Positions 1 to 64,000 of a stretch of 64,000 nt of DNA are shown piece by piece. This DNA is from Kumtagia ephedrae (GTDB taxonomy: Bacteria; Pseudomonadota; Alphaproteobacteria; Rhizobiales; Rhizobiaceae): NCBI RefSeq assembly GCF_003012745.1, contig NZ_PXYK01000005.1, positions 62,001 to 126,000 on the forward strand. The letters run 5' to 3'. Made by a program: the position numbers and the translations under genes. The notes below the pieces were generated by a model that worked only from the letters and a program-made list of their open reading frames with translations, did no database searches and had not been told where the DNA came from. The stretch's first letter is position 1. Every line of letters begins with the position of its first letter.

Positions 1-168
1 GTTGGGCTTCACCGCCGTGATCGCCATCCAGTAGAACGGGAACAGAAGCACGACGACGAAGACGAGCAGCGGCAGATAGATCGTGACCACGCGCCGCGGC
101 ACGCTCTGCAGGTAACCCATGCCGCCTTCGTCGCCGGCGGCGGTGTTCCGGGTTTCGGTGACCGCCAT
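1..168 (-). CDS. Carbohydrate ABC transporter permease, MalG-like (partial, 3' end outside window)
   Basis: Only the first 56 codons are present; the rest lies beyond base 1. The start is the ATG read from 168 on the minus strand, two bases after the stop of the upstream permease at 171, which implies translational coupling. The visible protein has a short polar N-terminus followed by one hydrophobic segment containing FPFYWM and then AITAVKPN, the usual first membrane helix of MalG-type permeases. It would be the second inner-membrane subunit of the sugar importer encoded at 171-3707. Confidence 0.85.
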   Translation of the reverse strand, partial: MAVTETRNTAAGDEGGMGYLQSVPRRVVTIYLPLLVFVVVLLFPFYWMAITAVKPN

Positions 169-170
169 CG

Positions 171-1109
171 TCAATCTCCTCCGCCCTGCTGCCATTTGCG
201 CCGTTGCAGGCCGAAATAGCTGAACAGGATCGCCGCCAGCAGGAACGGGATCATCGCGACGGCGATCGCCGCGCCCTCGCCGAGCTGCCCGCCGGAAATG
301 CCGCGCTGGAACGACAGCGTCGCCATCAGATGCGTGGCGTTCACCGGCCCGCCGCGCGTCAGCACGTAGATCAGCTGGAAATCGGTGAAGGTGAACAGCA
401 CCGAGAAGGTCATGGTGATGGCGATGATCGGCGTGAGCAGCGGCAGCGTCACGTAGCGGAACAGCTGCCAGCGCGACGCGCCGTCCAGCGTCGCCGCCTC
501 GTAGAGCGACTGCGGGATGGTCTGCAGCCCGGCGAGCAGCGTGATCGCCACGAACGGGATGCCGCGCCAGACATTGGCGGCGATGACGGAGGCGCGCGCA
601 TTGGTCGGATCGCCGAGGAAGTTGATGCGGTGGTCGATCAGGCCGAGCTCCATCAGCGCCCAGGAGATGATCGAGAACTGCGAATCGTAGATCCACCAGA
701 AGGCGATGGCCGACAGCACCGTCGGCACCACCCAGGGTAAGAGCACGATCGCGCGGAAGAAGGATTTGAGCGGCAGGTTCTCGTTGAGCAGCAGCGCCAG
801 CCACAGGCCGAGCACGAATTTCAGGATCGAGGCCGATACCGTGTAGAGCAGCGTGTTGAACACCGAGAGCCAGAAGATGGCGTCGTCCCAGAGATATTCG
901 TAATTCTCCAGCCCGATGAAGATGCCGGGCCGGCCGACGCGCGTGTCGGTGAAGCCGAGCCAGACGCCCAGCCCCAGCGGATAGGTCAGGAACACCAGCA
1001 GCAGCACCGCCGCCGGCAGCATGAACCATGCGCTGAGAAAGCCCTTGCTCTCGGTCAGGCGGGAGCGGGTCGCGGATTGTGGCGGCGCGGCGGTGGTGAC
1101 GGAGGCCAT
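171..1109 (-). CDS. Carbohydrate ABC transporter permease, MalF-like
   Basis: A 312-aa inner-membrane permease of the carbohydrate (CUT1) ABC family, with about six hydrophobic segments. The cytoplasmic coupling helix is clear: EAATLDGASRWQLF starts near residue 204 and is followed by LPLLTP, the EAA motif that docks on the ATPase. The ATG at 1109 gives a normal family length. It lies downstream of the binding protein, separated from it by a GC-rich inverted repeat, and just upstream of the partner permease. The substrate cannot be read from the sequence; a sugar, polyol or glycerol phosphate is typical. Confidence 0.9.
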   Translation of the reverse strand: MASVTTAAPPQSATRSRLTESKGFLSAWFMLPAAVLLLVFLTYPLGLGVWLGFTDTRVGRPGIFIGLENYEYLWDDAIFWLSVFNTLLYTVSASILKFVLGLWLALLLNENLPLKSFFRAIVLLPWVVPTVLSAIAFWWIYDSQFSIISWALMELGLIDHRINFLGDPTNARASVIAANVWRGIPFVAITLLAGLQTIPQSLYEAATLDGASRWQLFRYVTLPLLTPIIAITMTFSVLFTFTDFQLIYVLTRGGPVNATHLMATLSFQRGISGGQLGEGAAIAVAMIPFLLAAILFSYFGLQRRKWQQGGGD

Positions 1110-1134
1110 TCAGCTTTTCCTTGGTGTTCGCATC

Positions 1135-1266
1135 GCCCCCTCCACCACGCTTCGCGTGGTCCCCCTCCCCCGTAAACGGGGGAGGATCAAAGGTCGCGGC
1201 CGGCCGCTGCGTAGATCCTCCCCTGCGAAGCGGGGGAGGGGGACCGCCGAAGGCGGTGGAGGGGGC
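1135..1266. repeat. GC-rich palindromic intergenic repeat
   Basis: A 132-bp imperfect inverted repeat fills the gap between the binding-protein and permease genes. The outer arms begin GCCCCCTCCACC and end GGTGGAGGGGGC, and an inner hairpin has CCCCCGTAAACGGGGG. The same CCCGTAAACGGG core recurs near 54307, so this is a dispersed family of the kind common between rhizobial genes. Inside the operon it may lower or process the downstream permease transcript, which is inference. Confidence 0.75.
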
Positions 1267-1280
1267 GTGAGATCGTCGTC

Positions 1281-2606
1281 CTACACGCGGTAGTACCGGT
1301 TCGCCCGCTTCTCGGCCTCTTCCATGGCCTCCTGCGGCGTCGCCTGCCCGGTCACCGCCTTGGCGTACATGTCGACCAGCACGTAGTCGGCCATGGTGGC
1401 GGCGGACGCATAGCCGAGAGGGCCGGCAAAGCCGTTCGGGCGCAGCGTCTCCGACGCCCTGGAATAGGCGGCGGCGTTCGGGTCGGACGTCCACACCGGA
1501 TTGTCGGCAAAGCCCTTGAGCGTTTGGCAGCAATAGCCGAGCGACTTCTCGATCCAGTTGGCCATCTGCTCCTGCTCGAACATGAACTGCAGATAGGCTT
1601 TCGCCGCATTCGGATAGGGCGTGTAATTGAAGACCACCGCCACCGTGGTCTGGTGCAGCTCCACCGACTGGCCGACCGGACCGATCGGCAGGTTGGTGGT
1701 GCGGATATCCTTGGCGATCTCGGCAAGCTTCGGATCGTTGTCCTTGTTGATCTGCGCGGTCCGGTAGGCCGAGATGCCGTTGGCGATGACGCCGAGCTCG
1801 CCGGCCAGGAAGGCGCGGTTGTTGTTGACGTCGAGCCAGCTCTCGGTGCCGGGGATGAAGGTCTTGTAGAGCTCCATCGCATATTCGATCGACTTCGCCG
1901 TCTCCGGGCTGTTGATGACGACCTTGCCGCCTTCGTCGACCATCCTGCCGCCATGGCTCCAGAGCAGCCAGTGGGCATAGTTGTTGCCGTCGCCGACGCC
2001 ATGGCCGTGGGTGAAGCCGGCCGGATGGCCGATCTTCTGCAAGGCCTTGCAGAGCTCCAGGAAGCCCGCCGTGTCCTTCGGGAACTCGGAGAAGCCAGCT
2101 TCCTTGACCCACGAGTCACGGTAGACGATGGCGTTGCCGATGCAGGCCACCGGCAGCCCGATGAACTTACCCTCGCGCGTCGCGTAGCCCTTCGGGCCGT
2201 CGTACCAGCCGCCATATTTGTTGCCGAGATAATCGCCGAGATCGGTGACGTCGAGCAGCTTGTCGGGATACTGATGCGCATCGTCGAACCAGACCAGCAT
2301 CAGGTCCGGGCCGGAGCCGACATTCGCGGCCACCGCGGCCTTCGGGCGGATGTCCTCCCAGCTTTCCTTGTCGACGCGCACCTGCACGCCGGTGGCGTCG
2401 GTGAACTTCTTGGTGTTGGCCAGCCAGGAATCCTCGTCGCCCTGCACGAAAGGCGACCAGCGCAGCAGGCGCAGCGTCGCGCCCGGCTCGGGCGTGTATG
2501 TCGGTGCCTCCTGGGCAAAGGCAGGCCGGCCGAGCAGCCCGCCGCCCAGAATGCCGGCGGCGGCGCCCGCGCCCGTGCGGATCACGTCGCGTCTGGTGAA
2601 TTGCAT
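1281..2606 (-). CDS. Extracellular sugar-binding protein, family 1, Tat-exported
   Basis: A 441-aa periplasmic solute-binding protein. The N-terminus carries a twin-arginine signal (FTRRDVIRTGAG, then an Ala/Gly-rich segment ending RPAFAQ near residue 31), so it is probably exported folded. The mature part has the family 1 fold signature (LLRWSPF, DLMLVWFDDAHQYPD, the GKFIGLPVA stretch). It delivers the substrate to the two permeases downstream. The ATPase gene lies 30 bp upstream in the same direction, completing the importer. The ligand is unknown. Confidence 0.9.
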   Translation of the reverse strand: MQFTRRDVIRTGAGAAAGILGGGLLGRPAFAQEAPTYTPEPGATLRLLRWSPFVQGDEDSWLANTKKFTDATGVQVRVDKESWEDIRPKAAVAANVGSGPDLMLVWFDDAHQYPDKLLDVTDLGDYLGNKYGGWYDGPKGYATREGKFIGLPVACIGNAIVYRDSWVKEAGFSEFPKDTAGFLELCKALQKIGHPAGFTHGHGVGDGNNYAHWLLWSHGGRMVDEGGKVVINSPETAKSIEYAMELYKTFIPGTESWLDVNNNRAFLAGELGVIANGISAYRTAQINKDNDPKLAEIAKDIRTTNLPIGPVGQSVELHQTTVAVVFNYTPYPNAAKAYLQFMFEQEQMANWIEKSLGYCCQTLKGFADNPVWTSDPNAAAYSRASETLRPNGFAGPLGYASAATMADYVLVDMYAKAVTGQATPQEAMEEAEKRANRYYRV

Positions 2607-2636
2607 CGTCTTCTCCTCCCGATGGTTGGTATTCGT

Positions 2637-3707
<1,071 letters not shown>

Positions 3708-3878
3708 CTACCCTCCCGAGCGTGTAGTTCGCGCGCCCTCCGAAGGAAGGACGACCGCATCGCGTGACGGCAGTCTCCTCCCGCCGCCACGCGATGAATT
3801 GGTAGCGCTACCAGACGCGCATGTAAACCCGGGTAGCAGCATCCGGTCCTTCGTCCGCTGCCCCTGGCTCGCCGGGGG

Positions 3879-4316
3879 TCAGTGCATGCTTTGCGAATGC
3901 TCTCCGCCGGGCTTGGAGATTCCGCTCAGCGCTTCGCCGGCGTCGGCCGCCTGGCCGTTGGTCGCGAGGTCGCCGAGGGAGACGATGCCGATCAGCCGCT
4001 TGTCGCGGCTCAGCACCGGAAGGCGCCTGACCTGAAGGTCTCCCATGTTGCGCAGCACGTCCTCGATCTCCTCGTCCTCGTAGCAGTATTTGACGTCCGT
4101 GCTCATGACGTCGCGGATTTTCGCGTCGGGGCCCCTGCCCTTTGCCACGCCGCGCACCGCGATGTCGCGATCCGTGATGATGCCGACCAGGCGATCGTTC
4201 TCGCCGACCGGCATGACGCCGGCGTCGAGGCGGGCCATGATTTCGGCGGCCTCGCGGATCGATTGTTCCGGATTGGCGATTTCGACGTCGTTGGTCATGC
4301 AATGGCTTACTCGCAT
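3879..4316 (-). CDS. Tandem CBS-domain protein
   Basis: A 145-aa cytoplasmic protein made almost wholly of two CBS motifs: one at residues 7-60 (VMPVGENDRLVGIITDRD) and one at 68-120 (RRLPVLSRDKRLIGIVSLGD). Such stand-alone pairs bind adenine nucleotides and act as energy or stress sensors. A tail of about 25 polar residues ends HSQSMH. The neighbours are small stress-type genes rather than a transporter or IMP dehydrogenase, so no partner can be named. The start at 4316 gives the family's typical MRVSxCMT opening. Confidence 0.85.
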   Translation of the reverse strand: MRVSHCMTNDVEIANPEQSIREAAEIMARLDAGVMPVGENDRLVGIITDRDIAVRGVAKGRGPDAKIRDVMSTDVKYCYEDEEIEDVLRNMGDLQVRRLPVLSRDKRLIGIVSLGDLATNGQAADAGEALSGISKPGGEHSQSMH

Positions 4317-4448
4317 TTTCCAGCTCCCTTTTCTGGCGCCCGCCGCCCGTCGGTGCTGCTTGCAGAATGGATCGCCGGCCCGATCGTTCCGCCCATGCGG
4401 CTCACCGCAAGCATTGCATCGCGGACTTGTCGTTGGCCCGAAGCGGTC

Positions 4449-4610
4449 TCAGCCCGCTTCGCTTGGAACGTCCGCCGATGCCCTCTCCTTTTCCGCCGTG
4501 CGGCGGCCATCCGGCGGAGGCAGCAGCGCCATGGGCTGACGAGGCGGCCGATGGCCGAGAAGCCTGTATGCCGCGTAGCCGGCCGCGACGACGAACAGCA
4601 AGCGTATCAT
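4449..4610 (-). CDS. Small single-pass membrane protein, unknown function
   Basis: A 53-aa protein starting at the ATG read from 4610, chosen because GGAGAGAAC lies directly upstream; a longer frame from 4670 has no such site. Residues 2-15 (IRLLFVVAAGYAAY) form one hydrophobic helix, followed by a basic RHPPRQP-like stretch and a polar tail. I do not recognise a family. It sits between the CBS protein and the DUF6766-like protein, all in one direction. Confidence 0.55.
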   Translation of the reverse strand: MIRLLFVVAAGYAAYRLLGHRPPRQPMALLPPPDGRRTAEKERASADVPSEAG

Positions 4611-4682
4611 CGTTCTCTCCTTGTGGTCCGGCCCAACACGCAGGCGTGCGAGGGGTTCCCGTCCCCGCAACGAGATCGTCGG

Positions 4683-5318
4683 CTACGCGCCCGTGCTCTC
4701 GTCGGGCGCGTCGACGGGCTTGGATTCCGGCGAACCGTGGAAGCGCAGGAAGATCGACAGGACGACCAGGACCGCTGTCGACAGGAACTCCGACTGCCAG
4801 TTCTGGAAGGATTCGAACCAGAACCGCGCGCTGACGAGATGCGAGCCCAGCGTATCGAGTTCTCCCCCGTGCAGCAGGGCCTCCTCGTTGGCGGCGGCGA
4901 GGCTGCCGCTGACATGAGCGACGAAGGACAGCGCGAACAGCAGCGCCATCGCTATCCCCAGGGAATAGGAATAGAGGAAGCGCTTGAACGGATGCCAGGA
5001 CCGAAGCTTCGGCGGGATCGACGGCAGTTTGCCTTCGGGCTCGTCCGGATCGCGCGACTCGGCTGAGCCGCGCTGGAACAGGAAGGCCGTCAGCATCACA
5101 TAGGCGGCCATCTGCAGGAACTCGCTTTCCCAGTTCTCGAAAACCGCGGAGATGAAGTCGCCGCTGGCGAGATACGCCAGGAAGCCGATGGCGGCTTGCC
5201 CGTGGTCGACCAGGTTCTCGTTGTGGGCGTTCCAGCCGGACAGGCCCATGCCGCCTATGCTGAACAGGAAGGCCACCATCAGTGCGATGGTGAGGCCATT
5301 GTTGCGCAGTATCCGCAT
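4683..5318 (-). CDS. DUF6766-like membrane protein
   Basis: A 211-aa protein with an internal duplication. Each half has a hydrophobic helix, a stretch of about 40 residues ending in ENWESEFLQ (first half) or QNWQSEFLS (second half), another helix, then a RGSxES or HGSPESK motif. From memory this layout matches DUF6766, a membrane family of unknown function seen in soil bacteria. The start at 5318 (MRILRNNGL) is preferred over 5351 because GAGGAG lies about 10 bases upstream. Four membrane segments are expected. Confidence 0.75.
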   Translation of the reverse strand: MRILRNNGLTIALMVAFLFSIGGMGLSGWNAHNENLVDHGQAAIGFLAYLASGDFISAVFENWESEFLQMAAYVMLTAFLFQRGSAESRDPDEPEGKLPSIPPKLRSWHPFKRFLYSYSLGIAMALLFALSFVAHVSGSLAAANEEALLHGGELDTLGSHLVSARFWFESFQNWQSEFLSTAVLVVLSIFLRFHGSPESKPVDAPDESTGA

Positions 5319-5419
5319 CCGGCAGCACTCCTCGGTAAGCAGGCCGTTCACCGGTTCAATCCGCGCATGTGCATCTTTGTTCCCGGACGGCAGGCCCGGC
5401 CATCGGGCCTGCTGGGTGC

Positions 5420-5752
5420 TCAGACCTCGTCGAAACGGCCTCCCTCCTTGCCTGGGTTGCGCGAGATGACCCGTTCCTCGGTGTCGTCCGGCAGCGCCTC
5501 GTCGCTCCCTTGATAAGGATTGTCGTCGTCCTCCTCGGGCAAGGCCCCGGCAGGTTCAGGCTGGCGCCGCAATGGGCTTTCCGTATCCGGCAGCCCGGGC
5601 TCCGGCGCCACCCGGTCGGCATCGGCGGCCTGGGGGTTCGCCCCTTCGGAGCCGCCGTTGTCCTGCTGCGCTTCGTGGACCGGGCTGCCGCCCTCCTCAT
5701 GTCCGTGCGTCCGCCGGTTGGGTTTTCCGTGGTTGGTCGCTTTGCTGATCAC
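5420..5752 (-). CDS. Acidic low-complexity hypothetical protein
   Basis: A 110-aa, highly polar protein from a GTG at 5752 with AAGGAG nine bases upstream. The same frame stays open to 6322, but that extension looks non-coding and would overlap the divergent gene at 5876. The protein is rich in Asp, Glu, Pro, Gly and Asn, has no membrane segment or predicted fold, and ends GGRFDEV. It is divergent from the gene at 5876, another polar stress-type protein. The function is unknown; an intrinsically disordered hydrophilin is one possibility. Confidence 0.5.
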   Translation of the reverse strand: MISKATNHGKPNRRTHGHEEGGSPVHEAQQDNGGSEGANPQAADADRVAPEPGLPDTESPLRRQPEPAGALPEEDDDNPYQGSDEALPDDTEERVISRNPGKEGGRFDEV

Positions 5753-5875
5753 AGCCTCGTCTCCTTCTTTGACAAGACCGAACCGGCGCCGTCGGAATTC
5801 GTTCCGGAGCCGGCGGAACCTTCGCCGGCACCGACTGTTCGGCCAGCAAGGACATGCGATCGGAAGGAGCAGACC

Positions 5876-6094
5876 ATGGCGAATGGCGGCAAGAAGCATA
5901 TGGGCCGCGGGACCCAGGGGAAAGGCAGCGGCCAGGGCGGCATGACCGACATGCCGAAGGACAAGATCGAGGAGAATGCCGTCTTGTCCAACCGCGACAA
6001 GGCGCAACATACAAAGGAACGCGGCCTGGACGGCAAGGAAATCCGCAACGAGCAGTATCAGGACCACGCCGGCAACCGGCTCCCGCGGGATTGA
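5876..6094 (+). CDS. Small hydrophilic conserved hypothetical protein
   Basis: A 72-aa protein with a strong ribosome site (GGAAGGAGC) six bases before the ATG. It is Gly-, Lys- and Asp-rich, opens MANGGKKHMGRG and ends QDHAGNRLPRD. From memory a similar small protein recurs in Rhizobiales genomes without known function. There is no hydrophobic segment. The composition (Gly, charged residues, few aromatics) is hydrophilin-like, which fits a desiccation or osmotic role, but that is inference. Confidence 0.65.
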   Translation: MANGGKKHMGRGTQGKGSGQGGMTDMPKDKIEENAVLSNRDKAQHTKERGLDGKEIRNEQYQDHAGNRLPRD

Positions 6095-6247
6095 CCGGCA
6101 TCTCCGTCCGTCGGGGACAATCAGGTGCGACGGCGTCGCACCCGACGAGACCCTGTCGGGGAACTTTTTCCCATCATCTCCGTTCGGCGGCCGGGTCGCA
6201 GACAACGCATCCCTGCGACGTCGTGAGGTCACCCCCGCCGACACGAC

Positions 6248-6277
6248 GGCCCGCCGCGATCCCTCACGCGGCGGGCC
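6248..6277. terminator. Strong hairpin between convergent genes
   Basis: A perfect 11-bp GC stem (GGCCCGCCGCG, 8-base loop, CGCGGCGGGCC) lies between convergent genes ending at 6094 and 6319. A second perfect 8-bp hairpin (GGTGCGAC GGC GTCGCACC) lies at 6124-6142. Neither has a U-tract, so they are better called terminator-like hairpins. Confidence 0.4.
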
Positions 6278-6318
6278 CCTCCCCGACGATTGTCGCCGGG
6301 AGTCGCGGTCGGTCCGCC

Positions 6319-9102
6319 TCACGGAATATCCAGGAACCCGCCAAAGGCCGCGAGGTCCAGCATCTGCCGCTCGTCCCGCACCACCGTCCGGATGGCCGAC
6401 AGGTCATGCGCGAAATTCTGCCGCAGCGCCTGCCCTCCGAAATGCAGCCCGCCTATCCGATAGGGCCGCCGCAGGCTGATGACCGCGGCGCCGGAATTGC
6501 CGGCAAGCGTCGTTGCGTCGTGGGTGAACGCCCAGCCGCGCTCGTCGCCGACGATCTCGCCCGGCTTGTTGACGATGCGCCCGACGCTGAGATGTTTCGT
6601 CCCGTAGGCGTCGTCGAACACATCCTGGACCTGCGCCCACGGGTCCGCGGTCTCGCCGGTGGCCGTGTCGGCCGACAGGACCGGCCTGGCCGGATAGCCG
6701 ACGACGACCAGTCCGGACCGGTTGCCGGCTTCCACGGGCAACCGGCCCGAGGGCGCCGGCGCAGGCAGACGGGCGCCGGCAGCATTGGTCGTCTCGACCT
6801 CGAGAACCGCGATGTCGAGCTTGCCGACGTCCGCGACCTCGCCGATCCTCCAGGGGCCCGCCGTCAACACGTCCTTGACCACGAAGCGCCGGCTCTCGTC
6901 CAGCGCCGCTTCGTCGAAGCAGATGGAGACCGGAGCGTTGAGCAGGAACTTCTGCGTTCCGTCCGACGACGGAATCGGCTCGCAGAAGGCTTCGATGACA
7001 TGACGGTTGGTCATGATCAGGCCGTCGCCGATCACCGTGCCCGTTCCGACATGGACATGGCCGTCCGGCCTGCCGATGTCGATGCGGCCGACGGCGTCGA
7101 TCAGCGGCTTCAGGAGCTTGTGTGCCGGCTCGAGCTCTCCCGCCCACAGCGCCAGCTCGGGTCGATCGAGATCGATGGAACCTTCGACGACCGGCACGGC
7201 CGGACGGTCGGTGATGCGCACGATCATCTCGGCCGTGGACCGGGCCGCGCCGAGCACATCCGCCGGAATCGCCGTGCCGTGCGCCCAGGAATCGATGACG
7301 CGTTCCGCCTGCGACATGATTTCGTGACGGATCCTGTCCGCGTCGGCACGCCGGCGCTTTTGCGCGACCTGGCTCTTCAGCACGCTTTCGATCCGGTCCA
7401 GCAGCGCCTTTTTGCCTTCCCGGACCGATGCGGCACGGCTGGCGGAAGACGCCCCGGTTGCCACCGCGCCTTGCGCCAGGATCTTCGCCGACGGCTTGCG
7501 CGGTCCGATATAGGGCGTGAGCGGTGCGACCGCCGCCGAGCGCGCGCTGCGCTCCGCCGGCAACTCGCCGCCACCCGACCGGCGGATGGCGGCTTCCAGC
7601 GCCTGGCTGGGCCGCGGCGCGGCGGCGCTTTCCAGCGCTCCGACGCGTGTCGGGTCCGTCCGCTGCCGCCGGTCCAGTGCCAGGAATCCCGCCTCCGCCA
7701 GGAAGCGTTCGGCATCGGCCACGCCTTCCAGCATCGACCGCCCGGGATTTGCGTCCGTGGAAGGCACGGGCCGTGAAACCCGCGCGAGTGGCAGGCCGAG
7801 CAGTTGCTCGGCATCGACGACGCCGGCGCCGAGGGACTGCGACGGCCAATTCTCCGGCCGGCGGGCAGTCGCCTTGATCGCGGCGCGGAACAGTTCCTGG
7901 ACGCTGACGCCGCGCTTCTCCGCTTCCGCCTGCACGGCGTCCGGCGAGTGCCTGGACAGCCACAGCGCCGCGCAGCCCGCGGCGATCGCCACCGCAAAGG
8001 ACGTGCCCTGGCCCGGCTCGACCAGCGACTTGTCGGCATCCGCCGGCCAATGCCGGCGCGCGACATAGACGTTCTCGCCCGGCGCCGAGATGTCCACCTT
8101 GGGGCCGTGCGAGGTTCCCCGCCACGCCCGGTCGTCGGCATCGACGGCGGCCACGGCGATCACGTTGGCGTCCCAGGCGGGATAGAGCACGGCATGCACG
8201 CAGTTGCCGGCCGCCGCTAGCACGATCATGCCGGCCTTGACGGCGCGATCGATGGCGCGCCGCAGATCCGCGCCTTCGATCGGGCCGCCCAGGCTCATCG
8301 TGACGATATGGCAGCCGGCCAGCCGGGCATGGTCGATCGCCGCGGCGACGGCGGCGCCGCTGCCGATGATGACGGAATTGGTGCAGCGGATCGGCACCAG
8401 TGTCGCTCCCGGCGCCGCTCCGACGATCGCCATGGACGGGCGGCTGACGGCCGCGCTCGATGTGGCGGTGCCGTGGCCCGGCGAGGCCATGGTCGGCGAC
8501 AGCGGATCGATGGGAAGGCCGCCGCCCGCCAGTGTGTCGGTGCCCCTGCGGATGTCGATGGCGCCGTCGAGCTCGCGATGGTCGGCGACGCCGGTGTCCG
8601 GCTGGCCGATGACGATGCCCTGCCCGGTCGTGCCGAAGGCCTCCCAGGCGCGGTCGGCCCGCACCGCCGAGACCGCCCAGCGCGGCGCCTGCGGTGCCGG
8701 CGCATGCGACCGGCACAGCGTCCAGACGATGCCGCCGACCGATTCGGGCGCCTGATGGCCGAGTTCGTCATCGGTTATCCATCCCGGATCGACGTCGGGC
8801 ACGCACGAGACCAGGCCGCAATCGCCGACCAGGCCCTGCGCCACGTCGAACAGGAAGCCGGCGGACTGCTGGCGGATGACCCCCGGAAATTGCAGGACAT
8901 GGATGAGCGGGTCCTCGCCGGGTGGAAGCGGGAAGAAGGCGAACCGGTCGCCGCCTATGATCCTGCTCAGCTTGTCGCGCTCGGTCTTCGGATCGGGCGC
9001 CTCGCGGTATTCCAGGGTGAATCGGACGATGCCCGGCGTCAGCGTCTGCGACTCCGGATCGCTGCAGGCTTCCGCAGCGGCCTTCAGGAATGGGCGATAC
9101 AT
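6319..9102 (-). CDS. Two-headed serine protease: subtilisin (S8) plus trypsin-like (S1) domains
   Basis: A 927-aa protein with two complete, unrelated protease sites. Residues 1-150 are a unique N-terminal region. The S8 domain (about 155-435) has Asp169 in QPDTG, His210 in GHGT, the oxyanion Asn300 in AAAGN and Ser368 in GTSF. A linker of about 200 residues follows, Ala/Arg-rich and partly coiled-coil. The trypsin-like domain (about 680-910) has His701 in MTNRHV, Asp763 in LDIAV and Ser870 in GNSGA. No signal peptide is seen, so it may act inside the cell. The start at 9102 has GAGGAAGAG upstream. The frame is open back to an ATG at 9552, but that stretch has weaker coding character. It probably belongs with the YcaO, peroxidase and precursor-like genes. 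Confidence 0.9.
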   Translation of the reverse strand: MYRPFLKAAAEACSDPESQTLTPGIVRFTLEYREAPDPKTERDKLSRIIGGDRFAFFPLPPGEDPLIHVLQFPGVIRQQSAGFLFDVAQGLVGDCGLVSCVPDVDPGWITDDELGHQAPESVGGIVWTLCRSHAPAPQAPRWAVSAVRADRAWEAFGTTGQGIVIGQPDTGVADHRELDGAIDIRRGTDTLAGGGLPIDPLSPTMASPGHGTATSSAAVSRPSMAIVGAAPGATLVPIRCTNSVIIGSGAAVAAAIDHARLAGCHIVTMSLGGPIEGADLRRAIDRAVKAGMIVLAAAGNCVHAVLYPAWDANVIAVAAVDADDRAWRGTSHGPKVDISAPGENVYVARRHWPADADKSLVEPGQGTSFAVAIAAGCAALWLSRHSPDAVQAEAEKRGVSVQELFRAAIKATARRPENWPSQSLGAGVVDAEQLLGLPLARVSRPVPSTDANPGRSMLEGVADAERFLAEAGFLALDRRQRTDPTRVGALESAAAPRPSQALEAAIRRSGGGELPAERSARSAAVAPLTPYIGPRKPSAKILAQGAVATGASSASRAASVREGKKALLDRIESVLKSQVAQKRRRADADRIRHEIMSQAERVIDSWAHGTAIPADVLGAARSTAEMIVRITDRPAVPVVEGSIDLDRPELALWAGELEPAHKLLKPLIDAVGRIDIGRPDGHVHVGTGTVIGDGLIMTNRHVIEAFCEPIPSSDGTQKFLLNAPVSICFDEAALDESRRFVVKDVLTAGPWRIGEVADVGKLDIAVLEVETTNAAGARLPAPAPSGRLPVEAGNRSGLVVVGYPARPVLSADTATGETADPWAQVQDVFDDAYGTKHLSVGRIVNKPGEIVGDERGWAFTHDATTLAGNSGAAVISLRRPYRIGGLHFGGQALRQNFAHDLSAIRTVVRDERQMLDLAAFGGFLDIP

Positions 9103-9597
9103 TGTGTCTCTTCCTCTGCGGCGGCCGGGCGCTTCGGCCGGCCGGGCCCGATCCCAAGACCGGCCGTGCATCGGCCAGCGAGGAAGACGGACCGGTTGCG
9201 GCCCGTCCCGCTCGATATCGGGATCGCGATTGTCTGCTTGCTCGGGAATGGCGACCCGCGCCGATGGGAGGATGGCGCGGGAAGCGCCCGCTATGGCCAG
9301 GCCATCGGCGAGCGGATATGTCGGTTGGTCATGCGGGACTGGAGAGGCAAATGCCTCCAGCCGATGTGAGTGCCCGGATCCCGGATGGACCGGAGCGGAA
9401 AGCGTCGCCGCCCCGGGGCGGCGCACGGCAAACGGCAGCACATCGCCCATACCGCCATCGAAGCGCCCCTTGCCCGCAAAGCGGACCCCCGTCGCCTCGA
9501 ACCTCCCTGCATCCGACCGATGGCCGGCCGACCTATGTTCGACGTTCCTCATGGCTGCCCTCAGCTGCCAGACCTCACATCGGCAGATAGCCCGGGG
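9103..9597. other. Long leader or gap upstream of the double protease
   Basis: About 495 bp separate the repeat block at 9598 from the preferred protease start. The protease frame is open throughout, and an ATG at 9552 preceded by GAGGGC lies about 45 bases from the repeat block, the same distance as for the gene at 16165. Third-position GC in that frame is only about 70 percent by hand count, well below the surrounding genes. I therefore treat most of it as untranslated leader, possibly carrying the small frame at 9291-9458. Confidence 0.4.
9291..9458 (-). CDS. Possible small peptide gene in the protease leader
   Basis: A 55-codon frame starting ATG at 9458 with AAGGGG seven bases upstream and ending TAG at 9291. 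The peptide opens MAVWAMCCRLPC, so three cysteines cluster near the N-terminus, and continues with a basic region. Third-position GC is about 80 percent by hand count, higher than the overlapping protease frame. It is listed because short Cys-rich peptides are natural YcaO substrates and the gene lies downstream of the shared repeat block. It may be a chance frame. Confidence 0.2.
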   Translation of the reverse strand: MAVWAMCCRLPCAAPGRRRFPLRSIRDPGTHIGWRHLPLQSRMTNRHIRSPMAWP

Positions 9598-9619
9598 CAG
9601 CGTGAAGTCAGCGTGAAGC
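9598..9619. promoter_or_regulatory. Tandem 11-bp direct repeat, candidate SARP operator
   Basis: Two adjacent 11-bp units, CAGCGTGAAGT and CAGCGTGAAGC, followed 12 bases after the second GTGAA by GCGGAAAA. The same arrangement is at 16209-16230. Directly repeated half-sites with 11-bp period are what OmpR/SARP-type winged-helix regulators bind, and a SARP-type gene lies at 11107. The downstream gene in the matching orientation is the double protease. Confidence 0.55.
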
Positions 9620-9644
9620 GGCTGACGCCGCGGAAAACTTTTTG

Positions 9645-11039
9645 TCAGATCACCAGCGCGATCGGATTCAGGCGATCGGAATACGCCGTTTCCCAGCCCC
9701 GCTGCCCGGGCAGATGGCCGAGCCGGGGGCAGCCGAAGCGCGGCTTGTAGTGGGCAAGTCCGGCGGCGATCGCCTTGACCACGGGCACACCGATGTCGGG
9801 CCGCGACAGGTCGCTGAACCAGACCTCGTGGCCGGCCGCCGCCATCTCGTCCACCAGTTCCGGCAGCGCCGCGGCCCGCTCGGGCAGCGTCCCCGACGGA
9901 TCCGAGCCCGTCAGGAAATCCAGCGCGGCAAGATCCGCCTCGTCCAGCCAGCGCGATATCCTACCGTCGCTAGCCGACCCCGGCACGCCATCCTCCATGC
10001 GGATCTCGTGGGCGTCCATGGACAGCTCTGTCTGCAGCATTTCGAGGAATGCCGAGCGCACGGCGTCACGCCGCGACAGCGCGGCGGCGAAGCCCGCTGC
10101 CAATTGCCGGCCGCTCGGCGCGCAGGAAACCGCCGCCACGACGGACGCACTGCGGAAGGTCGAAATATCGAGAAACCAGAGTTTTCGCCCGGTGTCGTCG
10201 CGATGCCGCGCCAGCGCCGCCGCCAGTTCGGCATCTTCCAGAGTTTCGGCCGCGATGCGGGCGCGCCGGCAGCCCCGCCACCACCAGATGCCGGTCGCGT
10301 CGCGCTCGACCAGTTCGAGCACCGCGCGTCGCCGCGCCTCCTCCGGCGTCCGCCCGGCGGCTGAGCCGTTCGAATCGGCATTGAGGCCGGGATCGCCGCG
10401 CTCCCTGTCGCCGAAGCGGCCGTAGCAGAGAAAGGCCGGGCAAAGGGCCGATCGCGCGCCGGAGAGATCGTGCACGGTCGCCCAGTGCTCCGGCTCTTCC
10501 ATGTCCCCCGCCGTCGGGACGACATCCCATCCCCCCCACGTCCGATTGAGCTTTTCGCGGTCGCCGACCTGACGTTCGGAAAAGCCGAGCACATGCCGTG
10601 CTGAAATCCGCCCAGGCTGTTCTCCGGCAGCATCGAGCCCTGCCAGGCGCCGACGATCCTGCGGCCGGTACAACCAGCTTGCGAATTCCACCGCCTCGCC
10701 GAGGCAGCTGAGCACGGCCTGCGGCGCGGAAAAACCCTTGCCGTTGACTGTGGTCGGACCTGAGCCGGACGGCCCGCCGATATGGAGATTGCTCGCGGCA
10801 AGCACTCCGCCCGGCACCTCGAACAGGTCGACGACCATGCCGTGGCGGGCGGCAAAGCGGCACAGGTTCGACCGGTCCTCGGCGTGAGCCGTTCCGTCGC
10901 GTAAGGCGGGCCATAGCCCGGCGGCCGACAGATCCGCGCTATCGCGGGCCGACGACGCGGTTGCAGCAGTTTCAAGCGGGTTGCATTGCGCTACCGAACT
11001 GGCGCAAAGAAGTTCCCAATGGCGCTTTTCAAGCCGCAC
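9645..11039 (-). CDS. YcaO-family ATP-dependent cyclodehydratase-like enzyme
   Basis: A 464-aa YcaO-domain protein. Conserved blocks are visible: GKGFSAPQAVLSCLGEAVE (residues 100-118), SNGSAAGRTPEEA and LELVERDA (223-248), and the AFLEMLQTEL helix (330-339). These form the ATP site of YcaO enzymes, which activate peptide backbone amides to make azolines, thioamides or amidines. No E1-like partner, TfuA or azoline dehydrogenase gene lies nearby, so it is a stand-alone or discrete YcaO. The C-terminus is LNPIALVI, not the proline-rich tail of azoline-forming TOMM enzymes. The start is a GTG at 11039, with GGTGAAAG upstream. It is divergent from the SARP-type regulator across 67 bp. A methylthiotransferase-accessory role, as for E. 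coli YcaO, is the alternative. Confidence 0.85.
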   Translation of the reverse strand: MRLEKRHWELLCASSVAQCNPLETAATASSARDSADLSAAGLWPALRDGTAHAEDRSNLCRFAARHGMVVDLFEVPGGVLAASNLHIGGPSGSGPTTVNGKGFSAPQAVLSCLGEAVEFASWLYRPQDRRRLAGLDAAGEQPGRISARHVLGFSERQVGDREKLNRTWGGWDVVPTAGDMEEPEHWATVHDLSGARSALCPAFLCYGRFGDRERGDPGLNADSNGSAAGRTPEEARRRAVLELVERDATGIWWWRGCRRARIAAETLEDAELAAALARHRDDTGRKLWFLDISTFRSASVVAAVSCAPSGRQLAAGFAAALSRRDAVRSAFLEMLQTELSMDAHEIRMEDGVPGSASDGRISRWLDEADLAALDFLTGSDPSGTLPERAAALPELVDEMAAAGHEVWFSDLSRPDIGVPVVKAIAAGLAHYKPRFGCPRLGHLPGQRGWETAYSDRLNPIALVI

Positions 11040-11106
11040 GTTCTTTCACCACTTAACGCAGGGTCCTGTACGGTATTACGATGCTTACCAAAGGTGCAGG
11101 ATTCTC

Positions 11107-13143
11107 ATGTCGGTAGCGACAGTTGCAAGGCATACCGAGGACGGCGTCGTCGAGGCACGGCTGGAAGTCAAGCTTCTGGGCGGCTTCGAGATTCACAGCG
11201 CCGGCCAGGTGCATGTCTTCGACAAGCGCAAGGCGTGCGCGATCCTCGCCTATCTGCTGCTGAGCGGACAGTACCGGGAGACGCGCGGCCGCCTTTCGGC
11301 GCTCTTGTGGAGCGACCGCGACGAGGAACATGCGCGCGCCTCGCTGCGGCAATCGATCCGCGATCTCCGGCAGATCGAGGTCCAGACCGGCGTCAACTTT
11401 CTGGCCGTGGACAAGCTCTCCGTCGGCATCGACCGCACCCTGTTCAAGACCGATATTGCAACCGTCCATCTCGCCCTCAAGCAGCGGGATTTCGCGATCG
11501 CCGACGGCATACTGGCGCAGCGGAGCGATTCGCTGTGCGCCGGCCTCCAGGACTGCGACCCGGTTTTCGACAACTGGCTGAGGATGACCGCCACGCATTG
11601 GTCGGACAGCCTGGTCCAGCAGCTGTCGAAGGCCCTCGATGCGCCGAACTCGACGGTCGCCGAGCGCAAGGCGATCGCGAGCTGCATATTGCATGTCGAC
11701 CCCTTGCACGAAGCGGCGGCGATGGAAATGCTGCGCGCGCTCTACCGCGAAGGCGGCTTCGCCAGCGCGCACGGCTTTTTCGAGCGTTACTCCAACGACC
11801 TTCGCGCCGAGCTCGACATCGCGCCGCCGCGCGACATGGTCCGGCAGCTCGAGGAGTTCAAGACCGGCGAACGCAGCGATGTCGCGGGCGCGGCGCCGCA
11901 AGGCCGCATCGAACCCGACATGCTGCCCAACGTCGTCGAGAAGCCGACGATCGTTCTGGTCACGGAAAAATATCGGGCGAGCGATGCCCACATCCAGTTC
12001 GCCCTGGTGAGCGAGCTGTCCGCCTCGCTGTCGCGCTTCCGGCACTGGACCGCGATCCAGGCCGAGCTCGATCCGGAGATCATCCGCTCGCGCTCGATCG
12101 ACGGCCTGCTCAGCGCCCTGAAGGACATTGCCGACGTGGCGGTGGTGATCAACACGGCAGAACGGGGAACCGAGCGTCTCTTCGAGATCTCGTGCGTTTC
12201 GCTCACCCATGGCGAGCTGCATTTCACCACCACCGCGCCGCACGCGCCGTCCGGCTGGCGAACCGTGTTCAACGAAATCTGCGCGCAGGTGGCCTCGCGG
12301 CTGCAGCTTGCCATATCGAGCACGCGGCTGCACCGCATAGACACGCTGTCGCCGAACTACATCTCGGCCTACGATCACTGGCTCGACGGGCAGCGACTGT
12401 CCATCTTGTGGCGCAACGACACCGAGGCCGCCGCGATTGCCCGCTACGAGGACGCGATCCGCCTCGATCCCAAGCTGGCCTGCGCCTATTCGAGCCTGGC
12501 CGCGATCCTGAACTCGCGCTGGATCGTGCTGCCGGGCTATCCGCTGGACAGCGCCGACCTGGAGCGCGCTTTCGATCTCGCCAAGCAGGCGGTGATGCTC
12601 GACCCGCTCGACCACCGCAATCAGGTCAACCTGGCGTGGAGCCATCTGCTCGCCCGCCGCTGGGAGCTGGCGGACTTCCATTTCGGCCTCGCCCACGACC
12701 TCAATGCCGCCAATCCGGCGACGCTCATCGCCTATGCGCTGGCGAGCGCCTTCGTCGGCAGCCCGGAGCGCGCCGTCGACCTGGCGCGGCGTTCCTTCGA
12801 GCTCAATCCGCTGCACGACCCGCACTATTACGGTTACCTGGCGACGATCTCGTTTCTTGCGGGCGACCTTCCCGGCTGCATCCAGGCGGTGGAAAAGAGC
12901 GACGGCCTTTTTCCCGACATCCGCGGCTGGTCGGCGGCGGCCCATGCGCTTTCCGGCAACGACGCGGCAGCGGGCGCCGATTTCCGCGTCTTCCTGCGCA
13001 GCATCTCCGCGGCCTGGTACAACAACGAGCGCCCGTCGCGCCGCGCTGCGATCGACTGGTTCAAGAATGTGTTTCCGATCCGGATCGAGGCCGATCGGGA
13101 ACGGCTTGCGCAAGGCATCGACCGCGCCGCGCGGCTGGCGTGA
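11107..13143 (+). CDS. SARP-type transcriptional regulator with BTAD and TPR-like regions
   Basis: A 678-aa regulator. Residues 19-95 are an OmpR-like winged helix (KLLGGFEI, then KACAILAYLLLSG and the RLSALLW stretch). Residues 100-255 are a bacterial transcriptional activation domain ending AELDIAPP. A middle part of about 150 residues is unrecognised, and TPR-like helical repeats occupy about 410-610. This plan is that of SARP activators, which often control specialised-metabolite clusters and bind 11-bp direct repeats. The ATG at 11107 leaves the winged helix intact; the upstream in-frame codons have no ribosome site. It is divergent from the YcaO gene and is the likely cluster activator. 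Confidence 0.85.
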   Translation: MSVATVARHTEDGVVEARLEVKLLGGFEIHSAGQVHVFDKRKACAILAYLLLSGQYRETRGRLSALLWSDRDEEHARASLRQSIRDLRQIEVQTGVNFLAVDKLSVGIDRTLFKTDIATVHLALKQRDFAIADGILAQRSDSLCAGLQDCDPVFDNWLRMTATHWSDSLVQQLSKALDAPNSTVAERKAIASCILHVDPLHEAAAMEMLRALYREGGFASAHGFFERYSNDLRAELDIAPPRDMVRQLEEFKTGERSDVAGAAPQGRIEPDMLPNVVEKPTIVLVTEKYRASDAHIQFALVSELSASLSRFRHWTAIQAELDPEIIRSRSIDGLLSALKDIADVAVVINTAERGTERLFEISCVSLTHGELHFTTTAPHAPSGWRTVFNEICAQVASRLQLAISSTRLHRIDTLSPNYISAYDHWLDGQRLSILWRNDTEAAAIARYEDAIRLDPKLACAYSSLAAILNSRWIVLPGYPLDSADLERAFDLAKQAVMLDPLDHRNQVNLAWSHLLARRWELADFHFGLAHDLNAANPATLIAYALASAFVGSPERAVDLARRSFELNPLHDPHYYGYLATISFLAGDLPGCIQAVEKSDGLFPDIRGWSAAAHALSGNDAAAGADFRVFLRSISAAWYNNERPSRRAAIDWFKNVFPIRIEADRERLAQGIDRAARLA

Positions 13144-13169
13144 CGCGGTCGAGCTCTCTCTGTTTTGCC

Positions 13170-13212
13170 GCATGATCTTGTCCGAAAAGTCTGCAACTTC
13201 TCGGGTTCATGC
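13170..13212. repeat. Rhizobial GCATGATC palindrome
   Basis: A 43-bp stem-loop, GCATGATCTTGTCCGAAAAG to CTTCTCGGGTTCATGC, between the convergent regulator and precursor-like genes. From memory it matches a dispersed palindrome common in Mesorhizobium and related genomes. It may also serve as a bidirectional terminator. Confidence 0.6.
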
Positions 13213-13224
13213 TGCATGTCGCGC

Positions 13225-13629
13225 CTATTTGCAGCGCGACATCACATAGTCGCCGATGCGGCTGCGATAGCCGCGCAGCCGGTTGGCCTTCTTCTCCTCC
13301 GGCGTGGCGCCGGTGTTCGGGTCGAATTTGTAGTGGTCGGGGAACGGGTAATCCACGCCCTCGCCCACCTCCGGCGCGATTTCACGCACGGTTTCCTCGA
13401 CGTCGCCCGTGAACGGGAAGGAGATGTTGACGACATTCTCCTCGTCGAAATGCGGGACGATGGTGATCTCGTCCCAGGTCTTGCCGCGCGGCGACATGAA
13501 TCCCCTCAGGAGATTCTTGATCTCATCCTGGGATCCCGTCTTGAAGGTCTCGATCGCCGCGGGATCCTTGATCATCCGCTGGATGAACTCCCCGAGCGCC
13601 TCGAACTGCACGTTCTCGAATTTGGCCAT
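13225..13629 (-). CDS. Precursor-like protein with NHLP-type leader character (candidate RiPP substrate)
   Basis: A 134-aa protein starting at the ATG at 13629, with AAAGGAGGG four bases upstream; an upstream GTG at 13650 is less likely. Residues 10-75 read as a short helical stretch with IKDPAAIETF, a DEIKNLL helix, then TIVPHFDEENVVNISFPF. This pattern resembles nitrile-hydratase-like leader peptides (DPxF helices followed by a V-rich strand ending in LP). The tail is basic and ends in YVMSRCK, with the only cysteine second from the C-terminus. There are no nitrile hydratase genes here. It lies 17 bp after the haem peroxidase in one operon and near a YcaO gene, so a modified-peptide precursor is plausible. 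A small structural partner of the peroxidase is the alternative. Confidence 0.6.
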   Translation of the reverse strand: MAKFENVQFEALGEFIQRMIKDPAAIETFKTGSQDEIKNLLRGFMSPRGKTWDEITIVPHFDEENVVNISFPFTGDVEETVREIAPEVGEGVDYPFPDHYKFDPNTGATPEEKKANRLRGYRSRIGDYVMSRCK

Positions 13630-13646
13630 AATGCCCTCCTTTTCTT

Positions 13647-15398
13647 TCACACTGCGTTGCCCGTCCTTCGATGACCCCTTGCGGAAAGGTCGGGACGGAC
13701 CGTCCTTTCCAGCAATCCGACGAGTTCGTCATCCGACACCAGCCTGTCGTCGGCAAGCCTCAGCAGGCCGGCCAGTGTATGCGGATGGACCGTCCAGGGC
13801 AGCGGTACGTGGATTTCGCTGTCGCTGGTATTGAAGAGTGCGGCGGCGACCGTCGCGCCGACGATATACGAGCCGACCGGGCCGAGCCGGTTCCCGTCGT
13901 CGCCGAGCACCGAGGCTTCCTGCAGCACGTAATAGGAAAGCGGCGTCTCCGTCAGGAACTGCGGGTAGGCATTCAGTGTCCGCTCCAGTTCCGCCGCATG
14001 GAAGGGGTAGCGCTCCTTGCACCACTCCGTCGGGAGCATGTCGGCGCCGGACAGCACCCGCACATGGGCCGGGCCGTCGGCAAGCGCCGCCCCGACGGCT
14101 TCCGCGACCGCCTGCCCCGAAGGCAGCCCCAGGTGGTAGCAGCGCCAGCAGTCCATGAAGGCGATGGAGCGAGGCGTTCCGTCGAGATCGGCCGCGTGCT
14201 TCACCGAGGCCAGCTCGAAGGCAAGGAACGGGCTGATCCGGCGCGCCCGCATCATCCTGGCCGGATCGCCCAGTTCGGCGAAGCGGCTCCAGTCGATCGC
14301 CCAGTTGACGCGCACCGGCACGTCGCCGTGCGGGCGCTGGCTGGAGAAGGACAGCATCTCCCGCAGCGTGCCGGGGATGTCGTCGAAGGCCTGGTTGACG
14401 GAATAGCGCTCGCGAACCATGCCGTGGGCGAAACGCGAGGCGCCGAAGGAAAACTCCATCGGCAGATCGGCGAGCGGCGCCAGCGTGTCCGCGCCCGGCC
14501 CGCGGAAGCCTTCGCCGCCGAAGAAATGGTCCCATACCTCGCGCGACAGCATCCGGCGCATGTAGTCGTCGACCACGACGCGCCGATAGACGCTGGTCAG
14601 ATAGGCGCGCGCCTGCTCGAAGGCGATCTGGGCGGTGGCGCCGCGGTGTGCGATCTGCACGTCGACGAGACGGTTGTGCACCTGCATCAGCGCACAATGG
14701 AGTTGCGACAGGACCAGGTTGTCGTCGTTGCGCGGATCGGCGACGAGCGGGCGATATGGCCCCTTGCGCCCCTGCAGGCTCATGAAGCCGCTTGACCCGT
14801 CGACGCGCGGCAGGTCGCGCGCCCGCTCCACGGAGCCGTCCACCGGCAGCTTGACGTTGCGGTCGCTGACGCCGGGCAGGCCGAGCGGAAAACGGCAGAG
14901 CGCCGTGTCATTGGCCGATGCCCAGTCGTAGAGATGCGGGTCGACGACGGGACCGCGCCCGTAGAGGCCCGAAAGATCGATGCTGCCCGAGGAGGCATTG
15001 CGCAGCGCCCGCTCGCTGACGTCGCTGACGGGAGCGCCGAAGATGCGGCTGAAGACGATGTCGTGGAAGACGAACTGGCCGAAATAGGTGAACGCCGCCG
15101 GATTGTCGCTGAGATCGGTGGGATCGATCGGGCCGAGCATGCGGCTCGTAATGGCCGACAATGCTTCCTGGGTGCGCTCGACCGCCGCGCTGCCGTTCTC
15201 CGCCTCCATCAGGCTTATCGGCCTGTCGGCGAGGTCGGGAAAGAGAAGACGCTCGCGCAACGCAGCCCCGGAGGCGCTCTTCTTCTCGATGGCGCTTTTC
15301 TTCTCCATAACGGGACAGCCCTCGGTCTGCCGCTGCGCCCCGTAGTTCCGCCGGTGATTGACCAACGCTTCGTAGTTGGTGTCTTCCCCGTGTCGCAT
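13647..15398 (-). CDS. Animal-type haem peroxidase family protein
   Basis: A 583-aa enzyme of the animal haem peroxidase superfamily. Distal His112 lies in FGQFVFHD, the catalytic Arg223 region is DPRNDDNLVLSQLH followed by HNRLVD, and proximal haem ligand His325 lies in RFAHGMVRERY. The family uses hydrogen peroxide to oxidise halides, tyrosines or other donors. No signal peptide is visible (the N-terminus is polar with Lys-rich repeats), so a cytoplasmic substrate such as a peptide is possible. The ATG at 15398 has GAGGG nine bases upstream, six bases inside a longer TTG start. It is cotranscribed with the precursor-like gene. Confidence 0.88.
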   Translation of the reverse strand: MRHGEDTNYEALVNHRRNYGAQRQTEGCPVMEKKSAIEKKSASGAALRERLLFPDLADRPISLMEAENGSAAVERTQEALSAITSRMLGPIDPTDLSDNPAAFTYFGQFVFHDIVFSRIFGAPVSDVSERALRNASSGSIDLSGLYGRGPVVDPHLYDWASANDTALCRFPLGLPGVSDRNVKLPVDGSVERARDLPRVDGSSGFMSLQGRKGPYRPLVADPRNDDNLVLSQLHCALMQVHNRLVDVQIAHRGATAQIAFEQARAYLTSVYRRVVVDDYMRRMLSREVWDHFFGGEGFRGPGADTLAPLADLPMEFSFGASRFAHGMVRERYSVNQAFDDIPGTLREMLSFSSQRPHGDVPVRVNWAIDWSRFAELGDPARMMRARRISPFLAFELASVKHAADLDGTPRSIAFMDCWRCYHLGLPSGQAVAEAVGAALADGPAHVRVLSGADMLPTEWCKERYPFHAAELERTLNAYPQFLTETPLSYYVLQEASVLGDDGNRLGPVGSYIVGATVAAALFNTSDSEIHVPLPWTVHPHTLAGLLRLADDRLVSDDELVGLLERTVRPDLSARGHRRTGNAV

Positions 15399-15799
15399 GG
15401 TCAATCGCCCTCTTCTGTCATGCCAGTCCGACCAGGGAGCGGGTGCTGCGCGCCTGCTCCGCCTGAAATTCGACCCGACGCCGGCCTGTCAGTACGACCG
15501 GCGGCGGGCAGCCCTCCACCCCTGCTTCGCAGCAATCGCTGTCGCCGGCATACGGCGGGACCGTGGTCGCGGCCACGGATCAAAGCAAGGAAAAACGACG
15601 GTATATCCGGCCGGGTCCGCCTGCCGGAAGACGGGACGGATCGTGTGGGAGGCCACGATCCGTCCCTGCAGCCGGCCCCCGCCGACCGGTGCTGTGTTGC
15701 AAGGAGCACCTTGGCAATGCGAGCCCGGCGGCATACCCGTCCTCGCCACAGCGCAATGCGCCGTGGCGCCAGAGACCCGCCGATTTCCAGCCAGCCTCG
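15399..15799. other. Gap between the peroxidase and the 121-aa gene
   Basis: About 400 bp with no convincing gene on either strand. The short frames are Arg/Pro-rich and lack ribosome sites, except a 32-codon plus-strand frame at 15717 that looks non-coding. It contains the 13-bp hairpin at 15633 and a smaller hairpin CCGTGG TCGCGG CCACGG near 15561. It presumably also holds the peroxidase promoter. Confidence 0.5.
15633..15666. terminator. Perfect 13-bp hairpin
   Basis: GGGACGGATCGTG and CACGATCCGTCCC pair perfectly across an 8-base loop. It lies downstream of the 121-aa gene and upstream of the peroxidase, so it may end the first transcript. No U-tract follows on the minus strand, so termination is inferred from stem strength only. 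Confidence 0.45.
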
Positions 15800-16165
15800 T
15801 CAATCGCGGGCATGACGCGCCGAGATGCGCGCAAGCCCGCCGCGCTCCCGGGTGATGACAACTTCGACATTTCTATCCTTCTGGTTGGCGACCTGCAGGA
15901 TCATGCGCGGCGACTGCTCCGGAGTGTCCGAGCGACGCATGTTCCGACGGATCGCCAGCCTGGCCCAGCGGGCCGAAGGCCGTTCGGGCCGCCCCGGTCC
16001 CCGCGGCACCGGATATTCGGCGGGCGCCCATTTTCCTTCCGTCCAGATGCGGACCGAAGGTCGCTGGCGGGCCGGCGCCTGAATGCCGGGAATACGCACT
16101 TTGGCCGTCGGGTCCAGCTCGTCCGGGATCGATAAATCGAACCGATGCGTGAGATGATCTGGCAT
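15800..16165 (-). CDS. Hypothetical 121-aa protein under the shared repeat block
   Basis: A basic 121-aa protein with a very strong ribosome site (AGGAGGGG four bases before the ATG at 16165). It has no membrane segment or signal peptide. Recognisable stretches are FDLSIPDELDP near the start, a Pro/Arg-rich middle (RPSVRIWTEGKWAPAEYPV) and a beta-like end (DRNVEVVITRERGGLARIS). I do not recognise a family. The promoter region carries the same tandem repeat as the double protease, so the gene probably belongs to the regulon. An escort, immunity or leader-recognition role is only a guess. Confidence 0.65.
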   Translation of the reverse strand: MPDHLTHRFDLSIPDELDPTAKVRIPGIQAPARQRPSVRIWTEGKWAPAEYPVPRGPGRPERPSARWARLAIRRNMRRSDTPEQSPRMILQVANQKDRNVEVVITRERGGLARISARHARD

Positions 16166-16208
16166 GCTCCCCTCCTGCGCGGTGTTGATGGAGCATGTTT
16201 CGCAGGGC

Positions 16209-16230
16209 CAGCGTGAAATCAGCGTGAATT
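16209..16230. promoter_or_regulatory. Tandem 11-bp direct repeat, second copy
   Basis: CAGCGTGAAAT and CAGCGTGAATT are immediately adjacent, with GCGGAAAA 13 bases after the second GTGAA, matching the block at 9598-9619. The near edge lies 43 bases from the ATG at 16165. The conserved orientation relative to both downstream minus-strand genes argues for a shared activator site. Confidence 0.6.
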
Positions 16231-16395
16231 GGGCGGGGCGGGCGGAAAAAACCCGACGATTTTCCGTTTCCGTCGGCCGAACGGCATGACGGATGGCCGG
16301 GCGGCGACATTCGTCGGACCGGCGGACCGATCCGGCCGCTCGCCGCCCACCCCTGCGATTTCAGCCTGACGCCGAGCGCGGATCGCGCGTCTTTC

Positions 16396-17232
16396 TCAGG
16401 ACAGCAGCATGCGGGCCGACGTCAGCGCCAGGAAGACGGCGAAGGCGAGCTTCAGATAGCGGGCGTTGAGCGCATGGGCGATGCGCGCGCCGAGCGGCGC
16501 CAGCAGGAAGCTGGTCGGCGCGATGATCACCGCCGCCGGCAGGCTGACATAGCCGAGACTGAATGGCGGCCGGTCGGCGACGTCGAGCCCTGCCCAGATG
16601 AAGCCGGCGACCGCCGGTACGGCGATCAGCAGGCCGAGCGCGGCCGAGGAGCCGACGGCGCGGTGGACGGGAAAGGAGAAGGCGGCGAGCGTCGGCACCG
16701 AAAGCGTGCCGCCGCCGATGCCCATCAGCGACGAGATGAAGCCGATGACGGTGGCGATCACCCGGTTGACGAGCCCGCTCTTCGGCAGGTGCTCGGCCAG
16801 GACCAGCGCCTTGGGCAGCGCCATGTTGACGGCGACCAGAACGCCGACCACGCCGAAGACCAGGCGCAGCCCGCCGCCGGGGATGTATTTCGACAGGATG
16901 CCGCCGATCAGCGCGCCGACGAACATCGCCGGCCCCCACAGCTTGAGCAGCGACCGGTCGACATTGCCGCGCTTGTTGTGCGCCCGCATCGACGAGATCG
17001 AGGTCGGGATGATGACGGCAAGCGACGTCGCCACGGCCAGGTGGCTGATCACCTCGTCCGGAAAGTCGAGCAGCGTCAGCACCCAGAACAGCACCGGAAC
17101 GATGACGATGCCGCCGCCGACCCCGAGCAGGCCGGCCAGCGTTCCGGAGACGACGCCCGTGAACAGCAGACCGGCGATCAGGGCGGCAACGGTCTCCCGG
17201 TCGAGCATCGACGCGTCAAATCCTGCTTCCAA
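16396..17232 (-). CDS. TauE/SafE-family sulfite or organosulfonate exporter
   Basis: A 278-aa inner-membrane protein with about eight hydrophobic segments. Two Gly-rich family signatures mark the duplicated halves: GLLGVGGGIVIVPVL near residue 35 and GFISSLMGIGGGTLSVPTL near 165. Members move sulfite, sulfoacetate or related anions across the inner membrane. No sulfur genes are adjacent, so the substrate is open. It is monocistronic as far as can be seen and separates the peptide-modification cluster from the B6 operon. Confidence 0.88.
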   Translation of the reverse strand: MEAGFDASMLDRETVAALIAGLLFTGVVSGTLAGLLGVGGGIVIVPVLFWVLTLLDFPDEVISHLAVATSLAVIIPTSISSMRAHNKRGNVDRSLLKLWGPAMFVGALIGGILSKYIPGGGLRLVFGVVGVLVAVNMALPKALVLAEHLPKSGLVNRVIATVIGFISSLMGIGGGTLSVPTLAAFSFPVHRAVGSSAALGLLIAVPAVAGFIWAGLDVADRPPFSLGYVSLPAAVIIAPTSFLLAPLGARIAHALNARYLKLAFAVFLALTSARMLLS

Positions 17233-17397
17233 CTCGGTATCCCCTCAAACGTGATTCACCGCGCGCCTCGCGTAAAGGGCGCGGCGGCGAGTGGCAAGCG
17301 AGGCTGGTACAGGTCGGGCGGAGAGCCGCCCCACTTGCCTCGCCCGCCATGCGCAGGCATCGATCAAGGCCGTCGGAAGGGCTCCGAAAGCACTGTT

Positions 17398-17420
17398 TTT
17401 CAGGCCGTCCTGGCCTGAAA
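17398..17420. terminator. Hairpin downstream of the B6 operon
   Basis: TTTCAGGCC, 5-base loop, GGCCTGAAA: a perfect 9-bp stem about 110 bases after the end of the pyridoxal dehydrogenase gene. The 17233-17531 interval otherwise holds no gene I can support. Confidence 0.45.
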
Positions 17421-17531
17421 TTCCGACGGACCTTAGCGAAATTCCAGTGAAACCGTGCAGCTTTTCGCCGGGATCTTGCGAAAAAATACAGGACATGAAT
17501 TCGTCCCGCCGACCGACGAAACCGAACCGCC

Positions 17532-19482
<1,951 letters not shown>

Positions 19483-19506
19483 TGTCGCTCTCCGGATTGA
19501 CCGGCC

Positions 19507-20367
<861 letters not shown>

Positions 20368-21303
20368 TCAGCGCGCCCCGCGCTCATAGGGTATGCCCAG
20401 CGCCGCCGGCAGGCTGCCGCGGCGGCCGAACGCCACCAGCATCACCATGACAGCCAGGAACGGCAGCATCTGGATGACGTCGGTCGGAATGTTGATGCCG
20501 GCGACCTGCATGGCCGTGGTCAGCGACAGGCAGAGCCCGAACAAGAGCGCGCCGAGCAGCACCCACACCGGCCGCCCGCGCGCCAGCATCGCCAGCACGA
20601 TGCCGAGGAAGCCGGCGCCGTTGGTGATGAAGGGAATGAAGATGCCGGCGCCGACATTGGCGAGATAGGCACCACCCAACCCGGCCATCGCGCCCGTGAA
20701 CAGCACGGCGACGGTGCGCGTCCGGATGACGTCGACGCCGGCGACGTCGAGCGCCGCCGGCTTGTCGCCGGCCGCCTGCAAATTGAGCCCGAGCTGGGTG
20801 CGGCGGTAGACGTAGATCATCACGAAGACCAGCGCGATCGCCAGATAGACGATGAGGTGGTGGCGGAACAGCGCCGGCCCGAGCACCGGGATGTCGGCGA
20901 GCAGCGGGATCTCGGTGCGCTCCGCCGCCGGCAGGCGCGGATAGCTGCGCGAGAACTGGAAGTGGTGGAGCAGCGCGGTCAGCCCCTCCAGCCCGAGCGT
21001 CAGCCCGATGCCGATGACGATCTGGTTGAGGCCCAGCCTCACGCACAGCAGCGCCATGAGAGCCGCCACGGCGATGCCGGCGCAGGCGCCGAAGAGGAAA
21101 CCCAGCCACAGCGACCCGGAATAGAATGCGGCGACGAAGCCGAGATAGGCGCCGCCGATCATCATGCCCTCGATGCCGATGTTGAGCACGCCGGCCTTTT
21201 CCGACATCTGCTCGCCGAGTCCCGCCAGCAGCAGCGGAATGGCCGCGGTGATGGCGCCGAACAGCAGCGCGCCGAGAAAAACTTCGCTGAACAGCCCGGT
21301 CAT
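20368..21303 (-). CDS. ABC transporter permease, BMP/nucleoside-type system (second subunit)
   Basis: A 311-aa permease with about eight to nine hydrophobic segments and the family block GLGEQMSEKAGVLNIGIEGMM near residue 28. That block typifies the permease partner of BmpA-like importers for nucleosides, flavins or similar ring compounds. Only 4 bp separate it from the other permease at 21308. It lies directly upstream of the 4-pyridoxolactonase gene, so a vitamin B6 compound is the best guess for the substrate. Confidence 0.88.
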   Translation of the reverse strand: MTGLFSEVFLGALLFGAITAAIPLLLAGLGEQMSEKAGVLNIGIEGMMIGGAYLGFVAAFYSGSLWLGFLFGACAGIAVAALMALLCVRLGLNQIVIGIGLTLGLEGLTALLHHFQFSRSYPRLPAAERTEIPLLADIPVLGPALFRHHLIVYLAIALVFVMIYVYRRTQLGLNLQAAGDKPAALDVAGVDVIRTRTVAVLFTGAMAGLGGAYLANVGAGIFIPFITNGAGFLGIVLAMLARGRPVWVLLGALLFGLCLSLTTAMQVAGINIPTDVIQMLPFLAVMVMLVAFGRRGSLPAALGIPYERGAR

Positions 21304-21307
21304 CGCG

Positions 21308-22405
21308 TCAGGCCCTCCGCGCCCTGGTGAAGCGGTGGTCGATATATTCGGCGAGCGCCAGCATGATCAGCACGATCGCCACCAGCACCAGCGTGAAATG
21401 GTGCGGCACGCCGAGCCGGCGCGCCGCGCTCTCGCCGCCGATCGACAGGACAGACAGCAGAAACACGAAGCCGATGGCGGCAAAACCGTTCATGCGGGCG
21501 AGGAACACCGCCGGGATCACCGCCATGGCGTAGCCCGGGTTCCAGTCGGCCCGCACATTGCCCTGCACGCCGATCACGTCGATGGCGCCGCCGAGCCCGG
21601 CCAGGCCAGCCGAGATGGCGAAGACGGCGACGGTCAGCCCCGGCACGCCGAGCCCGACATGGATGGCCGCCTTCGGATTGGCGCCGACCACCCGCAGCTT
21701 CAGCCCGAAGGCGGTCCGCGTCATGACCAGATGGACCGCCACGATGGCGACGAGCCCGAACAGCAGCCCGCTGGTGATGGTGGTGTCGAACAGCCGCGGC
21801 AGCCGGTCCTCGACCGGCAGCGTGCGCGTCTGCGGCACGGTCGTAGCCGGATCGAGGAAGGCGAGCTTGACCAGCACGTTGGCGAAGGAGGTGCCGAGGA
21901 AGGTCATCATCAGCGTGGTGATGATCTCGTTGACGCCCTGATAGGCGCGCAGCAGCGCCGGCACCAGCGACCACGACACGGCCACGGCCGTCGCCATGAG
22001 AAAGGCGCAGGCGAGCGCCAGCCAGGCCGGCAGCACCTGCACCAGCACCGGCGCCGACGCCGCCGCGATGACGGCGCCAAGCAGGAACTGCCCGTCGCCG
22101 CCGAGATTCCACATGCCGGCCCGGAAGGCGACGATCAGCCCGGCGGCGATGAACAGCAGCGGCGCCATGCGGGTCAGCGTCTGCTGGATCCCGGTCGGAG
22201 ACAGAAGGCCGCGCTCGACGACGAAGCCGTAATAGGCGAGCGGATTGACGCCGACGGCAAGCAGGATGCAGCCGGCGAGCACCAGCGCCGCCAGGATCGG
22301 ACCCAGCGTCATCAGCACGCGCCGCTGCAGGTGGCCGCGACCTGCCGCGGCGGCGGACTGCTCGATCGTCGCCATGTCGGAGGCTCGTGTCGTGTCGATG
22401 CTCAT
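21308..22405 (-). CDS. ABC transporter permease, BMP/nucleoside-type system (first subunit)
   Basis: A 365-aa permease with a polar N-terminus of about 40 residues and about nine membrane segments, including FRAGMWNLGGDGQFLLGA, the signature of this family. The start at 22405 overlaps the ATPase stop by four bases (ATGA), showing coupled translation. A longer frame to 22510 would run deep into the ATPase gene and is rejected. It works with the permease at 20368 as the membrane heterodimer. Confidence 0.88.
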   Translation of the reverse strand: MSIDTTRASDMATIEQSAAAAGRGHLQRRVLMTLGPILAALVLAGCILLAVGVNPLAYYGFVVERGLLSPTGIQQTLTRMAPLLFIAAGLIVAFRAGMWNLGGDGQFLLGAVIAAASAPVLVQVLPAWLALACAFLMATAVAVSWSLVPALLRAYQGVNEIITTLMMTFLGTSFANVLVKLAFLDPATTVPQTRTLPVEDRLPRLFDTTITSGLLFGLVAIVAVHLVMTRTAFGLKLRVVGANPKAAIHVGLGVPGLTVAVFAISAGLAGLGGAIDVIGVQGNVRADWNPGYAMAVIPAVFLARMNGFAAIGFVFLLSVLSIGGESAARRLGVPHHFTLVLVAIVLIMLALAEYIDHRFTRARRA

Positions 22406-23976
22406 GCGGCCAGCCCGATCATCAGCCGTCCCACACGGGTACGGGCGTCGGCGGCATTGTCGACCGTACCGACCAGCGCGCCGGACGCCATCACCGAAAT
22501 GCGGTCGCACATGCCGAGCAGTTCCTCGAGATCGGTGGAGATCAGCAGCACGGCTGCGCCACCCGTCGCGATGTCGCGGATGCGCTGGCGGGTCGCCAGC
22601 GTATTCGCCAGGTCGAGCCCGTAGGTCGGCTTGTTGAAGATGACGGCCCGGGCGCCGTCGGCGAACTCGCGCGCGATCAGGATTTTCTGGATGTTGCCGC
22701 CGGACAGCCTGCCGATCGGCGTCTCCAGGCTTGGCGTCCTGACATCATAGGCGCGCACCAGCTCGCCGGCGCGCTTGTCGATCGCCGCAGTCTGCTCGAT
22801 GCCGTTGCGCCAGAATGGCGGCGTGCCGATCTGCTTGAGGAAGAAGTTGATCGACACCGGGAAGCTGCCGACGGTGCCCTCGCCCAGCCGGTCGTCGGTG
22901 AGATAGCGCAGTCCCTTGCGGTGGCGCTCGCCGACGCCGAGCCCGTCCATGGCCTCGCCAGCCAGCCGGATCGTGCCGCCGCTCGCTGCAAGCTGCCCGG
23001 CCAATGCTTCGGCGAGCTGCTTCTGGCCGTTGCCGTCGATGCCGGCGATGCCAAGAATCTCGCCCGGCCGGACGGCGAAGGAGACGCCGGAGAGACCCGG
23101 CGTGCCCGAACCGGCCGGCACCGCGAGGTCGCGCACCTCCAGCAGCGGCGCGACGGCCTCCGGGAAGGCGCGTGCGGTCCGCTGCGCCTCTTCGGGGTCG
23201 CCGCCGGCCCTCGCGCCGAACATCATCTCGACGATCTCGGCGACGATCTCGTCCTCGCCCAGGCTGCGCAGCCGCTCGGGGGTGATCTCGCCGACCTTGC
23301 GGCCGAGTTTCAGCACCGAGATGCGGTCGCCGAAGGCGGCCGCCTCCTTGAGCTTGTGGGTGATGAAGACGATCGCCAACCCGTTTTCCGCCAGGCGCCG
23401 CATCAGCGCACCGAGGTCGTCGATGCCCTTCGGCGTCAGCATGGAGGTGGATTCGTCGAGGATGAGCAGCCGGCTGTCGCGCAAGAGCGCCCGCAGGATC
23501 TCGACCTGCTGCTGCTCGCCCAGCGACAGGTCCTCGACCCGTGCGCCCAGGTCGACGGAAATGCCGAGGGTGCGGCCGATCTCGGCGGCGCGCGCCTGCA
23601 GCTCCCCGGCCTTCGGCCGGCGCCACCACGAGCCGCCGAGCAGCAGGTTCTCCGCCACCGTCAGCGTCGGCACCAGCATCATGTGCTGGAACACCGTGCC
23701 TATGCCCAGCGCCAGCGCATGGCGCGGCGAGGTGATCGGCGTCGGGGTCCCGCCCACCAGGATGCGGCCTTCCGTCGGCTGCTGCAGCCCCGACAGCATG
23801 CCGATCAGCGTCGACTTGCCGGCGCCGTTTTCGCCGAGCAGCACATGCACCTCGCCGGCGCGAATCGACAGGTCGACGGCGTTGTTGGCGACGATGCCGG
23901 GGAACCTTTTGGTCACCCGCTCGAGCGTGACGAGATCCGGCTTGCCGGCCGGCCGGGGTGGAGATGCGCTGGTCAT
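22402..23976 (-). CDS. ABC transporter ATP-binding protein, double-domain (BMP/nucleoside type)
   Basis: A 524-aa ATPase with two fused nucleotide-binding domains, as in sugar- and nucleoside-type importers. The N-terminal domain is complete: Walker A GENGAGKST near 49, LSLGEQQQVEIL and Walker B LLILDEST. The C-terminal domain is degenerate in Walker A (GIAGIDGNGQKQL) but keeps LSGGNIQKILIAREF, the normal asymmetry of this family. It energises the two permeases downstream and follows the binding-protein gene by about 70 bp. Confidence 0.9.
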   Translation of the reverse strand: MTSASPPRPAGKPDLVTLERVTKRFPGIVANNAVDLSIRAGEVHVLLGENGAGKSTLIGMLSGLQQPTEGRILVGGTPTPITSPRHALALGIGTVFQHMMLVPTLTVAENLLLGGSWWRRPKAGELQARAAEIGRTLGISVDLGARVEDLSLGEQQQVEILRALLRDSRLLILDESTSMLTPKGIDDLGALMRRLAENGLAIVFITHKLKEAAAFGDRISVLKLGRKVGEITPERLRSLGEDEIVAEIVEMMFGARAGGDPEEAQRTARAFPEAVAPLLEVRDLAVPAGSGTPGLSGVSFAVRPGEILGIAGIDGNGQKQLAEALAGQLAASGGTIRLAGEAMDGLGVGERHRKGLRYLTDDRLGEGTVGSFPVSINFFLKQIGTPPFWRNGIEQTAAIDKRAGELVRAYDVRTPSLETPIGRLSGGNIQKILIAREFADGARAVIFNKPTYGLDLANTLATRQRIRDIATGGAAVLLISTDLEELLGMCDRISVMASGALVGTVDNAADARTRVGRLMIGLAA

Positions 23977-24046
23977 GGAATCCGCGGAGTTCGCCGCAAC
24001 CGGTGCCGGAGGGGCGCGCGAGACGCCCCTCCGGCAGTTCTTGCGG

Positions 24047-25072
24047 TCACTCGGTGACGTTGGTCATCAAGGCGCGCACGGCACTGGCCTCGAAGACCGG
24101 CTCGACCTTGATCTTGCCGGAGAGGACATCCTCGCGCAGCGCCTGGACCTGCGACCACACGTCGTCCGGGATTTCTCCCGTCTTCAGCAGCTTGACAGAG
24201 TCGTCCTTCAGGCCGATCGCATAGCGCTTGGTGCCGAATGTATCGGCCTTCAGGTCGGCGATCATCGCGGCATAGACCGGCGTGATGTCCCAGATCACCG
24301 AGGTGAGCAGGAAACCCTTGTCGATCGCCGTCTTGTCGCCGATCACGTCGATGAAATGGACCTTGCCGCCGTCGGCCGCCTTGGTGGTCTCGACCGCCTG
24401 CAGCATGCCGAAGCTGGAGCCGTTGCCCTGGCCGAAGATGATGTCGGCGCCGGCCGCGATCACGCTTTCGGTGACGCGCTTGCCGCCGGCCGCGTCGCTG
24501 TAGGCGGCCGGGCCGATCACCGCATAGGTGACCTTCACCTCCGGGTTCTCGGCCTTGACGCCCTGGGCGAACGCCGCCGACTGCGAGTTCCAGGACGGCG
24601 GCTCGCCGGAGACGACGATGCCGACCGTCTTGGAACGGCTCATCTTGGCGGCGAGCCGGCCGGCGAGGTAGGCGCCCTCGTGGCCGCTCAGCGTGTAGTC
24701 GGCGACGAGGCCCTTCTTCAGCGCATCCGGCGTATCGACGATCGCCACCGGCACCTTGAGCTCGTTGGCGATCTCCGGCGCCGAGGTATTGTAGCCGCTG
24801 GCATGGGCGATCAGCAGGCTGGCGCCCTCCTCGGCCAGTTCGCGCAGCGTCGGGCGCACGTCGCCGTAGCCGAGGCCCTGCGCGACGATGACCTCGATGC
24901 CGGCGGCTTCCGCCGCAGCCTTCGCCGCCGCCACGCCCTGCTGGTTCCAGCCGTAGTCGGTGCCCTCCTCGGGCGTGAGGATGGCGATGGATTTCACCTC
25001 GCCGGCGAACGCCCCGCCCATCAGCAGGCCGCTCAACAGTATTGCACTTACACTTGCCTTCAACGATTTCAT
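24047..25072 (-). CDS. BMP-family substrate-binding lipoprotein or periplasmic protein
   Basis: A 341-aa exported binding protein of the basic membrane protein family. The start at 25072 is fixed by AGGAGG upstream and by the signal peptide that follows (MKSLKASVSAILLSGLLMGG, cleavage after AFA). The core shows the family motifs: EEGTDYGWNQQG, a SGHEGAYLAGRLAA block and DVIGDKTAIDKGFLLTS. Relatives bind purine nucleosides, riboflavin or thiamine-like compounds. Being first in an operon that ends in three B6-degrading enzymes, it may bind pyridoxine or pyridoxamine. Confidence 0.88.
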   Translation of the reverse strand: MKSLKASVSAILLSGLLMGGAFAGEVKSIAILTPEEGTDYGWNQQGVAAAKAAAEAAGIEVIVAQGLGYGDVRPTLRELAEEGASLLIAHASGYNTSAPEIANELKVPVAIVDTPDALKKGLVADYTLSGHEGAYLAGRLAAKMSRSKTVGIVVSGEPPSWNSQSAAFAQGVKAENPEVKVTYAVIGPAAYSDAAGGKRVTESVIAAGADIIFGQGNGSSFGMLQAVETTKAADGGKVHFIDVIGDKTAIDKGFLLTSVIWDITPVYAAMIADLKADTFGTKRYAIGLKDDSVKLLKTGEIPDDVWSQVQALREDVLSGKIKVEPVFEASAVRALMTNVTE

Positions 25073-25171
25073 TTGTAGTCCTCCTATTGTTTGATGATCC
25101 CACTTTGTTATTGTTTTTGCGCCGAAGCGATTTAGAGTTGTCCGACTTTCTACTCCAAGTTCAGGAAATCC

Positions 25172-25585
25172 ATGTTCCGCCTCGCCCTCGCAGTTTCCGT
25201 CGCCCTCGCCTCGTCCGCCTCCGCCGTCGAACTGCGGCCGATCGCGGTCAGGACCGGCACGGAGGGCCTGACGCGGCTGCCGCTGACGGTGACCAATGCC
25301 GACCGGGAGGCGATCGCCTGCCACGCCGAGGTCGCCCACTGGTATTCGCTGGAGCTCGCCACGGTGGCGCCCGGCGCGTCGGCCGAGATCGAGCTGTGGC
25401 GCGATCCGGCCACCGGAACGCTCGCGGCCCTCAACGACAAGCGCGAGAACCTGCCGGTCGAGCGGCTGTGGTGCGGCGAGGTCGGGCGCGCATATATGAC
25501 GCGGGCGCAGATCGTGCTGGACACGGCCGCCGCCGAGCCGCACGTCGCCTGCCGCGCCGGCAGCGAGCGCATCGTCTGCGACTGA
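25172..25585 (+). CDS. Small exported hypothetical protein
   Basis: A 137-aa protein with a clear signal peptide (residues 1-18, cleavage near ASA) and a beta-rich mature part containing three or four cysteines, two of them late (HVACRAGSERIVCD). It has no membrane helix after the signal. I do not recognise a function. It is divergent from the BMP binding-protein gene and convergent with the TRAP operon, so it is not clearly part of either. Codon use is like its neighbours. Confidence 0.7.
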   Translation: MFRLALAVSVALASSASAVELRPIAVRTGTEGLTRLPLTVTNADREAIACHAEVAHWYSLELATVAPGASAEIELWRDPATGTLAALNDKRENLPVERLWCGEVGRAYMTRAQIVLDTAAAEPHVACRAGSERIVCD

Positions 25586-25598
25586 GGTCGGGCGGCGC

Positions 25599-26612
25599 TC
25601 ACTGTGCCGCCTTCGCGTCGACGAGCGCCTTCAGCCGCTCGTACTCGGCCTTCACGCTCGGATCGGCCTCGACCAGCGTCGCGGCCAGCCCCTGGAACTC
25701 GCTCTCCATCCTGGCCTGGTCCTCGGCCGACAGCTCGTTGACCACGCCGCCATTGTCGGCCCAGACCTTGTAGGTCCTCTGGACGTTGTCGACGCCCCAT
25801 TGGAAGACCGACGTCTCGGCGGCCCGGCCGGCCTCGACGATCGCCTTCCGGACCTCCTCGCTCTGCGCCTGGAACCAGTCCTCGTTGACGACGGTGACGG
25901 AGACGATCTCGGCGAAGCGCAGGTCGGTGATGTTCTTGCCGACGTCGTAATACTTGAACGCGGTGAGGATCGGCATGCCGACCAGCATGCCGTCTAGCCC
26001 GCCGGATTCGAGCTGAGGGATGACCTCGGTCAGCGCCAGCGGCAGCGGCGTCGCCCCCACCAGCTCCATCGGCTTGATCTGCATCGGCGAGGCGAAGGTG
26101 CGGATCTTCAGGCCCTTCAGCCCGTCCAGCGTCGTCACCGGCTTCATGGTGAAGACCACCGTCGGGCTGTTGTAGATCGCGCCGACGACACGCAGCCCCT
26201 TGTCCAGGAACATCTCCTCCAGATGCGCGCGGTACTCGGGGTCGTGGACGGCGTTGTCGACGTCCTGCGGCGTCTTGAACAGGCCCGGCACGTCGAAGGC
26301 CTGGAAGCGCGGATCGACGTTGGTCATGAAGGAGGTCGGCGTGGTGAAGGCCTCGATCGTGCCGAGCAGCACGCCTTCCGCCATGCGCGGGATCGAGCCG
26401 AGCTGGCTCGCCGGATAGATCTCGGTCTTCACCGCATCGCCGACCCGGCTCTTCAGCTCCTCGGCGAAAACCTTCTGCCATTCGTGCTGGACGTCGTTGA
26501 TGGTGGCGGAGGCGAGCTTCATCGTGCTCTGCGCCGCCGCCGGCAGCGATGCCATGCAGGCCAGGCCGATCGCGGTGCCGAGGGCGGCGGCTTTCAGGAG
26601 TGTGCGCAGCAT
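25599..26612 (-). CDS. TRAP transporter substrate-binding protein, DctP family
   Basis: A 337-aa periplasmic binding protein. The ATG at 26612 has AAGGGG upstream and opens directly into the signal peptide (MLRTLLKAAALGTAIG, cleavage after AAAQ). A GTG eight codons earlier is the alternative. The mature part has the DctP layout: WQKVFAEELKSR, GLKIRTFASPMQIKP and the Arg that clamps the substrate carboxylate. TRAP systems import organic acids with a sodium gradient. It is last in the operon after the two membrane subunits. Confidence 0.9.
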   Translation of the reverse strand: MLRTLLKAAALGTAIGLACMASLPAAAQSTMKLASATINDVQHEWQKVFAEELKSRVGDAVKTEIYPASQLGSIPRMAEGVLLGTIEAFTTPTSFMTNVDPRFQAFDVPGLFKTPQDVDNAVHDPEYRAHLEEMFLDKGLRVVGAIYNSPTVVFTMKPVTTLDGLKGLKIRTFASPMQIKPMELVGATPLPLALTEVIPQLESGGLDGMLVGMPILTAFKYYDVGKNITDLRFAEIVSVTVVNEDWFQAQSEEVRKAIVEAGRAAETSVFQWGVDNVQRTYKVWADNGGVVNELSAEDQARMESEFQGLAATLVEADPSVKAEYERLKALVDAKAAQ

Positions 26613-26632
26613 CGGGTTCCCCTTGTTCTTGT

Positions 26633-27904
26633 TCACAGCGATCGCCCGAGCGCCAGCGAGATCGCCGGCACATAGGTGATGATGACGAGCGCGGCGATTT
26701 GCACCGCCACGAAGGGCAGCACGCCGCGATAGAGCGAATGGGCGGGCAGGCCGGTGACCGACTGCGCCACGAAGATGTTGAGCCCGAAGGGCGGCGTGAA
26801 CATGCCGATCGCCAGATTGACCGTCATGACGATGCCGAAATGGATCGGGTCGATGCCGAGCGAAATGGCGATCGGCGCCAGCAGCGGCGCGAACACCAGG
26901 ATCGCCGAGGTCGGGTCGAGGAAGCAGCCTATGACCAGCAGCACCAGGTTGACGGCGAGCAGGAAGCTGAAGGTCGACATCTCCAGCGCCTCGATCCAGG
27001 CGACGATCGCCTGCGGCACGCCCTGCGTGGTGAGCACCCAGGTGACGACGCCGGCGGTCGCCACGATCACCAGGATCTGCGCCGACAGCAGCGCCGAATT
27101 GCCGGCGGCGCGCACGATGTCGGCCCAGCCCATCGTCCGGTAGACGAAGCGCGCCACCAGGATGGCGTACAGGCAGGCGAAGCCGCCGGCCTCGGTCGGC
27201 GAGAACCAGCCATTATAGATGCCGCCGAGCACGAAGACGGGCATCAGCAGCGCCGCGAAGGCGTCATTGGTCGCCCGCCAGGCGACCGCCGGATCGAAGC
27301 GGCCGACCACCGGGATCTTCAGCACGATCGCCACGATGACGATGAAGATCGACATCAGCGCGGCGATCAGCAGGCCGGGCAGGATGCCCGCGATGAACAG
27401 CCGCGGGATCGACTGCTCGGCCGCCAGCCCGTACAGGATCATGGCGATCGAGGGCGGGATGACGATGTCGATGGCGCCGCTGGAGGCGAGCAGCCCGGCC
27501 GAGCGCTCCTTGCCGTAGCCGGCGCTTTCGAGCTTCGGATAGAGCGTCTTGCCGAGCGCGGCCACCGCCGCAACGCTGGAGCCGGAGATGGCGCCTATGA
27601 CGGCCGAGGCGCCGACCGTCGAGACGCCGAGACTGCCCGGCAGCCGGCCGACCAGCGTCAGCACCCAGGTGATCAGCCGCGCGGCGATGCCGCTGGTGCC
27701 CATCAGCTCGCCGGCGAAGATGAAGAACGGGATGGCGAGCAGCGCATAATTGTCGAGCCCGCCGAACATCACCTGGTGCAGCGCCAGCGGCGGCGTCGGC
27801 AGCACGAACAGGAAGGTCACCGCGACGGCGGCGAGGAACACCAGGAAGACCGGCGTGCCGAGCGCCAGCAGGACGATGGGCAGAGCCGCGAGGGAGGCGA
27901 TCAT
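26633..27904 (-). CDS. TRAP transporter large permease, DctM
   Basis: A 423-aa membrane protein with about twelve hydrophobic segments. It contains the DctM motifs PIFVLGGIYNGWFSPTEAGGFA and AIPFFIFAGELM. It forms the sodium-coupled translocation channel with the small DctQ subunit. Its start overlaps the DctQ stop by four bases (ATGA), and it precedes the DctP gene by about 20 bp. The gene order DctQ, DctM, DctP is normal. Confidence 0.92.
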   Translation of the reverse strand: MIASLAALPIVLLALGTPVFLVFLAAVAVTFLFVLPTPPLALHQVMFGGLDNYALLAIPFFIFAGELMGTSGIAARLITWVLTLVGRLPGSLGVSTVGASAVIGAISGSSVAAVAALGKTLYPKLESAGYGKERSAGLLASSGAIDIVIPPSIAMILYGLAAEQSIPRLFIAGILPGLLIAALMSIFIVIVAIVLKIPVVGRFDPAVAWRATNDAFAALLMPVFVLGGIYNGWFSPTEAGGFACLYAILVARFVYRTMGWADIVRAAGNSALLSAQILVIVATAGVVTWVLTTQGVPQAIVAWIEALEMSTFSFLLAVNLVLLVIGCFLDPTSAILVFAPLLAPIAISLGIDPIHFGIVMTVNLAIGMFTPPFGLNIFVAQSVTGLPAHSLYRGVLPFVAVQIAALVIITYVPAISLALGRSL

Positions 27905-28449
27905 GATGCACGCTCCCCTTCAGGTCCGTTGCGGGCGAGCGCATCGAGGTCGCGGACGAGCAGGACCCCAGCGACGATAGCGAGCCCGGCAAAACCCGCG
28001 ACCAGCGCCGCATGCGGCACGGTCATAGGGATGCCCAGGCCCATGCTTGTCGTGCCGAGCCTCGCGATCCTGACAAGGAACAGGTAGGACGCATAGGTCG
28101 CGTAGGCGCAGGCGAACAGCGCGGCTGCGTCGTGGATGGCGTTGAGCAGGTGCCGCCAGCGGCCGGTGGCATAGGACGGCAGCAGGTTGACGCTGATGTG
28201 CTCGCGCCTGGCCAGCGCCAGCACCGCGCCGGCCATCACCATCCACACGACGGTATAGACCATGAGCTCGTCGGCTCCGGTCATCGACATGCCGAAGAGG
28301 TAGCGGCCGGTCGCGTTGAAGACATTGACGGCGACGACGAACAGCAGCGCGATGCCGAGGACGGTGTGCAGGGCACCGCCGGCGGCGCGTGCAACCTGCC
28401 AAGCCTCCCGATGATCAGTCCGACGTGCCTCCCTCACAGCCGGTCGCAT
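27901..28449 (-). CDS. TRAP transporter small permease, DctQ
   Basis: A 182-aa protein with four hydrophobic segments and the DctQ pattern (NVFNATGRYLFG, then MTGADELMVYTVVWMVMAGA and LARREHISVNLLPSY). It is the accessory membrane subunit of the TRAP carrier. It begins four bases after the dehydrogenase gene at 28453, so transporter and enzyme are cotranscribed. Confidence 0.9.
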   Translation of the reverse strand: MRPAVREARRTDHREAWQVARAAGGALHTVLGIALLFVVAVNVFNATGRYLFGMSMTGADELMVYTVVWMVMAGAVLALARREHISVNLLPSYATGRWRHLLNAIHDAAALFACAYATYASYLFLVRIARLGTTSMGLGIPMTVPHAALVAGFAGLAIVAGVLLVRDLDALARNGPEGERAS

Positions 28450-28452
28450 CGC

Positions 28453-29382
28453 TCACTCCCGGCCTTCTAGAATTCGGCGGATGGCGACGAGCTTGCCGGC
28501 GCGCTCCTTCTGCAGCGCGGCTATCCTTTCGGGCGTGTAGCTGAACATTCCCTCGCCCGACTTGATGCCGAGCTTGCCCGCCGCCGCCTTCTCCAGCACC
28601 AGCGGCGAGATGTCGGCGCGGTTGGAGAGATCCGCGTTGAGGAAGGAGGAGACGGACTTGTAGATGTCGAGGCCGGCCATATCGAGCAGCGCCATCGGCC
28701 CGATGGCGGCGATCTTGTATCCGATGCCCCAGGAGACGCAGGTGTCGAGGTCCTCGGCGTCGATGACGCCGCGCTCGACGAGATCGACCGCCTCGCGCAG
28801 TAGCGCATAGAGCACGCGGTTCTCGACGAAGCCCGGCACGTCCTTCTTCACCACCACCGGCAGCAGGCCGATCGAGCGGATCAGGTCGCGTATGGCGGCG
28901 ACCGTCTCCGGCGCGGTCCGTTCGCCGCCGATCACCTCGATCATCGGGATGATGTGCGGCGGGTTGGACCAGTGCATGCCGACCATGCGCTCGGGGTGGG
29001 AGATATGCGCCTGCAACTTCGTGATCGGGATTCCCGACGTGTCGGAGGCCACGATCACCTCCGGCCCCACCAGCGGATCGATGGCGCGGTAGGTCTCGGC
29101 CTTGACGTCGATGTTTTCCGGCACGTTCTCGATCACCAGATCGGCGCCCTTCACCGCCTCGGCGATCGAGGCGGCGAAACGCACGCCGCCCTCGCCCGAG
29201 GAAGGGACAGCGATGCCCAGCCGGTCGAGCACGTCGCCCGCGACCGGCAGCATTCCCCTGGCGCGCTCGACCGCCGCCTCGGAGACGTCATAGGCGCAGA
29301 CCGACAGCCCGCCGCGCGACAGCCGCGCGGCGATGCCCGGTCCCATCGTCCCCAGGCCGATCAGAGCGACGCGCCGAATCAT
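28453..29382 (-). CDS. 3-hydroxyacyl-CoA dehydrogenase-family enzyme, probable FHMPC dehydrogenase of B6 degradation
   Basis: A 309-aa NAD-dependent dehydrogenase with a Rossmann start (IGLGTMGPG near residue 8), then VIENVPENIDVKA, HWSNPPHIIPMIEV and KKDVPGFVENR. It resembles 3-hydroxyacyl-CoA dehydrogenases, but the HWSNPPHIIPMIEVI and SWGIGYKIA stretches match my memory of M. loti 5-formyl-3-hydroxy-2-methylpyridine-4-carboxylate 5-dehydrogenase, the fourth-stage enzyme of pyridoxine breakdown. The B6 genes at 17.5-20.3 kb support this. It is cotranscribed with a TRAP carrier and GST/RidA genes, which leaves another catabolic role possible. Confidence 0.7.
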   Translation of the reverse strand: MIRRVALIGLGTMGPGIAARLSRGGLSVCAYDVSEAAVERARGMLPVAGDVLDRLGIAVPSSGEGGVRFAASIAEAVKGADLVIENVPENIDVKAETYRAIDPLVGPEVIVASDTSGIPITKLQAHISHPERMVGMHWSNPPHIIPMIEVIGGERTAPETVAAIRDLIRSIGLLPVVVKKDVPGFVENRVLYALLREAVDLVERGVIDAEDLDTCVSWGIGYKIAAIGPMALLDMAGLDIYKSVSSFLNADLSNRADISPLVLEKAAAGKLGIKSGEGMFSYTPERIAALQKERAGKLVAIRRILEGRE

Positions 29383-29384
29383 CG

Positions 29385-30011
29385 TCAGGCCGCCTTGGGC
29401 GCTGCCGGCGCGGCGCCGGTGGCGACCTTGAAGGCCGGCCGCCCGGCGATCGCCGCTACCCAGCGCTCAAGATTCGGCAAAGCGGGCCGCTCGATCTTGA
29501 AGTCGATGCAACGCTTCAGGATCGGGGCGCAGGCGATGTCGGCGATGGTGAGCTTGCCGAGCGCCAGGAAATCCTTGCCGGCAAGGTGCCCGTCGACGAT
29601 CTTGAGTTGGGCGACGAGGTCCTTGACCTGCTCCTTGTAGTCGGCGGTCTGCTCCTCCGGGGTGAGCTTCGCGCCCTTGAAGGCGGCGAGATAGCCCGGG
29701 TTCACGGCGGCGAGCAGGAAATCCATCCAGCGCTCGACCTCGGTCTTTTCCGCCGCGGTCGCGCCCGTCAGATGCGCGCCCTCGGTGTTCGCCAGGTAGC
29801 GCAGGATGGTGTTGGATTCCCAGATCACCGTGTCGCCGTCGACCAGCGTCGGCACCTTGGAGGTCGGGTTGAGCGCCTTGTATTCGGCCGTCTGCGTGTT
29901 CTCGAACTGGCGGCCGTAGTCCTGCCGGTCGTAGCCGGCACCCAGCTCTTCCAGCATGAAGATGACCTTTTGGACGTTGCCGGAGGTCTGGCGCCCCAGA
30001 AGCTTGTACAT
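29385..30011 (-). CDS. Glutathione S-transferase family protein
   Basis: A 208-aa cytosolic GST. The thioredoxin-like N-terminal domain has YKLLGRQTSGNVQK, the KVPTLVDGD cis-proline loop and the WESNTILRYLA glutathione-site helix. The all-alpha domain has the LTIADIACAPIL N-cap motif. It ends two bases before the dehydrogenase start, so it is part of the same operon. In catabolic operons such proteins act as isomerases, dehalogenases or detoxifiers; which applies here cannot be read. Confidence 0.88.
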   Translation of the reverse strand: MYKLLGRQTSGNVQKVIFMLEELGAGYDRQDYGRQFENTQTAEYKALNPTSKVPTLVDGDTVIWESNTILRYLANTEGAHLTGATAAEKTEVERWMDFLLAAVNPGYLAAFKGAKLTPEEQTADYKEQVKDLVAQLKIVDGHLAGKDFLALGKLTIADIACAPILKRCIDFKIERPALPNLERWVAAIAGRPAFKVATGAAPAAPKAA

Positions 30012-30044
30012 GCCTTGCGTCTCCTCGAATGCGTTGCGGTTCGA

Positions 30045-30455
30045 TCAGGATTTCGCCGCCGGCAGCGGCTTGTAGACGATCGCGTCCATCTCGATCTTGG
30101 TGTTGATGACGGCGCGCGCCTCGACGGTGGTGCGGGCGAGCACCGCATCGCCGATCGCCGCGGTGAAGGCCTTGTTGTAGCGGCCGAAGTCGCGCACATC
30201 CTGGAGGTAGGTGGTGATGCGCACGACATCGGAGAGCGTCGCGCCCTCATGCGCGATGATACGCTCGATGGTCTTCAGCGTCGCCACCGTCTCTTCCTCG
30301 ATGGTGCCGTCGATCATGTCGTTGTTCTCGTCCTTCGGCACCTGGCCGGAGACGAAGATGTAGTCGCCAGCGCGCACCGCTGGGTGGAAGGGCAGGTTCG
30401 GGTTCTTGTTGCCGATCGCGTAATGCGTTGCCGATTTCCTGGCGCTGTCCGACAC
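30045..30455 (-). CDS. RidA/YjgF-family imine deaminase-like protein
   Basis: A 136-aa protein of the Rid family. The GTG start at 30455 has GAGGGAGG upstream; the same frame runs on to 31121, inside the upstream gene, and is rejected. Family marks are LPFHPAVRAGDYIFVSGQVP, TYLQDVRDFGRYNKAF and ARTTVEA with the conserved Arg. Rid proteins hydrolyse reactive enamines and imines. That fits an operon that handles amino or pyridine intermediates. It lies 11 bp after the LVIVD gene. Confidence 0.88.
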   Translation of the reverse strand: MSDSARKSATHYAIGNKNPNLPFHPAVRAGDYIFVSGQVPKDENNDMIDGTIEEETVATLKTIERIIAHEGATLSDVVRITTYLQDVRDFGRYNKAFTAAIGDAVLARTTVEARAVINTKIEMDAIVYKPLPAAKS

Positions 30456-30466
30456 GCGGCCCTCCC

Positions 30467-31594
30467 TCAGAACACGCTGGTTTCGATGATGTCGACGCCG
30501 CGGATGCGGTCGATCAGATAGAGGATGCCGCGCTCGTCGATGGTGACGTCGTTGGACGAGGCGCGCTCGGCGCCGGCCGGCGCGTCGGGAAGGAAGTGGC
30601 CCACCTCCTTCGGCGCGAACGGGTCGGCGATGTCGACCAGGCGCAGCCCCTGCGCGAACCAGGCGAACGGGATGATCGTACCGCTGAAGCGCTCCGACGG
30701 CTGGTGGCAGCCGGTCATCGGCGGCTGCGGCGCGCCGTCCGGGTCGATGCCCGGAACCTGGAAGGTCGAGATCGGCAGCGGGTTGGTTTCGTCGGTGATG
30801 TCGTAGATCCAGGTGAAGGCCGGCGCGTGCGGGCGCAGCTTGGCCACGTCCTCGTCGGCCACCACCATGATGTTGCGGCCCTTCAGCGGCTGCGGGATCG
30901 GCAGGCAGGTGTGCGTCGGGTGCGGGAAGGCCGGGCTGGAATTCAGATGACCGACCAGCTTCGGCCGGCTCATGTCCGAGATGTCGAGGATGAACAGGCC
31001 GTGGTGCCAGTAGCTGACATAGAGCCGGTCGCCCATGCGCAGCGGATGGTGGCAGCGCGGCGTGACGTAGTCGTGCCAGGGATATTCCTCGCCGCCGCCG
31101 GTCCACTGGCCGGGGATCCACCAGCGCCCCACTTCGACCGGGTTCGCTGGATCGACGAGGTCGAGGATCATGACGATATTGCCGACATAGCCGTCCGCCG
31201 TCGGCGAGATGTAGGCGTAGCGGCCGTCATAGTCGTAGCGGTGCACGCCCTTGCCGCCGGTCAGCCATTTCGAGATCAGCCTCGGCTCTTCCGGCCGCGA
31301 CGTGTCGTAGATGGCGAGGCCGCCGCCGAAATCGGCGGGGCCTTCGCTGCCGAAGCGCTCGTGGTTGATGATCATCAGCCCGTCCTTGGCGCGCACCTTG
31401 TGCGAGTGCCAGCCCGGTGGGACGTCGATCGTCGTGATCTTCCGCGGATTGCGCGGATCGGAAATGTCGACCAGCGTCGTGCCGCTAGGCGGACGCATGT
31501 GGCCGATATAGAGGATGTTGCCGTCCACCCAGACCTGCCCGCCGCCGGGGCAGTCGATATGGCCGATATGCTTGGTGTTGACTGCGGAAACCAA
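30467..31594 (-). CDS. LVIVD-repeat beta-propeller protein
   Basis: A 375-aa protein with repeated units of the type LVDISDPRNPRKITTID, AIYDTSRPEEPRLIS, ILDLVDPANPVEVGRW, ILDISDMSRPKLVGHL and LVDIADPFAPKEVGHF, the LVIVD repeat that folds as a beta-propeller. No signal peptide is seen. The start is a TTG at 31594 with AGGGG nine bases upstream. Its biochemical role is unknown; it is rich in His and Trp and may be a metal-dependent enzyme or a scaffold. It lies between the cupin dioxygenase and RidA genes. Confidence 0.8.
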   Translation of the reverse strand: MVSAVNTKHIGHIDCPGGGQVWVDGNILYIGHMRPPSGTTLVDISDPRNPRKITTIDVPPGWHSHKVRAKDGLMIINHERFGSEGPADFGGGLAIYDTSRPEEPRLISKWLTGGKGVHRYDYDGRYAYISPTADGYVGNIVMILDLVDPANPVEVGRWWIPGQWTGGGEEYPWHDYVTPRCHHPLRMGDRLYVSYWHHGLFILDISDMSRPKLVGHLNSSPAFPHPTHTCLPIPQPLKGRNIMVVADEDVAKLRPHAPAFTWIYDITDETNPLPISTFQVPGIDPDGAPQPPMTGCHQPSERFSGTIIPFAWFAQGLRLVDIADPFAPKEVGHFLPDAPAGAERASSNDVTIDERGILYLIDRIRGVDIIETSVF

Positions 31595-31669
31595 AACGAC
31601 ACCCCTGCTGCCCGGACTCGAACGAAAAGCCTGCGCGCCGGGCGGGCGGCGCGCGCAGGTTTTTGGCGG

Positions 31670-32821
31670 TCAGGCGAAGCGCAGCAGGTCGCCGGCGGCG
31701 TTGCGGCCCCAGCGCTTGTAGAGAAGCAGCGCCTTTTGGGTGGGCGCGTCGGTGGCGCCGAAGAAGATCACCGGCTCGGTCGAGGAGCCGTTGACGTGCT
31801 CGACCCAGCAGCCGCCGGGCACGGCGAGCGTGTCGAACTGGTTCCAGTCGTAGCGCTTGCCGTCGATGATCGAATGGCCGCTGCCGCGGAACGGCGCCAG
31901 CAGCAGGCTGGCCGTCTCGCGCTGCGGCAGGGTCTTCTCGCCCGGGCGCAGCATCTGCACGTAGAAATTGATGGTGCGGAACACCGGGCCGCCGGTGGTC
32001 GGGTCGACATAGTCGACGACGATGCCCTCATGCGGGTCGCCGTCCCAGTCCTTGTGGCGGTCGAGCACCTCCTGCATCTTCTCCCAGCGATAGACATACA
32101 TGGGAGACGACAGCCCGCCGCCGCGCTTGTGGTCGACGAAGCGCGGCATCAGCCCGCCCTCGCCGTAGATGCGCTGCGAATAGTCGCCGGGATAGCGCGC
32201 CGTCTGGACTTTCTTGGCGACTTCCTTGCCGTTCTCGATCTCGGTGTATTTGTGGTCGAAATGCACGGCATGCAGCGTCTCGACCAGCGGCAGGTCGAGC
32301 ACCGACAGGTTGACCGCCTGCTCGCCGCCGACGGTACCGTGGTTGTGCCAGGCGTCGTTCGGGGTAAGCACCATGTCGCCGGGGCCGAACACCACGTCCT
32401 CGCCCTCGACGCCGGTGAAGTTGCCCTGCCCGGTCAGGCCGAAGCGGATGGCGCTCGGCGAATGCTTGTGCGGCGGCATGATCTCGTCGGGATCGTTCAG
32501 ACGGTAGGCCGTGTACATGGTGCTGACAGAGGCGCGCTTCGGCGCCAGCCCCGGATTGACCAGGATGAGCGAGCGGCGCTCGCTGTCGTCCATGGTGACG
32601 AGCTCGGCGGCGCGCTGCAGCAGCGGCTCTATGTCCTTGTAGGCCCACACGAACGGGACGGCCTTCGCCGACCCCATCAGCTGCTTGATCTCGTCGTGGT
32701 CGATGTTGTCGGACTGCGCCCAGAACGGGAACATGTTCCTGGAATAGAGGTCGTCGTAGAGCGACTTCAGCGCCGCCTGCTTGTTGCTGACGATCTGGCT
32801 AGCCGGAGGCATGGCGCTCAT
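31670..32821 (-). CDS. Gentisate 1,2-dioxygenase-like bicupin
   Basis: A 383-aa bicupin of the gentisate / 1-hydroxy-2-naphthoate dioxygenase family, which cleaves aromatic rings with Fe(II) and oxygen. The N-terminal cupin has the metal-site region PPHKHSPSAIRFGLTGQG and LTPNDAWHNHGTVG. The second cupin (LRPGEKTLPQRETA) has lost some His residues, as usual. The ATG at 32821 has GGGAG eight bases upstream, which favours it over the ATG at 32836. It is first in the operon that runs to the TRAP genes, with a GGTTGA repeat just upstream. A hydroxylated pyridine or aromatic acid is the likely substrate. Confidence 0.8.
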   Translation of the reverse strand: MSAMPPASQIVSNKQAALKSLYDDLYSRNMFPFWAQSDNIDHDEIKQLMGSAKAVPFVWAYKDIEPLLQRAAELVTMDDSERRSLILVNPGLAPKRASVSTMYTAYRLNDPDEIMPPHKHSPSAIRFGLTGQGNFTGVEGEDVVFGPGDMVLTPNDAWHNHGTVGGEQAVNLSVLDLPLVETLHAVHFDHKYTEIENGKEVAKKVQTARYPGDYSQRIYGEGGLMPRFVDHKRGGGLSSPMYVYRWEKMQEVLDRHKDWDGDPHEGIVVDYVDPTTGGPVFRTINFYVQMLRPGEKTLPQRETASLLLAPFRGSGHSIIDGKRYDWNQFDTLAVPGGCWVEHVNGSSTEPVIFFGATDAPTQKALLLYKRWGRNAAGDLLRFA

Positions 32822-32844
32822 GTCGAGGTCTCCCATTTTTATCG

Positions 32845-32860
32845 TTCAACCAACTCAACC
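32845..32860. promoter_or_regulatory. GGTTGA direct repeat, candidate operator of the cupin-TRAP operon
   Basis: TTCAACCAACTCAACC reads on the minus strand as GGTTGA, 3 bases, GGTTGA. The same unit with the same spacing occurs at 34818-34832. A further perfect palindrome GGTTGCAACC follows at 32871-32880. It lies 24 bases upstream of the cupin start, where a repressor would block transcription. Confidence 0.55.
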
Positions 32861-33085
32861 GTAACACCATGGTTGCAACCGTCAAGCGCTGAATCGGCCT
32901 TTCGGTTGGCAATCGGAAAATTGTGATCGGCCCGCGCCGATCCTCCATGCACAATTGCTATGCATCTGATTATCAATGGATTTTTGTTTGTTGCAAAAAG
33001 CGACATGGAGCGCGCCCGGCTTTCCGGCCCGACCAAGCCCATGAAACCAGTGGTATTTGGTTGAGACGCCGGCCGTCGCGCCCCG

Positions 33086-34699
33086 TCAGCCGCGTCCCGC
33101 GCCCTGGCGGATCAGGTCGGACGCCTTCTCGGCGATCATGATCACCGCGGCATTGATGTTGCCGCCGGGGAGGTCCGGCATGACCGAGGCGTCGACCACG
33201 CGCAGGCCCGCGACGCCGCGTAGCCGCAGCTGCGGATCGACCACCGAGCCGGCGTCCGCTCCCATCCGGCAGGTGCCGGCCGGGTGATGCACGGTGATGG
33301 AGGTGCGGCGGATGTGCTCGTCGATCTCCTCATCGCTCTCGCACGCGTTGCCCGGGAAGAATTCCGCAGCCACGAAGGGCTGCATGGCCGGCTGCGCGGC
33401 GAGGTTCCTGGCGATGCGGAAACCGGCGCGCAGCGATTCCCAATCGCGCGGCGACGACAGGAAGTTCTGGTGGATGAGCGGCGCGGCCTCCGGATCGGCG
33501 GACGCGAGCGCCACATGCCCGCGGCTTTCCGGCTGGACGGCGACGATGCGTGTGGCGAAGCCGTCGGCGAAGGGTTTTTTGAACGGCGGGAAATACGGCC
33601 AGGCGGCCAGCGGCGCGGCGGTGAACAGCAGCTGCACGTCCGGCAGCGGCCGGTCGGGCCCGCTCCTGAGGAACGCCACGACGCCGCCCGGCACGTCGGC
33701 GGCAAAACCCTTTCCGGTGAGATAGGTCCTGGCAAAATCCAGCCCGATCCTGTCGGCCCGCATCATGCGGAAGAACGGCCCGGGCACGCGGCGGCGGTAC
33801 ATCAGGATGACCGAGACGTGGTCCTGCAGGTTCTTGCCGACCTCCGGCGCGTCGATTTTCTGCTCGATCCCGTGCGCCGCAAGCTCACCGCCGTCGCCGA
33901 TGCCCGACAGCATCAGCAGCTGCGGCGAGTTGATCACCCCGCCCGCGAGCAGCACCTCGCGCCGCGCCAGAACCTCGTGCGTCGTACCGCCCCGGCTGTA
34001 GCGGACGCCGGTCGCGCGCCCCTCGCCAAGCAGGACTTTCGACGCCATCGCCCCGGTCAGCACGGTGAGGTTCTTGCGGCTGAGCGCCGGCCGCAGATAG
34101 GCCGTGGCGGCCGAGCAGCGGCGGCCCTGCCGGATCGTCATCTGCAGCCGGCCAAAGCCCTCCTGGACCTCGCCGTTGTAATCCTCCGTCTGCGGATAGC
34201 CCGCCTCGCGGCTGGCCCCGGCGAAGGCCTCGATGAGCTCGTCCCTGTATTTGCAGAACTGCGTCGTCAGCGGCCCGTCGCCGCCCCGCAACGCGCCGCC
34301 GCCCCTCTCCCAGCTTTCCTGCTTGCGGAAATAGGGCAGCACCTTGTCGAACGACCAGTCGGCGAGCCCGCCGGCCGCCCAGCGGTCGTAGTCGCCGCGG
34401 TTGCCGCGCACATAGGCCATGGCGTTGGTCGAGGAGGAGCCGCCGATCACCTTTCCGCGCGCGCATTCGACCTTGCGGCCGCCGACATTGGCCTCCGGCT
34501 CGCAGAAATACATCCAGTCGTGGCGGCGCTCGGTCAGGATCTTGCCCCAGCCGAGCGGAACGTGGATCATCGGGTCGCGGTCCCAGTCGCCGGCCTCGAG
34601 CAGCAGCACGCTGACGCCGGGATCCTCGCTCAGCCGGGCGGCCAGCACGCAGCCCGCCGAGCCGGCGCCGACGATGACGTAGTCGTAGGCTTCGCTCAT
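33086..34699 (-). CDS. GMC-family FAD oxidoreductase, possible pyridoxine 4-oxidase or 4-pyridoxate dehydrogenase
   Basis: A 537-aa FAD enzyme of the glucose-methanol-choline family. It has the dinucleotide site [11 protein letters not shown] at residues 8-18, [15 protein letters not shown] near 85, the [17 protein letters not shown] block and the active-site [10 protein letters not shown]. The start at 34699 gives a standard [11 protein letters not shown] opening; a longer frame to 34840 only adds an unlikely leader. Two steps of M. loti B6 degradation, pyridoxine 4-oxidase and 4-pyridoxate dehydrogenase, use this family. The nearby FHMPC-dehydrogenase-like gene makes either plausible. Choline or alcohol dehydrogenase is the generic alternative. 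Confidence 0.8.
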
Positions 34700-34817
34700 A
34701 CCGCCCCATCCTTGAAAAGCCGTCGCGGCAACCGACATGACGGCGCGAAGCAGGCCAACCACGACACTCAACCACTGCCCAACCGAAGTTGTCAACCGGC
34801 AGGGAATCTTGTATTTT

Positions 34818-34832
34818 GGTTGAACTGGTTGA
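34818..34832. promoter_or_regulatory. GGTTGA direct repeat between the GMC and regulator genes
   Basis: GGTTGAACTGGTTGA, identical in spacing to the site at 32845-32860. Single CAACC or GTTGTCAAC elements lie at 34755-34796. The site lies in the shared promoter region of the divergent GMC oxidoreductase and GntR-type genes, so the regulator probably controls both. Confidence 0.55.
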
Positions 34833-34921
34833 TCATTCACGATCGCAGGCGATGGTTGTATGGTTCGGCCGGGTAGAGTTTCGGGTCGGCAATCCGGCGC
34901 AAATCAACCGAGGGTTTTCGA

Positions 34922-35599
34922 TTGACCATGTTGGCCACACGCACGGCGCTCGGCAGTGTCGAGGAGATCGTCGACGCCGTCCGGGAGTACCGCAAGGACG
35001 GCGAGAAGCTGCCTTCCGAGCGGGACCTCGCCGAGATCCTCAACGTCAAGCGCCACCAGCTGCGCAAGGCACTGGACATCCTGCGCCGCTCCGGCGACCT
35101 GCAGCAGACGCGCGTGCGCCGCGCGCCGACGGCGTCGCCGCGCTACAGCGAGGAGCTGGTGCGGCTGACCAACCCGCTGGAAGTGCTGGAGATGCGGCTG
35201 GTGATGGAGCCGGGGCTCGCCCGGCTGGCGTCGCTGCGCGCCTCGCCGCTGGAGATCGCCCGCATCACCGAGACGGCGACGACGCCCGCCGACGCATCGT
35301 CCGGCGAGGTCGACCTGTCGTTCCACCTCGCCGTCGCCGGCGCGGCGCGCAACCACCTCGCGGTGGAGTTCTACCGGATGCTGCGCCAGGTCGGCGTCGA
35401 CGCCCGCGTCAGCATCGTCCAGGTCTCGGCGCCGACCTGCCCGAAGCGCATCGCCAAGCGCGACACCGAGCACCGGCTGATCGCCGAGGCGATCGCCCGG
35501 CGCGATCCGGAGGCGGCGGAGGCGGCCATGCGCGCGCATCTGCTGGCCGTGCAGGAGCGCATCAACGAACGCTGGAACGCCGGCGCCTTCGCGGCGTGA
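34922..35599 (+). CDS. GntR-family regulator with FCD domain
   Basis: A 225-aa regulator. Residues 10-70 form a GntR winged helix (EKLPSERDLAEILNVKRHQLRKALDILRRSG). Residues 85-215 form an all-helical FCD ligand domain (PLEVLEMRLVMEPGLA, DLSFHLAVAGAARN, EHRLIAEAIARRD) with the Asp/His metal residues. The TTG at 34922 is seven bases after GAGGG; the ATG at 34928 is the alternative. It is divergent from the GMC oxidoreductase, and GGTTGA repeats mark both its own promoter and the cupin operon. Repression relieved by a pathway carboxylate is likely. Confidence 0.85.
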   Translation: MTMLATRTALGSVEEIVDAVREYRKDGEKLPSERDLAEILNVKRHQLRKALDILRRSGDLQQTRVRRAPTASPRYSEELVRLTNPLEVLEMRLVMEPGLARLASLRASPLEIARITETATTPADASSGEVDLSFHLAVAGAARNHLAVEFYRMLRQVGVDARVSIVQVSAPTCPKRIAKRDTEHRLIAEAIARRDPEAAEAAMRAHLLAVQERINERWNAGAFAA

Positions 35600-35650
35600 G
35601 GCCGTGGCCCGGCAGCGGAACGCTCGGCTGCCGATGACGTCATTGCGCAG

Positions 35651-36361
35651 CTATTTCGCCGGCGTCTTGTTGGGCGCCTTCATCGCGAGATAGCCGGCAT
35701 GGCTGATGCCGATGAGGGTAACCAGCGACGTCGACAGCAGCGGAAAGGAAATGAGCGCCTCCGTTCCCGGCGCGGCCCCGGCCGGCGGCGGCTGTGGCGC
35801 GAAGTTCCAAGCCCACAGGACGAAGCCATAGCCGACCGCCGCCGCCAGGGTGAAGACGAACATCTGTACCTTGGAGATGTCGACATAGGTGTAGTCGACA
35901 ACCTCCTCGCCGAGGAAGATGTCGGAGAATTTCGGCCCTTGCGGCGTGCCGGCCTGTCCGGCCGCCTTGTCCTGGGCGGCAACCGGATTGACCTGCAGCA
36001 GTCCGCGGCGGGGTATCCCCGTCAGAGTCTCCTTGGACTTCGCCGGATCCGGCTCGGTTGCGGCCTTGTTGCTCTTGATAATCAGGGCTCCGCCGGCTGA
36101 AGCCAGGCTGATGCCGAGCAGGGCAAGGATCTCGTTCGTCAGCACGATGTTCATGGTGCCGTTCTTGATACCGACGGCGGCGAACAGCGGCACGATCAGC
36201 GTCGTCCACAGAACCAGCTGGAATTGCGACAGGCTGGCCTTGTTGCGGCTGTCGATGAGAATGCCCCACCACCGCCTGGAGCTCGTCTTGTATCCGAGCA
36301 TGGCAATGAAGAAGAGGTATATGGCGAGAATGACCAGCCAGTACCAAACCAGGTCTTTCAT
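35651..36361 (-). CDS. Membrane protein, unknown family, last gene of the giant-protein operon
   Basis: A 236-aa inner-membrane protein with four hydrophobic segments (about residues 4-24, 50-68, 76-94 and 170-185, plus a C-terminal one near 205-225) around a soluble loop of about 70 residues. The stretch ILIDSRNKASLSQFQLVLW after the first helix seems conserved in similar unannotated membrane proteins I remember, but no function is known. The start at 36361 has GGGGGAG upstream. It lies 48 bp after the protease-transpeptidase gene. It could anchor or export that protein. Confidence 0.7.
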   Translation of the reverse strand: MKDLVWYWLVILAIYLFFIAMLGYKTSSRRWWGILIDSRNKASLSQFQLVLWTTLIVPLFAAVGIKNGTMNIVLTNEILALLGISLASAGGALIIKSNKAATEPDPAKSKETLTGIPRRGLLQVNPVAAQDKAAGQAGTPQGPKFSDIFLGEEVVDYTYVDISKVQMFVFTLAAAVGYGFVLWAWNFAPQPPPAGAAPGTEALISFPLLSTSLVTLIGISHAGYLAMKAPNKTPAK

Positions 36362-36409
36362 GGTGCTCCCCCTTTTTTGTGACTGAACGGGACGGCTCCG
36401 AACCCGCCT

Positions 36410-38530
36410 TCAATACGGGCAGGACTTGTCCTCGTATTTCGTCTCCCGCGCCCCGGCGTAGCGGACCTCGAGCTCCAGCTTCTGTCCGTATTTCGCCAGG
36501 CGCTCGAAGAAGTCCGTTTCTTCCGCATCGTCGTTGATCTCGATGCAGCCGGCCGAACCGGTAGCGCTGCCGCCATGCACATACATGCCGCTGCGGATGA
36601 CCTTGAAGCAGGTCTTCATCCGGTCCACCGTCGCCTGGTACGGTTCGATGCGCACGCGGAAGGAGCCCCAGGCATCCGATGACGCGAGCTTTTCGATGTT
36701 GGCGGGATCGATGGCGTATTTGCCCTGCGGCGTCGGTCCGAGATCCTTCTCCGACTCCCTGGCACTCTCGTCGGCCGGCCCGGAGAAGCATGTGTAGCTC
36801 TTGCTCTTGGCGCCGTGCCAGGTCAGCTTATAGCCGTCGAAGGTGAGCCGGTCGCCGCCGAGCACCTGCGAGCCGTTGCCGTCGCGGTCGACCGGATCGG
36901 CGATCACCACGTCGCTGCCGGACAGCCGTGGAGGCGCTTGCAGCGGTTTCGACGATTTGCGGTTCTTCGCTGCCCTGCCGCTACTCGCCGCTTCGCTGTG
37001 GCCCGCCGGAAGCGTATTGCCCGTCGGCTTTGCCGCATAGGCCGCCGTCTCCGCCTTGGAGAGCGCTGCTGCGATGTTGAGCAGGCCACCACCAAGCTTG
37101 CCTGCATAGACCGGGTTGAGCTTTTCGACCGGGGTCGCATTGTCGCGCAACAGCCGGACCACTTCCGCCACCGTCGTCTTGGGGCGGGCCGAGCAGATCA
37201 GCGCGGCGGCAGCCGTCACATGCGGGGCCGCCATCGAGGTCCCCTGCAGATAGGCATAGGATTGGCCGGGCACGGTCGAATAGATGCCGACGCCCGGCGC
37301 CGCGATGTCGACGCGCGAGCCGTAGTTGGAAAAGCTGGCCCGCCGGCCACTGGAATCGAGCGCGGCGACGGCGATGAGACCGGGATAGCTCGCCGGATAG
37401 TGGCTGTTCTTGTCCATGTCGCTGTCGTCGTTGCCCGCGGCAGCGACAACCACCACGCCGGCCTTGATGGCGTCGGCGATCGCCTTCCGGATGCTGGTCA
37501 CGTCGCCGGCGGTTTTCCAGCTCATATTGAGCACGTAGCGCTTGCCCGGATTGGTCCGCGCCGCCTGCGCGACGAAATTGATGGCGTCGGCGCGCCGCTG
37601 GTAGTCGGCGGTGCTGCCCATCAGCTCCACCTGCAGCGGCATCAGCCGGCAGCCGGGGGCGAGACCGATCATGCCGCCGCCGTTTTCCGCCGCCGCCGCG
37701 GTGCCGCAGACATGCGTGCCGTGCCCGTCGGGATCGGTTGTATCGCCTGCCGCCGGATAGACGAAATTCCAGCTTTCCCCGGCGGGCCGGGCGAGCAGGC
37801 TGGGCGCGATGTCGGCATGGGTCATGTCGCAGCCGGTGTCGAGGACGCAGATGACGACGTCCGGGCTTCCCCTGGTGATCTTCCAGGCGGCCAACGCCTT
37901 GACGTCGATCTCCTTTGTCCCGGCGACGCCATCGACCGTCTGGCCTGTGTTGTGCAGACCCCAAAGATATTGCAGTTCGACCAGATCGGCGCCGCCGCCG
38001 CTCTGGAGACGGTCGTCGGTCGAGAACTCGCTGGGTTCGACAAACTCCACGTCGTCGCGACCGGACACCATGCGCATGGTCTGGAACAGGGCATAACCCT
38101 CCGGCACCGCGACCATATAGAAGCCGGGCGTCCGAAACCGCTGGTTGATCGCAAGGTCCATCTTGGCCAGCACGGCTTCCGCCTTGGCCGGCGCGACGCC
38201 GGGCGCGAACTGCACCGCGAATTCGTCGGGCACGACGAGCCGTTCGTTGCCGTCGCCGTCCTTCAGCGCGGGAAGCGTGTTGAGAGGCGCCGCGCCGCCC
38301 GCCGCCGTGGCGACTTCCAACGTATCCTTGGGATCGGCAACCTCGACCACGCGGTAGCCGCGGGATGCGTCGACCCGCGGGCTATGCGCCTTCTCCTTCA
38401 GGATGGATGCGGTGTCCTTCTCGGTAAAGCTGTAGACATACCGGTTGGGCACAGGCTCGAAGCTGACCTGCTTGCCGGAGGTCTTGTCGGTGTAGAAGAA
38501 TTCCTTCTCGTCGGCGGTCCTGTTCTTCAT
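36410..38530 (-). CDS. Subtilisin (S8) protease fused to an L,D-transpeptidase-like (DUF2778/Tlde1) domain
   Basis: A 706-aa two-enzyme fusion. Residues 95-165 look like an inhibitor-type propeptide. The S8 domain (about 205-490) has Asp231 in VLDTG, His270 in DGHGTH, Asn367 in AAAGN and Ser432 in GTSMAAP. After a Ser/Lys/Pro linker, residues 557-692 resemble Tlde1/DUF2778 L,D-transpeptidases: LTFDGYKLTWHG, GPTPQGKY and the active site HGGSATGSAGC, with His652 and Cys662. That domain family trims or cross-links peptidoglycan peptides, including as a type VI toxin. No signal peptide is visible. The gene follows the giant protein by 12 bp with GGGGAG before its ATG. Confidence 0.88.
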   Translation of the reverse strand: MKNRTADEKEFFYTDKTSGKQVSFEPVPNRYVYSFTEKDTASILKEKAHSPRVDASRGYRVVEVADPKDTLEVATAAGGAAPLNTLPALKDGDGNERLVVPDEFAVQFAPGVAPAKAEAVLAKMDLAINQRFRTPGFYMVAVPEGYALFQTMRMVSGRDDVEFVEPSEFSTDDRLQSGGGADLVELQYLWGLHNTGQTVDGVAGTKEIDVKALAAWKITRGSPDVVICVLDTGCDMTHADIAPSLLARPAGESWNFVYPAAGDTTDPDGHGTHVCGTAAAAENGGGMIGLAPGCRLMPLQVELMGSTADYQRRADAINFVAQAARTNPGKRYVLNMSWKTAGDVTSIRKAIADAIKAGVVVVAAAGNDDSDMDKNSHYPASYPGLIAVAALDSSGRRASFSNYGSRVDIAAPGVGIYSTVPGQSYAYLQGTSMAAPHVTAAAALICSARPKTTVAEVVRLLRDNATPVEKLNPVYAGKLGGGLLNIAAALSKAETAAYAAKPTGNTLPAGHSEAASSGRAAKNRKSSKPLQAPPRLSGSDVVIADPVDRDGNGSQVLGGDRLTFDGYKLTWHGAKSKSYTCFSGPADESARESEKDLGPTPQGKYAIDPANIEKLASSDAWGSFRVRIEPYQATVDRMKTCFKVIRSGMYVHGGSATGSAGCIEINDDAEETDFFERLAKYGQKLELEVRYAGARETKYEDKSCPY

Positions 38531-38542
38531 CTGCCTTCTCCC

Positions 38543-41500
38543 CTACTGGAAATCGAACCGGCAGCGCCGCAACCTCAGGATGCGGCGATCCTTGTGTCCG
38601 CCCTCCCCGTCGCCGGTCGCGAAGACGCGCGCGTCGGCGATGACGCAGCCGATCGGCCGACCGCCGCGCTTGGCGGGATGCTGCTTCAGGAACCAGTCGT
38701 GGATCGCCCCTGCGAGGTCTTTGGCCACGCTGACGGTATCGGCGTGCGTGATCCCGCTGCGCACCGCGATCACCGGACCGCCCTCCTCGCCCGAGGCATC
38801 CGGCGCGCCGCCTGCCGTGAAAAGCCCGGTCTCGTATTCGAACAGCACATCGGCGCTGCACGCCGGCGCGGAACCGCCGCTCGGCTTCAGCAGGCCGTCG
38901 AAGAAAGTTTCCAGCGCTTTCTGAATGCTCTCGATGCCACCGATCGGGTCGAATTTCCCTCCCGTCACGGTGGTCGCGACGTCCAACGCCGGCACCGTCG
39001 GCTCGCCCGAGCCGATGGTCGGCAGCCGGTAGACGAAGCGCTTCTGCAGCGGCTCCGAATGTCCGGTTCCGTCACCGTCCTTGAAATCGATCCGCGCGTT
39101 GCGGGTCAGGCTGAGCTCCGTCCTCGCCGAGGCAAGGTCGATGATGTCGAGCCCGCGTGTCTCCAGCCGCCTGAACTTCGGCTCCTTGCCGATCTCGGCG
39201 CCAACCAAGGGCCTGGGGGCGGCGCTCGAGTCCTTGATGAAAACCAGGGGAGCGGCATCGTCGTCGCGCACCCCATAGGCGACGGCGCCGCTGACCAGTT
39301 TGATGTCGCTGCCTTCGACCTTGACCGCACCGTCATGCTCGATCTCGCGCAGCGTGATCCGGTCGTGCGGGCCGCCCGCAGGGGCGTCCAGTTTCTCCGG
39401 CCCGGCAAGCGGCTGCAACAGCCTGTCCCAGGCGCGGCGGGCGACCCAGGCATAGGCGTCGTGGTCGCCGGCCGCGATTTTTGCGATCTCGTTCTCGCTC
39501 TCGAGCACGAAACGGACAAGCCGCGTCGCCAGATCTTCCGTCTCCGCGTCGAGCGCCTGGCTTTCGCCGCGTGTCGCGTAGTGCACCTCGACGGTCAGGC
39601 GGTCGGTCGCCTTGCCCTCCCAGGCAAAGTCGCGCCGCGACGTCCACTTGCGCGCCGCCGCGAGGTTCGTCGCGGGATCATCGGTGTCGGCATACGCGTC
39701 CCGACCGAAACCCTCGTTCTCCAGGATCGGCAGGCGCGGAAGGCTGCGCAGCGGACTGGGGATGGTCGCGCCGTCGCGCGGCAGGGGGATCGACGCCCAA
39801 GACGGCGCTCCCGCCACGGCATCCGGGTCATGCAGCCGCAGCCATGCGGTCTTGCGATAGTGGACGATGCCCTTCGAGGCCTCGGGATTCGGCAGCCGCT
39901 GCACATGCGTCAGGTCGAGACGTTCGGGCGGGGCATAGTGGTCCCGCGGATTGCCTTGTCCCGGCTCCGGCATGGCTTCGCACAGCAGGACGAGATCGCG
40001 GGACACCTGCCCGCCGTCCGGGGGAAGCGGAAGATTATAGACGGCGATCCGGATGCCTTTCTCCGAATGGACGGCGACGCCGTGCCCCACCCGGTTGGCC
40101 AGCGGAACCTCATGGGCCCGCCGGTCGAAATAGGCGAGCAGGCTGGTGATCTTGTAGTGGCTGCGCAGGTCGCGCTTCAGCGCATCGGCAACGGCTTCGA
40201 CGATCCGATCGCGCCGTTCCTTGGCCATCCCCTCGTAGCGCGCGACATCCCGGTCGAACGCGACCGCGAGCCTTTCGGCAAGACTCCCGGCCAGCCCCTC
40301 CTTGGCATCCAGAAGCTGCTTGATGGCCTCGCGCGTCTGCGTCCGTTTGCCTGCGTCGGCGGCGTTGAGCAGCGGCACGGTGATGGCCGGCGAGAGCAGC
40401 CGTTCGAGCAGCGCAAGCGCCTCGCGGCCATAGGCGTCGGCATCGGCATCACGGATCTCGCGCCGGCGCTCGCTGCCGTCGGGTGCCTTCAGATCGGTGA
40501 ACGAACGGCTGTAGGCCTCGGTCTTGAGCGGCGGCAAAGCGAGCGCGACCGGCGGTTCCTCGCCATAGAGCGATCCGTCGGCAAGCCCGTCGAAATAGCC
40601 GCTCCGGATCAGCCACAAGGCCTTTTCCGTCACGCCCGCCGTTTCGCCGTAACCGCTCGCAATACGATGGTCGGTCGCGATGGCCGCCAGCGCCTTGATC
40701 AGATCCTCCGCATCGCCATGGCCGAGATCCCGCTCCGTCGGCTTCAGCTCTTCGGCCTTGAGGGCCTTCCCGCGCAGGTTCGGCGAGACGGCCTCGACCA
40801 CCTTGCAGATGTCCGAGAGCCCGGCATTCGCCGCGGCTTCGGCCCCGTCATCGGTGAGTTCCTTCGGATAGAGCCCGGGATTGTCGGCGGGCACCGGCCG
40901 CTCGATCGCCACGCTCACCTGGAACTCTGCGAAGTCCAGACCGGACGACGCGCCATCGAAGACAACCGGGATCACGAGGCCATGGTCCTGGCCGTCGATC
41001 CAGGCCTTCAGGCTCTCGCGCAGCTCGCGTCGTGTTTTTTCGCCGCTGGCGGCGCCGATATCCGCTGCGAGCTTGTCGAGGTTGTCCGCGGTCCCGTCGA
41101 GATGGCGCCGGACAGGTGTTTTGTCCAACGGCACGGCATTGCCCAGCGTCGAGTTCAGGCTGACGGCAACCCGCGCATCGCCGAGCTGCGCCGCCGCGCG
41201 CCGCAGCATCGCGACGCAGCGGCCGAGTTCGTCGCGCATCGCCGTCGCCCATTGCGCCGGCACCGGCTCCCCGTCGGGAAGATCGAGGCCGTCGAGGCGG
41301 AGAAGCGGTTCGTAGTCGCTGCGCAGGCCGAGCTTCAGGCCGCGCGGCTTGGTATCCGGCCAGTAGGCCATCTTCACATAAGGCAAGCCGGTCAGGCCGA
41401 GCAGCCGGTCGTTGTAGACCAGGTCGATGCCGGTATCGGCGAACGGCTCGCGCCAGCCATTGCCGTAGATGTCGCGCCAGGCGGCCTTGACCCGCATGCT

Positions 41501-44500
41501 GCCGCCGACCAGGTCGTAGACCTCGGTCGCTTCCAGCCCGGCGATCTTCCGAACCGGCACCGAGACGCGATAGACGTAGTCGCCCTCGGCGACGGCGATC
41601 GGCTTTCCCGCGTCGTCCAGCTCGGGAAAGTCCGGACCGGTCGGGACGGACTGGTCGAGATATTGCGGCGTTCCAAAGGGTTTTCCCGCGGCGTCGCGGA
41701 CCTCGATCTCCAGCGCCAGGTTGGAGAAGCGCTGGCCGAGCTCGTCCTCGACGCTGTCCGATGCCGCCTTGTCGGTACGGCGGATCACCAGCGGCACCAC
41801 GCCGGGCTCGTGCAGCGGGTCGGCCGTATCGCCGGCTCCGGTCGCGAGCACCGATCCGGGGCGGAAATCGGCCGGCGACAGCAGGGCATTGGCGAAAGGC
41901 AGACCGCTGTCGAGATCGGCAAGCGCGATCACCACGCGCAGCCAGCCACCGCCGGACAGCGGCTTCTGCCCGCCCGCCGCCGGCTCGAACAACGGACGCA
42001 GCTCCGCGGCAGCCCCCTTGTAGGTCAGATGATAGCCGCCGGTGTTGACGATCGCCGCCTGCCGCAGCAACTGCACGAACGCAAGCGGATCGCTGGTGTC
42101 CGCGACCGGCTCGATGCGCTCCTCCGCCGCGGCCGCCTCGCTGTCCGGCTTTGGCTCGACCGAGAGGTTGGACTGCACGACGGTCGGGATCGCGCCGTCC
42201 TGCACCCCTACCGCGACGAGTTCTCCGGTTTCCGGGTCGTGCCGGTAGAGGCCGATCCATTCGATGCCGGGCGGTGCGCTCATGCCGCCGTCGATGGCCG
42301 GAGCGAAGGGGTCGATGAGATTGCGCAGCGGCTCGGGTATCGCCCTGATCTCGAAGGCATCGGCGACGGCCTCGGGCGCTGCCGCGACGTCGGTCCGCTC
42401 CGGGGGCCGGCGCAGGCCGACATCGATGACGATCGCCGGGCGCAGGCGATCGCGCTCTTCCTGCGTCAGCGCGGCGAAGTCGCGCTTTTGCGGGTCCGCC
42501 GGATCGGCCCCGAACAGCAGCGGCGCGGCCGCTGTCGAAACCACGGTGCGGGCTTCGTTTCCGAACGCCCAGAGCCGGAGTTCGTCCGCCTCATGGTTCA
42601 GCCTGCTCGCCGCCGCATGGCTGCCGAGCGCGACGTAGCGGCGGCGCCTTTTCGACAGCGCGCCAAGCTCGACGCTGCCGGGCAGCGCGAGGGACGCGGC
42701 GGTGGCGAGGACGGTTTCGGCGGTGCCGTCCAGGACCTCGACGGCGATGTCCTCCGGCGCTTCCAGCCAGCCGTCATAGGTTCCGGCCGGCACCTCGAAG
42801 CGCAAGGCGTCGCCGACCGGCACCTGCTGGCCGGCGAGCCGCAGCATCGCATGGAAGAAGCGCTTGTCGGGATCGACCGCCGGTCCGCTGTCGCGGCCGA
42901 GCGGCTCGAGCCAGGCAGGCAATGTGGCGGCGTCCGCATGGGCGGGATGCGGCAGCCGCTGGCCGTAGGTAAAGAAGCGGCCGGTGGAGACGGCCACCTC
43001 CGCCGCGACGCTCGGCAGGTCGCGGTCGCTCGCCGCATCCTTGCGCGCCACCAGCGCGGCAAGCAGATCGGCCACCGGCTGCGTTTGCGCGCCCTTGGCC
43101 TCGGCCAGCGCCGCCAGCCGCTGCACGGCGGCGCGCATGATCATCGCCGCCCATTCCTCGAACAGCGCCGACACCAGCGACTGGCCCTCTGCCGCAAGCA
43201 TGTCCTTGCCGGCCGTCGCCTGCGACCGGCTGAGCATGAAGCGCTCGAACGCCGCCGCGAGCTCCTGGCGATAGCGGTCGTCGACGAAACGGTAGTCGGC
43301 GAGCCGGATGTCCTCGATCTGCTCCTCGTCGCCGCCCTCACCCGGCCGGATGCGGCGGATCAGCATCGCGTCCGGCATCGGCAGGACGACGCCCTTGACC
43401 GGTGCGCCTTCCTGCGGCTCGTCGCCCGGCTTCAAGGCTAGAACCGCACCGGCGAAGCCGGCCCGCAGGAAGGCGGCGATCTCGGCATAGCCAGGCTTGC
43501 CGGCTCGCGGATCGGCCAGCCGGCGGGCGAGGCCGCGCAGCTGCTCCGCCGTCACCGTGCCCGTCCGCAGCGTCGCCGGCCGCAGGTCGTCGATGCCGGC
43601 GCACAGCGCCCAGGCCGTCAGCCCCTCGACCAGCCGCTCGACCGGCGACGGCGCCGCGCCCTCGCCGAGTTCCGCCGCCATCAGGAATACCGCATGCGCC
43701 TCATGCCCCGCCGCGCCGGGCGCGACCGTCACGTCCGGCTGGATGGCCACTTCCAGTGCGATCCTGCCGGGCAGCTCCGCCCACTGTTGCGGCGAGGGGA
43801 TGAGGCTCCAGTCCAAAACCTCGCGCAGCGCACCCGGCTCCCCGGCAATCGCAAGGCCCTCGGCGACCCGGTAATATTCCTGGTTCTCCGTCCGTCCGAG
43901 CCGCTGCGAGAAGCGCACCGTGGTGTCGAAGCTGAAGGAGATGGCGATCTCGATGCTCGAGCCGAATATCTTGATCCGGCCGACGACCACCCGCACCGAC
44001 ACGCGCACGCCGACCTCGTAATAGAGTTCGGTCGCCTTGTCGGTCTCCAGCTCGAAGCCGACCTCGACATAGAGCTGGACGAAAACGCCCGCCTTGACGA
44101 TGCCGAAATCGACATAGCCGTAGAGCTCGCCCATGACGCCGACCGCGCCGTGGACGACGATATAGGTGCCCTTCGCCTTCGTCGGCTTGTTGTCGGGATT
44201 GTAGAGCCGCCCGAAGCCGCCCTCGAGATAGCCGTAGACGGTGAGCGACAGCCCGGCGTTGAGGATGCCCTGCGCCAGGGTGACGCCGAGGCCGACCCGC
44301 ATGCCCATGCCGATCTCGGTGACCGGATCGTAGCGGAAGATCTCGGAATCGGGGTTGCCTTCAAGGTTCCCATCATCCCGGAGATAGGTGGGCCGGGACG
44401 GCAGCAGCCTGGCGGCCGCGCCCGAGACACGGCGGTAGTAGATGCCGCCCGCCCCGACAAAGGGAAAGATCGACAGCGCGAACGACCGCGAAAAATCCTT

Positions 44501-47500
44501 GTTGGCGGGATAGCCGAGGTCGATTCCCCAATTGCCGTCGGTGAAGATCTCGACGCCGATATAGGGCAGCGTGATGCCGGCCGCGCCGAACTGCCAGTTC
44601 CGCAGCTCCGGCGGCAGCACGATCTCGGCTGAATAGACGCCGAGGTTTTCGGTGAGCTTGCGGTAGAGGATGTCGACCGAGAACAGGCTCTGCTCCGAGC
44701 CTTCGCTCAGCTTCACGTCGAGCAGGACGCCGGCGAGGTCGGGATCGCGCAGCGCGAAGCCGAGCTCGATGAAGCGGTAGATCATGGCATGGAAGCCGAT
44801 GGTCCAGCCGCGATCGGGATCGAACGTGACCTCGGGGATCTTGAAGGGTTTGCCCTCCTCCTCCGTCACCCCGCCGGCCAGCCGGGCGAGCTCCGCGACC
44901 ACGTCGCGCGTCTTCAGCATCGTCCCGGGCAGCTTTCGCAGCGGATCGACCCGCTGCCCGAGCGTCAGCACCCTGAGGTCGATTATCGCGTCGCCCGGTT
45001 CCCGCTGATAGGCGAGGAACCAGCCGACGCCGTCCGAGCCGCCCAGCTTCTCCGGATCGACGAACAGGAAGATGTTGGCGTTGTCCTCCTCCGGCGGCAG
45101 CGGGTGGCCGAGCACCACCAGGCGGGCGTTGACGCCGCGGAAGCCGTAATAGGTCCCGCCGGTCTTCTCCGACTTGAGCGTCACCACCTCGTAGCGTTCG
45201 CAGGTGAACTGGAGAAAGCCCTCCAGGCCGATGTCGAGATCCTTGCCGTTGCCGCCGGCGAAGCGGAAGCCGAGATCCCAGTTGACGTTGTTGGCACCGT
45301 CCAGGCCGAAAGCGAAGGCGAGCTCCATCTTGAACTTGGACAGCGCCGAGGCGAAGGAGCCCAGCGAGCCGAGATCGAGATCGAACTTGAGGAAGAAGGG
45401 CGAGGCGCCGCCGGTGCCCTTGCCCAGCCCGAAATAGCCGAGCTTGGGCAGCGACACGGCGTCTCCCAGCCAGCCGAAGCCGCTGAACTTGATCGGCAGC
45501 GACCCGAAGAAGCCGCGCACGCCGTCCTTCAGCTCCGACATGTCGAAGTCGAAGATCAGCGCGCCGGGCGAGAAGCGGAATTTCGGCAGGCCGACCCTGC
45601 CGGACTCCGGAACCAGGAAGCGCAGGTCGAGCGACAGGCCGGAGAACGTGCTGCGCTTGATGTCGAGGAAATCGAAGGCACCGGTCCCGCCGGCGAGTTT
45701 CTTGAATTCCATCGACCCGTCGATCAGGAATTTCGAGGTGACCAGATCCTCGGTGCCTAGCTTGGCGACCTCGCTGACATAGGAGACCCGCGTGATCGTC
45801 GCCTTGTCGATCAGCGGAAAACGCTGCGGCATCTCGATCGCGAAGATCGTGTCGGTGAAGAAATCGTAGGTCTCGAAAGTGTTGCCGTCGACCATGCGCC
45901 GCTGCCAGCGGCCCTTGAGCAGGATCGTCTTGTCGGCCTTTTCCTCGTTGGTCGCGGGATCGCGCAGCGTGATCCCGGTGTCGTGGAAAAAGGCGCCGAC
46001 CGTCAGTTTCAGCTGGCAGAAGAAGCTCTGCAGCGCGCCGTTGTCGAAGCCGACGCGAAGCTGGTCTACCTTCATGCCGAACGAGCCGTCGTCCGATCCG
46101 TTCGGCGCCTGTTTGGGGCCGTCGAAGTCGTCGGGCTTCAACGTCGTGTCGTAGTCGACCGCCTTCTCGCCCGCGCTGTAGTCGATCGCCGCGAAGGGCT
46201 TGCTCAGATTGCCGGCGCCCTCAAGCCGGCGCACCGGCACGGCGAAGTGATGGGCCTTCAGCCGTGCCGTGTCGATGCCGCCGAGCAGCCCCTTGACCTG
46301 CGTCGGCAGCACGCCCAGCGACAGCGGCACGTCCAGCACCAGCACGCCGGTCCATGACGGGTCGGCGATCGCCGCCAGGAACGGTCGGTAGATCGGGTCG
46401 CCGCTCTTTTCCGCAGACTCCAGCGCGGCGATGAACTCCTTTTCGGCATATTCTGCCGGGCTGTCACCAGTCAGAGAGCGCAGATAGGCCGTGCCCGACC
46501 AGAGCTGCGGCTTGCCGATCAGGTCCTTGATCGAAAGCCCCTCGAACCCCTTGACAATCAGCAGGGGCAGCACGGGCGTGCCGTCCTTTGCTTCCTGAGC
46601 GGACTTCCAGAGATCGCGAAAATCGAAGCGGAATCCCCAGTCGGACAGCCGCAGCGTGCCCTTGATCAGAAAATCCCGTTCCGGCGACGGCTCCGCTCCC
46701 CCGCCCGGGCAGTTGACGACGAGAAAAAGCTGGTTGCGGATCAGCGCGTTGACGATCGGGCCGGCGATCGGGCCACCTTCCCGATCGGTGATCGTCAGTT
46801 CCGCCGCCTCGACCCCTCCCGTCGTTCGCGCCAGGACGATCTTGGTTATACCATCCGCGTCTTCGACCACTTCGAAGCCGAGCGGGGTCGTGCTCGGTGC
46901 AGGAGCGGCCGCGGCGTCGGACCGCGAAGCGAGGTCCAGCAGCCTGCGGCGCTGGCCCGACAGCAGCGCAGACAGCGAGGCTTCGGCCGGTGCGTCCGTC
47001 TTGTCCGACAGCGTGTCGTCGCTCGTAGGTCTCGGCAGTACCGGTACATAACCGTCGGGCTTGTTCGAAAGACCTGCCTGCCTCCGCTCCAGGCGGAAGG
47101 GATCGTGTCTGAGCTCAGCGGCGCTGGCGTCGGCTGCCTCGCCGGCGACGAGGCGGCGGAGGTCGCGCGCCTCGGAGACTACGGCCCCCGCCGTGTTCCG
47201 TCGCGACAGCTTCGCCCACGAGGTCTGGTCCGACGTGCCATTTTCGGCAATCAGGATGTCCTCGTCGGTGGTCGCCGCCGCATCGCCCGCGATCTCCTTG
47301 AAATGTGCGGCGCCGCGGCGGAACGACATCATCAGCGGCGCATCGCCGGCGGCTTCCGAGCGCGGCGCTTCGAGATATTCGTGCTGCGTGTCGGCGACGA
47401 CGATGCCGAAGCCGTCGTCCGGAAACGCCGCGGCCTGGTCGTCGTCGTCCGCCAGCGCGACGTCGAAGTCGCCTTCCAGCAGCAGGTTGATCCTGGAGAA

Positions 47501-48421
47501 CTGGACGGCGCCCGCTTCCGTTTCGCGTGCGCGGCGCCGGACATAGGCGAACCGCGGCGGCATGGCGGCTTCGGCCGTACTGGACGTCAGCAGCACCTTG
47601 TGGCCGTGCGTGGTCCGGAATCCCGACACCAGCGTCTGGCCCGCTGCCGGACGGAAGAAAGTGCGCTCGGGGTTGAGCGCGTCCAGCGGATCGAAGGCCA
47701 CGTCCAGCGCCACCGCAGCCGCGCCGCCAGGCCCCGCGCCGAGGATGAGCGGCCTGCGCTCGCTGCGGAACTGGTAGAACTTCTTCCCCGTCCCGTCGGC
47801 CTTGAGCTTGCCGCGCTTGGTGAAGTCCGAGACGAAGTCGTTGCCGACCAGGTTTTCCGGGCTGACGCCGGTTCCTCCGACAAAGGCGCCGGCCAGCGGC
47901 CCCAGGATCGGCATGCGCAAGCCGTCCAGCACGAGATCGCCGCTGCCATGGACGAGCGTATGACCACCGGCCGGGTTCGAAGGCACGAAAACGAGATTGT
48001 CGCCGGCGACCTCGAGCCCGCAATTGGCCAGCGACAGCGTGAAGGCCGCCTTCAACGTCACGCCTAGGCTGGATGGCTCCAGATATTTTCCGAGCAGGAT
48101 TGGTATCTCCCCCTCCGCCACGATCGTTTCGGCGACGAAGTCGGAACGGGCGGAGTGAAAGAACTGAAAGACGACACGCCTGTCGGAGGAGGCTTCCTCC
48201 CTGGCGGCTTGAAGGGCGCTTTCGTAGCGGGCGAGATCGATATCGGTTGGGATACCGCCGGTCCAGACGACGAAGAAGCCCATACGGGCCGACGCCGCAT
48301 CCAGTTCCAGGGGCGGCGCGGCATCCTCTTGTTCCGGCAGGAAGGCCAGTCCGGCCGCTCCTGGATTTGTGGGATCGGGGAGGTAGAGGGCAAAGGAGGC
48401 ATGCTTCGCGAGCGTCACCAT
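38543..48421 (-). CDS. Giant 3292-aa beta-rich protein of unknown function
   Basis: One uninterrupted frame of 3292 codons with strong codon bias throughout. It has no signal peptide. Residues about 780-1520 are rich in alternating Gly/Phe/Leu beta strands (SLPIKFSGFGWLGD, FDLDLGSLGSF, GLGVTLAQGILNAGLSLTVYGYLEGGFG), suggesting an elongated amphipathic beta structure. From memory this is like very large DUF6603-type proteins, but I am not certain. About 1530-2000 is helical and Ala-rich. The last third alternates helices and strands, with no motif I know. The start overlaps the upstream stop by seven bases and has GGGAG nine bases before it. A 2208-codon open frame on the opposite strand is a codon-bias shadow. 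Confidence 0.85.
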   Translation of the reverse strand: MVTLAKHASFALYLPDPTNPGAAGLAFLPEQEDAAPPLELDAASARMGFFVVWTGGIPTDIDLARYESALQAAREEASSDRRVVFQFFHSARSDFVAETIVAEGEIPILLGKYLEPSSLGVTLKAAFTLSLANCGLEVAGDNLVFVPSNPAGGHTLVHGSGDLVLDGLRMPILGPLAGAFVGGTGVSPENLVGNDFVSDFTKRGKLKADGTGKKFYQFRSERRPLILGAGPGGAAAVALDVAFDPLDALNPERTFFRPAAGQTLVSGFRTTHGHKVLLTSSTAEAAMPPRFAYVRRRARETEAGAVQFSRINLLLEGDFDVALADDDDQAAAFPDDGFGIVVADTQHEYLEAPRSEAAGDAPLMMSFRRGAAHFKEIAGDAAATTDEDILIAENGTSDQTSWAKLSRRNTAGAVVSEARDLRRLVAGEAADASAAELRHDPFRLERRQAGLSNKPDGYVPVLPRPTSDDTLSDKTDAPAEASLSALLSGQRRRLLDLASRSDAAAAPAPSTTPLGFEVVEDADGITKIVLARTTGGVEAAELTITDREGGPIAGPIVNALIRNQLFLVVNCPGGGAEPSPERDFLIKGTLRLSDWGFRFDFRDLWKSAQEAKDGTPVLPLLIVKGFEGLSIKDLIGKPQLWSGTAYLRSLTGDSPAEYAEKEFIAALESAEKSGDPIYRPFLAAIADPSWTGVLVLDVPLSLGVLPTQVKGLLGGIDTARLKAHHFAVPVRRLEGAGNLSKPFAAIDYSAGEKAVDYDTTLKPDDFDGPKQAPNGSDDGSFGMKVDQLRVGFDNGALQSFFCQLKLTVGAFFHDTGITLRDPATNEEKADKTILLKGRWQRRMVDGNTFETYDFFTDTIFAIEMPQRFPLIDKATITRVSYVSEVAKLGTEDLVTSKFLIDGSMEFKKLAGGTGAFDFLDIKRSTFSGLSLDLRFLVPESGRVGLPKFRFSPGALIFDFDMSELKDGVRGFFGSLPIKFSGFGWLGDAVSLPKLGYFGLGKGTGGASPFFLKFDLDLGSLGSFASALSKFKMELAFAFGLDGANNVNWDLGFRFAGGNGKDLDIGLEGFLQFTCERYEVVTLKSEKTGGTYYGFRGVNARLVVLGHPLPPEEDNANIFLFVDPEKLGGSDGVGWFLAYQREPGDAIIDLRVLTLGQRVDPLRKLPGTMLKTRDVVAELARLAGGVTEEEGKPFKIPEVTFDPDRGWTIGFHAMIYRFIELGFALRDPDLAGVLLDVKLSEGSEQSLFSVDILYRKLTENLGVYSAEIVLPPELRNWQFGAAGITLPYIGVEIFTDGNWGIDLGYPANKDFSRSFALSIFPFVGAGGIYYRRVSGAAARLLPSRPTYLRDDGNLEGNPDSEIFRYDPVTEIGMGMRVGLGVTLAQGILNAGLSLTVYGYLEGGFGRLYNPDNKPTKAKGTYIVVHGAVGVMGELYGYVDFGIVKAGVFVQLYVEVGFELETDKATELYYEVGVRVSVRVVVGRIKIFGSSIEIAISFSFDTTVRFSQRLGRTENQEYYRVAEGLAIAGEPGALREVLDWSLIPSPQQWAELPGRIALEVAIQPDVTVAPGAAGHEAHAVFLMAAELGEGAAPSPVERLVEGLTAWALCAGIDDLRPATLRTGTVTAEQLRGLARRLADPRAGKPGYAEIAAFLRAGFAGAVLALKPGDEPQEGAPVKGVVLPMPDAMLIRRIRPGEGGDEEQIEDIRLADYRFVDDRYRQELAAAFERFMLSRSQATAGKDMLAAEGQSLVSALFEEWAAMIMRAAVQRLAALAEAKGAQTQPVADLLAALVARKDAASDRDLPSVAAEVAVSTGRFFTYGQRLPHPAHADAATLPAWLEPLGRDSGPAVDPDKRFFHAMLRLAGQQVPVGDALRFEVPAGTYDGWLEAPEDIAVEVLDGTAETVLATAASLALPGSVELGALSKRRRRYVALGSHAAASRLNHEADELRLWAFGNEARTVVSTAAAPLLFGADPADPQKRDFAALTQEERDRLRPAIVIDVGLRRPPERTDVAAAPEAVADAFEIRAIPEPLRNLIDPFAPAIDGGMSAPPGIEWIGLYRHDPETGELVAVGVQDGAIPTVVQSNLSVEPKPDSEAAAAEERIEPVADTSDPLAFVQLLRQAAIVNTGGYHLTYKGAAAELRPLFEPAAGGQKPLSGGGWLRVVIALADLDSGLPFANALLSPADFRPGSVLATGAGDTADPLHEPGVVPLVIRRTDKAASDSVEDELGQRFSNLALEIEVRDAAGKPFGTPQYLDQSVPTGPDFPELDDAGKPIAVAEGDYVYRVSVPVRKIAGLEATEVYDLVGGSMRVKAAWRDIYGNGWREPFADTGIDLVYNDRLLGLTGLPYVKMAYWPDTKPRGLKLGLRSDYEPLLRLDGLDLPDGEPVPAQWATAMRDELGRCVAMLRRAAAQLGDARVAVSLNSTLGNAVPLDKTPVRRHLDGTADNLDKLAADIGAASGEKTRRELRESLKAWIDGQDHGLVIPVVFDGASSGLDFAEFQVSVAIERPVPADNPGLYPKELTDDGAEAAANAGLSDICKVVEAVSPNLRGKALKAEELKPTERDLGHGDAEDLIKALAAIATDHRIASGYGETAGVTEKALWLIRSGYFDGLADGSLYGEEPPVALALPPLKTEAYSRSFTDLKAPDGSERRREIRDADADAYGREALALLERLLSPAITVPLLNAADAGKRTQTREAIKQLLDAKEGLAGSLAERLAVAFDRDVARYEGMAKERRDRIVEAVADALKRDLRSHYKITSLLAYFDRRAHEVPLANRVGHGVAVHSEKGIRIAVYNLPLPPDGGQVSRDLVLLCEAMPEPGQGNPRDHYAPPERLDLTHVQRLPNPEASKGIVHYRKTAWLRLHDPDAVAGAPSWASIPLPRDGATIPSPLRSLPRLPILENEGFGRDAYADTDDPATNLAAARKWTSRRDFAWEGKATDRLTVEVHYATRGESQALDAETEDLATRLVRFVLESENEIAKIAAGDHDAYAWVARRAWDRLLQPLAGPEKLDAPAGGPHDRITLREIEHDGAVKVEGSDIKLVSGAVAYGVRDDDAAPLVFIKDSSAAPRPLVGAEIGKEPKFRRLETRGLDIIDLASARTELSLTRNARIDFKDGDGTGHSEPLQKRFVYRLPTIGSGEPTVPALDVATTVTGGKFDPIGGIESIQKALETFFDGLLKPSGGSAPACSADVLFEYETGLFTAGGAPDASGEEGGPVIAVRSGITHADTVSVAKDLAGAIHDWFLKQHPAKRGGRPIGCVIADARVFATGDGEGGHKDRRILRLRRCRFDFQ

Positions 48422-50868
48422 TCGAATTCGCTCCCGGCAAGGGCTGGCAATCCGAGAAGCCGGCAGTCACGGCCATCAACGAGCGCTGGAACTGGCAGCG
48501 AAGCCCCCAAAGCTCTTATGAGAACGGGATTTGCGAGGCGGCTCGTATCAGGAAAGGAAGGAAGACCCGAACCGGCCGCATCGTTCGCAAAGCAAGGTTC
48601 CAGATCGCCGGACAGCATGAGTGCACCGACACGCGTGTCGATCGGCACGTGCCGATCCTGCCGCTTGCTCCGCACCGGCAGGAGGAGCGTGGGGACAACG
48701 TTCTGCCGCATGAAGCCGCAAAGCACCCCGACCTGCGACCTTGCGCCCTCGCAAGCCGGCCGAGGATGATCAACCGGCCCTGCGAGCTGTGCGTCGGGCA
48801 CATAGTTCTTGTAAAAATCGACAAGGAGGCCCGCGTTTTCGGCCGCCAGCAAGATCGCGTCTTTCTCGGAATTCGCCGCGTCGTCCTTGCGATCGATGAA
48901 GTCGATCTCCTTCATATCCAGCGTTTTCCGGCCGGGCCGGGCCCCCGGCAAAAAGACGTTTACGAGGCGGCCACGAAGAAACCGCTCCAGCGCATAGGGG
49001 CTTGCGAGATTGTAGAGGCCGTTCTTCTCGTCCGGCGGAACCGGAAGCTCGTTCTCGTCCTCGACCTTTGACCCTCCGACCGACATGCCCTGCACGGTCG
49101 GGTTGAGCGACACTGCGAGATAACCCTGGTGTCCCGAGGCAGGCCAGGAAGGACCGCTCTGGTCCGCGATGTTGCGCCACACGGCGAGAGGTGCGGCGTA
49201 GAGGTCGTATACCGCCGAGGTGCCGGCCAGGGCCATCGTGTACAGTTGTTCGGAAGGTGCCTCTCGTTGCAGGCCCAACCGCCCCGCATCGATTCTCAGC
49301 TTGAGCCCCGGCCGCAGCCCGAACATGCGCGTCGGCCGGTTGAAGTCGTGCGCATGCGCCAGCAGTCCGTCGAAATCGCGCGGCAGGTTTTCGAGCGCGG
49401 TTTCGCCGGCGCCTCGAACGAAAGCCGCCGCCTTGCTCCTCTCGGCCTCGACACCGGACTCCGCGTTCTTACCGGCCTGCTGCGGCAGGCATTTCGCCAG
49501 CGCGGACCAGAAATCGGTGGTCCCCGTTTCGGTGAGCAGCAGCCCGGACAGAAGCTCGTCGATGCGGAGGCGGACGCGCCAGTATTCCGGAACCCCGTAG
49601 CCCGCCGCCCGCCGCCTGATTTCCGCGGGTGTCTTTCCGGCACCGGCCTTCGCCGATCCTTCGCCGTCCGTGCCCTCGATGACCGCCAGCGTTTCGGCAG
49701 GCGGCGGTGTTCCGGCGGAAGAGACGACGAGCACCGGCCCGACCGTGCCCGTCGCCAGTTCCAGCAGCAGGCGAGCCCGGTTCGGCCTGCCCTGGTTGCG
49801 GGTGACCGCAGGCACGACGCGCAGGCGGATGGCGAGGTTGGCTTCGTCGAAGCGCTTTGGGTTCGACGCGGAGCCCGGCTTCGGCGGCCAGGCGGCACTC
49901 GGCTCCAGCGCCGATGCCGATTTCCCGGCATATTGCGACCACGCCGTTTCCGGAAAGGCGCCGGCGAGCGCCAGGCAGGCCGCCTCGCCGCTGTCGTGGA
50001 GCACGATCCGCACCGGCTGCAGCGGTGCGTTGCCGGCGGGGAAGTAGCGCATGCGCGGCTCGAACCTGAGCAGCCGGGCGAAGTCCATGTCCGCCGCAGG
50101 GCCGAGCGCCATCGCTTTCGCGATCAGGTCGATACGCGGGCCGGCCATGCTCGTACCTGAAAAGCGGATCTCCAGCCGCCGGTCGTTGCGCACACGCACG
50201 ACCTTGTCCCTGGCGATTTCGCCCTTGCCTGCGGCAAGAGCCCCGCATGTCGAAGCTCCGCCCGGGGCAGGTGCCGCACCCGCGACATCCTCGACGCCGC
50301 ACCACCAGGGATCGGCGCCGCCGCGTCCCTCTACGGCGATGGCGGGAGCCCAGCCGAGCCTGGCCTTGACCAGGCGCGAGAACGCCTGGGCGGCGGCATG
50401 GCCGCGCTCGTAGGACAGCCGGTAATTGCGCTCCGCATTGCCGGTCGCGTCGGCATGGCCGATGAAGCGGAATCCGGCGCTCGCGGCGGCCGTCCCGCTC
50501 GACCGGGAGGTGCTGGCGGCCGCGGCGAAGAGGTCGGCAAGCAGCCGCAGGCAGGTCGTCTCATGCGTCGCCAGTCGTTCTTCCCCGACCGGAAAGGTCA
50601 GCTTCGGGTCGCCGGAGAAATAGCCGTTGAGCTCTGCGAGCGAGACAAAGAAGGAATCGACGGAGCTGAAGTCGAACCGTTCGTCCTTCTGAGCTGCCCC
50701 GCCCTTGCCGGCTTCCGGTGCCGGGTTCCCGAGTTCCGCCGCCAGACGGACGGTGGCGGGACAAAGCTCTTTCGCGCTGGATGCGGCGGGCGCCTCGGAT
50801 CCAGCAAAGCAAAACGCCAGCGCGAACAGCATTCGCACCAAGCAGCGCACGGAAACACCCCCACCCAT
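48415..50868 (-). CDS. Exported protein with OmpA-like domain, first gene of the giant-protein operon
   Basis: An 817-aa protein with a hydrophobic signal near residues 9-29 (LVRMLFALAFCFAGSEAPAA). Residues about 90-187 contain an OmpA/MotB-like peptidoglycan-binding core, FRFIGHADATGNAERNYRLSYERG, with the conserved GHAD and Arg. The remaining 600 residues are unrecognised and include many short beta and charged segments with scattered cysteines (CGVEDV, CLPQQ, CEGARSQVGVLCGF). The ATG at 50868 is used; a GTG six codons later also fits. The stop overlaps the giant gene, so the two are coupled. It probably anchors the system to the cell wall. Confidence 0.82.
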   Translation of the reverse strand: MGGGVSVRCLVRMLFALAFCFAGSEAPAASSAKELCPATVRLAAELGNPAPEAGKGGAAQKDERFDFSSVDSFFVSLAELNGYFSGDPKLTFPVGEERLATHETTCLRLLADLFAAAASTSRSSGTAAASAGFRFIGHADATGNAERNYRLSYERGHAAAQAFSRLVKARLGWAPAIAVEGRGGADPWWCGVEDVAGAAPAPGGASTCGALAAGKGEIARDKVVRVRNDRRLEIRFSGTSMAGPRIDLIAKAMALGPAADMDFARLLRFEPRMRYFPAGNAPLQPVRIVLHDSGEAACLALAGAFPETAWSQYAGKSASALEPSAAWPPKPGSASNPKRFDEANLAIRLRVVPAVTRNQGRPNRARLLLELATGTVGPVLVVSSAGTPPPAETLAVIEGTDGEGSAKAGAGKTPAEIRRRAAGYGVPEYWRVRLRIDELLSGLLLTETGTTDFWSALAKCLPQQAGKNAESGVEAERSKAAAFVRGAGETALENLPRDFDGLLAHAHDFNRPTRMFGLRPGLKLRIDAGRLGLQREAPSEQLYTMALAGTSAVYDLYAAPLAVWRNIADQSGPSWPASGHQGYLAVSLNPTVQGMSVGGSKVEDENELPVPPDEKNGLYNLASPYALERFLRGRLVNVFLPGARPGRKTLDMKEIDFIDRKDDAANSEKDAILLAAENAGLLVDFYKNYVPDAQLAGPVDHPRPACEGARSQVGVLCGFMRQNVVPTLLLPVRSKRQDRHVPIDTRVGALMLSGDLEPCFANDAAGSGLPSFPDTSRLANPVLIRALGASLPVPALVDGRDCRLLGLPALAGSEFEW

Positions 50869-50905
50869 CTTTGCTTGCTTGCAGAGACGTTAACGAACTC
50901 TCGCA

Positions 50906-50934
50906 AAAGTTGCAACAATAAAATCTACAACTTT
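50906..50934. promoter_or_regulatory. AT-rich inverted repeat upstream of the giant-protein operon
   Basis: AAAGTTG and CAACTTT arms with a 15-base AT-rich centre, 38 bases upstream of the OmpA-domain gene, in a 168-bp gap that is far lower in GC than its surroundings. It is the only clear candidate promoter or operator for the 15-kb operon. No regulator gene is adjacent. Confidence 0.35.
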
Positions 50935-51036
50935 AAAGAGATATACTTTGCGCAAGAGATCGGCCGGCCGGACAAACCCACGGGAGGAGTATCCAGCCCG
51001 CTTTGTCGACGACGATGCAGCCGCGGCTGCGGCCGG

Positions 51037-51840
51037 CTATGGCTGGACTGAGGCCAGCGTGCCGTAGAGGTCTGGCCGCCGGTCGCGGAGATAGGGGTTG
51101 AGCTGCCGCGAGCGCTCGAGTGCCGCGCGATCGAGATCGGCGAAGACGAGCTCTTCGCCCCGGCCGGCGCGCGCCAGCTCCGAGCCGTCGGGTCCGACGA
51201 CGCAGCTCAGCCCGCAATAGTCGAACGGCGCCTCGCGGCCGCAGCGGTTCGCATAGGCGACGAACATCTGGTTCTCATAGGCGCGCGCCGGCACGATGGT
51301 ACGCGCCACCACGTCGAAAGGCTGCATCAGCGCCGTCGGCACGATCGCCAGGTCGGCGCCCCGCAGCGCGAGCGTCCGCACCGCTTCCGGGAATTCGACG
51401 TCGTAGCAGATCAGCAGCCCTGCCTTCAGCCCGCCGATCTCGAAGACTCCGGGCGCGGCATCCCCGGCGAAAAACTGGGCGCGGTCGACGTCGCCGAACA
51501 GATGCGTCTTGCGGTAGCTGGCGAGCACGGCGCCATCGGCCCCGATCGCCACCGCCGCGTTGTAGACCTGGGCCCCATCGCGCTCGGGGAACCCGAAGAC
51601 GAGCGCGATGCCGGTCTCCGCTGCAATCCTCCGGGCCTCGCCAATCGAGGCGCCGCCGACCGGCTCGGCCAGCCGGCCGACGGCTTCGGCACCGATGGCG
51701 TAGCCGGTGAGGAAGAGTTCCGGCGCGACCAGCAGTTCCGCCCCGCCGGCGCGCGCCTCGCCGGCTGTGCGTGCCAGCAGCGCGAGGTTGCCCTGCGGCG
51801 TGTCGGCTCGTGCAGGTCCCTGGAAGCAGGCAATGCGCAT
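51037..51840 (-). CDS. Carbon-nitrogen hydrolase (nitrilase superfamily)
   Basis: A 267-aa amidase of the nitrilase superfamily. The catalytic triad is visible: Glu41 in APELF, Lys111 in YRKTHLF and Cys145 in LLICYDVEFPE. These enzymes hydrolyse amides such as N-carbamoyl-D-amino acids, agmatine derivatives or omega-amides. The start at 51840 (MRIACFQG) matches the family; a frame running to 51903 adds an unlikely Arg-rich leader. It stands alone on the minus strand, divergent from the metal ATPase, and its substrate is not evident. Confidence 0.88.
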   Translation of the reverse strand: MRIACFQGPARADTPQGNLALLARTAGEARAGGAELLVAPELFLTGYAIGAEAVGRLAEPVGGASIGEARRIAAETGIALVFGFPERDGAQVYNAAVAIGADGAVLASYRKTHLFGDVDRAQFFAGDAAPGVFEIGGLKAGLLICYDVEFPEAVRTLALRGADLAIVPTALMQPFDVVARTIVPARAYENQMFVAYANRCGREAPFDYCGLSCVVGPDGSELARAGRGEELVFADLDRAALERSRQLNPYLRDRRPDLYGTLASVQP

Positions 51841-51921
51841 GGTGGTGTCCCGCATGAAAAGCCGTAGCACTGTTGGCCGCGGCCGGCGGAAAGGCAATCG
51901 CAAACCACGGCAAGAATCCGC

Positions 51922-51952
51922 TTGTTCCTCTAGTTGCTAGAGGAATTATCCT
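51922..51952 (+). promoter_or_regulatory. MerR-type promoter of the metal ATPase
   Basis: A perfect dyad CCTCTAG TTG CTAGAGG at 51927-51943 lies between a possible -35 TTGTTC (51922) and -10 TATCCT (51947), separated by 19 bases. The over-long spacer with a centred dyad is the hallmark of MerR-activated metal-efflux promoters. The gene at 54740 encodes the likely regulator. Confidence 0.75.
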
Positions 51953-51983
51953 GCCTCCGAATGATGAATCTGGAAGGCACAAA

Positions 51984-54245
51984 ATGACTGAAGCGGTTGA
52001 ACGGAGCCGATTCAAGGTCGCGGGCATGGACTGCGCCGGCTGCGCCAAAAAGATCGACACGGCGGCCCGGCGCGTCGACGGCGTCACCGACGTCTCGGTC
52101 TCGGTGACCGCGGGCACCATGACGGTCGAACACCGTCCCGACATCGACCTGCCGGGGCTGGCCAGACGCATCGAAGGGCTGGGCTACAAGGTCTCGGCCC
52201 TTTCCCTCCCGCCGCTCCCCGCGCCCGCTCAGGCGGAAGAAGCGCATGGCGCCTGCTGCGGCCATGACCATAGCCATCATGGTCACCAGCCCCAGCACGG
52301 GAAGGACGCACAGCACAATCATGCAGCGGACCGAGCGCCCGGCGCCAAGGCCGCGCCGCATGTGCACGGCACCGAGGAAAACCCGTGGTGGAGGAGCGCC
52401 AAGGCGCGGCTGACGATCCTGTGCGGGCTGGCGCTCGCCGCCGCCTTCCTGCTCGCAAAACTCGTGCCGGAGACGGCATCCTGGGCCTTCGTCGCCGCCA
52501 TGGCGGTGGGATTGGCGCCGATCGCCCGGCGCGCCGTCATGGCTGCCGTCAACGGCTCTCCCTTCACTATCGAGGCGCTGATGACCATCGCCGCCGCCGG
52601 CGCCGTCGTCATCGGCGCGACGGAAGAGGCGGCGGCCGTCGTGTTCCTCTTCCTCGTCGGCGAGCTGCTGGAAGGCGTCGCCGCCAGCCGTGCCCGCGCC
52701 GGCATCAAGGCGCTCGCAAGGCTGGTCCCCAGGACCGCGCTGCTGGAAACCGGCGGCCGGACGGCGGAGGTGCCGGCGGAAACCCTCGAGGTCGGCGCCA
52801 CCATCCTGGTGCGCCCCGGCGACCGCATGCCGGCCGACGGCACGATCCTCACCGGCCAGGGCGCGCTCGACGAGTCGCCCGTCACCGGCGAGTCGGTGCC
52901 GGTGCGCAAGGCGCCGGGCGACCCGGTCTTTGCCGGCACCATCAACCTGGATGCGGCGATCCGCGTGGAGGTGACAGCGGCCGCCGCCGACAACACCATC
53001 GCCCGCATCATCCGCCTGGTCGAGGAGGCGCAGGAATCGAAGGCGCCGACCGAGCGCTTCATCGACCGGTTCTCGGCCTGGTACACGCCGGGCGTCATGG
53101 TGGTCGCAGCACTTGTCGCCATCGTGCCGCCGCTGGGCTTCGGTCAGGACTGGGCGGAATGGATCTACAAGGGTCTCGCGGTGCTGCTGATCGGCTGCCC
53201 CTGCGCGCTGGTCATCTCGACCCCGGCGGCGATCGCCGCGGGCCTGTCCGCCGGAGCCCGCCGAGGCCTGCTGATGAAGGGCGGCGCCGTGCTGGAGACG
53301 CTGGGAAAGATCACCAGGGTCGCCTTCGACAAGACCGGTACCCTCACGGAGGGCAAGCCGAAAGTGACCGACATCGTCGCCGCCGGGCATTCCGAGGCCG
53401 AGACGCTGCGGCTTGCCGCCGGCCTGGAGGTCGGCTCCAGCCATCCGCTGGCGCAGGCGATCCTGGCCGAGGCGCGCCGGCGCGCCGTCGAGCCGAGCGC
53501 GGCCACCGACGCCACCGCGATCGGCGGCGAAGGCGTGGCCGGCACCGTCGGGGACGTCGAACTCTTCCTCGGCTCGCCGCAGGCGGCAGAGAAGCGCGCA
53601 GGGCTGCCGCGGCAGCTTCGTGAAGCCATCAGCCGGCTGAACGACGAGGGCAAGTCGGTGTCGGTGCTGCTCGCCGGCGGCGCCGTCGCCGGCGCCATCG
53701 CCATGCGCGACGAGCCGCGCGACGATGCCCGCCAGGGCATAGAAGCGCTCGGCCGGCTCGGCGTCGGCGCGCTCATGCTCACCGGCGACAACAGGCGCAC
53801 CGCAGCGGCGATCGCCTCGGGCCTGGGGCTGGAGCCGCGCGCCGAGCTGCTGCCGCGGGACAAGCAGCGCATCGTCGGCGAGTTGCGCCGGGCCGGCGAG
53901 CGTGTCGCCAAGGTCGGCGACGGCATCAACGACGCGCCGGCGCTCGCCGCCGCCGATGTCGGCATCGCCATGAGCGGCGGCACCGACGTCGCGCTGGAGA
54001 CGGCCGACGCCGCCATCCTGCACGGCCGGGTGACGGACGTCGCCGCCATGGTCGCCCTCTCCCGCGCGACGATGGCCAACATCCGCCAGAACATCGCCAT
54101 CTCGCTCGGCCTGAAGGCGGTGTTCCTGGTCACCACCGTGATCGGCGTCACCGGCCTGTGGCCCGCCATCCTCGCCGACACCGGCGCCACCGTGATCGTC
54201 ACCGCCAACGCCATGCGGCTGCTCGGCTGGCGGGGGCTGAGGTGA
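51984..54245 (+). CDS. Heavy-metal P1B-type ATPase (Zn/Cd/Pb efflux, ZntA/CadA-like)
   Basis: A 753-aa efflux pump in the inner membrane. The N-terminal HMA domain has GMDCAGC (Cys17, Cys20). A His-rich stretch of about 40 residues (HDHSHHGHQPQHGK) follows at about 86-125. The transport site is Cys405-Pro-Cys407, the phosphorylated Asp449 is in DKTGTLTEG, and the hinge is GDGINDAP. Cys-Pro-Cys with a His-rich N-terminus and a MerR-type regulator points to Zn, Cd or Pb rather than copper. The start at 51984 has GGAAGG upstream, and the promoter carries a MerR dyad. Confidence 0.93.
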   Translation: MTEAVERSRFKVAGMDCAGCAKKIDTAARRVDGVTDVSVSVTAGTMTVEHRPDIDLPGLARRIEGLGYKVSALSLPPLPAPAQAEEAHGACCGHDHSHHGHQPQHGKDAQHNHAADRAPGAKAAPHVHGTEENPWWRSAKARLTILCGLALAAAFLLAKLVPETASWAFVAAMAVGLAPIARRAVMAAVNGSPFTIEALMTIAAAGAVVIGATEEAAAVVFLFLVGELLEGVAASRARAGIKALARLVPRTALLETGGRTAEVPAETLEVGATILVRPGDRMPADGTILTGQGALDESPVTGESVPVRKAPGDPVFAGTINLDAAIRVEVTAAAADNTIARIIRLVEEAQESKAPTERFIDRFSAWYTPGVMVVAALVAIVPPLGFGQDWAEWIYKGLAVLLIGCPCALVISTPAAIAAGLSAGARRGLLMKGGAVLETLGKITRVAFDKTGTLTEGKPKVTDIVAAGHSEAETLRLAAGLEVGSSHPLAQAILAEARRRAVEPSAATDATAIGGEGVAGTVGDVELFLGSPQAAEKRAGLPRQLREAISRLNDEGKSVSVLLAGGAVAGAIAMRDEPRDDARQGIEALGRLGVGALMLTGDNRRTAAAIASGLGLEPRAELLPRDKQRIVGELRRAGERVAKVGDGINDAPALAAADVGIAMSGGTDVALETADAAILHGRVTDVAAMVALSRATMANIRQNIAISLGLKAVFLVTTVIGVTGLWPAILADTGATVIVTANAMRLLGWRGLR

Positions 54246-54415
54246 ACGAGGTCAATGGCAAGGCAATCGCCTGACAGTTGGTGCTGCCCCTTATCCCAGC
54301 CCTCCTCCCGTAAACGGGAGGGCTATCGCATATCAGTTTACCCCCACCCCTAGCCCCTCCCCACAAGGGGGAGGGGGACGTGCTGGGTTGTATCGGAGCG
54401 GCAGGCAGCTCTGCG

Positions 54416-54559
54416 TCGTCATTCCGGGGCCGCGCAGCGGAACCCGGAATCCAGAGTGCCGACGCTGCTCGAGATTCCTGGATATTTGCGAGGTCTCGCT
54501 TCTCCTTCGACACCAACGCTCTGGATTCCGGGTTCCGCTGCGCGGCCCCGGAATGACGA
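54416..54559. repeat. Perfect 41-bp inverted repeat
   Basis: The arm at 54416-54456 begins TCGTCATTCCGGGGCCGCG and is repeated exactly as its reverse complement at 54519-54559, with a 62-base loop. This TCGTCATTCCGGGGC / GGAATCCAGAG type of element looks like a mobile palindromic repeat rather than a terminator. No coding capacity. Confidence 0.85.
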
Positions 54560-54708
54560 TCCTCATCGGCATATGCGATTGCCATGCCCTTGTGGGGAGC
54601 GGCTAGAAGTGGGGGTGCGAGGCCACCCAATTCCTTACCGGCTGCCTCAAGCGATTGCCCGGATCGTCACGCGGACACATCTTGACGGCCACCCGCCGCC
54701 GCACCAAT

Positions 54709-54723
54709 CTCTAGTCTCTAGAG
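54709..54723. promoter_or_regulatory. MerR dyad upstream of the regulator gene
   Basis: CTCTAG TCT CTAGAG is a perfect dyad with a 3-base centre, matching the inner six bases of each arm in the ATPase promoter dyad. It ends 16 bases before the regulator start. It implies that the MerR protein also controls its own synthesis. Confidence 0.7.
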
Positions 54724-54739
54724 CAATGGAGTTTTCGCC

Positions 54740-55153
54740 ATGCTGACGATCGGCGATCTGTCCCGCGCGACCGGCGTCAAGGTTCCGACCATCCGCTATT
54801 ACGAGCAGATGGGGCTGATGACCGAGCCGGAACGCTCGGAGGGCAACCAGCGGCGCTACACCCGCACGGAGCGGGAGCGCCTGTCCTTCATAAAACATGC
54901 GCGCGAACTCGGGCTGACCATCGAGGCGATCCGCGAGCTGATCGATCTCAGCCGCCATCCCGAGCGGCCTTGCGGCGAGGCCGACCGCATCGCCGCCGAG
55001 CAGCTCGACGCCGTGCGCGAGAAGATCGCCAAACTGCGCCGGCTGGAGAACGAGCTGGAGCGCATCGCCACCCATTGCGGCGGCGACACCGTTCGCGACT
55101 GCTACGTCATCCGCGCGCTCGCCGACCACGATCTCTGCGGCAGCGAGCATTGA
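54740..55153 (+). CDS. MerR-family heavy-metal regulator (ZntR/CadR-like)
   Basis: A 137-aa regulator. Residues 1-70 are the MerR winged helix (TIGDLSRATGVKVPTIRYYEQMGLM, then RRYTRTERERLSFI). A dimerisation helix follows at about 80-112. Metal-site cysteines are Cys78, Cys113, Cys121 and Cys133 with His112 and His130, close to the ZntR arrangement. On metal binding it would twist the 19-base-spacer promoter of the upstream ATPase. It has its own promoter dyad at 54709 and is the last gene of this pair. Confidence 0.88.
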   Translation: MLTIGDLSRATGVKVPTIRYYEQMGLMTEPERSEGNQRRYTRTERERLSFIKHARELGLTIEAIRELIDLSRHPERPCGEADRIAAEQLDAVREKIAKLRRLENELERIATHCGGDTVRDCYVIRALADHDLCGSEH

Positions 55154-55172
55154 CAGGCAGGCGGAACCGCAG

Positions 55173-55249
55173 GGGACAGTTTACTTTCTTTCCGCAGAAA
55201 AGCGGTGGCGCTTCAAGGCTGGCGCGGGCGGAAAAAAGTAAACTGTCCC
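55173..55249. repeat. Inverted repeat with GGGACAGTTTAC ends (REP/MITE-like)
   Basis: GGGACAGTTTACTTT at 55173 and AAAGTAAACTGTCCC at the far end, with CCGC/GCGG following inside, give arms of about 22 bp differing by one base. From memory such GGGACAGTTTAC ends are common on REP-associated transposase elements. No transposase gene is present, so this is a non-autonomous copy. Confidence 0.7.
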
Positions 55250-55288
55250 GGCACTTACCGCCGTTCGGATCATCATCTGTTCGGCTCG

Positions 55289-55513
55289 GCCGGAGCATTT
55301 CGCCACTGGTACGGCATGGATCCTAGGGTCTCCGCCTCCGCTTCGCTCCGGCTCCGCCCTAGGATGACGAATTCGTCGGACGTCTCCGCCAATCGCCGGC
55401 GTCGGAGACTAGCGGTAAACCCCTTTTGCCTTCGTCATCCTAGGGCGGAGCCGGAGCGAAGCGGAGGCGCAGACCCTAGGATCCATGCCGTGCCGGCGGC
55501 GAAGTGCTCCGGC
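55289..55513. repeat. Long imperfect inverted repeat, about 82-bp arms
   Basis: The arm at 55289-55371 (GCCGGAGCATTTCGCC to CCTAGGATGACGAA) is mirrored at 55431-55513 with a few mismatches. The core TTCGTCATCCTAGGGCGGAG is exact. The loop is 59 bases. It has no coding capacity and looks like another dispersed palindromic element next to the one at 55173. Confidence 0.75.
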
Positions 55514-55737
55514 GGTGCAGAAGCCCGCATCTCCGCCGCATTTCGGCTCGCTCTACGACGGACACGACCTGGAAAAAGGGGATAGTTTTCTTTCCTCCCG
55601 CCGAAAAACGATGCTCGTTCGAAGCCGACGCGAACCAGAAAAGCGAAATCTCCCCGTCACTTGGCCGTTTCCGCTGGCTCGGGCGAACAGGCTTACGGCA
55701 GCGACTTTATCCCCTCCCTTCTCGCTTGGCCTATACT

Positions 55738-55942
55738 TGCGCCTGAAAGCCGCTCCCTTGCGGGAATCTGGTGCGCACCGGGTATCAGGAGGGAGCGTCG
55801 GCGCCGGGTCGGTCGTGCAATCGGTAGCACGGCTGGCGAGAGCTGGAGACCCGGGCCCCAGCCGCGAAGGTCGCGCGAATGCGGGCTAGCGGACGGGCAA
55901 GAACGCCGGCGGGGCGCGGGTCACCGCGCCACGTATTTTATT
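55738..55942 (+). ncRNA. Candidate small RNA
   Basis: About 205 bases between a TATACT -10-like box (55732-55737) and a terminator-like hairpin. The interior can form several stems, for example GTCGTGC pairing with GCACGGC and GCTGG with CCAGC. No -35 element is clear and I recognise no RNA family; it does not carry the 6S, SRP, RNase P or tmRNA signatures I know. Confidence 0.3.
55913..55942 (+). terminator. Intrinsic-terminator-like hairpin
   Basis: GGCGCGG GTCA CCGCGCC, a perfect 7-bp GC stem, followed by ACGTATTTTATT. No coding gene on the plus strand ends here, which is the main support for the small RNA upstream. Confidence 0.5.
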
Positions 55943-56049
55943 AGAGAGGCTCGGCCCCGCGCCCCGCTTCCCGCACTTTCTCAATGGCCAGGCGGCAAAG
56001 GCCGAGCGTGGCGAGGATGAGGCGCGGCTGGAGGGCGCAGCTTATGATG

Positions 56050-57285
56050 TCAGTCGTGCGAGCAGCCGAAATGCCGCGCGGCGACCTCGACATGGCTGTG
56101 CGGACGGTTGGGCGTGTAGCGCTCGATGTCGGTGAGATCGCCGGCCGACTCGTTGGGCCACCAGACGCCGCCGGCGACGATGCCCTGCGAAACCAGCCGC
56201 TGCTCCGCCTCGAGCTTCGTCCCGACCGAATCCACAAAGGGGAAGCGGCCGGAATGCAGCTTCAGCACCGCCACGTCGGCCGGTCCGCCGACGGTCAGCC
56301 TGCCGAGGTCGGGGCGCGCGATCACCTCGGCCGGCCGCGCCGTCGCGGCGCGCAGCACCTCGGCCAGCGGCATGCCGAGCGCCATCAGCTTCGACATGCA
56401 CACAAGAATGTCGAAGGCCGGCCCGTCGACGCAATAGAGATGCAGGTCGCTGCTGATCACGTCCGGCGTCAGGCCTTCCTTGAGCATGGCGCGCGCCACC
56501 TCGAAGTCGAACGAGCCCATGCCGTGGCCGATGTCGAAGATCACGCCGCGCTCGCGCGCCAGCCGCATGTCCGGCCGCACCGCCCCCGAGGCGAACACCG
56601 GCGCGTTGGGGAACGGCCGGAAGCAATGGGTGAGCACGTCGCCGCGGCGCAGGCGCGGCAGCACTTCGGACCGGCCGGGCGGCGGCTCGTCGATATGCGC
56701 CATGACTGGCAGGCCGACCCGGTCGGCGGCTTCAAGCGCGAGATCGACCGGCGCGATGCCGCTGCTGCCGCTGGCATGCTTGCCCGCCCGCACCTTGACG
56801 CCGACGATGACTTCGCCGTGCTCGCGCACGCAGGCCACCGTCTCGCGCGGATCGCACAGCCTGAGATCCCCGCATTCGCCCACCATCACCGTCCTGGCGA
56901 AGCCGAAGATGCCGGCAAACGAGATGTTCACATAGGCGAGGATGCGGACTTTCGAGCGCTCCATGACATGGCGGCGGAAGCCGAGGAAATTGCCTGCGCC
57001 GGCGCTGCCTGCGTCGACGAAGGTCGTCGTCCCGCTCTTCGCCGCCAGGCGGTCCGCGTCGACGCCGAGCGAGGTGCCGCCCCAGTAGACGTGGCTGTGC
57101 AGGTCGACCAGGCCCGGCGTGACCAGGCAGCCGGACGCGTCGATGACGTGGTCAGCGCGCTCGGCCGGAATGTCCGTTTCGATGGCGGCGATGCGGTCGC
57201 CGGCGATCGCTATGTCGCGCGGCGCATCCAGGCCGGACGCGGGGTCGACCACACGCCCGCCGCGCAGGAGCAGATCGTAGGGCAT
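56050..57285 (-). CDS. Amidohydrolase/deacetylase-family metallohydrolase
   Basis: A 411-aa enzyme of the amidohydrolase superfamily. The metal site begins with PGLVDLHSHVYWGG (His-X-His) near residue 57. The carboxylated-Lys region is VGVKVRAG, later ligands are MAHIDEPP and LTHCF, and the terminal Asp is in SSDLH. Relatives include dihydroorotase-like and D-aminoacylase or deacetylase enzymes. The start at 57285 has GGAGG ten bases upstream. It follows a RidA gene by 39 bp and may act on an acylated amino compound. Confidence 0.85.
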   Translation of the reverse strand: MPYDLLLRGGRVVDPASGLDAPRDIAIAGDRIAAIETDIPAERADHVIDASGCLVTPGLVDLHSHVYWGGTSLGVDADRLAAKSGTTTFVDAGSAGAGNFLGFRRHVMERSKVRILAYVNISFAGIFGFARTVMVGECGDLRLCDPRETVACVREHGEVIVGVKVRAGKHASGSSGIAPVDLALEAADRVGLPVMAHIDEPPPGRSEVLPRLRRGDVLTHCFRPFPNAPVFASGAVRPDMRLARERGVIFDIGHGMGSFDFEVARAMLKEGLTPDVISSDLHLYCVDGPAFDILVCMSKLMALGMPLAEVLRAATARPAEVIARPDLGRLTVGGPADVAVLKLHSGRFPFVDSVGTKLEAEQRLVSQGIVAGGVWWPNESAGDLTDIERYTPNRPHSHVEVAARHFGCSHD

Positions 57286-57324
57286 GGGCGCTGGGCCTCC
57301 GTTGCTGCCGTGGTCGCGCCGGCG

Positions 57325-57690
57325 TCAGGCCGGTCGATACGCGACGGCTTCGATTTCGATCTTGATGTCGATCATCAGCGGCGACTGGACCGTGGTCCGC
57401 GCCGGCGGATTTTTTGGAAAGTGCCGGGCATAGACGGCGTTGAAGGCGGCAAAATCCCGCTTGTCCTCGAGCCATACCGTCGTCTTCACCACGTCGTCCA
57501 TGCCGCAGCCGGCAAGCGCCAGCGCCGCCTTGACGTTCCGCAGCACCTGCTCCGCCTGCTCGTCGATCCCGCCCTTGACCACCTTGCCGTCGCCGTCAAC
57601 CGGAACCTGGCCGGACACATAGACAAAATCCCCTGCCCTCACCGCCGGCGACAGCGGCACATGCGAGGTTCCGAAACACTGCTTGGACAA
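57325..57690 (-). CDS. RidA-family protein
   Basis: A 121-aa Rid protein starting at a TTG at 57690, chosen because AGGAGG lies five bases upstream and the translation opens MSKQCFGTSHVPLSPAVRAGDFVYVSGQVP. The same frame runs open to 58368, but that extension overlaps the divergent SDR gene. A conserved ARTTVQ with the active Arg is near residue 98. It probably removes reactive imines made during breakdown of an amino compound by its neighbours. Confidence 0.88.
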   Translation of the reverse strand: MSKQCFGTSHVPLSPAVRAGDFVYVSGQVPVDGDGKVVKGGIDEQAEQVLRNVKAALALAGCGMDDVVKTTVWLEDKRDFAAFNAVYARHFPKNPPARTTVQSPLMIDIKIEIEAVAYRPA

Positions 57691-57940
57691 GTCATCCTCC
57701 TGTTCGACCGGATGCCGGTCGGCGACCGCCGGAGAAAGCCGGGCCACGTCCCGCCTGAACACCGGCTTGCCTTTAGCCGCTCCCGACGGCGCATTCCATG
57801 CCAGAATGGAGGGATCGTCATGCAAGTCTTGTTGGAAAGCAACATGTTTTTGGATTCCATGTTGCTTTATTACACAACCGCGAGCATCCTGCCGCCGGCC
57901 TGCGCGGCCGGCAGGCGGGCCACAAGGGAAGGAGTGCCGC

Positions 57941-58696
57941 ATGATCGATTTCGGCGGCCGCAATGTGGTCGTCACCGGCGCCGGCGGCGGCTTGGGCAAG
58001 GCGCTTGTCGCGGTCCTGGCCACCAGCGGAGCGCGGGTGGTGGCCTGCGACCTGGAAGGCATGGACCTCTCCGCCGAGGGGATCGCCGAGGCGCATCGTT
58101 TCGACCTGCTGGACGACCGCGCGGTTTCCGATTTCGCGGCACGCATCAGCGCCGGCGAGCCGCCGGCGGCCGTGATCTCCAATGCCGGCTGGACCCGCGC
58201 CGAGACGCTGGAGGCGGTCACCGCCGAGGCGCTCGACCGCGAGATGAGCTTGAATTTCCGCAGCGCCGCCCTTCTGTCGCAGGCGCTGCTGCCGTCGATG
58301 CGTAACCAGCCAGGTGGCGCCGCCTTCGTCTTCATCGCCTCGGTCAATGCGCAGGCGCATTTCGGCAACCCCGCCTATTCCGCCGCGAAGGCCGGGCTGA
58401 TCGCCTGGATGCGCGCCATCGCCACCGAGGAAGGCCGCAACGGCATCCGCGCCAACGCCGTCGTCCCCGGCTCGATCCGCACCGGCGCCTGGGACCACCG
58501 CATAGCCGAGAACCCGCAAATCCTCGCCTTGGTCGGAAAACTATACCCGCTCGGACGGCTGGTGGAGCCGGACGAGGTGGCGCGCGCCGCCGTCTTCCTG
58601 GCGTCGCCGGCCGCGAGCGGCATCACCGGCGTCGCATTGAACGTCGATGCCGGGCTGATGGCCGGCAACCTGCCATTCCTCGAGCAGATTTCGTAG
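57941..58696 (+). CDS. SDR-family oxidoreductase
   Basis: A 251-aa short-chain dehydrogenase. It has the cofactor loop VTGAGGGLGKAL near residue 11, an Asp (ACDLEG) favouring NAD over NADP, SNAGWTRAE, and the catalytic Ser and YSAAK near 145-150. GAGTGCCGC with AAGGGAAGG precedes the ATG. It is the first gene of a plus-strand run with the PLP enzyme and NTF2-like genes. A sugar, polyol or hydroxy-acid substrate is likely but unproved. Confidence 0.88.
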   Translation: MIDFGGRNVVVTGAGGGLGKALVAVLATSGARVVACDLEGMDLSAEGIAEAHRFDLLDDRAVSDFAARISAGEPPAAVISNAGWTRAETLEAVTAEALDREMSLNFRSAALLSQALLPSMRNQPGGAAFVFIASVNAQAHFGNPAYSAAKAGLIAWMRAIATEEGRNGIRANAVVPGSIRTGAWDHRIAENPQILALVGKLYPLGRLVEPDEVARAAVFLASPAASGITGVALNVDAGLMAGNLPFLEQIS

Positions 58697-58735
58697 CATG
58701 GTCGAGACGCTCTGTTCGGGACGGGAGACAAGGCG

Positions 58736-59794
58736 ATGCGCGTAGAGGATCTGGACACGCCGGCGGTGGTGATCGACCGGCGGATTGCGGAAGCAAATCT
58801 GCGGCGGGCGCAGAAACGCGCCGACGCCCTGGGCGTGAGGCTGCGGCCGCACATCAAGACGCACAAGCTGCCGCTCTTCGCCATGCGGCAGGTGGAGTTC
58901 GGTGCGGCAGGCGTCACCTGCCAGAAGATCGGCGAGGCCGAGGTGATGGCGGATGCCGGGATTTCCGACATCTTCATTACCTTCAACATCGTCGGCCGGC
59001 AGAAGCTCGAGCGCCTGCTGGCGCTGCACCGCCGGGTGACGCTGTCGGTGGTGGCGGACAGCGCCGACACGGTGGAAGGTTATGGCGGCGTCTTCACCGA
59101 TCCTTCGCGGCCGTTGACCGTGCTTGTGGAATGCGACACCGGCGGCGGCCGCTGCGGCGTGCAGTCGCCGGCGGATGCGTTGGCGCTGGCGCGCCGCATC
59201 GCCTCCCATCCCGGCCTGCGCTTCGGCGGCCTGATGACCTACCCGCCGCGCGGCAAGGTGGCCGAGGTCGACGCCTGGCTGCACGATGCGCTGGCGCTGT
59301 TCCGGTCGGAGGGGATGGACGTGCCCCGGGTCTCAGTCGGCAATTCCCCGGATTTCTACGCCGACCAGGCCTTCACCGCCGCGACCGAGCTCCGGCCCGG
59401 CACCTACATCTATTCGGATCGCATGCAGGCGGCCTTCGGCCACGGCACGCTGGCCGATTGCGCGCTGACGGTGCTGGTCACCGTGGTCAGCCGGCCGACG
59501 CCGGACAGGGTGATCCTCGACGCCGGCTCGAAGGCGCTCGCCGCCGACCTCTCGCCCTCGCCGGGCCACGGCTACATCGTCGAATACCCGGAAGCCGTCA
59601 TCACGACGCTCAACGAGGAGCATGCCATCGCCGATTTTTCCGGCTGCGCGGCGCGGCCGGCGATCGGCGACAAGCTCAAAATCATCCCCAACCACGTCTG
59701 CGTCGTCTCCAACCTGTTCGACACCGTCAACCTGGTGGAGGACGGCGAGGTCGTCGAGCAGTTGCCGGTGGCGGCGCGCGGCCGCATGGGCTGA
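58736..59794 (+). CDS. D-threonine aldolase-like PLP enzyme (alanine racemase N-terminal fold)
   Basis: A 352-aa PLP enzyme of the D-threonine aldolase / D-serine dehydratase group. The cofactor Lys is Lys41 in RPHIKTHK. The GNSPDFYAD and PGTYIYSDRMQ segments bind phosphate, and the C-terminal PNHVCVVSNLFD supplies the His and Cys/Asp metal ligands. It would cleave or dehydrate a beta-hydroxy-D-amino acid. It lies 39 bp after the SDR gene and 24 bp before the NTF2-like gene, so the three are likely one operon. Confidence 0.88.
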   Translation: MRVEDLDTPAVVIDRRIAEANLRRAQKRADALGVRLRPHIKTHKLPLFAMRQVEFGAAGVTCQKIGEAEVMADAGISDIFITFNIVGRQKLERLLALHRRVTLSVVADSADTVEGYGGVFTDPSRPLTVLVECDTGGGRCGVQSPADALALARRIASHPGLRFGGLMTYPPRGKVAEVDAWLHDALALFRSEGMDVPRVSVGNSPDFYADQAFTAATELRPGTYIYSDRMQAAFGHGTLADCALTVLVTVVSRPTPDRVILDAGSKALAADLSPSPGHGYIVEYPEAVITTLNEEHAIADFSGCAARPAIGDKLKIIPNHVCVVSNLFDTVNLVEDGEVVEQLPVAARGRMG

Positions 59795-59818
59795 CGGCTT
59801 GATCGAGCGGAGAGCACG

Positions 59819-60304
59819 ATGACCTTCGACAAGAACCCGTTTCCGGCCGGTGACCCGGACCGTCACGCGTTGTGGGAGATGCTGGTGCGGCGCGACATCG
59901 ACGCTTTCCTGGCCGCCGACTGGTCGATGGTGGAGGAAGACTTCATCGCCGACAGTTTTTTCGGCATGCACGCGCATTTCCTCGACGACGCCGACGCCTG
60001 GCGCCTGCAATTCCCCACGCTGGAGGCCTATCGCGACGAATGGCTGCGGCAGGCGCGCGAGACGGCGGCGAGCGAATTCGCCGAGCCGCTGCGCGACGCG
60101 CTGTTCCGCATCACCAACATGCGCGACATCGACGTCCAGGGCGACCGTGCCGTGCTGCACAAGAAGTTCAACGGCTCGGTCGCCAAACCCGGCGGCCAGG
60201 CCGACCGGCTCAACTGGCAGACGCTGTATTTCTGCCGCAGGGTCGACGGCCGCTGGAGGATCGCCGGCTTCGTCGGCTACATGCCGCACCCGCTGGGACG
60301 TTAG
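59819..60304 (+). CDS. NTF2-like (SnoaL-type) hypothetical protein
   Basis: A 161-aa soluble protein. The pattern of an N-terminal helix (WEMLVRRDIDAFLAADWSMV), a middle HFLDDADAWRL segment and a C-terminal beta sheet (DIDVQGDRAVLHKKFNG, LYFCRRVDGRWRIAGFVGY) is that of the NTF2/SnoaL cone fold, used by many isomerases and binding proteins. No catalytic set can be assigned. It is the third gene of the SDR operon. Confidence 0.75.
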   Translation: MTFDKNPFPAGDPDRHALWEMLVRRDIDAFLAADWSMVEEDFIADSFFGMHAHFLDDADAWRLQFPTLEAYRDEWLRQARETAASEFAEPLRDALFRITNMRDIDVQGDRAVLHKKFNGSVAKPGGQADRLNWQTLYFCRRVDGRWRIAGFVGYMPHPLGR

Positions 60305-60435
60305 GAGACGCGCGGGCAAGGCCGAAAAACGCGTCTGTCGAAGCGAAAAACCGGCCAAATGCCGAACGGAACGCGTCGAATCGACTGAAAACCAGGAGGT
60401 TCGGCCGGAAAATCAGACGTTCTTTTCGTCCATCT

Positions 60436-61122
60436 TCACCGCGACAGGATGTGGCTGTCGTAATCGGACACCAAAAGGTGCAGCGGCGCCTCGTCCTCCT
60501 CGATCGTCGAAAAACGGCCGATCGGCTGGGTGAAGATGTTGTCGGTGAGGTCGTCGTTGACCGTAGACACCTCGCCGATCAGCACGTCGCCGCCCTCGCC
60601 CCAGAAGGCGTGCCAGACGCCGGGCAGCAGCGTCACGCTCTCGCCGGGATCGAGCGTCAGCAGGCCGCCGGCCGGCAGCTTGCGCATCACGCCGTCGGTC
60701 GGCACCTCGACCTCCCGGTGGCGGTCCACGCCGCCGTCCTCGGCGGGCATGAACAGTTCGAGCACCAGCCTGCCGCCGCCCCGGTTGATGATGTCCTCCG
60801 CCTTCACGACATGGCGGTGCATGGGCGAAAGCTGGTCCTTGCGCGAGATCATGATCTTCTCGGCGTAGAGCATGCCCGTGCCCTTCGCCAGATCCTCGGC
60901 GCGGCCGTTGCGCACCGTGAACAGGAACAGGCCGAGCTCGTCGAATTTCTCCTGGCCGTAGTCGGTGATGTCCCAGCCGAGCCGGGCGCCGATGATGCCT
61001 TCCGGCCGGCGCTCCCTGAGCTGTTCGGGCGTCCAGTAGGCGAAGGGCGGCATCACATAGCCGAAGGAGCGGATGAAGGCATCGCCTTCGCGGATGATCT
61101 CGTTGATACGCGAGCGCTTCAT
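60436..61122 (-). CDS. D-lyxose/D-mannose isomerase family protein
   Basis: A 228-aa cupin-type sugar isomerase. The ATG at 61122 has GGGAGG upstream. Metal ligands are in LSPMHRHVVKAEDII (His102, His104, Glu109), with a later His in LLPGVWHAFWG. Family members interconvert D-lyxose with D-xylulose or D-mannose with D-fructose. The genes on either side (SDR, PLP enzyme, RidA, amidohydrolase) suggest a small pathway for a rare sugar or hydroxylated amino compound. The 3' end faces the NTF2-like gene across 131 bp. Confidence 0.85.
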   Translation of the reverse strand: MKRSRINEIIREGDAFIRSFGYVMPPFAYWTPEQLRERRPEGIIGARLGWDITDYGQEKFDELGLFLFTVRNGRAEDLAKGTGMLYAEKIMISRKDQLSPMHRHVVKAEDIINRGGGRLVLELFMPAEDGGVDRHREVEVPTDGVMRKLPAGGLLTLDPGESVTLLPGVWHAFWGEGGDVLIGEVSTVNDDLTDNIFTQPIGRFSTIEEDEAPLHLLVSDYDSHILSR

Positions 61123-61501
61123 TCTGTCCTCCCGGATGCGCGAGACTAGGTCATGCCCCGGAATCGGCCGTCCCGCAAGACCGGGATTCGTGGTGGAGGC
61201 AGGTGGCCGCAGCTTCGGCAAGCCGGTTTCATTTTGCGGTTTTTTTGTGATTTCGGCGTTTGATGTCCGATTCGCGAGCAGTTAAATTAAATGCGAATCA
61301 GTCGGGCGCGGTGGCCGCAACACCAGCGTGCTCGACAGGCAAGCGGGTCTCCCAGGAGGCTCGGGGGCATGGGGTTCGGGGTGGGTTCGCCTTCCGTCCA
61401 TCGGCGGAAGCGCGCTTCTCGTAACAAGTGATGCGTTTTCATGTCCGATCCCGGTCTCCGGGTCCGGGCAGTTGGGGCGATTCGGGCTTCTCGCGGGCGA
61501 A
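61123..61501. other. Intergenic region upstream of visN
   Basis: About 380 bp between divergent genes. It includes an AT-rich patch (CAGTTAAATTAAATGCGAAT near 61280) where promoters for either side could sit. The visN frame stays open from a GTG at 61328, so a longer N-terminus cannot be excluded. No other gene is supported. Confidence 0.45.
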
Positions 61502-62215
61502 ATGACGGGGCTTGGCTATCAGACTGCGTTTCCGGCGGCATCCGGGAAACCGCTTGCTTCGCGCGGCGACCTGACCGCGTTCCTGATGGCGTTGTGCCAG
61601 CGGATCGGAGCCGACAGCTACATGCTGGTTGCCGTGTTGCACGATCAGCACAGAAGCGACGTCCGCATCGTCGCCTCCAACTGGGTGTATGACGCGATCC
61701 AGGTCATCGGCCATCGCACCATAGCGGCGATCGCCGAAAGCAGCCTGGCGGCGCCGCCGGGCACACGCCCCCAAGCCGTCGTCCCGTCGCGGGCAATGGG
61801 GATTGCCAGGGTCCTGGACGGCGAGCAGTGCAGAATGCTCGACGTGCTCGGCCACGGCGAGATCTTCCCGCTCCGCCTCAATGTCGGCCGCCAGCAGCTC
61901 TACCTGCTGTTCTCGACCGAGGAAGCCGATCGCCTCGATCCTGCCGAATTGACGCGGGCGCAGATGCGCTGCTGCCACGCCCTGTCGCAGGTGCCGGACC
62001 TGCTCGCGGCCACCACCCAGCACGATCCGCTTTCCGACCGCGAGCGCGAGTGCCTGCACTGGGTCTCGGAGGGCAAGACGACCGACGAGGTGGCGGTCAT
62101 CCTCGGCGTCTCGTCCAATACGGTGAACGGCTACGTCACCCACGCGATCCAGAAGTTCGCGGCCACCAACCGGGTCATGGCGGTCGCCACAGCCATACGG
62201 AGCGGCATCATTTGA
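61502..62215 (+). CDS. visN: LuxR-type flagellar regulator VisN
   Basis: A 237-aa regulator. Residues 20-160 resemble an autoinducer-type sensor domain. Residues 175-237 form a LuxR/GerE helix-turn-helix (LSDRERECLHWVSEGKTTDEVA). In Sinorhizobium, VisN and VisR form a heteromer that switches on flagellar and chemotaxis genes through Rem. The identification rests on the pair with the next gene and on flhB being two genes away. The start is uncertain; 61502 is chosen as the ATG nearest the recognisable domain, although its ribosome site is weak. Confidence 0.8.
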   Translation: MTGLGYQTAFPAASGKPLASRGDLTAFLMALCQRIGADSYMLVAVLHDQHRSDVRIVASNWVYDAIQVIGHRTIAAIAESSLAAPPGTRPQAVVPSRAMGIARVLDGEQCRMLDVLGHGEIFPLRLNVGRQQLYLLFSTEEADRLDPAELTRAQMRCCHALSQVPDLLAATTQHDPLSDRERECLHWVSEGKTTDEVAVILGVSSNTVNGYVTHAIQKFAATNRVMAVATAIRSGII

Positions 62216-62961
62216 CGCGGTCGCTCGCACGCGCGCCTGTGGAGGAACACAGGAATCCCTTCGGCGCTGCCGGACCCGACAGCGAAGCCAAGCGCACGCC
62301 CACCATCGCGGACGTGATCGGCCACTGCCGCTGGATCGCGCTCGATATCAACGCCGCCGCCTTCAGCCTTTTCGTCGTCGGCCCGGCGGGCGAGCGCAAC
62401 GGCCTGGTGCCCCTCCTCGATCCCGATCATCCTTCCGATTCCTCCGCAACCATCCGGATGTGGGACGACATCAGCGAAGAGATCGTCCGGCATGCGCGCA
62501 CGTCGGCGCTGCCGCTGTGGTGGGCCGCCGACGGCAGCGCGTCCGCCGACGCCTTCCTGCAGCTTCCGATGGCGAAGCGCCTGAACGGCCCCTCGCCTGC
62601 CGGCATCGCCTTCCCGGTGTCGGCCGATCGGGGCCGATGCGGGCTGGTGGCCTTCCTCGGATCCGAGATCGCGCTATCGGACGATCAATGCCTCGATGTA
62701 CACGCGCGCTGCTACTCGCTGTTCGGAGCCGCGATGCGGATCAGGCCGGACAAATCGCGCAAGGCGCCAGCCGTCTCCAAGCGCGAGCTCGAATGCCTAA
62801 AGCTCAGCGCCAACGGAATGACCAGCGAGCAGATCGCGGCGTCGCTGAAGCTGTCGGTTCACACCGCGAACCAATACCTGACCAACTCGACGCAGAAGCT
62901 GAACGCCGCCAACCGCACGCATGCGGTCGCCAAGGCGCTCAAGCTCGGCCTGTTCGAATAG
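62212..62961 (+). CDS. visR: LuxR-type flagellar regulator VisR
   Basis: A 249-aa partner of VisN with the same plan: a sensor-like domain at about 25-170 and a C-terminal LuxR helix-turn-helix (VSKRELECLKLSANGMTSEQIA). A TTG at 62212 overlaps the visN stop, consistent with coupled translation; a GTG at 62239 is the alternative start. Two adjacent non-identical LuxR regulators beside flhB are the rhizobial visNR arrangement. It ends five bases before the convergent gene at 62967. Confidence 0.8.
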   Translation: MTRSLARAPVEEHRNPFGAAGPDSEAKRTPTIADVIGHCRWIALDINAAAFSLFVVGPAGERNGLVPLLDPDHPSDSSATIRMWDDISEEIVRHARTSALPLWWAADGSASADAFLQLPMAKRLNGPSPAGIAFPVSADRGRCGLVAFLGSEIALSDDQCLDVHARCYSLFGAAMRIRPDKSRKAPAVSKRELECLKLSANGMTSEQIAASLKLSVHTANQYLTNSTQKLNAANRTHAVAKALKLGLFE

Positions 62962-62966
62962 TACCG

Positions 62967-63398
62967 TCAGACCGCCGGCTCCGAGCGCCGGATGCGCGCC
63001 GCCTCGATCGCGGTGACCAGGAAGGCCGTATTTTTCTCCGGATCCGGGTCCGGATCGTCGAAAGCGACGTAGTTCACCTCCACCGACGCATCGGCGTCGC
63101 AGAGCGTCAGGGTGAAATAGACCGCAGCGCCGCGCGGCCTGAGTTCCAGGTCAAGCTCGATGCGCGGTATCGTCGACCAGTCGACATGGGCCTGGCCGCC
63201 ATTGCCGAGCCGGAAGGTACGCGGCAGGAAGAACAGCTCCGCCGCGGAATCGACCAGGTCCGAAATACAGGCGAAGTGTTCGAGCCGGATGAAGGCGATG
63301 TAGTCGGCCACGTCGACCATCCGCAATTCGCGGACGATGTCCGCGATGGCCTCGGCGACGATGATCTCGCGGGACGATGCATGCGACTGTCGGATCAT
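62967..63398 (-). CDS. Conserved hypothetical protein downstream of flhB
   Basis: A 143-aa soluble protein whose ATG overlaps the flhB stop by four bases (ATGA), so the two are translationally coupled. It is rich in Asp and Ala with mixed helix and strand and no membrane segment. I recall an uncharacterised gene in this position in rhizobial flagellar clusters but no function. Coupling to FlhB suggests a role in flagellar assembly or its control. Confidence 0.75.
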
Positions 63399-64000
63399 GG
63401 TACCTTTTTCGGAGCCTGCTTGGCGTAGACGATGCGGATCAACTCGGCGACCGCCTGGTAGAACTGCTGCGGTATCACGCTATCGATCGAAACTTGCTTG
63501 TACATGGAGCGGGCGAGCGCGACGTCTTCGAAGACGGGTATGTTGTTCTGGGCCGCGATCTCGCGGATCTTCAGCGCGATCAGGTCCTGTCCCTTGGCGA
63601 GCACCACCGGTGCCGAGTTCTCCTCGCGCACGTAGCGCAGCGCGATCGCATAGTGGGTCGGGTTGGCGATCACCAGCGTCGCGCTCGGCACCGAAATCAT
63701 CATGCGCCGCCGCGCCCGGTCGCGCGCCAGCGAGCGCCGCCGCGACTTGACGATCGGGTCGCCTTCCGACTGCTTGTGCTCGTCCTTCACCTCCTGCCGC
63801 GTCATCCGCAGCTCCTGCCGCCAGTGGAAGCGCGACCAGACGAGGTCGACCGCGGCGATCACGGCCATGACGGCGACGATGGCGACGACGATGTCGATGG
63901 CGATGCCGCGGATCACCAGGCCGAACGCCACCGGCTGCGTGATCATGCCCGACAGCAGCGTGACGACGTCCCCGCGCAGGATGAAGACCAGCACCAGCGT
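63395..64000 (-). CDS. flhB: Flagellar export switch protein FlhB (partial, 5' end outside window)
   Basis: The last 200 or so residues of FlhB. Visible are part of the final membrane segments ([18 protein letters not shown]), the conserved linker [17 protein letters not shown] and the autocleavage site [11 protein letters not shown], which lets FlhB switch the export gate from rod/hook to filament substrates. The rest lies beyond base 64000. It marks the edge of a flagellar cluster, with VisN/VisR nearby. Confidence 0.95.

Follow-up and report, generated by a model that had tools for sequence, protein, structure and literature searches.

What do a YcaO enzyme and an animal-type haem peroxidase make together, if they act together at all? 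The question is raised by a locus of Kumtagia ephedrae, which we analyzed within a window of 64,000 nucleotides (contig NZ_PXYK01000005.1, positions 62,001 to 126,000 of the forward strand; coordinates here are those of the window). An earlier note on this DNA had proposed an undescribed RiPP-like cluster of six open reading frames. All six are found where it had placed them, and Pfam backs the identities it gave to four: a standalone YcaO enzyme (464 aa, GTG start, 9645..11039, minus strand; PF02624, E=1.4e-51), a divergently transcribed SARP-type regulator with BTAD and TPR regions (678 aa, 11107..13143, plus strand; PF03704, E=1.2e-7), an animal-type haem peroxidase (583 aa, 13647..15398, minus strand; PF03098, E=1.5e-9) and an S8/trypsin fusion protease, to which we return below. 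The other two, a 134-aa precursor-like protein encoded directly 3′ of the peroxidase (13225..13629, minus strand; ribosome-binding site AAGGAGG) and a 121-aa protein, gave no family above cut-off in Pfam and a further family-model search.

The YcaO enzyme, the regulator, the 134-aa protein and the peroxidase form a conserved unit in Mesorhizobium and other alphaproteobacteria, as the note had supposed, and on comparison of sequences this four-gene unit is well supported. The precursor gene adjoins the modifying enzyme and is conserved with it, the arrangement looked for in a RiPP locus. The block is found in eight named loci, seven from Mesorhizobium and one from a Hyphomicrobiales MAG (L041 is without YcaO). 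The 134-aa protein is 53–81% identical across eight loci; in far relatives the block falls to about 27–34% identity. We read 35 YcaO neighborhoods of 71 places outside the window's own genome, mostly the strongest and chosen after a first look at small loci, so that they are not a random sample. The peroxidase is present in 17 of the 35, 15 of these with the strict-motif precursor described below and 2 with a precursor of a second family (a label assigned by reading the loci). The strict-motif precursor itself occurs in 17 of the 35, under a tail pattern slightly wider than that of the open reading frame count given below, and the second-family one in 2. A SARP-type regulator match accompanies 16 of the 17 neighborhoods with peroxidase. 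No other gene family occurs in more than 8 of the 35, and hence no exporter or protease common to the loci is seen. Two pairs of loci are not independent: L049 and L043 are one and the same contig, identical in length and genes, and L097 is the L035 locus. L044, in which peroxidase and regulator lie in broken frames, was for that reason excluded from A3, A4 and the trees, and near-copies (such as L038, L041, L042, L058, L064 and L077) were omitted from at least one alignment or tree.

A search with only the precursor as query added 3 of 385 genomes in the class and 5 of 398 in the phylum; two of these eight (G171 and G194) had been query rows, and the other six had not. Peroxidase and regulator adjoin the precursor in all eight, and YcaO is adjacent in seven and elsewhere in the eighth. 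In two genomes, G146 and G173, the peroxidase has no match at all, while precursor, YcaO and regulator are retained. Within the window's genus, only two of four genomes carry the 134-aa gene. In a public record, the unit is annotated partly as hypothetical.

The 134-aa protein looks like the probable substrate, judging by a tail that is strongly conserved up to a terminal Cys-x. Members of its family end in R-[IVL]-x-[DE]-Y-x4-C-x, which in the window reads R124-I-G-D-Y128-V-M-S-R-C133-K134 (13228..13260, minus strand), the proposed modified core. The strict motif occurs in 26 of the 9597 open reading frames in the genomic stretches examined, and every one directly adjoins the other cluster genes. 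Arg124, Tyr128 and Cys133 are invariant in 20 of 20 aligned members, which are 123–196 aa long; pairwise identity is 49% over the last 13 alignment columns and 24% over the remainder. The window's protein is homologous to the wider family along its length (hhalign, E=9e-11), and the tail is conserved over 14 family-level groups, one of them through the slightly different tail of L094. The second precursor family ends in [KR]CR and has no Tyr in its tail, and there, too, a peroxidase is present. With one Cys and one Ser, the tail is not rich in Cys, Ser and Thr as are the cores of linear azol(in)e (TOMM) peptides. The family matches nothing in Pfam or NCBIfam, and a PDB sequence search with it gave nothing useful. 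The predicted structure is poor (pLDDT 67), and with this low-confidence model Foldseek matched no known fold. The note had called the protein NHLP-like. Its precursor-like character stands, given the conserved tail, but the resemblance to NHLP is weak: TIGR03793 gives no match to the window's protein at E up to 1 and none to any of the 20 family members, and a comparison of profiles shows faint similarity between the two families around an IP...LPP stretch (hhalign probability 31%, E=5e-4). Clear membership was therefore rejected. The window's genome as a whole gives one TIGR03793 match (E=7.9e-6).

It is also pertinent what kind of YcaO this is. The enzyme is the sole YcaO match of a profile search of the window's genome. 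As the note implied, it is not of the Escherichia coli type that acts on ribosomal protein S12 (NF040716, 9.2 bits at E=0.35, far below the cut-off of 700); it lies nearest to SagD/LynD-type peptide cyclodehydratases, and the nearest solved structures are those of LynD, TruD and MusD. Heterocycle-forming relatives prefer Cys, and azoline-forming YcaOs typically carry a C-terminal PxPxP. Here that motif is absent from the last 30 residues; a scan of the loci finds it in this region in L096 alone, and not at the very end. The window's genome has no match to TIGR03882, the one model used for an E1-like (ocin-ThiF) partner, and none to PF07812 for TfuA, on which ground YcaO–TfuA thioamidation was set aside. 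Because TIGR03882 partner, TfuA and PxPxP are all missing, azoline formation is not the sole option. The YcaOs of the clusters do not form a single clade; the YcaO tree requires five changes.

The peroxidase resembles animal haem peroxidases such as MPO and LPO in sequence family and in its distal Gln/His and proximal His, which are invariant in 32 of 32 aligned sequences, but its active site is altered. The Asp before the distal His, which we take to be the haem-ester Asp, is missing from every one of the 26 cluster copies, and the Arg of the REHN motif, presumably the catalytic Arg, is kept in only 4 of the 26; the window's enzyme has Phe and Gln, respectively, where these two are expected. 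The Asp is present in all five plasmid copies that have no YcaO nearby and in the second L096 copy. In the peroxidase tree, one branch (99/98) has all copies from strict-motif clusters on the same side; the "orphan" group consists of the five plasmid copies and the second L096 peroxidase, which adjoins a cluster. No precursor lies near the five plasmid peroxidases. They come from a separate test, which covers L123–L128, loci outside the 35-locus match table; the peroxidase had matches in 32 plasmid records, and 6 of these were opened.

The genes, their conservation as a unit, the tail motif and the repeats described below are what the sequences show; which enzyme acts on which protein, the bond that is formed, and what the product is and does we infer from them. 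We slightly favor a RiPP-like system in which the standalone YcaO activates the tail near Cys133 and the haem peroxidase oxidizes the product. Residues 1 to about 110 of the 134-aa protein would be a folded recognition part and the tail RIGDYVMSRCK the modified core. YcaO, using ATP, would activate the backbone beside Cys133, with closure to a thiazoline the most likely outcome, and the peroxidase would then oxidize what YcaO had made. Its target is more likely a Cys-derived group than Tyr, because the Cys, unlike the Tyr, is kept in the second precursor family. Several observations count against this reading: the two genomes in which the peroxidase has no match (G146 and G173), the cluster-type YcaOs of G006 and G038 in genomes without a precursor match, cluster YcaOs that are spread over the tree, the 134-aa gene in only two of four genomes of the window's genus, the poor structural model, and the lack of an exporter or protease common to the loci seen and of a repeat ahead of YcaO.

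Three other explanations bear on the same observations. First, the 134-aa protein could be a working protein in which YcaO and peroxidase turn the Cys/Tyr tail into a metal site or a built-in cofactor, comparable to the peptide-derived cofactors of known enzymes. The length of the protein, a tail that is constant over the 14 family-level groups rather than hypervariable, and the lack of a common protease or exporter among the loci seen all speak for this idea; we nevertheless consider it somewhat unlikely, as no partner enzyme is common to the loci, unless the peroxidase is that partner, and the low-confidence model resembles no known fold. Second, YcaO could make a thioamide or amidine at the tail, rather than a thiazoline, with the peroxidase crosslinking Tyr128. 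The genome without a TfuA match and the heterocycle formers as nearest solved relatives make this improbable in our judgment, despite the missing PxPxP and the amidine product of one standalone YcaO family described in PMC8442711; the crosslink would suit the invariance of Tyr128 in 20 of 20 members but not the second precursor family, which lacks the tail Tyr yet has a peroxidase. Third, the peroxidase and the 134-aa gene might serve together in stress or defense and have no more than a regulator in common with an unrelated YcaO, which we consider very unlikely: precursor loci without peroxidase, a genome with its YcaO 1.3 Mb away, related peroxidases alone on plasmids and cluster-type YcaOs in genomes without a precursor match (G006, which also has no peroxidase match, and G038) would fit it, but the distant YcaO still groups with a cluster YcaO of the same genus (L053 beside L072, 96/89), and YcaO is present in all eight precursor genomes other than the window's.

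How does the favored RiPP-like system compare with known ones? Bottromycin is a RiPP made with a standalone YcaO, and the likeness is a small conserved gene next to a YcaO that has no fused partner; here, however, the companion is a peroxidase and the precursor matches no named family. The same likeness and differences hold for streptamidine, the set described in PMC8442711 being actinobacterial. NHLP/proteusin-type azol(in)e RiPPs (NHLP/Nif11, PMC4603692; MprC/MprE, PMC12455567) share a long, folded, leader-like precursor and the same broad YcaO type. They differ in that the precursor here lacks TIGR03793 matches and, in the window's protein, a GG site, has a single near-terminal Cys in place of their variable core, and is accompanied by a haem peroxidase, with the E1-like partner not detected. 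The likeness to phazolicin, a linear azole peptide of rhizobia, is a YcaO acting on a peptide in a member of the Hyphomicrobiales; its class, according to PMC6783444, typically comes with an FMN dehydrogenase and an efflux pump as well as a partner protein, whereas here the partner was not detected (TIGR03882) and no common exporter is seen. In PMC4603692, YcaO enzymes are reported alongside flavin dehydrogenases and proteases, and NHLP and cyanobactin precursors have hypervariable cores. The constant one-Cys tail is unlike such cores and suggests a conserved job, as cofactor, metal ligand or signal. We found no class coupling YcaO to an animal-type haem peroxidase in the literature searched, and the conserved gene set is apparently undescribed. 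Because the two enzymes adjoin a small protein with such a tail, the locus may give rise to a novel type of modified peptide or to a cofactor built into the protein. We raise only tentatively the more specific possibility of a redox cofactor, conserved and derived from a peptide or protein, in which YcaO heterocyclizes the near-terminal Cys and the peroxidase with its altered active site oxidizes or crosslinks it; the tail R-[IV]-x-D-Y-x4-C-x would then define a separate class. The set, consisting of two enzymes and a single substrate, is compact; it spans 14 family-level groups and lends itself to direct tests by co-expression and mass spectrometry.

The remaining two reading frames fare differently from the conserved unit. 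The 121-aa frame (15800..16165, minus strand, between an operator candidate and the peroxidase) was claimed as a member, but it has no tblastn match outside its own genome in 45 loci and L036 has no space for it; we rejected it as a cluster gene because it is not conserved, and it probably lies outside the system. The two-headed protease (6319..9102, minus strand) does exist as a fusion of S8 subtilisin (PF00082, E=7e-30) and a trypsin-like domain (Trypsin_2, PF13365, E=3e-10), and a script scan finds the motifs of both catalytic triads, whose residues presumably have their usual catalytic roles. Its reading frame is open to 9552; the start is probably at 9102 (MYRPF..., 927 aa), where similarity to a relative begins. 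In the neighborhoods read, however, it lies near the block in only two distinct genomes, the window's and that of its closest relative, Mesorhizobium sp. LHD-90, and is accessory rather than core. The protease is 70% identical in L035.

The note's tandem repeat common to two transcription units is real: TTCACGCTGAYTTCACGCT has perfect copies on the minus strand at 9599–9617 (TTCACGCTGACTTCACGCT, ahead of the protease gene) and 16210–16228 (TTCACGCTGATTTCACGCT, ahead of the peroxidase unit), both operator candidates. Shuffled windows gave a mean of 0.42 matches, with two or more in 10 of 100 shuffles, counting matches with up to three mismatches and perfect ones not separately. The genome-wide count is the better control: the exact core pattern occurs three times in 6.1 Mb and its reversed form not at all. 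The third copy (C8:179009) falls within a predicted open reading frame and is not counted as a clear further target for that reason, and a scan of the window places no copy ahead of YcaO itself. The common repeat is consistent with co-regulation of the protease and peroxidase units. Acting on the TTCACGCT direct repeats, the SARP-type regulator would turn on the peroxidase–precursor unit; in this lineage it would do so for the protease as well, an enzyme that might trim the product. The repeat also precedes the peroxidase unit in L035 (no mismatches) and L036 (one mismatch), and L035 has a further copy, with one mismatch, at 16145, in the same position ahead of its protease gene.

The YcaO, the SARP-type regulator, the 134-residue precursor-like protein and the animal-type haem peroxidase form a conserved unit with a tail motif in the precursor, direct repeats and an altered peroxidase site. 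All six open reading frames (ORFs) that the earlier note had claimed are present where it placed them: a protease with Pfam S8 and Trypsin_2 domains (6319–9552), the YcaO (Pfam YcaO, 9645–11039), the regulator (Pfam BTAD, 11107–13143), the peroxidase (Pfam An_peroxidase, 13647–15398), and the 134- and 121-residue proteins, which match no family above cut-off. The conservation as a unit that it had asked to be checked holds for the four genes. With the peroxidase as search query, eight of the 11 named loci (seven of Mesorhizobium and one of a Hyphomicrobiales metagenome-derived genome) have the order peroxidase, 134-residue protein gene, convergent regulator and YcaO, except L041, which has no YcaO and retains a regulator remnant of just 42 residues. 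The peroxidase and precursor ORFs of L041 (10001–12282) are still intact despite this loss. Among the loci compared, the protease lies near the block only in the window and in L035, the locus of the closest relative, Mesorhizobium sp. LHD-90; its true start is probably 9102, since the L035 protein becomes similar from that point on, starting with M-Y-R. The next gene past the cluster (16396–17208) encodes a TauE/SafE sulfite-exporter family protein.

The YcaO as query found a match in 60 of 297 genomes of the order. In the 35 neighbourhoods examined, from 71 YcaO places outside the window's own genome and not chosen at random, we found a peroxidase in 17, a SARP-type regulator in 28 and a strict-motif precursor in 17, and no further gene family in more than eight. 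The 17 peroxidase-bearing neighbourhoods include a regulator in 16 cases and a strict-motif precursor in 15; the remaining two (L048 and L049) have a second-family precursor, assigned by reading. The block also lies on a Mesorhizobium huakuii plasmid, annotated as peroxidase family protein, hypothetical protein, hypothetical protein and YcaO-like, and the 134-residue protein gene is present in only two of the four genomes of the window's own genus. Seven loci (L055, L059, L060, L061, L069, L074 and L075) have another YcaO and SARP-type pair adjoining an anthranilate-synthase-like ORF, some with a 361-residue ORF that by eye resembles tryptophan 2,3-dioxygenase; an ORF with the tail motif is absent from all seven.

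Searching with the precursor alone gave three matches besides its own among 385 genomes of the class and five among 398 of the phylum. Two of these eight genomes, G171 and G194, had contributed rows to the query alignment, and a third, G041, closely resembles another row; the new ones are G216, G895, G388, G391 and G525, the match in G391 being restricted to the tail (E = 1.2e-4). The peroxidase and regulator adjoin the precursor in all eight, and the YcaO in seven (in G388 it is cut by the contig end). In the eighth, G216, the YcaO lies 1.3 Mb from the precursor, and because it groups with the YcaO of a same-genus cluster (96/89), the system there looks split. Counting against the pairing, a precursor match is absent from six of eight YcaO genomes tested, and the YcaOs of two of these, G006 and G038, group with cluster YcaOs. 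The YcaOs of the strict-motif set are not one clade (five changes), so repeated gain or loss of the pairing is possible. Two further genomes, G146 and G173, have precursor, YcaO and regulator, with no such peroxidase in the entire genome; because peroxidase-less genomes retain the tail, the minimal core appears to consist of the YcaO and the precursor.

The gene 3′ of the peroxidase encodes 123–196 residues in the aligned set, with the family tail R-[IVL]-x-[DE]-Y-x4-C-x. This strict pattern occurs in 26 of 9597 ORFs (those of at least 30 residues, taken from the first 30 kb of the window and from L035–L045 and L047–L081), and all 26 adjoin other cluster genes, the exceptions to the full set being L041, without YcaO, and L068 and L071, without peroxidase. 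Across 20 aligned members G13, R124, Y128 and C133 (window numbering) are invariant and P47, P72, Y94, P97, Y100 and D127 nearly so, and mean pairwise identity is 49% in the last 13 columns versus 24% elsewhere. In L094, a locus found later, the tail is R-F-A-D-Y-T-L-S-H-C-G-P, where Phe follows the Arg and two residues follow the Cys; the set spans 14 family-level groups, one resting on L094. The Mesorhizobium and wider sets are homologous across their full length (hhalign E = 9e-11). Pfam and NCBIfam gave nothing better than E = 0.03 for the 20 members, the few weak matches being inconsistent between them, and the family profile matched no PDB sequence. The label NHLP-like, as first applied to this protein, is a lead rather than a membership, because the profile likeness to NHLP leaders is weak (wider set, E = 5e-4 and 31% probability over 43 columns; Mesorhizobium set, E = 0.02). 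A TOMM survey records NHLP precursors with YcaO, and its main text contains no word starting with "peroxid" (PMC4603692); azoline formation on an NHLP leader has been demonstrated (PMC12455567), and standalone YcaOs of Actinobacteria have been treated (PMC8442711). Among the papers listed on YcaO with peroxidases, SARP or Mesorhizobium, or on peroxidases with RiPPs, no title or abstract opening describes this gene set; subscription journals fall mostly outside this scope, so the absence is no proof.

The distal Gln, distal His and proximal His are kept in all 32 aligned peroxidases. The Asp directly before the distal His, which we take to be the haem-ester Asp of myeloperoxidase, is absent from all 26 cluster copies and present in the other six, of which five are plasmid-borne with no YcaO nearby and one is the second L096 copy. 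The REHN-motif Arg is retained in four of the 26 and three of the six. The plasmid copies, from a survey of six of the 32 records with a peroxidase match, belong to Sinorhizobium meliloti pSymA, two Rhizobium, Microvirga and Paracoccus, and no YcaO, precursor or regulator match lies within 13–19 kb of them. The lone peroxidase of S. meliloti 1021 pSymA (L123, 8425–10293) is 29% identical, and the 19 kb examined around it gave no match to YcaO or precursor. In L096, two peroxidases (8196–9935 and 13992–15758) stand either side of one regulator–YcaO block. One branch (99/98) has the strict-motif-set peroxidases all on the same side, which makes them a clade only with the root on the opposite side, where the midpoint root does not lie.

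The YcaO, the single match in the 6.1-Mb genome, does not match the E. coli S12 type (E = 0.35), the alternative that the earlier note had set against its reading. Against TIGR03604 (SagD family) it scores E = 3.5e-42 and 144.7 bits, below the cut-off of 219. Its predicted model (pLDDT 83, best of five) and sequence profile best match the cyclodehydratases LynD, TruD and MusD, the sequence match spanning the YcaO domain. It has no PxPxP tail, and neither a TIGR03882 partner nor TfuA was found in the window's genome. In the working that we propose, the 134-residue protein would be the substrate, the YcaO would act at Cys133 and the peroxidase would act after it. The second precursor family (L043, L044, L045 and L048) has the tail [KR]CR, without Tyr, and no detectable homology to the 134-residue family. 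Because a near-terminal Cys is common to both families, Tyr is not, and the peroxidase accompanies both, the target common to both is more likely a Cys-derived group than Tyr128. So constant a tail speaks against a variable antibiotic core; it favours a cofactor-, metal- or signal-like product, or else a tail that is modified and remains attached to the protein.

The repeat that had been claimed, TTCACGCTGAYTTCACGCT, is perfect at both 9599–9617 and 16210–16228. At up to three mismatches, chance alone gives on average 0.42 matches in a window, and at least two occurred in 10 of 100 shuffles; the exact core pattern has three copies in the genome versus none for a reversed control, the third being on another contig within a predicted ORF. 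Direct repeats of 11-bp period suit SARP-type regulators, which makes local control by the regulator likely, if unproven; it would bind these repeats. L035 has the repeat at the same two places, with no mismatch at the peroxidase unit and one at the protease, and L036 has it with one mismatch 190 bp upstream of the peroxidase. It is absent from L043 and L044. In L037 to L042, copies with three mismatches precede a longer upstream unit, where L038, L041 and L042 have an extra copy on the opposite strand with zero to two mismatches. A three-gene stretch is conserved upstream of the peroxidase in L037–L042 (about 7300–9900; in L040 about 1500–4000) and in L124 (6338–8866), encoding a protein of 214–265 residues without a Pfam match, a SLOG/TIGR00730 protein and an EamA/DMT transporter, the last a candidate exporter in that lineage.
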